Under the pieces are notes generated by a model. It was not told the origin of the DNA and ran no database searches. It saw nothing but the letters and a program-made list of their open reading frames with translations. A program made the translations under genes and the position numbers. Positions 1 through 40,091 of a DNA stretch of 40,091 bases are shown here, piece by piece. Each line of letters begins with the position of its first letter. The stretch's first letter is position 1. Origin of the DNA: Candidatus Tiamatella incendiivivens (GTDB lineage Archaea > Thermoproteota > Thermoprotei_A > Sulfolobales > Acidilobaceae); the NCBI GenBank assembly GCA_015522635.1, contig WALW01000021.1, forward strand, positions 1 to 40,091. The letters run 5' to 3'.

Positions 1-2
1 CT

Positions 3-116
3 CTCCCAGGGGAGCTTGTAGAGCATGAATGCGGCGCCCTTCTAGAGGTTGTCGTGGAGAATGGTGAGATAAAACTGAAGATAGCTGAAGACGTGGGGGA
101 GGATTGGGGAGAATAA
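3..116 (+). CDS. lysW: LysW amino-group carrier protein, C-terminal part
   Basis: The window opens inside this gene; 37 residues and a TAA stop remain. LysW is a small acidic zinc-ribbon protein. Its C-terminal glutamate is joined to alpha-aminoadipate or glutamate and carries the intermediates of lysine or arginine synthesis in the cytoplasm. Seen here: the last zinc-ligand motif HECG, a strongly acidic tail, and the diagnostic C-terminus EDWGE, whose final Glu is the attachment residue. The start and first zinc-ligand pair lie left of the window. lysX follows with almost no gap, as expected for a carrier and its ligase. Confidence 0.93.
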   Translation, partial: LPGELVEHECGALLEVVVENGEIKLKIAEDVGEDWGE

Positions 117-118
117 GG

Positions 119-1027
119 TTGCCTATAACCATAGCCTACGATATACTGAGATGGGAGGAGAAGGCGCTCATAGGTAAAGCCCGTGAAATGGGTGTTGACA
201 TTAACATTCTCCATTTATCCAATACTGTGTTAGATGTGGGTAGACCTTGGGGGGCAATGGGTAGTGTAGCTCTTATAAGGGCAACCTCCCAGTATAGGGC
301 ACTTGCCTCTGCATCGGCTCTCGAGAGTAATGGTCTGAGAACAGTTAATACTGCCGGCTCTCTTTACTCCACGTTCGACAAGATCAGGACTCACAGCCTC
401 CTCGAAAGACACGGCGTCCCCACGCCGAGGACGAAAGTAGCATTCTCCCTTGAAGTAGCTCTATCCGCGGCTGAATCCATTGGATACCCGGTGGTCGTGA
501 AACCGCTCCACGGAAGCTGGGGTAGGCTTGTGGCTCTAGCTAGGGACAGGGAGAGCCTTAGGAGTATAATCGAGTATAGCCAGCATATGGGGCCTCAGGG
601 TAGGATACACTATTTACAAGAGTATATCGAGAAGCCCGGTAGGGATATTAGGGCGTTCTGCGTTGGTAACAGTGTTCCAGCAGGCATATACAGGATTAGT
701 ACATCTTGGATAACCAATACTGCGAGGGGGGCGAGGTCAGAGCCTGTTAGGATTGATAGTGAATTGGAGGACCTGACTCTCAAGGCTTGCCGGGCGGTTG
801 AAGCGGAGTTCGCTGGGGTGGATATCGTTGAGGATAGGGAGAGAGGTTACCTGATCCTAGAAGTCAATGGTGTACCCGAGTTTAAGAACACTGTGAGGGT
901 GACGGGAGTGGATATACCCGGGATAGTTCTAAGCTACTTAAACGAGATCTCTAATGCTAACCCTCCTTCCACCCGTACTCCTACGGCAGAGCTCCAGAAT
1001 ACTTCTCTCGTAAACCTCAGCCGCTAA
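119..1027 (+). CDS. lysX: LysW-alpha-aminoadipate (or glutamate) ligase LysX/ArgX
   Basis: ATP-grasp ligase that joins the amino group of alpha-aminoadipate (or glutamate) to the C-terminal Glu of LysW, the first committed step of carrier-bound lysine/arginine synthesis. Seen: the family N-terminus with RWEEK near residue 11, ATP-grasp lysine in VVKPLHGSWGR (about 126-136), the WITNTARG loop (about 197-204), the metal/ATP segment GVDI then EVNGVPEFKN (about 233-257), and GVDIPG near 263. I prefer TTG at 119 (302 aa): GGGGAGA lies 6 bases upstream and the protein then begins like other LysX. TTG at 104 would overlap lysW but has its purine-rich run too close. Whether the substrate is aminoadipate, glutamate or both cannot be decided here. 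The last 90 bases overlap the end of lysK on the other strand. Confidence 0.9.
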   Translation: MPITIAYDILRWEEKALIGKAREMGVDINILHLSNTVLDVGRPWGAMGSVALIRATSQYRALASASALESNGLRTVNTAGSLYSTFDKIRTHSLLERHGVPTPRTKVAFSLEVALSAAESIGYPVVVKPLHGSWGRLVALARDRESLRSIIEYSQHMGPQGRIHYLQEYIEKPGRDIRAFCVGNSVPAGIYRISTSWITNTARGARSEPVRIDSELEDLTLKACRAVEAEFAGVDIVEDRERGYLILEVNGVPEFKNTVRVTGVDIPGIVLSYLNEISNANPPSTRTPTAELQNTSLVNLSR

Positions 1028-2035
1028 ACCTAGTTCACCAACACCTACAACCTCCATGTCGGTATGAGCCATAGAGGAATCACCAGGCCCGTAAGCCGCT
1101 ATACTCTCAGTGTGCAATCCCAGAATGTTCATGTCACTAGTCCCCCGCTTAACCACAGGCCTCGGCTTGACTCCGTGGAGGATTAGGCTCCTAGACAAAG
1201 ATCTCGGTACGGGACTATTTACACTGACCCTAACGGGCTTCAACCCGGGATGGAAAACTCCCATGCACCCATGGCTCTTTATTACATAGGCTAACTCGAG
1301 CGCCACTACACTATCGTCTAGTCCCAGTGGAACCCTAACGTCGAGTCTTAAATACGCTTTCCTGGGGAGTACGTTCCAGCCTTCCCACGCCTCAAAGCCT
1401 GTCACAGCAATACTCGGGCCACTGGGATCCTCAGGGTTGAACAATGTTTTAACCGCTCCTACTAGCTTGATAGCTTTATCTAAGGCAGAATCACCCAGAT
1501 GAGGGGAAGAGGAATGCCCTCCACTCCCCCTGCACTCAACCTCAACGTGGAAGCCACCTCTATAACCCACTACAACCTTGTCTCCACCGCTGGGTTCACC
1601 TATAATCACGAATGGAGGAACCAATCCATCCCTAACAAGCCTCCACGCCCCCCTGCTGTCACCTTCCTCCCCCACAAGCCCTGCAACGGCAGCCGGGCAG
1701 GAGGAATGCTTCTTAGATAAGAGGAGTAGCCCTGTAGCCATACTGGCCAGCGGTCCTTTAGCATCGACAGCCCCTCTACCCCATATCCTATCGTTCCCGC
1801 TTCCCGGCTCAATCCAGCCTGGGACAGTATCTATATGACCTGCTAACAGTACATTTATACTCGATACCTCTCTAGGGGCTATGAAGACGCTTCCTGCACT
1901 GTCTATCCAAAACTTGAGCCCCCTCTCTTCAGCCCAAGAGGCAAGCTCCTGTACAGCTTCGTCCTCCATCCCCGTAGGACTGTACTTCCCGAGGAGCCTG
2001 AGCAGTAGGCTACCTGCTATACTCCCGGGAGACAC
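938..2035 (-). CDS. lysK: LysK-type [LysW]-lysine/ornithine hydrolase
   Basis: M20-family metallopeptidase that releases lysine (or ornithine) from LysW, the last step of the carrier pathway. Seen: first metal ligands in LLAGHIDTVPG (His67, Asp69), bridging Asp91 in VDAKGPLASM, catalytic Glu-Glu pair 123-124 in GEEGDSRGA, and the C-terminal metal His in the segment GPGDSSMAHTDME. The frame is open to a GTG at 2074. GTG at 2035 (365 aa) is preferred because GGAG precedes it by about 9 bases and the protein then starts at the usual place before the conserved KYSPTG. It overlaps the lysJ stop by 26 bases, so the two are probably translationally coupled. The 3' end runs 90 bases into lysX. Confidence 0.9.
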   Translation of the reverse strand: MSPGSIAGSLLLRLLGKYSPTGMEDEAVQELASWAEERGLKFWIDSAGSVFIAPREVSSINVLLAGHIDTVPGWIEPGSGNDRIWGRGAVDAKGPLASMATGLLLLSKKHSSCPAAVAGLVGEEGDSRGAWRLVRDGLVPPFVIIGEPSGGDKVVVGYRGGFHVEVECRGSGGHSSSPHLGDSALDKAIKLVGAVKTLFNPEDPSGPSIAVTGFEAWEGWNVLPRKAYLRLDVRVPLGLDDSVVALELAYVIKSHGCMGVFHPGLKPVRVSVNSPVPRSLSRSLILHGVKPRPVVKRGTSDMNILGLHTESIAAYGPGDSSMAHTDMEVVGVGELGLAAEVYERSILELCRRSTGGRRVSIRDLV

Positions 2036-3179
2036 AGGATTCGACTCCACTTGCGGCCTGATCAATATCACCACCCGTAATCATATATGGAGGAAGGAAC
2101 CTGACAACCGTTGCTCCAGCCTTAAGTGCTAGTACCCTGCTCTCCTCTTGAAGGCACTTCAGCACAGGCTCCGGTCTATACCTGAGCTCTACTCCTATCA
2201 TCAACCCTTCTCCACGAACGTCTCTAACGGCGCTATTCCCTCTAAGCCTCCTCCTGAGCCGACCTATCAATTCCCTACCTGCAACCATGGTCTTACTGGG
2301 GACATCCTCCTCCAAGAACAATCTAATAGCAGCCTCCAAAGCAGCCATCGCAGGCAGGTTACCAGCGAAGGTAGAGCCATGCCTACCCCCTTTTAGAGAG
2401 GAGGCTATATACTCCCGCGTGAAGACAAGGCTGACCGGGTATCCTCCCCCAATAGACTTGCCTGCCAGGACAATATCGGGTTCCGCCAGTGATTTCGTAT
2501 AGCTCCATGTACGACCTGTCCTGCCGAACCCGGATTGGATCTCGTCAACTATTAGGAGGGCACCAGCCTCATCTGCTAACCGAGAAACATCCCCTAGGAA
2601 CCCTGGTGATCCAGGGATAACGCCTCCTTCACCCTGAACGGGCTCGACTATTACGGCTGCTGTATCCTGTTCTATATAATTCCCAAGCGTCTCTGCATCC
2701 GAGTTGTAAGGGGAGAACACGACATCACTCAGCACTGGGAAACCTTTTCTATACCGGGGGTTCCATGTGACACTTAAAGCCCCGAGTGTTCTACCGTGAA
2801 AAGAGTTTCGGAAGGCTACAATTTTCTTCCTCCCAGTATATGCCCATGCAAGCTTAAGGGCTGCCTCAACGGCCTCTGCTCCAGTGTTTAGGAACAGGAC
2901 AGAGTCCAGTTTACCTGGCCTTATTCTAGAAAGGGATTCTAGAACCCTTTCCTCAAGCCTGCTCCGGAAAGAGAGTCCCGGTGAGGCTAGAAGCTTGAAC
3001 TGCTTCGCGACTGCCTCTACTATATGGGGGTTTGAGTGGCCGAGGAAAGCTACGCCATGCCCCGTGTTAGCGTCAAGGTACCTGTTCCCACTAGTATCCC
3101 ATAGGTACTGCATGTACCCCCTATCTAGCACTATGCCCCTAGAACCGTAGAACCTTAATAGGCTGAGCAACACCATCAT
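2010..3179 (-). CDS. lysJ: LysJ/ArgD-type [LysW]-aminoadipate semialdehyde/glutamate semialdehyde transaminase
   Basis: PLP-dependent class III aminotransferase that aminates LysW-bound semialdehyde, immediately before LysK. Seen: NTGAEAVEAALK (about 98-109, phosphate binding), the FHGRTLGALS segment (about 127-136), VDEIQSGFGRTG with PLP-contacting Asp212, and Schiff-base Lys241 in LAGKSIGGG. Length 389 aa is normal. Two ATG codons open the frame at 3179 and 3176. There is no clear ribosome site, while a TATA-like CTATTTATTAG lies on this strand at about 3211-3221, so a very short or absent leader is likely. First gene of the lysJ-lysK unit; lysY and lysZ are not in the window. Confidence 0.9.
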   Translation of the reverse strand: MMVLLSLLRFYGSRGIVLDRGYMQYLWDTSGNRYLDANTGHGVAFLGHSNPHIVEAVAKQFKLLASPGLSFRSRLEERVLESLSRIRPGKLDSVLFLNTGAEAVEAALKLAWAYTGRKKIVAFRNSFHGRTLGALSVTWNPRYRKGFPVLSDVVFSPYNSDAETLGNYIEQDTAAVIVEPVQGEGGVIPGSPGFLGDVSRLADEAGALLIVDEIQSGFGRTGRTWSYTKSLAEPDIVLAGKSIGGGYPVSLVFTREYIASSLKGGRHGSTFAGNLPAMAALEAAIRLFLEEDVPSKTMVAGRELIGRLRRRLRGNSAVRDVRGEGLMIGVELRYRPEPVLKCLQEESRVLALKAGATVVRFLPPYMITGGDIDQAASGVESCVSREYSR

Positions 3180-3219
3180 CCGGGAAGGTTTACACGGTAT
3201 GGTGCACGTCTAATAAATA

Positions 3220-3346
3220 GATCATACAGGCAGGTTGTCTTATCCGTACCTCACACCCTGTTAATTGTCTTGAAATCGAACTATTACACCAATGGGATAT
3301 TAGAGTGTAACCCTTATGATCCAGGTATGTGATCATAGGTATGATC
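3220..3346. promoter_or_regulatory. Cluster of GATCATA / TATGATC motifs upstream of lysJ
   Basis: The heptamer GATCATA or its complement TATGATC occurs at 3220-3226, 3315-3321, 3331-3337 and 3340-3346. The last two form a palindrome, GATCATA-GG-TATGATC. The first copy abuts the lysJ TATA-like element. This could be an operator for a lysine-responsive Lrp/LysM-type regulator, but that is inference only. Confidence 0.3.
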
Positions 3347-3385
3347 TAAAGGATAAGCAGAACACTACTCCTTCAGGAGATGCAT

Positions 3386-3567
3386 GTTGAAACTAATTGG
3401 CATCTTATCCTTATAATGCAGATTGGATTATTCGCAGACTGATGGTAGATTGTTTAAAAAGTATTAACAAGAACGCTAATACGGTAAACTCACCGCCTGG
3501 AGTGGAAGGGATTATAGTAAACCCCTAAGCCTAACAATATAAGGATAAGATGCCAGATAGTTTCAAC
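3386..3567. repeat. 30-bp inverted repeat, arms 122 bp apart
   Basis: Bases 3386-3415 are the reverse complement of 3538-3567 with two mismatches. The shared core reads GGCATCTTATCCTTATA on the left arm. The right arm interrupts the homology between the degenerate tRNA-Val copy and the true tRNA flank, so it appears to have been inserted there. This may be a MITE-like remnant or the scar of an inversion. No target duplication is obvious. Confidence 0.55.
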
Positions 3568-3650
3568 ACCGTGGAAATCACTAACACCTCAGCATGTAGG
3601 CAGACTAGCAGTCTAGCCTTGTTAGGACGCCACCTAAGCGCGGTCGGAGC
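3510..3650 (+). pseudogene. Degenerate tRNA-Val copy with duplicated 5' flank
   Basis: Bases 3611-3631 match the D-arm and start of the anticodon stem of the intact tRNA-Val at 20 of 21 positions. The upstream flank is also recognisable: GGGATTATAGTAAACCCCTA here against GGGATTAGAGTAATAAACCC before the real gene, and a CACCTCAGCA block. The acceptor 5' strand, anticodon loop and T arm are ruined, so no working tRNA can form. It is a duplicated and decayed tRNA-Val locus including its promoter region, with a 30-bp insertion. Confidence 0.6.
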
Positions 3651-3719
3651 CTGGGCACACCGATCTTAGCAACATACAGCATAGACAAAGCAGTCCTCAG
3701 CCTAGACAGGGCGCCGATC

Positions 3720-3778
3720 TTCGAAGCTGTGAGGGTCCTCAGGGGGGTTCAGATTTAGGCTGGCCCGCCACGCATATA
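3720..3778 (+). repeat. 59-bp direct repeat, left copy
   Basis: Identical over 59 bases to 4718-4776, starting TTCGAAGCTG and ending CCACGCATATA. The two copies flank a VapBC pair. The centre, GGGGGGTTCAG followed by GGCTGGCCCGCCAC, faintly resembles a tRNA-Val T-arm and acceptor end but lacks base pairing. Alternatively the repeat carries the last codons of a lost gene (FEAVRVLRGVQI, then stop). Confidence 0.9.
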
Positions 3779-3906
3779 AACTTCTCTATAAGCCTACACT
3801 CTCCAGGGTGGAGTATGTGACTCCTGTTTTCAACTAAGAGTGGGGATGGCTCAAGCTAAGTCGATGATGTTCCTGCACAATAATTCCCCCATCAGCCTCT
3901 ATCAGA

Positions 3907-4341
3907 TTATGGAACTACTTTGATCCATGGAACTCTCTTGAAGTCCTTGTCTAGTGTTGCTATGGTGGTTATCTCGTGTTGCTTGCATGTTAATGTTATT
4001 ATTGCGTCTGCGGGCATTAGGCCATATTCTTCCATGAACCGGATTATCTCCCCTGGCTCTCCCTTTAGTGGTAGTGTTGTGAAGAGCTTTAACACGGGCC
4101 AGACATCATTTTTGACTAGGCCTACGGGCCTCTTATCCCTCTTCGCCAATAGCTTCCTTATTCTCCTCGAGCTGAGTCCTGTTGTGAGCCGTAGATAACC
4201 ATATATGACTTCGTCAACTACTAGGGGATTAATGTATCCATCGATTTCGCGTTTTTCAACCTCCTTTACGAGTTCCCGGGATCTATTATCTTGGCCCGCG
4301 AGGAACGCTAGTATAATGCTGGTGTCCACGAAGATCCTCAT
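3907..4341 (-). CDS. vapC: VapC-type PIN-domain ribonuclease toxin
   Basis: Single PIN domain, 144 aa, a metal-dependent endoribonuclease toxin that in known cases cuts tRNA or rRNA. Seen: first acidic residue Asp6 in RIFVDTSIIL, conserved Glu in the VVDEVIYGY helix (about residue 44), the third acid in GLMPADAIITL (about 113), and the last in TIATLDKDF (about 130). The ATG at 4341 overlaps the 3' end of the preceding antitoxin by 56 bases, so the pair is translated together. It sits inside a roughly 1-kb unit bounded by exact 59-bp repeats. Function assigned by fold and context; the RNA target is unknown. Confidence 0.88.
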   Translation of the reverse strand: MRIFVDTSIILAFLAGQDNRSRELVKEVEKREIDGYINPLVVDEVIYGYLRLTTGLSSRRIRKLLAKRDKRPVGLVKNDVWPVLKLFTTLPLKGEPGEIIRFMEEYGLMPADAIITLTCKQHEITTIATLDKDFKRVPWIKVVP

Positions 4342-4540
4342 CTTCTATCTCCTCGAGAACCTCTATGAACTCCTCCTTGCTAATGTCCGCCCTGTGTTTT
4401 CTTGCGATACCATAGAACCTGTCGGCAATCGATCCTCTTGGACTTATAATTATCTGAACTTCCTCACCCTCCTCAAGGTCAACGGGTTCTAAGAGCTTCA
4501 GCACACCATTCCTATACACCGCTTTAACAACTTTGGACAA
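4286..4540 (-). CDS. vapB: VapB-type antitoxin, DUF104/AF2212-like
   Basis: Short antitoxin paired with the overlapping PIN toxin. The N-terminus VVKAVYRNGVLKLLEPVDLEEGEEVQI is typical of the AF2212-like (DUF104) family, a small beta-barrel that binds DNA or dimerises. The rest (DRFYGIARKHRADISKEEFIEVLEEIEDEDLRG) is an acidic helix expected to wrap the toxin. The start is TTG 4540 or GTG 4552; the family usually begins just before KVVKAVY, which favours 4540. Probably autoregulates the pair. Confidence 0.8.
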   Translation of the reverse strand: MSKVVKAVYRNGVLKLLEPVDLEEGEEVQIIISPRGSIADRFYGIARKHRADISKEEFIEVLEEIEDEDLRGHQHYTSVPRGPR

Positions 4541-4717
4541 TCCTTTGAACACCCCGAGAATTACTATAGCATTTCAACCCAATATGCTTTTACTGGTACA
4601 TGAATAGTGGATGAAGATTCCAGATTATCATTGCTGGTAGTTTCTATGATAATCATCTATGCATGATGCTTGCAGTTTATAGGTTCTTCTAGAAACATAG
4701 TTTATACATCTCTAGGT

Positions 4718-4776
4718 TTCGAAGCTGTGAGGGTCCTCAGGGGGGTTCAGATTTAGGCTGGCCCGCCACGCATATA
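4718..4776 (+). repeat. 59-bp direct repeat, right copy
   Basis: Exact copy of 3720-3778; the identity stops sharply on both sides. The unit between the copies is about 940 bp and contains only the VapBC pair. Perfect identity over 59 bases amid otherwise decayed DNA implies recent duplication, recombination or gene conversion. Confidence 0.9.
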
Positions 4777-5001
4777 CCTTTTATATGGTTCCTGACTGTC
4801 TCTGATAAATTCCATACAGGATGCAGGTCTCCGCTCATGAAGGGCTCGGAGAATAGAAGTAAGAATGTGATGTAGTGCCTGCCGGGCACGCTAATATATG
4901 TTCGATGACCTGGATTATACTCATTTACCTGTTGATATGGTGAGGGGAGGGATTAGAGTAATAAACCCCCTAGGCGAACAATACGATAGAAACGACCGAA
5001 A

Positions 5002-5015
5002 CCTCAGCACTGAGG
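5002..5015 (+). promoter_or_regulatory. Hairpin just upstream of tRNA-Val
   Basis: CCTCAGCACTGAGG is a perfect 14-base palindrome ending two bases before the mature tRNA 5' end. It would lie in the precursor leader and could fold there, or be a regulator site. The decayed copy near 3586 keeps only the left half. Confidence 0.4.
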
Positions 5016-5017
5016 TT

Positions 5018-5095
5018 GGGCCCGTCGTCTAGCCTGGTTAGGACGCCGCCCTGACACGGCGGAGGTCCGGGGTTCAAGTCCCCGCGGGCCCACCA
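5018..5095 (+). tRNA. tRNA-Val(GAC), encoded CCA
   Basis: Complete cloverleaf: acceptor GGGCCCG pairs perfectly with CGGGCCC, D stem GTCT/GGAC, anticodon stem CCGCC/GGCGG with loop CTGACAC (anticodon GAC), and T arm CGGGG-TTCAAGT-CCCCG. Discriminator A at 5092 and genomic CCA at 5093-5095. No intron. Its 3' part, from the T arm through CCA, is the sequence repeated at 6438, 8857 and 9886, which marks it as an integration target. Confidence 0.96.
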
Positions 5096-5529
5096 AACAC
5101 CAGTATAATTCCTTCTAAAACCAATAACAAAAACAATTTATAACACAAACCTGAAATCAATCTGTTATACGGTTGTTTACACCAGCGAAAAACAGCCAAA
5201 CGTATGGTGGTTTGTATACGTATTGCTACAAGTTGAAATACAAGCCAGTAGTAAACCCTGAAGGGGGAGCCCGGCAACTAATAGCAGAGCTGAAATAAGA
5301 TAACATCAATAATAGCCTCCGAGGCAATGCGGGCCAAGCTAATCATGGGTGGCAGGTAGAGCTAGCAGGTTTTTACTGGAGTAGCACTGGGCGTCACGTT
5401 AGTGTTACTAACCATTGGGGCAGGAGTAATAGCGTCAATGGTAATTCACAGACGCATCATGAAAATAGGCCTAGTAGAAACACCGGGGGCGGACTGAGAA
5501 AAAATAACGGTGTATCCAGCACTCCTAAA
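5096..5529. other. Gene-poor start of first tRNA-Val-borne element
   Basis: Apart from the membrane-segment remnant at 5366-5497, nothing coding is seen. The first 150 bases are AT-rich. This is the element side of the junction formed at the tRNA 3' end. Confidence 0.4.
5366..5497 (+). pseudogene. Remnant encoding a membrane segment
   Basis: An open stretch of 43 codons with no usable start reads a hydrophobic helix (VALGVTLVLLTIGAGVIASM), then basic HRRIMK, then a stop. It resembles the C-terminal anchor of a membrane or viral structural protein. The preceding codon is a stop, so only a tail survives. It lies just inside the first element after tRNA-Val. The parent family is not recognised. 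Confidence 0.3.
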
Positions 5530-5811
5530 TTACTTGTACACCCTACCTCTATGGTGGATATGGTAAATGATTACCTCCATCTTCTCAATGTCCAACCGGA
5601 AAATAACCCTCAAATCACCGATCCTAAGCCTGAGAAATCCGGACCACTTACCTTTAAGCCGTTTAATATCCATGGAGTGAATAGGAATTGACCCTTTATT
5701 CAGGTTCTCCAGTAAAACATTAATCTCGGTAAGAACCCTTTTCTTCTGGTATCCGGGTAAATTCTCAATGAACTTTAAAGCCTTCTTACTGATCCTTAAC
5801 TTCCACTCCAT
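5530..5811 (-). CDS. relE: RelE/ParE-family toxin
   Basis: 93-aa toxin of the RelE superfamily; relatives cut mRNA on the ribosome. Seen: N-terminal strand and helix EWKLRISKKALKFIENLP, the central DIKRLKGKWSGFLRLRIGDLRVIFR hairpin with the basic residues (Lys, Arg) typical of the RNA-binding face, and the final strand VIIYHIHHRGRVYK. It overlaps the upstream antitoxin by 16 bases, the usual arrangement. The pair is the only complete gene set between tRNA-Val and its first 3'-end repeat. Confidence 0.88.
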   Translation of the reverse strand: MEWKLRISKKALKFIENLPGYQKKRVLTEINVLLENLNKGSIPIHSMDIKRLKGKWSGFLRLRIGDLRVIFRLDIEKMEVIIYHIHHRGRVYK

Positions 5812-5984
5812 TCCACAAAATCTTCCTCCTCATATTCCTCGGGAGACCCAGCTTTCTTATCTATTTCAGCCTGCTCCACATCATCTACTACAGGAACCAT
5901 TTCCAATAAAGCCTCCAGAACAGCCTTCCTAACCTCCTCTCTAATAATACTCCTCAAAGTCTCCTCGTTCACATTCAAAGACAT
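5796..5984 (-). CDS. relB: RelB-type antitoxin
   Basis: 62-aa acidic, helical protein directly before relE and overlapping it. The N-terminal half (EETLRSIIREEVRKAVLEALLEM) is an amphipathic helix suited to dimerisation, and the C-terminal half is very acidic (EEYEEEDFVEW), as expected for the part that covers a basic toxin. The ATG at 5984 is preceded by GGGGGC about 10 bases upstream. It is assigned by size, charge and position; sequence families of such archaeal RelB proteins are weakly conserved. Confidence 0.75.
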   Translation of the reverse strand: MSLNVNEETLRSIIREEVRKAVLEALLEMVPVVDDVEQAEIDKKAGSPEEYEEEDFVEWSGS

Positions 5985-6025
5985 CTCTTTGCCCCCTACA
6001 AAAATAACTATACCTATTCAAACCC

Positions 6026-6036
6026 TATAAAATATA
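6026..6036 (-). promoter_or_regulatory. TATA box for relBE
   Basis: TATAAAATATA (TATATTTTATA on the coding strand) lies 42 bases before the relB ATG. This leaves room for a short leader containing the purine-rich GGGGGCAAAGAG ribosome site. Confidence 0.5.
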
Positions 6037-6437
6037 CTATGAGAAAAAAAGGACAACAATACATATACTTGAACCTTAACCAAGAACCATTCTAGCAGAG
6101 AAGGAAACAAACTACACAGAGATCCAGCGAGTATTAGAACCCGCAAAACACGAGAATCCTGTTCCTAGAAATAACAATTCAATCCATTCATTAGAGATGG
6201 GATGCCTTGTTAATAGTTTTAGGAGTGTCGTTTAACCAGCTCTCCTCGGACTACGTATAGACACTATACCATACTTGCCTGGGTCTACTATATTATGCAG
6301 ATGAAAGTATAATCTAGGTATAAATTTGAGGAGAACACTAATAGAACAAACAAAACCTATTCTAGTATACTACAATCACATAGATCCTAAGGAAACCGCT
6401 TCCACCCGAATACACGCTCTCCACAGGTGGATGCCGA
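6037..6437. other. AT-rich stretch right of relBE
   Basis: No convincing gene. An open frame across the tRNA repeat exists but has no family resemblance and reads through the att sequence, so it is not called. The stretch runs up to the tRNA-Val 3' repeat. Confidence 0.4.
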
Positions 6438-6465
6438 GGGTTCAAGTCCCCGCGGGCCCACCAAA
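6438..6465 (+). repeat. tRNA-Val 3'-end repeat 1 (att-like)
   Basis: 28 bases identical to 5070-5097 of the tRNA-Val locus: T-arm loop GGGTTCAAGTCCCC, acceptor strand CGCGGGCCC, ACCA and two following A residues. The upstream parts of the tRNA are absent. This is the expected product of site-specific integration at the tRNA 3' end, closing an element that starts at 5096. Confidence 0.85.
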
Positions 6466-6542
6466 AACCAAACTAAAAGTATGTTATATCCTCTTCTATG
6501 GCGTTGCCTAGAATAAATAGAATAGCACTTTGTGTATTGAAT

Positions 6543-6726
6543 ATGCCTGAGATAGAGGTTTTGTTAAGAGTATTGTGATTATTCCGCTAAAGCCTTTGAC
6601 CGAGCTTGAAGGTAGGAAAGTCTAGATAAAGATCATGGAAGTTGAAGTGTTGACATCGAGAAGCTTTATTCTTACCTCAGGCTCTTAAGGGAGGGTGAAG
6701 ATGCTGGAGAGCTTTTCGAAATATAG
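6543..6726 (+). pseudogene. Decayed DUF104-type antitoxin gene
   Basis: In pieces, the plus strand reads MPEIEVL, then in a second frame VIIPLKPLTELEGRKV, stop, IKIMEVEV, then in a third VDIEKLYSYLRLLREGEDAGELFEI, stop. The order and wording match AF2212-like antitoxins (a PLEPL-ELEGKEV-like core, then an acidic helix). At least one frameshift before the core, one in-frame TAG, and one frameshift after break it. No toxin gene follows, so this is the residue of another toxin-antitoxin module. Confidence 0.45.
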
Positions 6727-6741
6727 TCAAGGAGACATTCA

Positions 6742-6969
6742 TTATTTGGTTATTTGAATCTGTTTTTTGAGTTTTTTAGATATTGTGTTTGTTATGTTTT
6801 CTAGTATGTTAGTAGAAGCCTTCCATATTTCGATTCCAATTATGTTTCCATTCTTGTCTAATTCTATATATATGTCATCGTCGGCTGGTAATGTATCCTC
6901 GACAGGTCCTTCCTTGGTTATTATGTATAATATGTCGGCCTCAGGATCATAGTGAACTTTCTTTACCAT
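6742..6969 (-). CDS. DUF2283 small protein
   Basis: 75-aa protein with the DUF2283 signature: VHYDPEADILYI at residues 5-16, then acidic DDDIYIELDKNGNIIGIEIWKAS. DUF2283 proteins are commonly encoded next to DUF4258 or similar genes and are suspected antitoxin-like partners. ATG 6969 is chosen: it overlaps the DUF4258 stop by seven bases and GGTGG precedes it. A GTG at 6981 is also open. Confidence 0.8.
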   Translation of the reverse strand: MVKKVHYDPEADILYIITKEGPVEDTLPADDDIYIELDKNGNIIGIEIWKASTNILENITNTISKKLKKQIQITK

Positions 6970-7250
6970 ACTGGGATCCACCTTCCGCTTATTGTTTTCT
7001 TTTCCACTATTCTATCTATGTTTTTAGTGTCTATAACTGTAACTATCCGGTATGTATCGTTTTTCTTTTTGTAAACCACTATGAGCCAATGATCCTTCCT
7101 CCCCGTTCTCTTGCCCACAGATATTAAAGTATCTGTAACAATATCATAATAGACATTAACCGGGTTAGAAAGTACCTCAGCAACCTCGTTTTCCCCGATT
7201 TCTCTTATACTAACCCTGAGTTCGGCATGCCTGGAATAAGCAATTTTCAA
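6963..7250 (-). CDS. DUF4258 family, RelE/BrnT-like putative toxin
   Basis: About 95 aa from TTG 7250. Family features: IAYSRHAELRVSIREIGENEV near the start (His and Arg of the helix), DTLISVGKRTG, then KDHWLIVVYKKKNDTYRIVTVI. DUF4258 belongs to the RelE-like fold group and is a suspected RNase toxin. The frame is open to 7316, but the family begins at KIAYSRHAELR, which supports TTG 7250 with GGGTG about 10 bases upstream. It overlaps DUF2283, so the pair is co-translated with the suspected toxin first. Confidence 0.75.
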   Translation of the reverse strand: MKIAYSRHAELRVSIREIGENEVAEVLSNPVNVYYDIVTDTLISVGKRTGRKDHWLIVVYKKKNDTYRIVTVIDTKNIDRIVEKKTISGRWIPVW

Positions 7251-7363
7251 TAGATAAGCACACCCTTTTAGAAATAGACTTTGATATAGCATATAAGTCA
7301 TATAATGAAGGAGCAAAACTAGAAATTAGATTCCTAATACTATAATTATGTATTGACTATTGT

Positions 7364-7642
7364 TCACAGAAGATACCTCCTCTCAGTCAGGAACTCGGTA
7401 AGTGCATCCTTATCCACTTTTTGCGAGTACTTTTCCAGGATTCTTAATGTGCCGTTTGAAATAGCTTTTTTCACCCTATGTGACTTGAAGAGTTTATTGA
7501 AGCCCCTCCTACTTATCCTCAACCTTATACTGGAATCCCGGTTCAGGAAACCTTCCACCGTATATACCAATAGAACTTGGAATCTTAAAGGTTTTACAGG
7601 GCTTAAACAATACAGTCCCATAGAACAACTATGAACTATCAA
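7364..7642 (-). CDS. Small repeated-module protein, copy 1
   Basis: Not recognised. The C-terminal 55 residues (from IRLRISRRGFNKLFKSHRVK to FLTERRYLL) are almost identical to a second gene at 11535-11738. Very basic middle, then a helix KAISNGTLRILEKY and an acidic/basic tail. The pattern of one strand followed by two helices would suit a ribbon-helix-helix DNA-binding antitoxin, but no family match is claimed. The N-terminal 35 residues are not shared and may not be real, so the true start may lie near residue 37. Confidence 0.45.
   Translation of the reverse strand: MIVHSCSMGLYCLSPVKPLRFQVLLVYTVEGFLNRDSSIRLRISRRGFNKLFKSHRVKKAISNGTLRILEKYSQKVDKDALTEFLTERRYLL
7405..7519. repeat. 115-bp dispersed repeat, copy 1
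   Basis: Matches 11615-11729 with one mismatch (G/A in GCCGTTTG). Weaker similarity extends about 35 bases left and 25 right. It lies inside the small gene at 7364-7642. Near-identity at DNA level shows a recent duplication between two cassettes of the island. Confidence 0.88.
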
Positions 7643-7693
7643 AGATCGAAGGAATTTGGAAGAGAGTGTTATACTAGTCGTTGTTTGAATAAA

Positions 7694-7993
7694 TTATTCT
7701 GTATTAGGCATATATATCCGGGCTTGATATACTCCGTCTGTGATGGTGACATGTTTTCTTCCCTTGTAGATTCTGAGATGCTTTTTCTTGGCCTCTTCAA
7801 TTATCCTGCGTATATTAGAGCATTTTAGCTCCAGGTATGGTGGGTGATAGCTTATTTTCAATAGGTGTCCTGCTTCTATTGCTTTTCTAGTATATCCTAC
7901 GGGTTCGCATTGTTTAAATAGGAAGGCCATGTATTCTGGTAGTCCTAATCCGGGTACAAGTCTTACTATTCTAAGGTTTCTATTGGTTGTCAT
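7694..7993 (-). CDS. Small basic protein coupled to a nucleotidyltransferase
   Basis: 99 aa, family not recognised. Starts ATGA, overlapping the nucleotidyltransferase stop by four bases, so the two are one translation unit. Segments: RIVRLVPGLGLPEYMAFLFK, then HLLKISYHPPYLELKCSNIRRIIEEAKKKHLRIYKGRKHVTITDG. The basic C-terminal half could bind nucleic acid. By position it could be the partner protein of the transferase, as in MNT/HEPN or AbiE-like systems, but no HEPN RX4-6H motif is visible. Confidence 0.6.
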   Translation of the reverse strand: MTTNRNLRIVRLVPGLGLPEYMAFLFKQCEPVGYTRKAIEAGHLLKISYHPPYLELKCSNIRRIIEEAKKKHLRIYKGRKHVTITDGVYQARIYMPNTE

Positions 7994-8541
7994 TTTAGTT
8001 TCATCCTCTTTAGTATTTTTTCGAACTCTCTTTCTAACCCTGTTTGGATTAGCCGGTTGTCTAGATATTCTTTGTCTAGACTATTCCATGATTGTAATAA
8101 TATCTTCTTTAGATCTGCGATGTCTTTTCTTTCTCCTGACATAAGTTTGAGAATCACTAGGTCTTCAAGGCTTGGGACTCTGAGATTTACCCCAATTCTA
8201 ATGCTCCGTTTAATGAATTCTTCGTCTAAGGTTAGCGGAGCATAATTTATGTCAACGTGTATATCATTTTCAAGGAGTAGACCCCATTTCCTCCATTGAA
8301 CTTTATAACCTGATTTCCTCAGGATTCCAGTCAGTTTATCTCTAAGTTCTGTGGTGAATACTTTATCAACAACCAAATCCCAGTCTTTTGTTTCTCGACC
8401 TATGTCAATGCCCAATATTATCAGGCTTCGGGCACCTATCACAAAAACATTTAGACCGGTCTTATGAAGTATGTTTGCTATGTCTATAACTTCAGGGTGA
8501 ACGATATCGTTAATGAGATCATTTTCCTTTGACTTTATCAT
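7990..8541 (-). CDS. Nucleotidyltransferase-fold protein (MNT/AbiEii-like)
   Basis: 183 aa. Seen: the Pol-beta-type nucleotidyltransferase signature, helix then VFVIGARSLIILGI (about 34-47), then the acidic pair in KDWDLVVDK (Asp57, Asp59), and a third candidate acid in DIHVDINYAP (about 95-97). The tail VPSLEDLVILKLMSGERKDIADLKKIL is the usual regulatory helix bundle of AbiEii/MNT and DUF6036-type enzymes. Relatives act as type IV toxins or as antitoxins that AMPylate a partner. The four-base overlap with the next gene suggests a two-gene module. Confidence 0.75.
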   Translation of the reverse strand: MIKSKENDLINDIVHPEVIDIANILHKTGLNVFVIGARSLIILGIDIGRETKDWDLVVDKVFTTELRDKLTGILRKSGYKVQWRKWGLLLENDIHVDINYAPLTLDEEFIKRSIRIGVNLRVPSLEDLVILKLMSGERKDIADLKKILLQSWNSLDKEYLDNRLIQTGLEREFEKILKRMKLK

Positions 8542-8582
8542 TTAATGATCACCTAGGAATGAATTAAACTCATATAATAGTA

Positions 8583-8783
8583 CTAGTTTTTCGTGGCATA
8601 CTCTATGGATGCCAGGACATCCTCTTTTGTTAGGCGCGGGTATTCTCTTATCGTATCCTCAATGCTCCACCCGTTGGGGAATAGTTCGAGTATAAAGTAT
8701 ACTGGAATCCGAGTGCCTTTAATTACTGGTTCCCCGCCCATAACCTTCGGATCTATCGTTATTCTCTTTGTAGCTTCAGCCAT
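8583..8783 (-). CDS. DUF433 antitoxin-like protein
   Basis: 66 aa, complete DUF433 domain: RITIDPKVMGGEPVIKGTRIPVYFILELFPNG at residues 7-38, then helix YPRLTKEDVLASIEYA. DUF433 is a helix-turn-helix-like antitoxin family (VapB45-type) normally paired with a DUF5615/Mut7-C PIN-like toxin. No such partner is next to it, so it is an orphan. The ATG at 8783 is followed by AEATKRITID. Confidence 0.82.
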   Translation of the reverse strand: MAEATKRITIDPKVMGGEPVIKGTRIPVYFILELFPNGWSIEDTIREYPRLTKEDVLASIEYATKN

Positions 8784-9058
8784 TTTTCACTCCCTAATAA
8801 ATTAAATTAATCTTTTACCCCTTATTAATTGAGGCAAGCTTACTCTGTAATACCATGGAGATCCGGGGTTCAAGTCCCCGCGGCCCACCGCTTATAGAGC
8901 CTTTTAACTGCACGAAAGAAAACTCTAAAGCAGCTCAGAAAGCATGCTGATTCCTGCCAAAAGAATCCTTGAAAGCCTTAGCTGCCCTGTTAGAGTACAG
9001 GAATAACGTAAGGTATAAGGGGAGTTATGCATAATGGATTACTCGGGGGGTATAGGAA
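8784..9058. other. Junction region around tRNA-Val repeat 2
   Basis: No gene. AT-rich upstream DNA of the DUF433 gene, the second tRNA-Val fragment, then 170 bases leading to the VapBC pair. Confidence 0.4.
8857..8889 (+). repeat. tRNA-Val 3'-end repeat 2 (att-like)
   Basis: GGAGATCCGGGGTTCAAGTC and what follows match tRNA-Val 5061-5094 except one A/G change and one missing G in the acceptor strand (CGCGGCCCACC). The terminal CCA is followed by unrelated sequence. An older copy of the integration junction, slightly decayed. Confidence 0.82.
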
Positions 9059-9286
9059 TTGCCTCGAGTTGTAAAAGTTATTGTGCCTGACGAAGTGAAG
9101 GAATCAGAGATTGCGCGATGGATAGCAGAGGGATTATCGAGAAAAATATTTCGAGATATTGTTATAGAGTCTCTATCCGAGGGAGTCGAGATCGATTTTG
9201 AGAGAGCTCTAGAGGAGTTCGAGAGGACTCGTGATGAGGTATGGAAGAAAATAGAGAGAGAATATATGGAGAAGGGTATAATCTAG
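9059..9286 (+). CDS. vapB: VapB-type antitoxin
   Basis: 75 aa, TTG start. Short N-terminal strand RVVKVIVPDEV, then two helices (ESEIARWIAEGLSRKIFRDI and a highly acidic ERALEEFERTRDEVWKKIER). The acidic C-terminus and its position directly before a PIN toxin, overlapping it by 46 bases, identify it as the antitoxin. Occupies the segment between tRNA-Val fragments 2 and 3. Confidence 0.75.
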   Translation: MPRVVKVIVPDEVKESEIARWIAEGLSRKIFRDIVIESLSEGVEIDFERALEEFERTRDEVWKKIEREYMEKGII

Positions 9287-9756
9287 CATTTATCGTTGAC
9301 AGTAATATTATATTCTCAATAGTAGTTGCTGGTAGAAGAGCCCGAGTTTATAGGATTATCTCGGAGCACCGAGACCTGAAATTATTCTCTCCCGAGGAAG
9401 TTTTAATAGAGTTCCGAGAGCATACAAGGAAGCTCAAGAAGAGTGCTCGTGTAGAATTCTGGAATAAGGTTCTGTTAGCTTTTTCATTAATCAGAATTAT
9501 CCCTAGAGAGGTATATAAGGAAGCTTTACGGGAAGCATACTCTATTGCAAGGATCTTTGATGCGAAGGATACACCGTTTATAGCACTCTCGCTTAAGCTG
9601 GACCTCCCTATATGGACTGAGGATAGAGGTTTACTACAGGCCTCCTTCAAACCGGGAAGATATGTGGCACTTGATACAGAGGCTGTCGACAAGTTACTGA
9701 AGGGCGAGTCGTTAGAAACCATCCGAGAAAAACTGTATAGGAAACTCTTCAAATAG
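9241..9756 (+). CDS. vapC: PIN-domain toxin, VapC-like
   Basis: 171 aa. PIN motifs: Asp in FIVDSNIIFS (about residue 20), Glu in SPEEVLIEF (about 58), Asp in ARIFDAKDTPFIALSL (two acids near 111-114), and Asp in WTEDRGLL. The ATG at 9241 gives an 18-residue lead before the PIN core and overlaps the antitoxin; no closer ATG, GTG or TTG precedes the core in frame, so this start is kept. Ribonuclease toxin by family. Lies alone with vapB between two tRNA-Val 3' fragments. Confidence 0.83.
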   Translation: MEENRERIYGEGYNLAFIVDSNIIFSIVVAGRRARVYRIISEHRDLKLFSPEEVLIEFREHTRKLKKSARVEFWNKVLLAFSLIRIIPREVYKEALREAYSIARIFDAKDTPFIALSLKLDLPIWTEDRGLLQASFKPGRYVALDTEAVDKLLKGESLETIREKLYRKLFK

Positions 9757-10056
9757 CGTATCATACTCACTTACTACATGCATATGTGATGGTGTTTAAC
9801 ATCATATTGATATCTCCTAACTGATATTCATTTTGGAGTGAATGCTTATTCGGCAATGCTAGCATATGAATTTAATTATGTTCTCACACGGCGGAGGTCA
9901 GGGGTTCAGGTCCTCGCGGGCCCACACTCCACTAGACTTTGCCCTACATTTCGAGGCGTCACTTTTGATGATAGGGATACTTCTACTGTAGTGTGACAGG
10001 GTTAGCTGATTTGTCAAGGGATTTGAAGAGTTTTTCAAGAGTCTCTTTGAAGCTTC
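9757..10056. other. Junction region around tRNA-Val repeat 3
   Basis: No gene in these 300 bases. It holds the third tRNA-Val fragment and AT-rich DNA on either side. Confidence 0.4.
9886..9925 (+). repeat. tRNA-Val 3'-end repeat 3 (att-like)
   Basis: 40 bases matching tRNA-Val 5054-5093 with three mismatches, reaching further 5' than the other copies, into the anticodon loop (ACACGGCGGAGGTCAGGGGT). Two of the changes fall in the T stem and loop. Probably an older junction. Confidence 0.82.
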
Positions 10057-11433
10057 TTAGGGGCAATCTTTTTTCCAGGGGAGGTCTTCTGGTTTAACTA
10101 TTATTGCATCGTGATGTTCGGTATTGCGGGCTGCTCGTGTATATATAGCAACTGTCACATCGTAACCGGGGAATACCTTGTGTACCTTGGCTTTAACCTC
10201 CCTAGTGATACTCCGTACTTCTCTACTTGTCAGGGATCTCCACTTAGCCTCTACGGCTAGGATTCTTCGGTTATCATGGTCTACAATAACGTAGTCTACT
10301 TCATCACCTTTGAATAGCAGTCTACCGGCTTCAGAAACTGTTATACCTACCTGTTTAGTTAAGCTTGCTAGGGAATGATACGATGCCAGTCTCTCCCAGC
10401 CGTCTGCAATAACATTTATGTATTTGGCTTTCAGAGATCCAGGGATTTCCCCGGGTTCCCCTGAGGATAATATGTGGCGGTATGGTTCGACTATACTATA
10501 ATACGACTTCAAGAGCCTATCGTTGATCATCAATAGCCGACGCTTCCTTCTCCTAGGTACTAGTGGCTCATAGTCAACCAAGCCTAGCTGTATGAGACTG
10601 GACAAGTACCTGCTTACATGTCCCAAAGGCAGCCCAGTGTAACTACTGACTTCCCCCAGGCTTCTCCTCCCCTCGGCGACAGCTTTGATTATCGAAAGAT
10701 AGGGCGATGGATTCCTTACTTCCTCACGTAAAATCATAAGCGGCTCATCTTCCAACAGTCCTCCCGGCGCGAACATGTGGAGATAAGCTTTGAGAGGTTC
10801 TTGACTGTCAGGCCACTCTACTAGATAGTATGGAATTCCACCTACCAGTGAATAGGTCTCAACGAGTTCACTACTATTATATCCTGGCAAGAAGTACGGT
10901 AGACACCACGGTGAGAGTTCTTTCAGCCTAACTCGTAGGTTTGCCCTCCCAAATAACGGGGAACCACCTCCTGCGAGATCCCTTATTACGACACCGATAA
11001 TACTACCAGTAAGTACGAGAATAGCCGGGTGCTTCGGCAGTACATGGTCTACAAACTTCTGTAGCTCCGATGCGATACCAGGGTACGATCGAGCCCAATA
11101 TGTAACCTCGTCAATAACAACGATAAGCTTATCATTCCACATGCGCAATGCATGCTCAAGTAGAACATCCAAGCTAGAGAACTTCACTTTTGAGAAACCC
11201 TCTAGACCTAAATATTCCTCGAAAGCCTTTGCCAACTCCTGAAGATTGAGTTCATGGGAATACAGTCCGGCCTGATAGTAAACATGAGGCTTTCTATATA
11301 TCCACCGGAGGAGAAGTCTAGTTTTACCAATCCTCCTTCTCCCGTATACAACTCCCAAACCTCTACCCTTGCTCCAAAGATCTTCCAGTAAACCAAGTTC
11401 TGTTTGTCTATCAATGAAACGGGCAGGATCCAT
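10057..11433 (-). CDS. Archaeal DUF234-type AAA ATPase 1
   Basis: 458 aa from ATG 11433 (the frame is open 42 codons further, without family resemblance). STAND/AAA-like ATPase of the archaeal ATPase + DUF234 family. Seen: FIDRQTELGLLEDL, Walker A YGRRRIGKTRLL (about 30-41), Walker B LIVVIDEVTYW (about 104-114), sensor LVLTGSIIGVV, a winged-helix section, and a C-terminal PD-(D/E)xK-like nuclease core (DEVDYVIVDHDNRRILAVEAKW). Found widely in archaeal mobile regions; a role in defence, addiction or partition has been suggested but not settled. A 19-bp palindrome lies between its TATA-like element and the start. A homologue follows at 11790. Confidence 0.85.
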   Translation of the reverse strand: MDPARFIDRQTELGLLEDLWSKGRGLGVVYGRRRIGKTRLLLRWIYRKPHVYYQAGLYSHELNLQELAKAFEEYLGLEGFSKVKFSSLDVLLEHALRMWNDKLIVVIDEVTYWARSYPGIASELQKFVDHVLPKHPAILVLTGSIIGVVIRDLAGGGSPLFGRANLRVRLKELSPWCLPYFLPGYNSSELVETYSLVGGIPYYLVEWPDSQEPLKAYLHMFAPGGLLEDEPLMILREEVRNPSPYLSIIKAVAEGRRSLGEVSSYTGLPLGHVSRYLSSLIQLGLVDYEPLVPRRRKRRLLMINDRLLKSYYSIVEPYRHILSSGEPGEIPGSLKAKYINVIADGWERLASYHSLASLTKQVGITVSEAGRLLFKGDEVDYVIVDHDNRRILAVEAKWRSLTSREVRSITREVKAKVHKVFPGYDVTVAIYTRAARNTEHHDAIIVKPEDLPWKKDCP

Positions 11434-11461
11434 TACCGATCCCACTGGAATAATTATACAC

Positions 11462-11480
11462 TTAGAGTATAATACTCTAA
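11462..11480. promoter_or_regulatory. 19-bp perfect palindrome, operator candidate
   Basis: TTAGAGTAT-A-ATACTCTAA, nine-base arms around one central base, 28 bases before the ATPase-1 ATG. An AT-rich TATA-like TATATAATAAAAAC lies just upstream at about 11491-11504. The palindrome would overlap the transcription start, which suits repression by a dimeric regulator. Confidence 0.6.
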
Positions 11481-11534
11481 CGGTAACAAAATATATAATA
11501 AAAACGGTTAACAATAAACTCTCAAATAGAAGGT

Positions 11535-11738
11535 TCAGATACGTTCTGTTGACTTCCAAGCTTTGACAGGAGTTGAGGGTAAGAACCTCCTCTCTGTCAA
11601 GAGCTCGGTGGTTACATCCTTATCCACTTTTTGCGAGTACTTTTCCAGGATTCTTAATGTGCCATTTGAAATAGCTTTTTTCACCCTATGTGACTTGAAG
11701 AGTTTATTGAAGCCCCTCCTACTTATCCTTAATCTCAT
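11535..11738 (-). CDS. Small repeated-module protein, copy 2
   Basis: 67 aa with ATG start. Residues 1-52 are nearly identical to the C-terminal part of the gene at 7364-7642; the last 15 residues (STPVKAWKSTERI) differ. Basic first half (RLRISRRGFNKLFKSHRVKK), then helix ISNGTLRILEKYSQK. Family unknown. It lies upstream of ATPase 1 on the same strand and could be its regulator, though it may also be a truncated fragment. Confidence 0.45.
   Translation of the reverse strand: MRLRISRRGFNKLFKSHRVKKAISNGTLRILEKYSQKVDKDVTTELLTERRFLPSTPVKAWKSTERI
11615..11729. repeat. 115-bp dispersed repeat, copy 2
   Basis: Partner of 7405-7519, one mismatch. Links the nucleotidyltransferase/DUF433 cassette with the ATPase cassette. 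Confidence 0.88.
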
Positions 11739-11789
11739 AACTAGAGTCTCAGTTTAAAATTCCTGCTTTAAATTGGAGGCTGAGATATA

Positions 11790-13133
11790 CTATATTTCCT
11801 CTGTTCTTATTTGCTTCTTTATTAATGCTTTTTCTAATAGTTCGTTGAAGCTATACGTTTCTGCTTGTATTCCACCAGGCTTAGGCGTGTCCAGGGAGAT
11901 TACTCCTAGTGCTTCTATGGGCTCACCTATTTTCGCTGCTTTTATCCTGAGTGTTTGTAAGATCTTCTCTACTTCTCGGTTAGCGAGCTTTTTGTATTTA
12001 ATTTCGTATGCTATGATTCCTGTTCTACCTTTTACTACTGCGTCTATTTCGACGTCTTTCCTCCACCAAGGCTTTACGTGAGTGTCGTATAGTATTGTCA
12101 GTAGTTCTCTCACTGTTCTCTCGAACCATATGGAGAAGTGTTCCTCCGCTAGTTCCTCGTTAACCGGTATTTCTCCCGTTAGCTCTCCCTCCATCCTCCT
12201 CGGATAAATCGTTTTTAGCCAGTAGTCCCAGTATGGGTCTGAGACGTGGTACCATGTGTTTCTTGTTTTCACCGGATTATGCCCGTATGGAGTTGTTTTG
12301 CGGAGGACTCCGAGGCTTGTTAGTGTTTCTATATAGCGTTTGAGGCTTGTTTTACCTGTTATTGAGGCAAGCTTTGAGTAGCTTGAACCGTGGCCTGAGG
12401 CTGCCTCAAGTATTCCCAGGTAGACTCCGGGTTCTCGTGTCTCGCTGTTAAGTATGTGTAAGGGCTCCTCGTAAAGTCTCCCGAATATGCTGTGTATCTC
12501 CTTTCTGGCAATTGTTATCCAATCTTTAGTAGAGGCAAGGGACAGGTTATAGGGTGATCCTCCAAGTATGCTGTATAGTCTAAATGCTTCCAAAGGTGTA
12601 GTATTCAGTTTCTTTGCCAGGTAAACATACGATTCCAGGAATCCGAATCCCTTCAACTGCACGAGCCTAGCCCTCCCATAGAGGGGGCCTAGCGGCCCAG
12701 CTAGCTTATCTACGACGCTGGCACTGCTTCCCGCTAAGACTATTTTGACGGGTTTACCACTACTTGTATCATAATAGTATTGTAGTGCGGATATGAATCC
12801 AGCGCCAAGCCTCTGGAACTCGTCGATTAGCAATATGCTTGTTTCTCGATCTTGTGAGCATTTATCGAATTCCTCTATTAGTTTAATCCAGCTTCTAGCT
12901 TTGATTGCTCCACATTTCTCCTCTAGTTTCTCTTGTAGCATATTGAATAGTGCTTGAGGCGGTCCTTCTGGGACGAAGAAATATAGGCTACCGGGATGGT
13001 TGGCCATTAATTTCCTGAGAATCCAAGTCTTACCTATCCTCCTACGACCATATAATATGGTCATACTTAGCCCTGGACTGGAGATATCCCTCTCCAAAGC
13101 TTGCAGTTCCTTGTCTCTGTCAACGAACAACAT
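11790..13133 (-). CDS. Archaeal DUF234-type AAA ATPase 2
   Basis: 447 aa, same family as ATPase 1 but clearly diverged. Seen: FVDRDKELQALE at the N-terminus, Walker A YGRRRIGKTWIL (about 29-40), Walker B SILLIDEFQRLG (about 98-109), sensor IVLAGSSASVV, LGGSPYNL, winged helix (ITGKTSLKRYIETLTSLGVL), and a C-terminal PD-(D/E)xK-like core (VEIDAVVKGRTGIIAYEIKYKK). The ATG at 13133 follows immediately after two operator-like palindromes. Likely mobile-element or host-conflict gene; substrate unknown. Confidence 0.86.
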   Translation of the reverse strand: MLFVDRDKELQALERDISSPGLSMTILYGRRRIGKTWILRKLMANHPGSLYFFVPEGPPQALFNMLQEKLEEKCGAIKARSWIKLIEEFDKCSQDRETSILLIDEFQRLGAGFISALQYYYDTSSGKPVKIVLAGSSASVVDKLAGPLGPLYGRARLVQLKGFGFLESYVYLAKKLNTTPLEAFRLYSILGGSPYNLSLASTKDWITIARKEIHSIFGRLYEEPLHILNSETREPGVYLGILEAASGHGSSYSKLASITGKTSLKRYIETLTSLGVLRKTTPYGHNPVKTRNTWYHVSDPYWDYWLKTIYPRRMEGELTGEIPVNEELAEEHFSIWFERTVRELLTILYDTHVKPWWRKDVEIDAVVKGRTGIIAYEIKYKKLANREVEKILQTLRIKAAKIGEPIEALGVISLDTPKPGGIQAETYSFNELLEKALIKKQIRTEEI

Positions 13134-13144
13134 TTAACATAACC

Positions 13145-13170
13145 ATGATTATCATATACATGGTTATCAT
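13145..13170. promoter_or_regulatory. Tandem operator-like palindromes before ATPase 2
   Basis: ATGATTATCAT (13145-13155, perfect around its centre) and ATGGTTATCAT (13160-13170, one mismatch), centres 15 bases apart. They sit between the start codon at 13133 and a TATA-like AT-rich run at about 13171-13183. A third related half-site, ATCATGG, follows. This is the layout of a two-site autorepression operator. Confidence 0.55.
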
Positions 13171-13351
13171 ATTTATATTTATCATGGATGCCAGGGTAAG
13201 ACCGTTATGAAACCAATACGCCAAGAGGAAAAATAAACGGGACTAAGAGGTCAATAACGAAGGTTAACAAAACTTTGTATGCCTCTAAGTGATTGACACC
13301 GAATTACTTCCAGTTATCTCTTCTTTCCCTTTAATTTACAGTGGGTTGCCG

Positions 13352-14286
13352 ATGGTTTCACTGGATCCGGATACTATTCCCCAGCCTGTTCGAAGGATGC
13401 TATTACTGAGACTTTATGATAGCTTGACAGGTAAGGCCGTTATCGTTACTAGTGGTAGTATGAGGGAGTTTGGGGAGTATTTGGAGGCTAGGTTGTGTCC
13501 GGTGATCTGGCTAGGAAGACTGCTAATGACAGGATGAGGTATCTACAGCTCGCTTTGAGAGAGCTTAATTACACCTTAACCAAACGAGGTTTACGGAGGC
13601 TGATAAGGAGGTATCAGGCTAGGTGGCCCGGTGTGGCTGATCACTTGTACAAAGCTTTGAAGTTATTCGTCAAGGAGATAATACAGGACAAGGAGCTGGC
13701 GGACAGTGTTCCTAGGCCTAGAATAGAGTGGTCTTCCCCGAAGGCGCCCACATGGCATGATATCTGCCTTCTAGCCGAGAACCTGCCATATGCTAGTCCC
13801 CCGAGAATGCTGTTATTAACGGCTGCATCTACTGGTATACGTATACAGACTGTATATGATCTGAGGCTAGAGAATGTTAGAGATAGAACCATCTGGCTAT
13901 GGAGATCCCGGCATAGTAAGAGGGTATACTTTAGCTTTGTTACGAGGAAACTGGCTAGGGAGATGGAGGACTATCTTAGATATAGGAATGATTATCTCTC
14001 AGTTTTGGGTAGGAGGAGCAGTAAGATGTTTCCCTACAAGCCTAAGCGATTGCGTTTGGAACTCTATAGTGCAATGGACCGGGTGTTAGGGTATAGGTTT
14101 CAGTTGAAGCAGTTGCGTAAGAGGTTCGCTGAGCATATGTCTCATCATTCGAGTACTTTGGAGTTACAGGTTCTCATGGGCCACGCTTCCAGGGAGGTTG
14201 TGGAGAAACATTATTTGCTGAGGGACCAGGTCGAGGATTTGTTGAGGAAGTATGATGAAGCCATGGGTAATGTTGAGTGCCTTTAG
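13352..14286 (+). pseudogene. int: SSV-like tyrosine recombinase (integrase), frameshifted
   Basis: Two overlapping frames together make one integrase. The first (ATG 13352, ending at 13537) gives the start of the core-binding domain up to MREFGEYLEARL. The second, open from about 13495, continues SGDLARKTANDRMRYLQLAL and runs to the end. The catalytic half has Arg in STGIRIQTVYDL, Lys in RHSKRVYFS, Arg in QLRKRFAEHM, His in MGHAS and Tyr in EKHYLLRD, the expected R-K-R-H-Y order. A one-base shift near 13490 breaks the gene; translation could restart at the GTG near 13495, losing part of the core-binding domain. Probably belongs to the elements at tRNA-Val. Confidence 0.72.
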
Positions 14287-14671
14287 CATGCTTTACTTAT
14301 TCATTAACTGCGATAATAGGCTCAGAAACAATAATGCATATACTTTTTCAGACAGCATTCGGTTAAGTTGACAATTTCTGATGGCTTATAGATGTAATAA
14401 TTATCACCTTGGAGGATGGCAAGAGACTCGATATGGATTTAGAGAGTCTGTTAATAACCAGGTTTTCCCCAAAAACTATTACTTAATTATGCTATTTAGC
14501 TGGCATGTTATCCGCCGTATTTGTTATATTTGGATTATAACATGTGTATAATTATTCTATGCTATTCAATATCTAATTTAAAGATAGATAACCAAAATAT
14601 AGGTGTATATTGAAACCTAATACTTAAATATAACATTGTAATAATGGTTCAAACAATATCTAAAATATTTC
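14287..14671. other. AT-rich right edge of the island
   Basis: No complete gene. A startless open stretch at about 14386-14484 reads LIDVIIITLEDGKRLDMDLE and may be a gene tail. A TATA-like TTAAATATAAC at about 14623-14633 probably serves the next gene; no ribosome site precedes its ATG. Confidence 0.4.
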
Positions 14672-16975
14672 ATGGTGGATATAGTGTATAAAACATTCGA
14701 AAAAACAATAGCCATCCTTGCATTAGCAATACTACTCATCAGCATACTACCTGGCGTACCGTTAACCAAACTAAATACTGTAGCCCAGGGACCAACAGTC
14801 ATAACATCACTACCCTACGATATAACCACACCTGGAACCTACATACTAGAATCAGACCTCACAACCAGCACATACGGAATAAACGTAACAGTGGAAAACG
14901 TCACGATAATCGGCAATGGACACACGATAATAGGGTCTGGAAGCGATGACGGCATAAAAATAGATGGAATAGAGGGCAATGTTACAATCGAGAACATAAG
15001 AATCAAGGGATTTGAGAATGGCATTTACGTCAATGACGTAACAAGCTTAGGCGATAAATACGCCTATGCAGGCATTGTCATTAAAAAAGCTACGATTGAG
15101 GACACTGACTACGGTATAGAAATAGATAATGTATACTATTATGGCGGCGTAATCATTGATAATGTGAAAATTAACAATTCCGCTAGTGTTGGAATAGATA
15201 TATATGATGATTATGGCATAATTATATCGAACTCATATATAAACGGTTCAGGTACACTAGATGCTGGTGTAGGCATATATAATACCTATGGGGTCTACAT
15301 CAATAATGTCACTGTTTCCAACACTCATTACGCTGGTTTTGATCTATCCAGTGCTGGTGAAGTAGCAATAGTCAACTCGAGAGTCACTAATAGTAATGCA
15401 TACAGCGGTGTATCAATATACAGTTCTGGGGATGTCTTGGTATTAAACACAGAGTCAACAAACAACGACCAGCACGGATTCTTAGTAAAACGCTCAGATA
15501 CTGTTTACATTGTATCATGTAATGCATCATACAACGGATTATATGGAGTGTATATATATAGTGATTATAGTGGTCGCCATACCCAGGACGTGTACCTGAA
15601 AAACAGTTACATAGCAAACGATAGTAATGGCGGGGTCTACGTAGGATCTTATACAGGGAATGTAAATATAACGTACAATCAGATAGCTATGAATGATGGA
15701 TATGGAGTTGGCATCGATACCTCGTATACGAATATATATGTTAATCATAATGTTTTCTGGGAGAACAATAATTCACCTCAAGCATATGATACTAATAGTG
15801 TTGGTGAATGGAGCAACAATTACTGGAGTGACCTAAACGGAACAACATACGGTTTCAATGGAAACTCTGATAATTCACCGCTAACCGCTCCACTATACGA
15901 CGTGGATGTTACCAATGTAACTATACCATCATCCACGGTAACTGGAGTTGTTCCCGTAACTGCAACATTAAATAACCCATCATTCGCAGATTCCGGGAAC
16001 ATAAACGTCACGCTTTACTGGAGTGAACCACCGGTTTTCGAGAAGACAGCATTCACTTGGATACATGTCGATCCAAACAGTGCTACTACGGTTAGTTATG
16101 GAGATATTCTTACAGACTACGGAAACTATACACTTCTGGACGAGGATGACGGTTACTTCGTGTATAAATTACCGTGGCCTATCAAAGTTTTCGGCTACAA
16201 CTACACGTATATAAGTATAACAACCAACGGCTACATTGAACTACTATCTACCAACCAGTCATCCTTACAATACAGTTATAGCGTCCATGTATGGGGGTAT
16301 CATAGGACAAATCCATCGGAAGAAACATATGGTTCAGGTGTAACTACACTATTCGCGTACTCCGGTGATTTATATGAGTCATCGAACTCTTTTGCCAGCG
16401 TCTTCAATATGGGAGATAAAATAGTAATAGCATTTAATGGAACAACCTATGAGGACGAGGATGACGTCCATGCTCCTGTGCAATTCCAGATAATATTATA
16501 CCGCAATGGGGATATAGTTGTATCCCTAGGGAATATCACATATACTAAACTTGACGGTGATGGGTTCACTGGACTCTATTTCCAACCAATAGGCATGGAG
16601 ATAACCGCGGGATACATGTTGCCTCAATACACGTCTTATGTTATTGACACCCCACTACACAAGGTAGGATCAGCTAACGTGTCAGTCAACGCTGGAGAAG
16701 AGAAGAACGTTAGAATAATGTGGGATACTACTAATCTCCCACACTACAGTCCCTATGCATTATGGGTTACTGCAACAACTGGTTCAGGCGAATCCAACCC
16801 GGTTAACAACCAACTATTCTACCCCGTGGTTGTTAATGTACATCCTGCAGTGAATGTAGGAGGAGAACTTGTAAATCATTCACATAATACTCTAGGAAGT
16901 AGCGGCATTATCCTCATAACAGTATCAATAGCATCAATAGCAGCGGCATTAATCTTATGGAGAAAACAATTTTAA
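14672..16975 (+). CDS. Large secreted beta-helix (NosD-like) surface protein
   Basis: 767 aa. N-terminal signal/anchor helix (about 12-31), then from about 45 to 400 a right-handed parallel beta-helix of NosD/PbH1-type repeats, with recurrent phrases such as NVTIIGNGHTI and GIDIYDDYGIIISNSYINGS. Next come a short CARDB-like beta domain (PVTATLNNPSFADSGNINVTLYW), a lectin-like globular section and another CARDB-like piece. The end is VGGEL, a spacer, a membrane helix (about 743-762) and WRKQF. Many N-x-S/T sequons fit an extracellular glycoprotein. Codon use is rich in ATA and ACA compared with the metabolic genes. Likely a cell-envelope protein; any enzyme activity is unknown. Confidence 0.8.
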   Translation: MVDIVYKTFEKTIAILALAILLISILPGVPLTKLNTVAQGPTVITSLPYDITTPGTYILESDLTTSTYGINVTVENVTIIGNGHTIIGSGSDDGIKIDGIEGNVTIENIRIKGFENGIYVNDVTSLGDKYAYAGIVIKKATIEDTDYGIEIDNVYYYGGVIIDNVKINNSASVGIDIYDDYGIIISNSYINGSGTLDAGVGIYNTYGVYINNVTVSNTHYAGFDLSSAGEVAIVNSRVTNSNAYSGVSIYSSGDVLVLNTESTNNDQHGFLVKRSDTVYIVSCNASYNGLYGVYIYSDYSGRHTQDVYLKNSYIANDSNGGVYVGSYTGNVNITYNQIAMNDGYGVGIDTSYTNIYVNHNVFWENNNSPQAYDTNSVGEWSNNYWSDLNGTTYGFNGNSDNSPLTAPLYDVDVTNVTIPSSTVTGVVPVTATLNNPSFADSGNINVTLYWSEPPVFEKTAFTWIHVDPNSATTVSYGDILTDYGNYTLLDEDDGYFVYKLPWPIKVFGYNYTYISITTNGYIELLSTNQSSLQYSYSVHVWGYHRTNPSEETYGSGVTTLFAYSGDLYESSNSFASVFNMGDKIVIAFNGTTYEDEDDVHAPVQFQIILYRNGDIVVSLGNITYTKLDGDGFTGLYFQPIGMEITAGYMLPQYTSYVIDTPLHKVGSANVSVNAGEEKNVRIMWDTTNLPHYSPYALWVTATTGSGESNPVNNQLFYPVVVNVHPAVNVGGELVNHSHNTLGSSGIILITVSIASIAAALILWRKQF

Positions 16976-17225
16976 CCACCTTCTTTTTACGACAATCCGT
17001 TTCATAAATTACTTTCGGGTCAGGTGAGGTGAATAATTAATAATTGAAAACCTAATATACCTTCCGAGCTTAGTAACCCAGTATTAAACGCGGTTATTGC
17101 CCAGCTTAAAATAAAAGGAGGTGCTGGATCTCACGCTAGAGTTCTAGGTACTAGGTATTAGGCACTAGAGGAACAAGTCTTAAGCCTATGTTACGCCACG
17201 ACACTTATCGTTGTAATGGGAAAAA

Positions 17226-18899
17226 TTATTGGAAGAGGATATTACGGTATTTTTCCCTGACTATTCTCTTGTTTATTTTTCCGACACTAGTCTTTGGAAG
17301 CTCTTCAACTATAAGGATCTTATCCGGTAGCCACCACTTCGGTATTACTCCCTTTTCAATGAAGTTCTCTATCAGATGCTTCCTCACATCGTCGGGGCTG
17401 AGTTTATCCTTCCATTCCGGTTTCGGAACCACTAGTGCAACAGGCCTTTCCTGCCATTTAGGATGTTCAGCCGCTATTACAGTGACTTCACCTACTCCAG
17501 GATGAGTGCTTATAGCGTTCTCCAGGCGGAGACTACTTATCCATTCACCACCGCTCTTGATTAAGTCCTTTGCTCTGTCCTCGATGTGGATAGATCCATC
17601 GGAATACCATACTGCTATGTCCCCTGTGTGGAACCAACCGTCTTTCCAGGCTGAAGCCGTCTTTCCAGGCTCCTTGTAGTATTCTGGGGTTATCCATGGG
17701 GACCTGAGAATTACTTCTCCCATCGTTTTACCATCCTTAGGTACGGGATTGTGGTTCTCGTCTACAACCATTATTTTCATCAATGGTACTGGATATCCTG
17801 AGACTCTTTGCCTGATATCCAGTAATTCTCCTTCATTCTTGTCTTTGGCTAGCCAATAGGGAATCTCGCCTAATGCTACAGCGGGGGCTGTTTCAGTTAG
17901 GCCGTATCCTCCTACTATTCTTATGCCTCTTTTTAAAGCCAGTAATTCTAATCCCCTAGGCAGTGCTGCTCCTCCAGTTATGAAGGTTAAGCCTTCCAGG
18001 TTATACTTTTCGCTGTCAGGATGTGTTAGCAGCATATAGAGAATTGTCGGTACTCCACCGGTGAATGTTACCCCCTCCTTATCTACGAGTTCTAGCAACA
18101 CCTTTACGTCTAGCCTACTAGGGAAGACTTGCTTTATCCCTAGTAATGTACCGGAGTATGGTAGGCCCCAGCTGTATACATGGAACATAGGGACAATATA
18201 GAGGCCGACGTCTCTGCTTGACAGTAGTGTTCTTCCAAAGGTAGCTAAGTGGAGGGCCATAGACATGGCGTGAATAACGATCATTCTATGAGTGTGATAT
18301 GCTCCTTTCGGTAGCCCCGTGGTACCACCAGTATGACACATAGCTGCAGGTAAGTTCTCGACCAAGTCATCGGGCCACTGGTATCCTCCTCCACGCTCTT
18401 TTATCAAATCCTCATAATGGTGTACTGATTTCCCCGCTATTTTCGAGGGGACCTCGTCAGAGTCAACTACTATTATATGCTCTAGACTCTTCAAGTTCTC
18501 AGCTACTACACTGATCAGGGGGATAAAGTCCTTGTGTATAATAGCCACTTTATCCTCAGCGTTATTCATGACGTGAACCAGTTCCATAGGGGATAACCTT
18601 ATGTTGACTGTGTGTAGGACGGCTCCCATCATTGGTATAGCGAAATACGCCTCATAATGCCAGTGTGTACTCCAGTCTAGTGTGGCCACGGTTTCAAGCC
18701 TCTTTACACCTAAGGATTCTAGGGCACCAGCTAGGAGCCTTATCCTTTCAGCTGTCTCTGTATACTTGAATCTTAGGAGGCCTTCGGATGTCCGAGATAC
18801 TATTTCACTGTTGGGGAAAACGTCTATCCCCCTATCATAGATTGTTTTTACTAGGAGATTGTATCCGGGTCTCCACGGAGGGTTTTCACTTAGAACCAT
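17226..18899 (-). CDS. AMP-forming acyl-CoA synthetase (fatty-acid-CoA ligase type)
   Basis: 557 aa, ANL superfamily enzyme that activates a carboxylic acid to acyl-AMP and then acyl-CoA. Seen: phosphate loop HTGGTTGLPKGAYHTH (about 191-206), the GGYGLTETAP motif (about 332-341), the adenosine/hinge region WFHTGDIAVWYSDGSIHIEDRAKDLIKSGGEWIS (about 432-465), and the C-terminal catalytic Lys in KTSVGKINKR. Resembles medium/long-chain ligases of the FadD/AlkK type; the substrate cannot be read from the sequence. Stands alone, downstream of its own promoter region at 18900-19087. Confidence 0.9.
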   Translation of the reverse strand: MVLSENPPWRPGYNLLVKTIYDRGIDVFPNSEIVSRTSEGLLRFKYTETAERIRLLAGALESLGVKRLETVATLDWSTHWHYEAYFAIPMMGAVLHTVNIRLSPMELVHVMNNAEDKVAIIHKDFIPLISVVAENLKSLEHIIVVDSDEVPSKIAGKSVHHYEDLIKERGGGYQWPDDLVENLPAAMCHTGGTTGLPKGAYHTHRMIVIHAMSMALHLATFGRTLLSSRDVGLYIVPMFHVYSWGLPYSGTLLGIKQVFPSRLDVKVLLELVDKEGVTFTGGVPTILYMLLTHPDSEKYNLEGLTFITGGAALPRGLELLALKRGIRIVGGYGLTETAPAVALGEIPYWLAKDKNEGELLDIRQRVSGYPVPLMKIMVVDENHNPVPKDGKTMGEVILRSPWITPEYYKEPGKTASAWKDGWFHTGDIAVWYSDGSIHIEDRAKDLIKSGGEWISSLRLENAISTHPGVGEVTVIAAEHPKWQERPVALVVPKPEWKDKLSPDDVRKHLIENFIEKGVIPKWWLPDKILIVEELPKTSVGKINKRIVREKYRNILFQ

Positions 18900-19087
18900 T
18901 ACTTAGACACCTCGTATAGCGTTGGGGGTCATAGAATTCTATTCAATCCTTTAAACAGGTCTTCACTGTGCTTAGAATCGACCCCCGAAGTACTTTTTTA
19001 TTTTATTATCTTAAAATATATATTTGAAACATATATGATGTAATGGTGGGATAATTAGGATCTTATTTTTAATAAAAAACAATAGTC

Positions 19088-20575
19088 TTATACATATGAT
19101 TTTTTAGTAATTAGTATTAAAGATAACACAGATAATGCTAGTAAGCTACTTACAGTTAAATCCAACTGATAGTGATTCCTTTCCAATGGAATCAGCTTTC
19201 CACCAACGATATTTTGTGCCGGTGGCTTAGGGCATATATATTTGAAGGGCATACTAACATGTTTAACCTGCGCTGGATAATCACTTATACTTGCCGTTAT
19301 ATTGTTTGTAGAAATCGACACTGTGTCCACTGTTATATTGACACTCCTGTAGTTGATCATATTCTCGTTCAGTGTCTCCGTGAGATTGCATCCCCAGAGT
19401 TCCCCATTTGGCGATAATTTCATAATAAGTAAATCATCGTTGCCAGTGAAACTATTCGTACCACCCAGACCCGTAATCGAGTCATTCGACGCTAATAGAC
19501 GATAGAACCAGTCGTCTCCGTTTCCTCCATATACCCTGAACCATGAAAGACCACCGTTTCCATTTATTTCAGCTATGAACGCGTTATTCCCATGCATACT
19601 ACCTATTTGGGTGTAACCGGTTAGAAGGATGCTTTGATTCTCAATGACAGCATCCATAGGAACTTCGCAGGGCGAGGTACCGAACACGTATCCCCACAGA
19701 GGTACTCCCTGCGGGCTTATTTTCACTATGAAACCGTCTCTATTTCCACTGGTAACATTGTATCCTAATAAGACTATGTCGTGGCTATCGACTTCTACTC
19801 CCATCGTTACATAAGATCCTGAGCCAGATATTATCATTTCCTTATTCCATATCAGGTTACCATTAGTAGAATTTATAGCTAGAATAACACTTTTACCGGC
19901 TATCCATTCATTAGCCGCCACGTATAGTACTCCAGTATTATAATCTAGTGCACTGCCATACAGGTATAGATAGTCGCTACTACTATACGATTTGCTCCAA
20001 ATCACACTACCATATACATTCATCTTGAGTGCAATAACGGAGAAGCTACTATCATATCCGACAAGTATGTAAGAGTCATTTGAGGAGGGTATAACTCTGA
20101 AAATCCACCCGTTAGCTCCTCCGAAGTTCATTATTTTCGCCGAGATTAGAGAGCCGTTCCCATCTATAGTGAATACTATTGGCTGCCCAGAATAACTACT
20201 CGTCTGGTTCCATCCAGCCATAACATAGTAGTTTCCTACCCTAGCTATATCGTACGTTTTTTCGTTTCCATTACTGGTTCCTATGGTTTCTTCCCATTCT
20301 ATTAGGGGCAACGGGGTATTGTCCCTAACTTTTACGACTAGTGCTGAAACGCCGCCATAGCTATCAGTGTAGCCTGCGGAAATGAATCCATCATCTGTCC
20401 TGGCGACACCCCAGGCATAGTCGTTCCCAGACTCGCCGATGTCAACTGCATATGTAAGCATGGCATCTCCGGAATCAGCCTCGGCCAGTATCAGAGGAGT
20501 TAAAAGCATGGCTAATAAGAATGTAACAATTAACAAACCTAATATATTCTTATAGTATATAGTGCTTATCTCCAT
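19088..20575 (-). CDS. Secreted propeller-type surface protein with C-terminal anchor
   Basis: 495 aa. Signal peptide (about 11-31), then repeats of about 50 residues with phrases like GYTDSYGGVSALVVKV, GNYYVMAGWNQ and DIVLLGYNVTSGNRDGFIVKI, typical of beta-propeller SBBP/PQQ-like repeats. The C-terminus has NIVGGKLIPLERN, a membrane helix and KKSYV. Many sequons. Same architecture as the gene at 26568-28178, so the two are distant paralogues. Likely bound on the outer face of the membrane or in the S-layer; binding partner unknown. Confidence 0.75.
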   Translation of the reverse strand: MEISTIYYKNILGLLIVTFLLAMLLTPLILAEADSGDAMLTYAVDIGESGNDYAWGVARTDDGFISAGYTDSYGGVSALVVKVRDNTPLPLIEWEETIGTSNGNEKTYDIARVGNYYVMAGWNQTSSYSGQPIVFTIDGNGSLISAKIMNFGGANGWIFRVIPSSNDSYILVGYDSSFSVIALKMNVYGSVIWSKSYSSSDYLYLYGSALDYNTGVLYVAANEWIAGKSVILAINSTNGNLIWNKEMIISGSGSYVTMGVEVDSHDIVLLGYNVTSGNRDGFIVKISPQGVPLWGYVFGTSPCEVPMDAVIENQSILLTGYTQIGSMHGNNAFIAEINGNGGLSWFRVYGGNGDDWFYRLLASNDSITGLGGTNSFTGNDDLLIMKLSPNGELWGCNLTETLNENMINYRSVNITVDTVSISTNNITASISDYPAQVKHVSMPFKYICPKPPAQNIVGGKLIPLERNHYQLDLTVSSLLALSVLSLILITKKSYV

Positions 20576-20652
20576 GGATATACCAGCTCTATCTATCTAA
20601 CTCTAATCGTTTTATGATAATTATAAGGATTAAATTTCTATGCAAAATCCTC

Positions 20653-20841
20653 CTATCCAACTGTACTAGCTACCTCAGAGTAATCCATGTTTTCCTCCAT
20701 GTATGTCCCCGCCTTCTTTGCGGATCTGGCGAATGCTATTATTAGCGCTATAAAGATTACAGTCATTATAAGGAACGCTATTATAGTGAATGTTTTGCAG
20801 AGAAGCGGGTTAACACAACACGTAGCCAAATTCCTCTCCAA
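20653..20841 (-). CDS. Small single-pass membrane protein
   Basis: Up to 62 aa from TTG. Short Cys-containing head, one membrane helix (TFTIIAFLIMTVIFIALIIAF), then basic RSAKKAG and an acidic tail. Family not recognised. Hydrophobic helix plus positive-inside pattern and sensible codon use favour a real gene, but the start is unsure. Lies between the surface protein and the crotonase. Confidence 0.4.
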   Translation of the reverse strand: MERNLATCCVNPLLCKTFTIIAFLIMTVIFIALIIAFARSAKKAGTYMEENMDYSEVASTVG

Positions 20842-20907
20842 TTCTCATGGATTGCTAGTTAACATTTTATATTATTCTGAACCAGTATCCTCACATGGTG
20901 TACCCTT

Positions 20908-21672
20908 ATGCCTATTGTAGTTGAAAGAGATGGCCTCATCTCCTGGATAATAATAGACCGGGTTGATTCTGGTAATAGTCTAGACGAGCCGCACCTTAGG
21001 GAGCTTGCTGATAAGATAAAGTTAGAGTGTGAGGAGCCTTCGACTAGAGTCATAGTGCTAACAGGTAAAGGCGACCGCTTCTTCACTACCGGAGTCGACC
21101 TGGTATCTACCAGTCGTGTTAGAGGATTAGATGATGCTTGGAAACTCATGTATGAAGGATTAGGCGGCGTATGCCTCTCAATAACTGCCTGCAAGAAACC
21201 CGTTATAGCAGCTATAAACGGCCACGCTATTGGTGCTGGTATGGAATTGTTGAACGCTGTGGATTTAGCTGTTACTGTTAGGAGGGCAAAGTTTAGCAGT
21301 CCTGCAGCTAGATGGGGAATGGTGCCCCCCGGAACCCCTACACTAGGCCCATTCCTATTAGGCGCTAAGCATGCAGCAATGATAGCCTTGACTGGCAGAA
21401 CATTCACGGCAGAGGAAGTTAAGCAAATGGGATTCATCAATATAATTGTCGATAACTTGGATGAGTTAAAGCAGGAGGTAAGAAAGCTAGCTGAGGACAT
21501 AGCTATGGGAGAGCCTTTCGCTATTACTGAGACAAGAAGGCTCCTAGCATCTGCTAGGCTGCACTTCTGGGTTGACCGCGGGTTAAGGGCTTTAGCTGAG
21601 TCGACTGCAAGGCCTGTAGTGGCTGAGAGAGCTAGCGAGTTCCTAGAGGGAAAGCGTGTAGTGGAGAAATAA
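20908..21672 (+). CDS. Enoyl-CoA hydratase/isomerase family (crotonase) protein
   Basis: 254 aa crotonase. Seen: oxyanion-hole segments FFTTGVDL (about 57-64) and INGHAIGAGMELL (about 103-115), with the first catalytic Glu in GAGMEL. At the place of the second Glu (FxxPEx in hydratases) it reads FSSPAARWGMVPPG, Ala instead of Glu. It may therefore be an isomerase, hydrolase or another crotonase activity, not a plain hydratase. Monocistronic, with the next gene preceded by its own TATA box. Fits the neighbouring acyl-CoA ligases. Confidence 0.85.
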   Translation: MPIVVERDGLISWIIIDRVDSGNSLDEPHLRELADKIKLECEEPSTRVIVLTGKGDRFFTTGVDLVSTSRVRGLDDAWKLMYEGLGGVCLSITACKKPVIAAINGHAIGAGMELLNAVDLAVTVRRAKFSSPAARWGMVPPGTPTLGPFLLGAKHAAMIALTGRTFTAEEVKQMGFINIIVDNLDELKQEVRKLAEDIAMGEPFAITETRRLLASARLHFWVDRGLRALAESTARPVVAERASEFLEGKRVVEK

Positions 21673-21710
21673 CTGTCTCACATATTTCTCTATTCCTATA
21701 TTCACCCGAC

Positions 21711-21720
21711 CTTATATAAA
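21711..21720 (+). promoter_or_regulatory. TATA box for the propeller gene at 21753
   Basis: CTTATATAAA, about 38 bases before the TTG start, puts the transcription start near 21740 with a short leader. Confidence 0.5.
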
Positions 21721-21752
21721 CTTATCTGTTTCAAATATGCTAGCGGGCCTCT

Positions 21753-22712
21753 TTGAGATCTATCACAAATATAAATAGAAACCGTGATAATTTCATCGCG
21801 GCGTGGAGTCCCGATAATACTCGTCTCCTAGTGGCAAACATTTCCTCGGAGGAGGACAGGTTAGCCGGATTCCTTCATAGGAGGAGGAAAACCTTACGGG
21901 TAGTATTATACGGGAAAAACGGTGGAACTCTCTGGGAGAAGATGATGTATTCTAATTGCGACCCTTGTAAACTAGTAATCGGGTGGAAGGATGATTCAAA
22001 TGCAATAGTTGTTGCTGACAATGAGAAAGTAAGGATACTAGGGAAAGATGGTGTATTGATAGGTGAAGCTAGTATAAGGAAACACCTGCTCTATGGTGAA
22101 AAACCTGTAAGGGTATACGCTGGTGATGAGAGGGTCTCTATCGATACTAATATTGGTTCAACGATAATAATAGTCCGAGGGAAAACGACGTCTGTCCGTA
22201 GGAGGAGGCTTGTCGCTAAGATAGTTTACAACCTGCTATCCCTGGTAGGCGGTGATTCTGAGAGGATTAATTACTCTATAAGCCCAAACCATAAGCTAGT
22301 CGCATTTTCCATAGAATCATACCTCCAAGTCTCAAGTATGAGCACCTCAAAACTGTGGGGTAGGGATCTCGGAGGATATATTAACCAGCTGGAATGGCAT
22401 CCGAGTTCAACTTCCATCTTGTCAACAGTAGCTAACCCCGAGTACACATACGGGGTACTTACAAGTCTGAGTGGAGGGGAGCTGTGGAGGACACTGCCTT
22501 TTAAAGGAGTATTCCTAGACGCGTCATGGAGCCCTGGAGGAGAGGAAGCCGCATTACTATTGTACAATGATAACAGTTGCAGCATAGTACGCTATACTTA
22601 TGAGGGAGAACCCGTAGATACTGTGGATATCGACTACTGCCCTACAGTTACCTGGACTCCGATGGGAGACTTATCCCTTGTCAACGAGGACGGCTTCAGC
22701 CTCGTATCTTAA
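21753..22712 (+). CDS. Cytoplasmic WD40-like beta-propeller protein
   Basis: 319 aa, no signal peptide or membrane helix. Repeats with alternating strands such as AAWSPDNTRLLVANIS, LEWHPSSTSILSTVA and DASWSPGGEEAALLLYN are typical of WD40/TolB-like blades. The TTG start is the only candidate near the promoter. Family function unknown; may be a scaffold. Ends six bases before the convergent KaiC-like gene. A very basic loop (TTSVRRRRLVAK) lies in the middle. Confidence 0.7.
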   Translation: MRSITNINRNRDNFIAAWSPDNTRLLVANISSEEDRLAGFLHRRRKTLRVVLYGKNGGTLWEKMMYSNCDPCKLVIGWKDDSNAIVVADNEKVRILGKDGVLIGEASIRKHLLYGEKPVRVYAGDERVSIDTNIGSTIIIVRGKTTSVRRRRLVAKIVYNLLSLVGGDSERINYSISPNHKLVAFSIESYLQVSSMSTSKLWGRDLGGYINQLEWHPSSTSILSTVANPEYTYGVLTSLSGGELWRTLPFKGVFLDASWSPGGEEAALLLYNDNSCSIVRYTYEGEPVDTVDIDYCPTVTWTPMGDLSLVNEDGFSLVS

Positions 22713-22718
22713 AGATAC

Positions 22719-23483
22719 TTACTTCTCCTCTCCTCTGTAATAGAGCTCCCCGCGGGTAAGCCCAGCAGGTTTGACGAGTACGAGGCCCCTCTTATCCCTT
22801 ACATCTATAATCCATACTCTGAGATCATGAGGTGTTTGCCTCATCTTCTCTACCAACAGCATTCTATCCAGCCTCGAGTTATGTATATGCCTGCTGAACC
22901 TGATTATCCCGTCAGCGACATGCTCTATGCCGAACCCGAAGCCTTTCTCAGTGGTTATAGCGTACTGGCTTGTTGCGAGTATCGTGAAACCCCACTTGTA
23001 CAGGGTCCTCTTGACTTGGTAGCTGTACTTCCTCGCCATTGCCGGTTTATCGAGCCAGAAGGCGCTCATACTATCAATAACCAGGCGGGCATGACCGTAT
23101 CCAAGGTACTTTTTAGCCTCTATAATCTTGTCTATTAGAGCCTCTACCGTAAGGTCTTGGAGACTCCATAGGTCCTCGGCTCCCTTCATTAAAGCATCTA
23201 TAATAACCATTTTACCCTCCTTAATAGCTGTAGAGAAGTCGAATCCGAACATCCCTGCTTGCCTTATAATGCTCTCTCTGCTCTCCTCCGTGGTGACATA
23301 GATTACTTTCCCCTCTTCGAGTACTCCTTGGTTTGCAAAGTGTATGGAGAATATTGTTTTCCCGGTACCAGGCTCACCTACTGCTGCAACCATGAATCCT
23401 TCAGGTATTCCCCCAGCTATGAGTTTATCCAGGCTGGGCACACCTGTTGAGACTCTCTTTATACTAGTCAACCTAGTTGACAC
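22719..23483 (-). CDS. KaiC-like RecA-superfamily ATPase, single domain
   Basis: 254 aa. Seen: N-terminal RVSTGVPSLDKLIAGGIPEGFMVAAVGEPGTGKT with Walker A (about 36-43), catalytic Glu pair in YVTTEESRESI (about 67-72), Walker B ARLVIDSMSAFW, and the RecA-core ATSQYAIT segment. One KaiC domain, as is common in archaea, where such proteins act as ATP-driven regulators. It keeps the key residues. Followed convergently by the WD40-like gene; a hypothetical gene lies upstream on the same strand. Confidence 0.88.
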   Translation of the reverse strand: MSTRLTSIKRVSTGVPSLDKLIAGGIPEGFMVAAVGEPGTGKTIFSIHFANQGVLEEGKVIYVTTEESRESIIRQAGMFGFDFSTAIKEGKMVIIDALMKGAEDLWSLQDLTVEALIDKIIEAKKYLGYGHARLVIDSMSAFWLDKPAMARKYSYQVKRTLYKWGFTILATSQYAITTEKGFGFGIEHVADGIIRFSRHIHNSRLDRMLLVEKMRQTPHDLRVWIIDVRDKRGLVLVKPAGLTRGELYYRGEEK

Positions 23484-23537
23484 CGGGATAATATATTTGG
23501 ATTCGGAGGCAAAAAAACGATGGTTAGACGTGTATTA

Positions 23538-24257
23538 TCATGAGTCTAAGTTTAACCCTGGGTTCAGCTTGTATCCCTCCTCCTCAGGGTCATACAAGAT
23601 AAGCCTTGCTTCAGTATATGATTCCAATAACTGTACTGGAGCTGTTCCTTTAGAGAGGCTATTAATTAATTCGTCATCAAGCTTAAATGGAGGCAGTGGC
23701 TGTATGAACGGTAGTGAATCAAACATGTAGTAAGTCATGAATGCTCCTGCAATAATACCAGCTAGAATAGCTTGTGGCCTCGAGTAATTAGGGAAACTCT
23801 CTAAGTTGAGTGCGATAGGGTTATCCGGGTGTTTCCTTCTTAAATCCTTAAGTGTATTGGTGAGCTCGGACTGGAAGCTCCATAGAGACTCGTAGTCGCT
23901 CGGATTTGCCTCGAACTTCAAGGTATCTGTGTAATGCCCTGTCCACTCTCTGAGTATTGAAGAGAATAGTTTAACGTATCTGTCGAAATACTCGTCAATC
24001 ACTGGTTTTACTACGAGTAGACCTGCTGGTTTTAACCGTGAATCTAGGCCTATAATGTTTGCTGTAAGACTTATGCATTTAAAGCAGTCAGACCCAAGTA
24101 GTGATCCTATAGCACTGGATACTTCCCCATCAGTCTCGAGTCTCATGGGATTGAATCCGTATTCCTTAATAACGCAGTCAGCTATTACAGGGTTAGGGTA
24201 AAGGATATGTATCCACTTCCCCTTCTCCCCTATCAACCTCTCCTCCACAGTGTCCAT
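23538..24257 (-). CDS. Hypothetical protein
   Basis: 239 aa from ATG 24257 (TTG 24269 also open). Not recognised. It reads as a soluble alpha/beta protein: KWIHILYPNPVIADCVIKEYG at the start, a helical middle, then PIALNLESFPNYSRPQAILAGIIAGAFMTYYMF. The last part has the layout of the strand-plus-helix end of a CARF/Rossmann-like domain, but that is a weak guess. Codon use is like its neighbours. Upstream of the KaiC-like gene on the same strand with a 54-base gap, so possibly co-transcribed. Confidence 0.55.
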   Translation of the reverse strand: MDTVEERLIGEKGKWIHILYPNPVIADCVIKEYGFNPMRLETDGEVSSAIGSLLGSDCFKCISLTANIIGLDSRLKPAGLLVVKPVIDEYFDRYVKLFSSILREWTGHYTDTLKFEANPSDYESLWSFQSELTNTLKDLRRKHPDNPIALNLESFPNYSRPQAILAGIIAGAFMTYYMFDSLPFIQPLPPFKLDDELINSLSKGTAPVQLLESYTEARLILYDPEEEGYKLNPGLNLDS

Positions 24258-24424
24258 AGTAATAGACAAAACCCTTACACCTAATGGATTTGTAAATATT
24301 TTTTATTATAAAAACAGTACACCTACTTCCTCAAAACCAATGAAATGAGAATACTATGATATCTTTCCTGTTTTCCACTAGAGGATTTGGTTATGCTTGA
24401 ATGAACTTATACTACATTGCTGGT

Positions 24425-24827
24425 TTAATCACCGATGTATAATACGTCAGGTAAACCCTTGAAGAGTCCATCCCCAGTAACCAACTTATCATCCATAATT
24501 GCAGCCATTGCATACACTATCGAGTCGGCCAAACTAGGTGTTCTCAACCCATGATCCCTAGAGTGCTTCCTTAGCTCAAGGTTGATGCTAGCTGAAAGCA
24601 GGCCCACGACTATATCTATATGCTTAATCATAGTTTTGCCTTGTATAAACAGTAGCCTCTTCTTAGCTTCCTCTAGGGAGACTCCCTCCCTAAGGTATTT
24701 CCTACCTATCTCAGCCAGCACTATAGAGGGGGGTCATCCCATTATCAGATAGTAACCGTTTCAACTTCAAACCTTTCTCCGAGCCTCTGAAATATTCTAT
24801 CCACGCATAAGTATCGAAAAAATACAA
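24425..24827 (-). pseudogene. vapC: VapC-type PIN toxin, frameshifted in a C-run
   Basis: The upper part reads YFFDTYAWIEYFRGSEKG from TTG 24827, with the first PIN Asp, then continues to DNGMTP and goes out of frame at a run of six C (plus strand G run, about 24727-24732). Removing one C joins it to SIVLAEIGRKYLREG and on to PSLADSIVYAMAA and KLVTGDGLF, which hold the other PIN acids. The repaired protein is 133 aa, normal VapC length. So it is a very recent pseudogene, a sequencing slip, or a phase-variable toxin. No antitoxin gene lies upstream; the tRNA-Leu gene is 77 bases away. Confidence 0.75.
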
Positions 24828-24892
24828 GAGAACCCCCCCCAGCCAAAGGTAAACCCTTATTAAACAAGGAATATTGAAAATATACGATACCG

Positions 24893-25286
24893 CTAGGGGA
24901 AGTGCGGGGGTGCCCGAGCCAGGTCAAAGGGGTCGGGCTTAGGACCCGATGGCGTAGGCCTGCGTGGGTTCGAACCCCACCCCCCGCACCACAAGTCAAC
25001 TACCAGCCGTAAAACCTCCCTTACCAAACTATCAATCACTACATTAGGATAACTGTAGTTAAACGGCGGGGATTGTTTAACTACATTTTGCCCGATCTCC
25101 CCTCTTAATCTTTCAATCACCTCGTCAAACCCGTTGTAGTTAAAAACTGTCCCGCGGCGTAACTACACGGCTTGGTTTAACGATCTTCTCCAGCAGGCCG
25201 ATGTACTTGGATACGATTCTACCGCCCTCCCGCCACTGATCATACACGTACAGCTTCCCGTAAATCCGTTTCACGGACAGAGTCAA
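24893..25286 (-). pseudogene. int: Integrase N-terminal fragment int(N) overlapping tRNA-Leu
   Basis: From TTG 25286, with AAGGTGAT upstream, the minus strand reads LSVKRIYGKLYVYDQWREG and VSKYIGLLEKIVKPSRVVT, an N-terminus typical of SSV-type archaeal integrases. It breaks at a run of five T (plus strand 25142-25146). One base fewer joins it to NYNGFDEVIERLRGEIGQ, and the frame then enters the tRNA gene as WCGGWGSNPRRPTPSGP, the peptide seen when an integrase carries its tRNA attachment site. The C-terminal part is absent. This is the int(N) piece left by an SSV-type element integrated at tRNA-Leu; the matching int(C) is not seen in the window. Confidence 0.7.
24904..24991 (+). tRNA. tRNA-Leu(TAG), encoded CCA
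   Basis: Class II tRNA with acceptor GCGGGGG/CCCCCGC, anticodon stem TCGGG/CCCGA, loop CTTAGGA (anticodon TAG), long variable arm (TGGCGTAGGCCTGCG) and T arm GTGGG-TTCGAAC-CCCAC. Discriminator A at 24988, CCA 24989-24991. A TATA-like AAAATATA lies about 25 bases upstream. Its 3' half doubles as coding sequence of an integrase fragment on the other strand, marking it as an attachment site. Confidence 0.95.
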
Positions 25287-25546
25287 AGAGGGATCACCTT
25301 GTAGTTAAGATTTGAGTAACCTTTTATTTACAAAAGTATAAGAAAGTTACGATTGCAACTCCAGCGGAGACATCATTGACCGGGCAAGGACAAAGATGAT
25401 ATAGGAAGAAGGTTTCAATAATGACTTAGCTTAGGCTTTTATATGTGGCGTACGAGGACACTGACAAAGACAAATCGTAAGGAGTGTCACTATAGGTTCC
25501 TTATGCTTCCAGCTAATAGTTCTGCGCCACAGGTATGGATACAATT
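25287..25546. other. Gene-free stretch beyond the integrase remnant
   Basis: No gene, tRNA repeat or clear element end is seen. AT-rich near 25300-25340, which probably held the int promoter. Confidence 0.35.
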
Positions 25547-26491
25547 CTATACTCCACCTAACACTCGTATGGAGAGATGTTGAAGCAATCCAGGGATATA
25601 TCTCATTTTCCCCAGCACTTTGTACCTCGTCCCCCAAGCATTAATATATTGCATAGACACTTGATCCAGTTTCCTTACAGCCCATTCTGGTAGAGTGTAA
25701 TCTTTTATCTTGGCCAAATCTTCTACATGCTCTGGTTTACGTATGCCGACAACAGGATCGATTCCTTTGATATTTATCCATGATACTGCTACCTGTGCTT
25801 TAGTTAGACCTAACTGTCGGCTTATATCTTCTAAGGCATTATGTAAATTTTTGTCTTTCAAGGCTCTTCTAAAAACTGGATCACTCATCCTTGCGGGCTC
25901 CCTGGTCACCCTGGATGTTGCTAGGGCTCCTTTTGCAAGTGGACTCCATGCCATTATTTTTATGTTTAATTTCTTTGTTTCCTGGATAATATTCAGTTCC
26001 GGCGTCCTATAGGCTAAGCTGTATTGTATCTGATTTGTTTTTATCTTATATTTCCTTGTGCACTGTACGGCTTTTTCTAGGAGATTGGATGGATAATTAC
26101 TGAGTCCTATATTGCTTGCATAACCTTGGTCTATGGCTTTTTCTAATCCGTGGATTATACGGCATATATCAGCATAGAAAGGCGGGGGCCAGTGTGACAG
26201 TAGTAAATCAATAGAATCCCTACCGAGTCTTCCTCTAATTCTGCTTGCTGCTTTCGCTATATCGTTTTCAGTCCACCTGAAGCCACCTACTTTCGAAACG
26301 ATAAACACGTCTTTGAGTTCCTTGACTATGTTCCCTAGTAATCTCTCTGATCTACCCCATCCATAGATTTCCGCTGTGTCGAAATATGTTAACCCTAATT
26401 CAATCGCTTTCTGAATAGCTTTACTTACATTATCTAAGTTGGTTGACGACCATAGACGGCTTCCTGCCTGCCATAAACCTATGTAGATCAT
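25547..26491 (-). CDS. Aldo/keto reductase
   Basis: 314 aa NAD(P)H-dependent (beta/alpha)8-barrel oxidoreductase. Catalytic tetrad visible: Asp and Tyr in TYFDTAEIYGWGRSE (Asp39, Tyr44), Lys in VSKVGG (about 67) and His in LLLSHWPPP (about 100). Cofactor region KIMAWSPLAKGAL and the C-terminal WINIKGIDPVVGIRKPEHVED are typical. The N-terminus begins at IGLWQAGS, shorter than usual: the family's first beta-hairpin is missing or the true start is further up. Substrate unknown. Confidence 0.87.
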   Translation of the reverse strand: MIYIGLWQAGSRLWSSTNLDNVSKAIQKAIELGLTYFDTAEIYGWGRSERLLGNIVKELKDVFIVSKVGGFRWTENDIAKAASRIRGRLGRDSIDLLLSHWPPPFYADICRIIHGLEKAIDQGYASNIGLSNYPSNLLEKAVQCTRKYKIKTNQIQYSLAYRTPELNIIQETKKLNIKIMAWSPLAKGALATSRVTREPARMSDPVFRRALKDKNLHNALEDISRQLGLTKAQVAVSWINIKGIDPVVGIRKPEHVEDLAKIKDYTLPEWAVRKLDQVSMQYINAWGTRYKVLGKMRYIPGLLQHLSIRVLGGV

Positions 26492-26567
26492 ATGATACGC
26501 CTTTTTAACAATTATAGCTAGACTGCTATAAGGTTTCTGGACTAGGATTGAAAGAGAGAAAAGATGG

Positions 26568-28178
26568 TTAACGGTTAGATGTTATCCTTCGCTTTGACTT
26601 ATTCGCTATTTCTATTGATACTAGGAATACCGTGAAAGAGAATCCTATTATGGAAAAGAGGTCATGGTCATCGTGATATCCTACTAGTATTCCTCCAACC
26701 AGTGATGACCCTGTTTGATTACCTGGTCTTGGATCGCAGAAGTAGTTTATGACTAAGTTCCCTGGGCGTGATTCGACTGGATAGTTCTGTAGGTTTATGG
26801 GTAGTTGGCTATATGTTAACGGTAGGTCGAGCGAGTGTATATTTATGATGGTATAGTTTAATGAACTCGTATTTATAGATGTGAAAATGTTATCGATCAT
26901 TGTAGTAGTATTAGATGTCATATTGCATTTACCAGTCATCTCCGCCATTGGTGTAGTCGATATTATGAGAGGATCTCTTATTGTGAATGTCCAATTTAGG
27001 TATGTGAGGTTTTCGGATATCATTCCTGTTGATAGTATGACGGATTCATTTGCGAATACATGCCATAAATAGCTGCAGAAGTTATCCATAGAAATAGGCA
27101 CACAACACTGTGATCTAACCATTTTAAACCACTCTATGTTACCGTTCTCATCTAGTCTCATGAGGAACCCTTTACTATAGCTTGTATTCCCTATTGATGT
27201 AGAACCCGAAATTACAACGTCAGTATTTACTGAAGCTATATCTGTTGGAAAATTGTACCTAGTGCTGTTCAGTAGGAATGCCCAGCGGACTTGTCCATCA
27301 GGGGTTAGGGATGCAATAGTTGACTTAGCTATATATACATGTGGGTTATTAGGATCCTGGAAATCCATCCTTCCACCCAACACAATGTTATGATCTGATG
27401 TTACCGATATTCCTGAGAAATATAATTGTCCAAGTCCTGTCGATAATCCTTTATTCCAAATAATATCGCCATTTGATGCGTTGAGAGCGGTTACAATGTA
27501 GGGAGAGGGATAATTGTTCGCCCATGAAGCGATGTACACAATATCATTTATTTCATCGTAATCCATGCTTATTGGAACAATATCATAGCTGGATGAGTAG
27601 TATGCTTTGAGCCATTTAATAGTACCGTTAGTGTACATATTCAGTATCGTGCAATGCGAAACGTTTTCGTTGAACTCAGTTATCCAGAACTCGTTATTTG
27701 ATATTGGAAGAATTCTCGCCCATGTCATGCTGCTAGTAAGGATTGAATCTGTTTGTTTCGACCAGAGAATATTTCCATCATTATCCAATGCTATAATGAC
27801 TAGGTGGTCATTATGCTGGGTGCCGCCGACAACAATATATGTGTCTCCGATTCTCTTAAAATCGTTTGCTATAAAACCGTTGGATGTTAGGTTAATTATT
27901 CTCCTTTCCCATATGAGGCTTCCATTCCAGAGGAACTTGAATATGTGATTTGTGTAGTTATTGAATCCCTCCCAGTTTGCTACTGCTAGAACCATATAAC
28001 TATCACTCCCTACTACTAGTCCTGTGGGCCACATATCTGGATGTAGACCTCCAATATAGAACGCATAGAATTCCACGTTATATGACTCTGCATGAGTGGC
28101 GATGAGTTGAGGTTGTACTATTATTATTATTCCTATTAATATTAATATGAGTATGAATCTTAATGTCATAGAGTTCAT
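26568..28178 (-). CDS. Secreted propeller-type surface protein, paralogue 2
   Basis: 536 aa. Signal helix (about 7-27), then repeats such as GNILWSKQ, GDTYIVVGGTQHNDHLVIIALDNDGNILW and HNIVLGGRMDFQ, typical of PQQ/SBBP-like propeller blades. The C-terminal part has SSLVGGILVGYHDDHD, a membrane helix and KSKRR. Many sequons. Same order of parts as 19088-20575, and both share VGG plus membrane helix plus basic tail with the beta-helix protein at 14672. Confidence 0.75.
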   Translation of the reverse strand: MNSMTLRFILILILIGIIIIVQPQLIATHAESYNVEFYAFYIGGLHPDMWPTGLVVGSDSYMVLAVANWEGFNNYTNHIFKFLWNGSLIWERRIINLTSNGFIANDFKRIGDTYIVVGGTQHNDHLVIIALDNDGNILWSKQTDSILTSSMTWARILPISNNEFWITEFNENVSHCTILNMYTNGTIKWLKAYYSSSYDIVPISMDYDEINDIVYIASWANNYPSPYIVTALNASNGDIIWNKGLSTGLGQLYFSGISVTSDHNIVLGGRMDFQDPNNPHVYIAKSTIASLTPDGQVRWAFLLNSTRYNFPTDIASVNTDVVISGSTSIGNTSYSKGFLMRLDENGNIEWFKMVRSQCCVPISMDNFCSYLWHVFANESVILSTGMISENLTYLNWTFTIRDPLIISTTPMAEMTGKCNMTSNTTTMIDNIFTSINTSSLNYTIINIHSLDLPLTYSQLPINLQNYPVESRPGNLVINYFCDPRPGNQTGSSLVGGILVGYHDDHDLFSIIGFSFTVFLVSIEIANKSKRRITSNR

Positions 28179-28316
28179 TTCCTACACCTTCAGTAAAATG
28201 ATCAATATTAGGTTTAAGAAAAACTATTTAAAAGAGTGTTATCTATTTCTTATCATCCTCAAAATTTTTCTCGCTTTATATTCTATTTTGTCTTTATTAT
28301 AATTATTTATAAAAAG

Positions 28317-30299
28317 TTAGAATGGATTTTTGATTGCTTCGGTTAACAGTTCTATCACTCCAGGATCTTCTAAGACTGTAATATCCCCTATAGGTTCATT
28401 TCTAACGATCGATCTCCCAATTCTACGGACAAGCTTACCGGTACGGTTCTTCGGCAACTTTCCAACGAAATATATTTCAGTTAGAACAGCTATAGGCCCA
28501 ACCTTATCCCTCACATTCAACCTTATTTCTTCAGCTAGTTCCTTGCTAGGTGTCATATCTGGTTTCAAGACTATGAATGCAACAGCTGTCTCACCCTTAA
28601 TAGGATCCAGCTTGCCTACAACCATAGACTCAGCTACAGCAGGATGCTTGTTTATACCGTCTTCAATCTCTGCACTAGTTATCCTGTGGCCTGATATTTT
28701 CAAGGTGTCATCGATTCTCCCGACTATCCATAAGTATCCGTGTTCGTCGAAGTATCCAGCGTCTCCAGTTGTGTAGTATCCTTTTATGCTATAGTAGCTT
28801 TCTATGAACCGCTGCAAATTACCTTTCCACCCGGGTTTCCCAAAGTTGTCGGGGTCACCCCATACTGTGAGGAAGACGTATGGGGCTTTGAATGGGGCTT
28901 TTATTACAAGTGCACCTATCTCGCCTTCCTCCAGTGGGTTACCGTTCTCGTCCACTGCTTCAAGCTCGAACCCAGGCATGCGTACGCCTGGTGATCCGGG
29001 CTTGAAGGGTAAGAGTTCGATGCGTGTTGGTATGGATGCCATTGCGAGGCTCTCGGTTGAGCCATAAATGTTTACTACAGGTATCCGCCTCAGGGCTAGT
29101 TTCTCGTATACCCAGTTCCATAGATCGGCGGGGAAATGCTCTCCTATGCTGGCTATCAGTCTAAGGCTACTATAGTCGTGGCTCTCTACGGCTTTGTCTC
29201 CGAGCATTCTGAACATTCTAAACAATGTTGGTACAGCCCAGAATATTGTTGGCCTGTATTTCTCTATCATCCATAGGTATTGATCCATCCTTGGATAGTT
29301 AGGTGCGCCATCGTATATTATCGCTGTATACTTGAATATTTGAGGGCCAATTACATGAGCAACTATCCCCGTGCTCCATCCTAGCTCAGATATGTTTAGC
29401 ATCCTATCACTGTGTGCTCCTTCATCCGGGAACCCCATTATCCACCTTAAGAGACTATAGACTCCCACGATGGCCGATACGTGGCTATGTACTATGCCTT
29501 TAGGCTTTCCAGTTGTACCGGAGGTATACAATAGTGTTATAGGTTCATTAGCCTCAAGCCAGAGGGGTTCAACACTTGTTTTCTCACTTGTTTCCCGGAG
29601 AATATCCTCCATCCATACATCTCTCCCACTAGTCATTGGCACGTTTTCCAAGCCATGCTTGCGGGAAACTATCACTTTGTCCACGAAATCAAGGTCACCT
29701 ACTGCCTTTTCAACTATTTGCTTTAATGGAACGACATTACCTCTTCTGACTGCTGCATCTGCGGTTACAATGAACTTAGCCTTTGCATCCATGATCCTCT
29801 GTTTCAAAGCGTTGAAAGCCAGTCCAGGTGATATGGGTGTGAATATCCCACCTATTCTATTTACTGCAACTACTGTAGCTGCTGCTTCCGGGGTAGTTGG
29901 CATGTATATTACTACCCTGTCTCCTTTCTCTAGGCCCTGTCTCCTTAGAGCGTCTGCAATTCTGTTTACTAGGATATAGTATTCCTCTAATCCTACTGTT
30001 TTAGCGTTCCCTTGCTCGTCTTCCCAGATGTAGATTATCTTGTTCTTATGCTCCGACTGGAGTTGGAGGTCAAGATTGTATGTCCAGTTGGTGTATCCTC
30101 CAACGAAGAATTTCTGTATCGGATCGTTTATCTCTGTGTATTTATTCCATAGTTTTCTCCAGTAGAGGGCTTTTAATGCTATTTTACTGTAGAACTCCTC
30201 CGCGTTTTTAGCCGCTTCATCGTATGTTTCAAGGTATCTCTCGCCTAATCCAGGGATGATGGGCCCGGGTTCAGGGAATGGGGGCTTGTATCTTGACAT
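28317..30299 (-). CDS. AMP-forming acetyl/propionyl-CoA synthetase-like enzyme
   Basis: 660 aa, the length and layout of Acs. Seen: N-terminal Acs extension (FYSKIALKALYWRKLW, then FFVGGYTNWTYNLDLQ), phosphate loop TLLYTSGTTGKPKGIVHSH (about 258-276), LGWSTGIVAHVIGP, NIYGSTESLA, hinge TTGDAGYFDEHGYLWIVGRIDDTLKISGHRIT (about 523-554), and catalytic Lys in KNRTGKLVRR. Activates acetate or a related short acid to the CoA thioester. The start falls in the divergent region shared with the DUF169 operon. Confidence 0.92.
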   Translation of the reverse strand: MSRYKPPFPEPGPIIPGLGERYLETYDEAAKNAEEFYSKIALKALYWRKLWNKYTEINDPIQKFFVGGYTNWTYNLDLQLQSEHKNKIIYIWEDEQGNAKTVGLEEYYILVNRIADALRRQGLEKGDRVVIYMPTTPEAAATVVAVNRIGGIFTPISPGLAFNALKQRIMDAKAKFIVTADAAVRRGNVVPLKQIVEKAVGDLDFVDKVIVSRKHGLENVPMTSGRDVWMEDILRETSEKTSVEPLWLEANEPITLLYTSGTTGKPKGIVHSHVSAIVGVYSLLRWIMGFPDEGAHSDRMLNISELGWSTGIVAHVIGPQIFKYTAIIYDGAPNYPRMDQYLWMIEKYRPTIFWAVPTLFRMFRMLGDKAVESHDYSSLRLIASIGEHFPADLWNWVYEKLALRRIPVVNIYGSTESLAMASIPTRIELLPFKPGSPGVRMPGFELEAVDENGNPLEEGEIGALVIKAPFKAPYVFLTVWGDPDNFGKPGWKGNLQRFIESYYSIKGYYTTGDAGYFDEHGYLWIVGRIDDTLKISGHRITSAEIEDGINKHPAVAESMVVGKLDPIKGETAVAFIVLKPDMTPSKELAEEIRLNVRDKVGPIAVLTEIYFVGKLPKNRTGKLVRRIGRSIVRNEPIGDITVLEDPGVIELLTEAIKNPF

Positions 30300-30458
30300 G
30301 TATTACACTCTCCTAACTTTTTCATGTATGGGAAAAACTTAGGTTTGGTTGATTTTTAGTATAAGGGGATTTATAAATAGTAATGAAAATTTTATATTTT
30401 CAATAACATTAAAATAAACCTTGTACTGTATTCCAATATAATTAGAGGCGAACTATCC

Positions 30459-31262
30459 TTGTCCGAACTTAAAATCCTATCAGACAAAATAGTCAATAAG
30501 CTAAAACTCAGAACTAAGCCTGTAGGCTTGAAAGTCTTTAAGGAGGGATTAGGAGAACTATCGGAAAAACTTCTTAGGCCACGGAAGCATCTACATCAAA
30601 AACTAACACTATGCCAGATGATAGGCCTCTCAAGATTCAACGGCATTGCTGTGGGAGCGGAATTAGAAGATATGGGTTGCCCTGGAACTATGCTGATCTT
30701 CGGAATGATACGTCCTCCCAGCTTTATTAGAGAAGGACGCCTAAGCTATGGCTTATATACTGAGACGCAAGAAGATGGGGTCAAGCTTGACTTAACGATG
30801 CCTATATGGAAGTATGGAGCAAAAGCTATAGCTACAGCTCCATTGGATGCTACACCTTTTGATCCTAGTGTGGTTGTAATCTACGGTACGCCGGCACAAA
30901 TAATGATGCTCGTTGCAGGATATATATACAAGGCAGGTGAACCAGTAGGCTCTAGTTCTTACGCTAAAGCTGGAAGCGATCTTGCGATAGTTGCTTCTAT
31001 GCTAGATGGAAAACCTAAGACATTCATACCTGGATTAGGTGACCGTATAGTCGGACACGTCGAGGAATACGAGCTAGGCTTCGTTACACCCACTAACATT
31101 CTGGATGACATAGTATATGGAATGGAAAACCAGGAGAAAAGCGACTTCATAGTATATCCACCAAAACCGATACTAGTTTACCCAGCGAAATTCGAGGAGC
31201 TACCAGTGATTGGAAAATATTATAAACAAATACTTGACGAGGTGGAGAAGCGTGAACAATAG
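30459..31262 (+). CDS. DUF169 family protein
   Basis: 267 aa, DUF169 (COG2043). Seen: KPVGLKVFKEG near residue 21, the conserved Cys in KLTLCQMIGLSRF, Cys in EDMGCPGTMLIFGM, and the PVGSSSYAKAGSDLA and KTFIPGLGDRI segments. The biochemical role of DUF169 is unknown; the conserved cysteines suggest redox or metal binding. TTG start. First gene of a set with a C_GCAxxG_C_C protein, a flavin disulfide reductase and an acyl-CoA ligase; a TATA-like TTTATATTTTC lies upstream around 30390. Confidence 0.85.
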   Translation: MSELKILSDKIVNKLKLRTKPVGLKVFKEGLGELSEKLLRPRKHLHQKLTLCQMIGLSRFNGIAVGAELEDMGCPGTMLIFGMIRPPSFIREGRLSYGLYTETQEDGVKLDLTMPIWKYGAKAIATAPLDATPFDPSVVVIYGTPAQIMMLVAGYIYKAGEPVGSSSYAKAGSDLAIVASMLDGKPKTFIPGLGDRIVGHVEEYELGFVTPTNILDDIVYGMENQEKSDFIVYPPKPILVYPAKFEELPVIGKYYKQILDEVEKREQ

Positions 31263-31713
31263 TAAAGTGGAAGAACTAGCCAGCCTTGCAGGCAAAAAGG
31301 CCGTAGAATATCTCGCCCAGACCGAGAACTGTGCTTATAGTCCCTTCAGAGCCATCAGCGAGGTTCTCAAATTAAATGTGACTGAAGAATGTGTTAACAT
31401 GTCTATAGGTTTTGCCGGCGGAATAAGCGGGTCCGGCTATATATGCGGTGCACTATGGGCTACTATAGCAGCAGTTGGAGCTTATCAATCCCGGAGAAAG
31501 CTTAATGGTAAAACATTCTTGGAAAGAAATATGCATATCCACATGAAGTCAGCTAAAATCTATAAAATGTTTATAGAGAAGTTCGGTAGCCCGAACTGTA
31601 AGGATCTAAACCCAAAGTTTGAATGGAGCAGTGAGGACCAAAGGAGAAAGTGTACTTCCATAGTTAAATGGGCGGCGGAAACAGGGGTAAGGGAGGCCCT
31701 AACTCTCGAATAA
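31252..31713 (+). CDS. C_GCAxxG_C_C-type redox protein
   Basis: About 153 aa from GTG 31252, which overlaps the DUF169 stop by 11 bases and has GGTGGAG just upstream; a start at 31210 is possible but unlikely. Seen: NCAYSPFRAISEVL, the glycine-rich FAGGISGSGYICGALWATIAAVG segment, and two late cysteines (SPNCKDL, RRKCTSI), the Cys pattern of the C_GCAxxG_C_C family. These are putative membrane-attached or soluble redox proteins, often beside oxidoreductases. The coupling with DUF169 suggests a shared complex. Confidence 0.8.
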   Translation: MNNSKVEELASLAGKKAVEYLAQTENCAYSPFRAISEVLKLNVTEECVNMSIGFAGGISGSGYICGALWATIAAVGAYQSRRKLNGKTFLERNMHIHMKSAKIYKMFIEKFGSPNCKDLNPKFEWSSEDQRRKCTSIVKWAAETGVREALTLE

Positions 31714-31735
31714 TTTTTTCATTATGTTTTTTCAT
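31714..31735 (+). terminator. T-rich run, possible terminator
   Basis: ATTTTTTCATTATGTTTTTTC directly after the stop of the redox gene contains two runs of six T. Archaeal termination uses such oligo-T tracts, so the DUF169 pair and the next two genes may be partly separate transcripts. Confidence 0.35.
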
Positions 31736-31762
31736 TCGCATCGTTCATAGAGGTTGATATCC

Positions 31763-33157
31763 TTGAGTGGCAGTTTAGATGGAAGAAAATATGATGTTCT
31801 TGTAATAGGAGCAGGTATGGGAGGAGGAGCTATAGCTTTAAGAGCTAAACAGCTAGGTTTGAAAGCAGCTATAGTCGAGAAAGCTAGGCTTGGTGGCACA
31901 TGTGTTACAGTCGGCTGTGTTCCAACAAAATACCTCCTACGGGTATCCGAGCATGCTAGAGACACGATGAACATGATGGACTCGGGAATAGTCATGGGAG
32001 AGAATGTGTCTTTTGATGTAAAATCTGTTATGAAACGGAAGGAAGAGCTATTAGAGCAGGTGATCTGGTGGTATAGGGATGTAGTATTCCCTAGCTATGA
32101 AATAGATGTCATAAGAGGAGAAGCAAGAATAACTTCACCACATACTGTCAAGGTTAACGGGGAGACTATAGAAGTAAAATACATAGGTGTAGCGACAGGC
32201 TCGATACCTGTAGCGCCACCCATACAAGGGTTAAAAGAAGCATTTGACAAGGGGTGCGCTGTATTCAGCGATCAAGCGTTATCGATGACAGAGGCTCCAG
32301 ACCACATTATTGTGATAGGTGGAGGTCCTATAGGCCTTGAGTTAGCAACTGTGTGGGAAGGCTTCGGCTCTAAGATAACGGTAGTAGAGCTATTAGAGCG
32401 GCTTCTCCCAATGATGGACAAGGATCTAAGTAAAGCAATAACGGATATCCTGTTGCAAAGAGGCTATAATATACATACTAGCACAAAGGTGACCAGAATA
32501 GACCCCGAGACCTGTGAGGTATATTTATCTAGCGGCGAGAGAATAAGGGGAGACAAGATCCTAGTATCAACAGGTAGGAAACCTAGATCAAGTGGACTGG
32601 GATTGGAAGAGATCGGGGTAAAGATAGGCGAGGATGGTAGGATAATAGTGAATGAGAGAATGCAGACATCGGTACCCAACATATATGCAGTTGGGGATGT
32701 AACAGGGCCACCCTTACTAGCCAGCAAGGCTAAAGTGCAGGGAATAGTGGCAGCTGAGAACATGGCAGGAATAACCTCAACATATAATCCTAAACTAGTA
32801 CCTTTCGCGGTGTTCACCGACCCGGAGGTTGCAAGCGTAGGTGTTTCAGCTTATAAGGGAGACCCGGAATATGTTGTCAAGAAATTCCCCGCTGGTGTTA
32901 ACTATAGATCCATCGTATACGAGAGACCATTCGGGTTGGCAAAAGTAGTATTCAATAAAGAAGGCGTATTAGTAGGCTTCCATATGATAGGTCTTCACGC
33001 TTCAGAAGTTGTTAACGCGGCAACCATGGCTATACAAAAAGGATACGAGATGGATGACGTTATGGAAACAATATTCGCTCACCCTGTTATGAGCGAAGTC
33101 TTCCTAGACGCTATGCATTTAGCCAATGGCGTAAACGTTTACCTTCCGAAGAGGTGA
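31763..33157 (+). CDS. FAD-dependent pyridine nucleotide-disulfide reductase (dihydrolipoamide-dehydrogenase-like)
   Basis: 464 aa, class I flavoprotein disulfide reductase. Seen: FAD loop VLVIGAGMGGGAIALRA (about 13-29), redox-active disulfide GGTCVTVGCVPTK (about 44-56), NAD(P)H loop HIIVIGGGPIGLELATVWEGFG (about 178-199), second FAD motif IYAVGDVTGPP, and the C-terminal FAHPVMSEVF His-Glu pair. Dihydrolipoamide-dehydrogenase or mercuric-reductase-like; no E1/E2 ketoacid dehydrogenase genes are near. Its stop overlaps the acyl-CoA ligase start by four bases. TTG 31763 is preferred over 31754 because GAGG lies about 10 bases upstream. Confidence 0.88.
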   Translation: MSGSLDGRKYDVLVIGAGMGGGAIALRAKQLGLKAAIVEKARLGGTCVTVGCVPTKYLLRVSEHARDTMNMMDSGIVMGENVSFDVKSVMKRKEELLEQVIWWYRDVVFPSYEIDVIRGEARITSPHTVKVNGETIEVKYIGVATGSIPVAPPIQGLKEAFDKGCAVFSDQALSMTEAPDHIIVIGGGPIGLELATVWEGFGSKITVVELLERLLPMMDKDLSKAITDILLQRGYNIHTSTKVTRIDPETCEVYLSSGERIRGDKILVSTGRKPRSSGLGLEEIGVKIGEDGRIIVNERMQTSVPNIYAVGDVTGPPLLASKAKVQGIVAAENMAGITSTYNPKLVPFAVFTDPEVASVGVSAYKGDPEYVVKKFPAGVNYRSIVYERPFGLAKVVFNKEGVLVGFHMIGLHASEVVNAATMAIQKGYEMDDVMETIFAHPVMSEVFLDAMHLANGVNVYLPKR

Positions 33158-34872
33158 CATTTTTGGTTGAGGAGCAATCTCCTCCATTTGACTTTCAAAA
33201 CCCTCCTTGGACCAAGAATTATGATGAAGGCGTTTATTTCAAGGTAGATGTACCTCGAATACTGTTGCACGAGATGCTTAAGGGGGTAACAGAGAAGTAT
33301 CCGGATAGACCTGCAGTAACATTCTACGGTAAATCGCTTAGCTATAAAGAATTATGGAGTGAAGTCCTAAAAGTTGCAGAAGGATTGAGGAAACTGGGAC
33401 TAGGTGAGGATAGCTGTATCGTTTTGATACTTCCAAACGTGCCGCATTACATTATACTATCCTTTGCAGCTTTCTCTATAGGTGCAAAAGCTTGCTTGTT
33501 CAACCCGTTATGGAGTGCATATCAAGTAGAGGAGGAGCTTGAAAAGATCAATCCTGACATTATAATTGTCCAGGATATTCTAGCCGATAAATACGAGTCC
33601 GTACTGAAAAATAGAAACAACGTTTACCAAGCCTTCCTAGGAGACTATGCAACTATGGGTTTCCGATTCAAGATGAGTATGGGTAGAATGCTAGGTAAAC
33701 TCCCCCGTCCATCCAAACTATTCAAACCATACAGGGAGCTAGTATCAAATGAGCCTCTAGGCAAGTTGTATGATGGGGATCCAGAGGAAACTGTGGCAGC
33801 ACTCCTATATACGGGTGGAACCACGGGTACACCTAAGGCAGTCATGCTAACTCACCTGAACATAATGGCAAACATAATTTACCAGAAAATATGGTTTCAT
33901 AGAGAAGAAGGAAAAGACCGAGTCCTAGGTTTACTCCCATTCTTCCATGCATACGGATTCGGAAGCATAATGGGGCTGAGCCTGTACATCGCGTCAAACC
34001 TAGTTCTTCAGCTTAGATTTGATCCTGAAGAGTTCCTTAAGACCATTATTAAGGAGAGGATAACGCTCATCCCAGGCGCACCTACAATATATCTAATGCT
34101 CTTAAAACACATTCCTAGGGAGAAACTAGAGAAAATACGTGGGATACCCGAAATATGCTTTTCAGGAGCAGCTCCTCTACCAGTTGAGGTTATAAAGCGA
34201 TGGGAGTATATCACGGGATGCAGAATAGTAGAAGGCTACGGGCTAACCGAAACGAGCCCTGTTGCAGCAGCAAACCCTATTTACGGTAAAAGAAAGCATG
34301 GTAGCATTGGACTACCCATGCCTAACACTCTCCTAGCTATAGCTGACCTTGTCGAGCCAAAACTTGTGGAAGGCCAGGGAGAACTCGTTGTCTCAGGTTT
34401 ACAGGTGATGAAAGGCTATTACAATATGCCTGAAGAAAACAAGCAGGCATTCTTTGATTGTTGCGGGAAGAGATGGTTTAGGACAGGCGATATAGGATAC
34501 ATGGACGAAGAAGGGTATTTCTTCATTGTAGATAGGAAGAAGGATATAATCAAGTACAAAGGACACAGTGTTTATCCCAGATACATCGAGGAGACACTAT
34601 ATAAGCATGAGTGCGTCGCAGAGGTAGCAGTAATTGGTATCCCAGATCCAGAGGCAGGGGAGACTATAAAGGCCGTGGTTTCACTTAAACCCGAGTGTAG
34701 GGGTAAACTGAGCGAGGAAGAGTTAAAGGAGTGGAGTAAACAGTATCTAGGTGCACACGAGTATCCTAGGTTCGTAGAGTTCGCTGATGAGCTTCCTAAG
34801 AGCCCGGCAGGGAAGATTCTGCGGAGAGTTGTAAGGGAAAGAGAGCTTGAGAAGCTGAAAAGTGAACATTAA
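33154..34872 (+). CDS. AMP-forming acyl-CoA ligase (long-chain/aryl type)
   Basis: 572 aa ANL enzyme. Seen: phosphate loop ALLYTGGTTGTPKAVMLTH (about 216-234), EGYGLTETSPVA (about 362-373), hinge WFRTGDIGYMDEEGYFFIVDRKKDIIKYKGHSVYP (about 443-477), and catalytic Lys in KSPAGKILRR. GTG start within the previous stop (GTGA), so it is translationally coupled to the disulfide reductase. Likely activates a carboxylic acid handled by this redox cluster; substrate unknown. The third ANL ligase in the window. Confidence 0.92.
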   Translation: MTFLVEEQSPPFDFQNPPWTKNYDEGVYFKVDVPRILLHEMLKGVTEKYPDRPAVTFYGKSLSYKELWSEVLKVAEGLRKLGLGEDSCIVLILPNVPHYIILSFAAFSIGAKACLFNPLWSAYQVEEELEKINPDIIIVQDILADKYESVLKNRNNVYQAFLGDYATMGFRFKMSMGRMLGKLPRPSKLFKPYRELVSNEPLGKLYDGDPEETVAALLYTGGTTGTPKAVMLTHLNIMANIIYQKIWFHREEGKDRVLGLLPFFHAYGFGSIMGLSLYIASNLVLQLRFDPEEFLKTIIKERITLIPGAPTIYLMLLKHIPREKLEKIRGIPEICFSGAAPLPVEVIKRWEYITGCRIVEGYGLTETSPVAAANPIYGKRKHGSIGLPMPNTLLAIADLVEPKLVEGQGELVVSGLQVMKGYYNMPEENKQAFFDCCGKRWFRTGDIGYMDEEGYFFIVDRKKDIIKYKGHSVYPRYIEETLYKHECVAEVAVIGIPDPEAGETIKAVVSLKPECRGKLSEEELKEWSKQYLGAHEYPRFVEFADELPKSPAGKILRRVVRERELEKLKSEH

Positions 34873-35056
34873 CCTGTATTATTCGTAAATCAACTTTTGT
34901 TCATCATCCCTTGCATACATTTAATTATCTACATTATTAGGTTGTTCTAGTGACCTCATAGAAACAGTATACTAAGACCTCACAGCAACAAATGGGAATA
35001 GATGAGAACAGGGTTAACCAATTACTGTTGCAGCCTTTATAGGGATTTTAGCTATG

Positions 35057-35458
35057 TTAAATTATAACAATAGGGTTTCTAGTTATAGAGTCAACGAAAA
35101 CTATGTCACTAAACCCTGACTCCCCAAGTCTGGCCTTTGCATCATCAAGTATTCTCCTCCAAACGTTATCATTCAAGAACCTGCAGAAACTACAGCCAGG
35201 ATTCGAACCCTGGTAATCAAGGAACACCAATATACCCGAACCATCATACCTAACCCTGATCCTGGTTACAACGCCGCTAGAAACAAGATCAACATCGTAA
35301 CCAGGGACAATAACCCTCGACAACGCATCCATAGCTTTGTCTATCCTTTTCCTAAGAAACGGGCTTATATCACCTGTCTCCAGGTTTTCAAGACTCCTCC
35401 CCTTTAACGACACGATATTTGTTCCAAGTAGTCTCCTCAGTAATCCCACTGCAATCAC
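35057..35458 (-). CDS. Small Cys-containing protein, DUF59/NifU-like
   Basis: 133 aa. The middle (GYDVDLVSSGVVTRIRVRYD, then FLDYQGSNPGCSFCRFLND and a helix) has the order of a DUF59/MIP18-type domain: short helix, DVDL-type turn, two strands, then a T/S-x-PGC loop and helix. A C-x-x-C pair (PGCSFC) replaces the usual single Cys. If the match holds, an iron-sulfur assembly role is possible. Weak family assignment. A convergent neighbour ends at 34872; no partner gene. Confidence 0.5.
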   Translation of the reverse strand: MIAVGLLRRLLGTNIVSLKGRSLENLETGDISPFLRKRIDKAMDALSRVIVPGYDVDLVSSGVVTRIRVRYDGSGILVFLDYQGSNPGCSFCRFLNDNVWRRILDDAKARLGESGFSDIVFVDSITRNPIVII

Positions 35459-35548
35459 ACTAGGCTAATAATCTCCTCCGAAACTAATATAATAAGTGTA
35501 AATACACCATAGCCTATGTTATCTTCCCTGCAATTTAGCGGAAAAAGA

Positions 35549-36217
35549 TTAGGTTGTTGTCTCATAAATTGAGACAGAGAAAGAGTCTGAAACAGGCTGG
35601 TCATAGGTTACAATAAAATTGGCAGTATAGCCTTCTAGGAAATTTGTGCCACTCCAAGTGTGATCGTATAGTGATAGTTCCCCATTGGGATCTGTAAGAT
35701 CTAATGCACCCATATAATGTGTTGTCGTAACTCCTGTTGTAGTGTCCTTTTCTATCCAATATACTCTGAGTTCAGCCTGTGATGCTTGGCTGGGTGTTTT
35801 TACTTTCAGGGTTATATGATTTTCTTGTGCATGGGTATCGGATCCGAAGTTAAGTAGATGTTCAAATATCCATCCTCCCTGTGTTATTGTTGCTTCAACT
35901 GTTGCTGTTGAATACATTTTTACTTGTGTTGTCCCATCGTCTGAGACTGCTGTTATACCGTTGAAGTAGACATATAACTTGTTTGAGTCGTAGGTTGTTG
36001 TTCCATTTGGCGCGTGGAACTCAACCAGATAGTTGTTTCCTCCCTCATAGAATCCGAACATTGCTCTTCCAGTAGCTTGTGTATAGTCGTTAACGGTTAT
36101 GTTCAGGTTTGCCTGACGATATAGGTATATTGCTGCTATACTTGAGGTAGTCATTAATGCTATTAATAGTAGACCGAAGACCAGGATTTTCCTCTTTTTC
36201 TGGTTTATATTTCTCAC
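35549..36217 (-). CDS. Secreted beta-rich protein
   Basis: 222 aa. Basic start (NQKKRKI), membrane or signal helix (about 12-31), then an all-beta extracellular domain with phrases ITVNDYTQATGRAMFGFYEG, NKLYVYFNG and TANFIVTYDQPVSDSFSVSIYE, and no Cys. The size, signal and beta content recall archaeal thread/pilus-like or camelysin/TasA-like fibre proteins, but no family is assigned. A long AT-rich leader region (36218-36502) separates it from the divergent gene. Confidence 0.6.
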   Translation of the reverse strand: MRNINQKKRKILVFGLLLIALMTTSSIAAIYLYRQANLNITVNDYTQATGRAMFGFYEGGNNYLVEFHAPNGTTTYDSNKLYVYFNGITAVSDDGTTQVKMYSTATVEATITQGGWIFEHLLNFGSDTHAQENHITLKVKTPSQASQAELRVYWIEKDTTTGVTTTHYMGALDLTDPNGELSLYDHTWSGTNFLEGYTANFIVTYDQPVSDSFSVSIYETTT

Positions 36218-36502
36218 TTCTAACTCACATCTCTAGTGGATAGTACCAGGGGTCTGAGATAACGTAGGAGAGCAGCCTAAGTTATTTCAACATTTGTTTA
36301 ACCCGTTACTTGAGGATAATTCTAGTGTTTTACATATAAAAATATATGTAACTTTTCTATATACTTATGATATATGTATTTGAAAGAGGTTATATATAAT
36401 TATTAAATATATTTTAAATACATAGAAACACCTGTAGGACATATTTAACTAGGAAATAATTCTTTAGATAGTCAAATAAACCCTGTAATCATGGGATGAA
36501 CA

Positions 36503-37177
36503 TTGTATTCAGAAACCGGAAGCGAATGCAAGGACATATTTCTACCAATATTCAAGGATTCCCTCAAAAATGGAAATTGCCCTATATGCACTATCCTTGG
36601 GAACTATGAGGTAAACATTCTTGAGTCAATACTATATGAGAGGGTGAATGACCCGGAAGTTAGGCGTAAATTTATAGATTCAATGGGATTGTGTAAATAC
36701 CATGCATGGCTCATAGTTGAATTATCAGAAAGAAGCACTTTAGTGGATAACCTTGGACCTTCTCTTCTTTATAGAGATATCCTGGCCAAGTACATAAGGG
36801 ACGGTCACAGCTCAAAGAAGGGGACATGCCCAATATGTAGAGATGTTGCTAGTTATGAAAAAATGATAGTTAAGTGGATAGCAAAGTGTATGGATAATAG
36901 TGATTGGTTTAGATCCCTCTATGCAAACGGTAAAGCAGTTTTCTGTGATAATCACTACCACAGGATAATTGGTCAAATGAGAAATCCACATGCTATTAAG
37001 GAGTTCGAGTCGATCCACAGAGATAAGCTTAAGAGTATTCTAATTAGAATTGAATCGTATATATCGAAAAAAGACTATCGATCTAAGGAGGAAATCAAAG
37101 AGGAAGAAGTGTATGCTTGGATAGATGCATTAAAGGCCTTAAAAGGGGATAGAAGTTTCAGAGGATGTAGCGGCTAG
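36503..37177 (+). CDS. DUF6062-like Cys/His zinc protein
   Basis: 224 aa, helical, with two C-x-x-C and two Cys-His sets: NCPICTILGNYE (about 23-34), GLCKYHAWLI (about 62-71), TCPICRDVASYE (about 110-121) and FCDNHYHRII (about 150-159). This repeated Cys-Cys/Cys-His pattern matches DUF6062 proteins, probably binding two zinc ions or an iron-sulfur cluster. Function unknown. TTG start; the end overlaps the convergent PrpD gene by 20 bases. Confidence 0.72.
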   Translation: MYSETGSECKDIFLPIFKDSLKNGNCPICTILGNYEVNILESILYERVNDPEVRRKFIDSMGLCKYHAWLIVELSERSTLVDNLGPSLLYRDILAKYIRDGHSSKKGTCPICRDVASYEKMIVKWIAKCMDNSDWFRSLYANGKAVFCDNHYHRIIGQMRNPHAIKEFESIHRDKLKSILIRIESYISKKDYRSKEEIKEEEVYAWIDALKALKGDRSFRGCSG

Positions 37178-38468
37178 TTGCAGGTATTAGCTCTCTAACA
37201 GAGGAATCCCAAGGCTCTTCGAGTATTCTACGTGCAAGCGTATATATTGATGAATCCGTAGAAAACTCTGCTAATTTCAGTGCTTTGTCTAATATATGTC
37301 TACTATTTACGCTTCTCTCAGGTGAGCCGAGGGGCCATCTCACCTCAACCCCAACATTACCGGCAGTAGTTTCCAGTGATACCTTGGATGGCATGCTATC
37401 CGGGTAATCCGAGGTAAACTCAGGGTTCTCAACTACCTTGACTTTATCGAACATACTTTTGACAGTAGTGTCAGTCAATCCTCTTGGAATGGTGTCAAGC
37501 CATACATTTTCATATACTAATGCTACGGATACCAAATAGGATAGGTTGAACCGGGCTTCCTCTATCGTGCTAGGGAACTTGTCTCTCGAAGCTATCTTAA
37601 TAGCATCATCGTAAGTTTCAATAGTAACGTTTCTAATTCCTCTAATATCACCGTTGAACTTCTTTCTCGCTTCTAAAGCCGCTTCTATAGCTGTGTGGGT
37701 ATGCCTACAGCTTGGATAGAACTTATATCCATTGAGCTCCAAAGCATAATACTCCGGAAGCATCCTGCATTTTCCACCTAGGGATCTACATACTGCATCA
37801 ATGTCGTCATTGATGTCTGTATCCCAGGATCCTATATGAGATAACATGTATCCAGACGTAGAAGCATGCATGGCTGATAAGGGTTTTAGCCTTGGATCGG
37901 ATTTAACAGCGATCCAGAGGCCACCAGCATAGTTTAACGCCGTCATTACCAAGAGTTTGATGACTTTCCCCTTGCATCCGTTCCTGATTACTCCTGAAGC
38001 CACAGCACTGCCGACAAGTCCGGCTGTAGCTGTCGTATGCCACTTCTGATAGTGAGGTTTTCCCAGATAACCGCCTATCATATAGCCTGCTTGGTAGCCT
38101 GCTGTAACACCTTTCAAAAGGAGTCCAAGGTCAGTGTCGAGTTCAAGTGCTGTCGAGAGGGCAGCTGGAACGATAACACATCCCCCATGTATAAAACCTT
38201 GAGGGAGCCAGTCATCTAATTCTAGTGAATGAGCCAGGAAAGCATTCACAGCTGTCGCAGTAACCGGGTCGGTATGTTCCCATGAACCGAGTATTATACT
38301 TGTTCCAGTGAGACTCTTCTTATACGAGGGTTTTATCGGGTGTAAATGATAGGCTGATCCTGCCACAGCCAAGGTGTCAGCCAAAGCTACTTTCGCGTCT
38401 TCTAGGACTCCTGTATTATTGCAGGCTGACATGGCTTTTTCTGCTATAACTTCAAGGGTTGAGGTCAC
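37158..38468 (-). CDS. MmgE/PrpD family dehydratase/decarboxylase
   Basis: 436 aa, MmgE/PrpD fold (2-methylcitrate dehydratase, cis-aconitate decarboxylase). Seen: DAKVALADTLAVAGSA near residue 24, NAFLAHSLELDDWLPQGFIHGG (the conserved Asp-Asp and His of the active site, about 75-96), YQKWHTTATAGLVGSAVASG (about 139-158), and KFYPSCRHTHTAIEAA (about 256-271). In bacteria PrpD dehydrates 2-methylcitrate in propionate breakdown; here the partner genes differ. The ATG overlaps the DUF4387 stop by four bases (ATGA), so the three genes form one operon. Confidence 0.88.
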   Translation of the reverse strand: MTSTLEVIAEKAMSACNNTGVLEDAKVALADTLAVAGSAYHLHPIKPSYKKSLTGTSIILGSWEHTDPVTATAVNAFLAHSLELDDWLPQGFIHGGCVIVPAALSTALELDTDLGLLLKGVTAGYQAGYMIGGYLGKPHYQKWHTTATAGLVGSAVASGVIRNGCKGKVIKLLVMTALNYAGGLWIAVKSDPRLKPLSAMHASTSGYMLSHIGSWDTDINDDIDAVCRSLGGKCRMLPEYYALELNGYKFYPSCRHTHTAIEAALEARKKFNGDIRGIRNVTIETYDDAIKIASRDKFPSTIEEARFNLSYLVSVALVYENVWLDTIPRGLTDTTVKSMFDKVKVVENPEFTSDYPDSMPSKVSLETTAGNVGVEVRWPLGSPERSVNSRHILDKALKLAEFSTDSSIYTLARRILEEPWDSSVRELIPATSRYIL

Positions 38469-38794
38469 GATTCACCGCCATTGCACTCAATATTTAAGTC
38501 GATCATTGCAAGCGGGATGTGTTGCTGTGCTCCATAAACATCTCTATCGCCAGGATGGCCTGAGGGTGTTTTCCTCCTTAAGTTTATCTTTACAGCTAAC
38601 GCTGGCCTGTAAGGTATAATGCCTAGAACATTACTTTCATCTACTACATATGCTTTGGCAACTAATTCTTTGGTGAGAGCTTTAGATACTTGCTTCCAGC
38701 ATTCTTCGCTATCGAATAATAGGTCTAATGTAACTATGAATGGCCCTGCATTCTTGCTCCTAACAACTCGTGCCAAATCATATAGTTTAGCCAT
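38465..38794 (-). CDS. DUF4387 protein
   Basis: 109 aa, full DUF4387: LYDLARVVRSKNAGPFIVTLDLLFDS at residues 4-29, then RPALAVKINLRRKTPSGHPGDRDVYGAQQHIPLAMIDL. DUF4387 genes commonly lie next to AtuA-like (DUF1446) genes, as here, and probably form one enzyme or complex. It overlaps the AtuA-like stop by eight bases and the PrpD start by four. Confidence 0.88.
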   Translation of the reverse strand: MAKLYDLARVVRSKNAGPFIVTLDLLFDSEECWKQVSKALTKELVAKAYVVDESNVLGIIPYRPALAVKINLRRKTPSGHPGDRDVYGAQQHIPLAMIDLNIECNGGES

Positions 38795-40091
38795 TCAAAT
38801 CCACCTCCTTAATACGGGTAGTTTCCAGTGGATTTTTGAGCTCCACCAGATGCCAGAGACTCCATTCATACGCTATGCCAGCATACAAGTCGCTGGGCGA
38901 GAATGGGAATGCGAGATTTCCTGCTGTAGTTTTTCTTGACGGCCAGCCTATATGCAGTAGTGTGCTACGGATCAATCCTGCGGCGGCTTCCGCCTTACTC
39001 CTATCTGCTGCCACGACTTCTAGAACCAAGCCTACTTCATGGCTAGGCTTCCGAGCTTCTGAGCTTCCTAGGATACCATTCCAACCGTAGAAACGTGGGT
39101 ATACACTAAACCCCCCGCCAAGCTGTTTTACTGCAAAGTTGACGGCCTCTTCATACAACTTTGGAAGCTCAGAGATGAATAACGGGTCCCTTACTCCAGC
39201 AATAACTACGACTCTGTGTCCAATAGGCCTAGACCCCTCGAGCTTAACCATGTATTTCTGTGCGTCAATCCACCTTGATCCACGTACAACAACGCCAAGA
39301 TCAACTTGCTCATAGGTAGCATCCTTAAAATCAGCGTAGCCTCCTGGAATAGTCTCCCTGTAAGGGTCATTCCTCTCATAAAGTGCGTGCTCCGCGACAG
39401 ATATAACAGTAGTCTTTCTATCAGGGTTAAGAGCCCTGACCTCGAATTCATCTCTCCTTAAAATACCTAGTAACCCGTCTGCCCCGCTACCCGGTTCTGC
39501 TGCAATCGCCCCGCACTCTAGGATCTTGGCCATATGAACAGCTAATCCTTTATCGAAACCCCTCATCCATGGGAGAGCAGCGAAGGATGAGATATCTACA
39601 ACCCTACCAGCTAGAATAATGTCAGCATCATCCTTCAATGCCTTTATGATGGACTCTATACCGTTCTGTGCAACAACAACCCCAGGATCCTTTATCGTAT
39701 CAATATAACTATGGTCAAACCCTAAGTCTACTATATATCTCCCTTCCTCAACAACTCTCTCAAGGAAATCTTGATCGATATCAGAATAGAGTAGCTTTAC
39801 CCTAAAACGCCCTCCTACATCTCCTATAGCCTTCTTCAGAATACTGAACGTCCTATTAACATGTACCCTGGAACCAGATCCGCCTGCAGAGCCTATTACA
39901 AGTGGAACTTCAAGTTTCCGTTGAGCTTTAAGTAAAAGCTTTAAATCACGTAGAATAGAAGAGTCTGGAACGAGGGTTTTACCTGAGCCAAGATAATACG
40001 GTCCAGGATCAGTGCTACCAGCGTCTACTCCTATAATATCAGGCTCCTGCTTCACACCATTCCAAAGACTATTCTCCGGGAAACCATAGCC
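38787..40091 (-). CDS. AtuA-like (DUF1446) acyclic-terpene-utilisation family protein, partial
   Basis: At least 434 residues; the start lies beyond the right edge. A GTG at 40055 looks like a start, but the frame continues upstream as GYGFPENSLWNG, the conserved N-terminus of the family, so the gene is cut by the window. Seen: DIIGVDAGSTDPGPYYLGSG (about 18-37 of the visible part), VIGSAGGSGS, DADIILAGRVVDISSFA (about 153-169) and GRRVVVIAGVRDP-like segments. AtuA is linked to citronellol/geraniol and leucine-type branched-acid breakdown in Pseudomonas; the exact reaction is not established. First gene of the operon with DUF4387 and PrpD. Confidence 0.88.
   Translation of the reverse strand, partial: GYGFPENSLWNGVKQEPDIIGVDAGSTDPGPYYLGSGKTLVPDSSILRDLKLLLKAQRKLEVPLVIGSAGGSGSRVHVNRTFSILKKAIGDVGGRFRVKLLYSDIDQDFLERVVEEGRYIVDLGFDHSYIDTIKDPGVVVAQNGIESIIKALKDDADIILAGRVVDISSFAALPWMRGFDKGLAVHMAKILECGAIAAEPGSGADGLLGILRRDEFEVRALNPDRKTTVISVAEHALYERNDPYRETIPGGYADFKDATYEQVDLGVVVRGSRWIDAQKYMVKLEGSRPIGHRVVVIAGVRDPLFISELPKLYEEAVNFAVKQLGGGFSVYPRFYGWNGILGSSEARKPSHEVGLVLEVVAADRSKAEAAAGLIRSTLLHIGWPSRKTTAGNLAFPFSPSDLYAGIAYEWSLWHLVELKNPLETTRIKEVDLNG

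Follow-up and report, generated by a model that had tools for sequence, protein, structure and literature searches.

A vapBC cassette between tRNA-Arg-like direct repeats, and related integrase-free cassette arrays behind archaeal tRNA-Arg genes

The window, meaning the whole stretch of DNA analysed here, comprises 40,091 nucleotides of Candidatus Tiamatella incendiivivens. Two direct repeats on its plus strand, at 3720–3778 and 4718–4776, are identical at 59 of 59 positions, lie 998 bp apart and enclose a vapBC pair, as the initial annotation had reported. The vapC gene (3907–4341, minus strand) encodes a PIN-domain toxin of 144 residues (Pfam PF01850, E 6.7e-18) that aligns with the conserved acidic residues of its family (D6, E44, D112, D131), and vapB (4286–4552, minus strand) encodes an AF2212-like antitoxin of 88 residues (PF01954, E 1.9e-18). 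Given these two domains and the retained acidic residues, the pair is predicted to be a type II VapBC toxin-antitoxin system forming one operon. The region upstream of vapB (4553–4717, minus strand) holds a TATA-like box, TTTATA on the plus strand, at 4701–4706. Hallmarks of an insertion sequence were not found, vapBC being alone between the repeats and no terminal inverted repeat pair being listed for the unit. A search allowing up to three mismatches found the 59-mer only at these two places in its own genome and nowhere in the other 47 genomes of the family; an exact search of the GTDB genomes for the 30-base core of the 59-mer found nothing.

Among 34 tRNAs detected in loci of its own genome, the one that the 59-mer matched best was tRNA-Arg(TCG), from the anticodon loop (TTCG) to the CCA end, with the repeat running 8 bases further. 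The score was reached by none of 1946 random 59-mers from the window and by one of 500 dinucleotide shuffles. The adjacent tRNA-Val was rejected as a source, its match being weaker than that of tRNA-Arg. The observation that the ends of the cassette differ from the 28-bp tRNA-Val repeat held up. By alignment, then, the 59-bp repeat is assigned as an altered tRNA-Arg(TCG) 3' half extended by 8 bases, with an attL-like tRNA-side copy at 3720–3778 and an attR-like distal copy at 4718–4776.

The two copies have different flanks: the D-arm of tRNA-Arg adjoins the left one, and the vapB promoter region adjoins the right one. On the left, the alignment with tRNA-Arg(TCG) extends over 3695–3770 (plus strand) with a score of 56, above the maximum of 44 in 5000 shuffles; this relic runs from D-arm to CCA, lacks the 5' end, and is too decayed to match the Rfam tRNA model. 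Ahead of it stands an internal scrap of a MATE efflux gene (3648–3710, plus strand) with 57–61% amino acid identity to the MATE genes of the same genome (contig G000:C10) and of the same-genus genome G045, in both of which an intact MATE gene lies directly upstream of tRNA-Arg(TCG). Since scrap and D-arm precede the left copy in the order of the intact locus, the left side is a shortened MATE/tRNA-Arg(TCG) relic. The initial annotation had proposed that the repeat encodes a protein tail; this was rejected, the frame in question (FEAVRVLRGVQI) being that of the MATE relic (about 3648–3710) as it enters tRNA-derived DNA. The related idea of a duplicated gene end used as recombination site survives in part: such an end is the likely site of recombination, but the gene is tRNA-Arg(TCG), not a protein gene. 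On the right, the segment from vapB to the site (4553–4717) aligns with the end of the second cassette in the genome's own tRNA-Arg(TCG) array (score 109, shuffled maximum 45), which is evidence that relies on neither the protein comparison nor that of the sites.

That array, on contig G000:C10, consists of tRNA-Arg(TCG), a vapBC pair paralogous to the one in the window, and a tRNA-Arg 3' half; beyond these lie another two sites of that kind. Arrays at tRNA-Arg genes were found in five genomes (G000, G005, G006, G038, G045). Among 98 tRNAs with enough downstream DNA, 3'-half repeats occurred mostly at tRNA-Arg (CCG, TCG, GCG) and tRNA-Val, the few other matches (tRNA-Cys, tRNA-Ser) mostly looking like adjoining tRNA genes; these proportions are not an unbiased rate because, with G006 covered whole and G000 nearly so, the loci of G038, G045 and G005 were picked for a nearby VapC. 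Repeats within arrays are mostly spaced at 0.9–1.1 kb, or at distances as great as roughly double. In general a unit consists of a vapB/vapC-type pair, encoded opposite to the tRNA, and is ended by a copy of the tRNA-Arg 3' half, and most distal sites have a TATA-like box about 10 bases ahead of them on the vapB side. The remaining units encode different PIN or PIN-like proteins, an HhH-GPD-like fragment or a small protein resembling aspartyl proteases; ten were checked and no integrase was among them. In some cassettes of G045 and G005 (loci L191, L193) a small retropepsin-like aspartyl protease takes the place of the PIN toxin.

Many array sites have altered T-loops. One exact T-loop variant pattern occurred in only 2 of 197 genomes of the order and was too specific to be of use. 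At the distal sites of L115, L187 and L192 the T-stem is mostly kept and the T-loop TTCAAAT is changed to CCCTAAT, CCATGAAT or TCTCTAAT. A single variant sometimes recurs at several sites of one genome.

The unit in the window (cassette body plus distal site, 3779–4776, 998 bp) matches in geometry the cassettes that other genomes carry at tRNA-Arg genes. Both of its bounds are copies of the tRNA-Arg 3' half beginning at the anticodon loop, altered yet far above random DNA in their match; vapBC lies on the minus strand, opposite the tRNA, and the end of vapC is 128 bp from the site. The minimal cassette envisaged in the initial annotation is thus present, as one vapBC pair between two such 3' halves. 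It departs from the class in lacking a functional upstream tRNA-Arg, having only the 5'-truncated relic, and in being displaced to a position beside tRNA-Val. Its vapBC is closest to those of tRNA-Arg(CCG) cassettes in G006 and G038. A check of 4777–4944 for remains of further cassettes gave no alignment above shuffles. Judged by these sequence features, the unit is best classified as a displaced, decayed stray member of the tRNA-Arg cassette class.

The displacement can be set against the tRNA-Val locus itself. An intact tRNA-Val(GAC), located with ARAGORN at 5018–5095 (plus strand), anchors a separate array downstream, and a decayed copy of its upstream region and 5' half lies at 3460–3655 (plus strand; aligned with 4942–5072). 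Positions 3460–3539 of that copy are 75% identical to the region upstream of tRNA-Val in the same-genus genome G045. From the end of the lysine gene to tRNA-Val the gap is about 130 bases in G045 versus about 1.65 kb in the window, so that G045 offers a site free of the vapBC unit. The second, decayed upstream copy suggests that the segment came with, or before, a rearrangement of the tRNA-Val locus.

Sites of this kind are widespread next to vapC. Within the family, 23 of 30 VapC loci had one in the fetched flank (17 of them 126–229 bases past the end of vapC), compared with none of 10 MATE control loci. In a wider set of 125 VapC homologues, for which the two window sites were entered by hand, 38 had a site within 300 bases past the end of vapC, and 33 of these lay at 107–153 bases, a range that includes the 128 of the window. 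Named records with such sites belong to Acidilobaceae, Aeropyrum, Pyrodictiaceae, Staphylothermus and Zestosphaera; among 19 euryarchaeal and Altiarchaeales loci with related VapCs, no site adjoined vapC.

The relationships among the toxins point to exchange. Loci with two or more site-linked VapCs provided 12 VapCs, and each of these had its nearest relative in another genome, at 66–96% identity, and never in the same locus, a tally to be read with the caveat that most compared genomes are metagenome bins and that mixed bins could inflate apparent exchange; G005 and G006 are single-contig genomes. From these 12 cases, sequence comparison indicates that cassettes have been exchanged between genomes, and tandem duplication was rejected as the source of the arrays. 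Carriage by a virus or plasmid was rejected as well, the viral contigs having neither VapC relatives nor an exact tRNA-Arg 3' half.

The 59-bp repeats are therefore read here as probable attachment-type sites, derived from the tRNA-Arg(TCG) 3' half, around one integrase-less toxin-antitoxin cassette that would be moved by site-specific recombination in trans. Archaeal tyrosine recombinases are known to use tRNA 3' halves, with the overlap at the anticodon loop (PMC8371274). The integrase-less cassettes lie head to tail behind tRNA-Arg genes in Desulfurococcales, and most likely two tRNA-Arg 3' halves would recombine site-specifically, the strands being exchanged close to or within the anticodon loop; a circular intermediate would be formed, and the tyrosine recombinase would be supplied by a passing virus or plasmid, or would be the host XerA. 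No recombinase was linked to the sites, and neither a circle nor a scar of excision came to light in this analysis. In the window, the head of an array (MATE scrap, tRNA-Arg relic, one cassette and distal site) lies displaced beside tRNA-Val and is decayed; vapBC is still intact, presumably on account of being addictive or useful.

That the window sites are identical calls for a further step. The left copy lies in a decayed tRNA relic and shares its changes with the right one, a state that a single simple insertion does not directly produce. The 59/59 identity would come either from insertion of a cassette whose site was varied in the same way or from copying by gene conversion between the sites. 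Neighbouring identical variant sites are also present in G005.

Such identity also fits growth of the arrays by homologous recombination without a dedicated recombinase, with tandem duplication of cassettes by unequal crossing-over at tRNA-Arg 3' halves and their spread by ectopic recombination. Adjacent sites that are sometimes identical up to and including the promoter region (sites 1 and 2 at tRNA-Arg(TCG) of G005), and the lack of an integrase among the units examined, fit this alternative too. It is nonetheless unlikely, in view of the missing same-locus relatives among the 12 VapCs of multi-cassette loci and of the differing cassettes at one locus in genomes of the same genus: between G000 and G045 the MATE/tRNA-Arg(TCG) locus is 86% identical over MATE plus tRNA, whereas the cassettes reach at most about 72% at the nucleotide level. 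A single insertion event, in which vapBC duplicated a 59-bp target that resembles a tRNA by chance and has no relation to tRNA arrays, would accommodate a repeat that is too decayed for the Rfam model and that reaches 8 bases beyond CCA, but it is highly improbable against the shuffle and random-window tests, the MATE scrap and D-arm in exactly the intact-locus order on the left, the homology to the end of a cassette of the genome's own array on the right, and the shared cassette geometry. Common short sequencing reads are longer than a 59-bp repeat, and each flank differs and is as predicted for its side from other arrays, so that duplication of the second copy during assembly is unlikely in the extreme even in a genome assembled in 27 contigs.

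For site-specific recombination in trans, the favored reading, the choice of recombinase can be narrowed. The PF00589 proteins found comprise a few diverged members and, in each genome, one XerA-type protein located away from the arrays. G005, which carries two arrays, has a single PF00589 recombinase, a XerA equivalog, and no PF16795 match, so that XerA is the sole tyrosine recombinase of the two families searched in this array-bearing single-contig genome. The recombinase would accordingly be XerA, that of a non-resident helper, or a protein outside PF00589 and PF16795. No integrase, whole or split in the manner of SSV-type elements, was found within the window unit, the nearest being at 13495–14286, and no IntI integrase adjoined an array. 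The gene at 13495–14286 encodes a diverged XerA-like tyrosine recombinase of 263 residues (42 bits, versus a XerA cut-off of 220) and adjoins two ORFs with Walker-type ATPase-like motifs.

It is already known that elements integrate in tandem at archaeal tRNA genes and that tRNA 3' ends hold integrase sites (PMC8371274). Like SSV-type and other tyrosine-recombinase elements integrated at archaeal tRNA genes, the cassettes have a tRNA 3' half as putative attachment site, bounded at the anticodon loop, have direct repeats at both ends and occur in tandem (PMC8371274); unlike them, they have no integrase gene, whole or split, are mostly about 1 kb long with one toxin-antitoxin pair, and are stacked in numbers at a single tRNA. 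With bacterial integron arrays and CALINs they share a head-to-tail order of small units that each end in a putative recombination site. Toxin-antitoxin cargo, exchange between genomes and a presumed recombinase outside the cassette are further common traits. They differ from these in having a tRNA-Arg 3' half in place of attC and a tRNA gene in place of attI, in that no IntI was found, and in vapBC having an apparent promoter of its own. In Sulfolobus islandicus, vapBC pairs are many and vary among strains, and tRNA genes are integration hot spots, but the vapBC loci are mostly described with flanks of degenerate insertion sequences, not tRNA 3' halves (PMC3718332). The literature searched, which excepted most subscription journals, yielded no description of stacked integrase-less toxin-antitoxin cassettes between tRNA-Arg 3' halves.

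More tentatively, and as a possibility that falls somewhat short of probable, Desulfurococcales may have an integron-like system of their own, in which toxin-antitoxin cassettes pass from species to species and accumulate behind tRNA-Arg genes, the 3' half serving as recombination site for an enzyme that acts in trans and may be the host XerA. Were this so, hyperthermophilic archaea would have a means of cassette capture comparable to bacterial integrons, with a tRNA gene as platform, and the richness of these genomes in vapBC would be partly explained. Should G005 and G006 prove to be Aeropyrum camini and A. pernix, cultivable species would make the system testable.

The tRNA-Val(GAC) array of the window (5018–9925) has 3'-end repeats at 6438, 8857 and 9883, and its units carry a ParE-like pair, several small genes and a PIN_2 protein. 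The last of these units is 72% identical over 814 bp to a unit at tRNA-Val(CAC) in G006. Upstream, an inverted repeat of 34 nt (3385–3568, 91% complementary, arms 116 nt apart) encloses part of the decayed copy of the tRNA-Val upstream region. Further along, a direct repeat of 155 nt, 93% identical, is found at 7375–7529 and 11585–11739, 4.2 kb apart.
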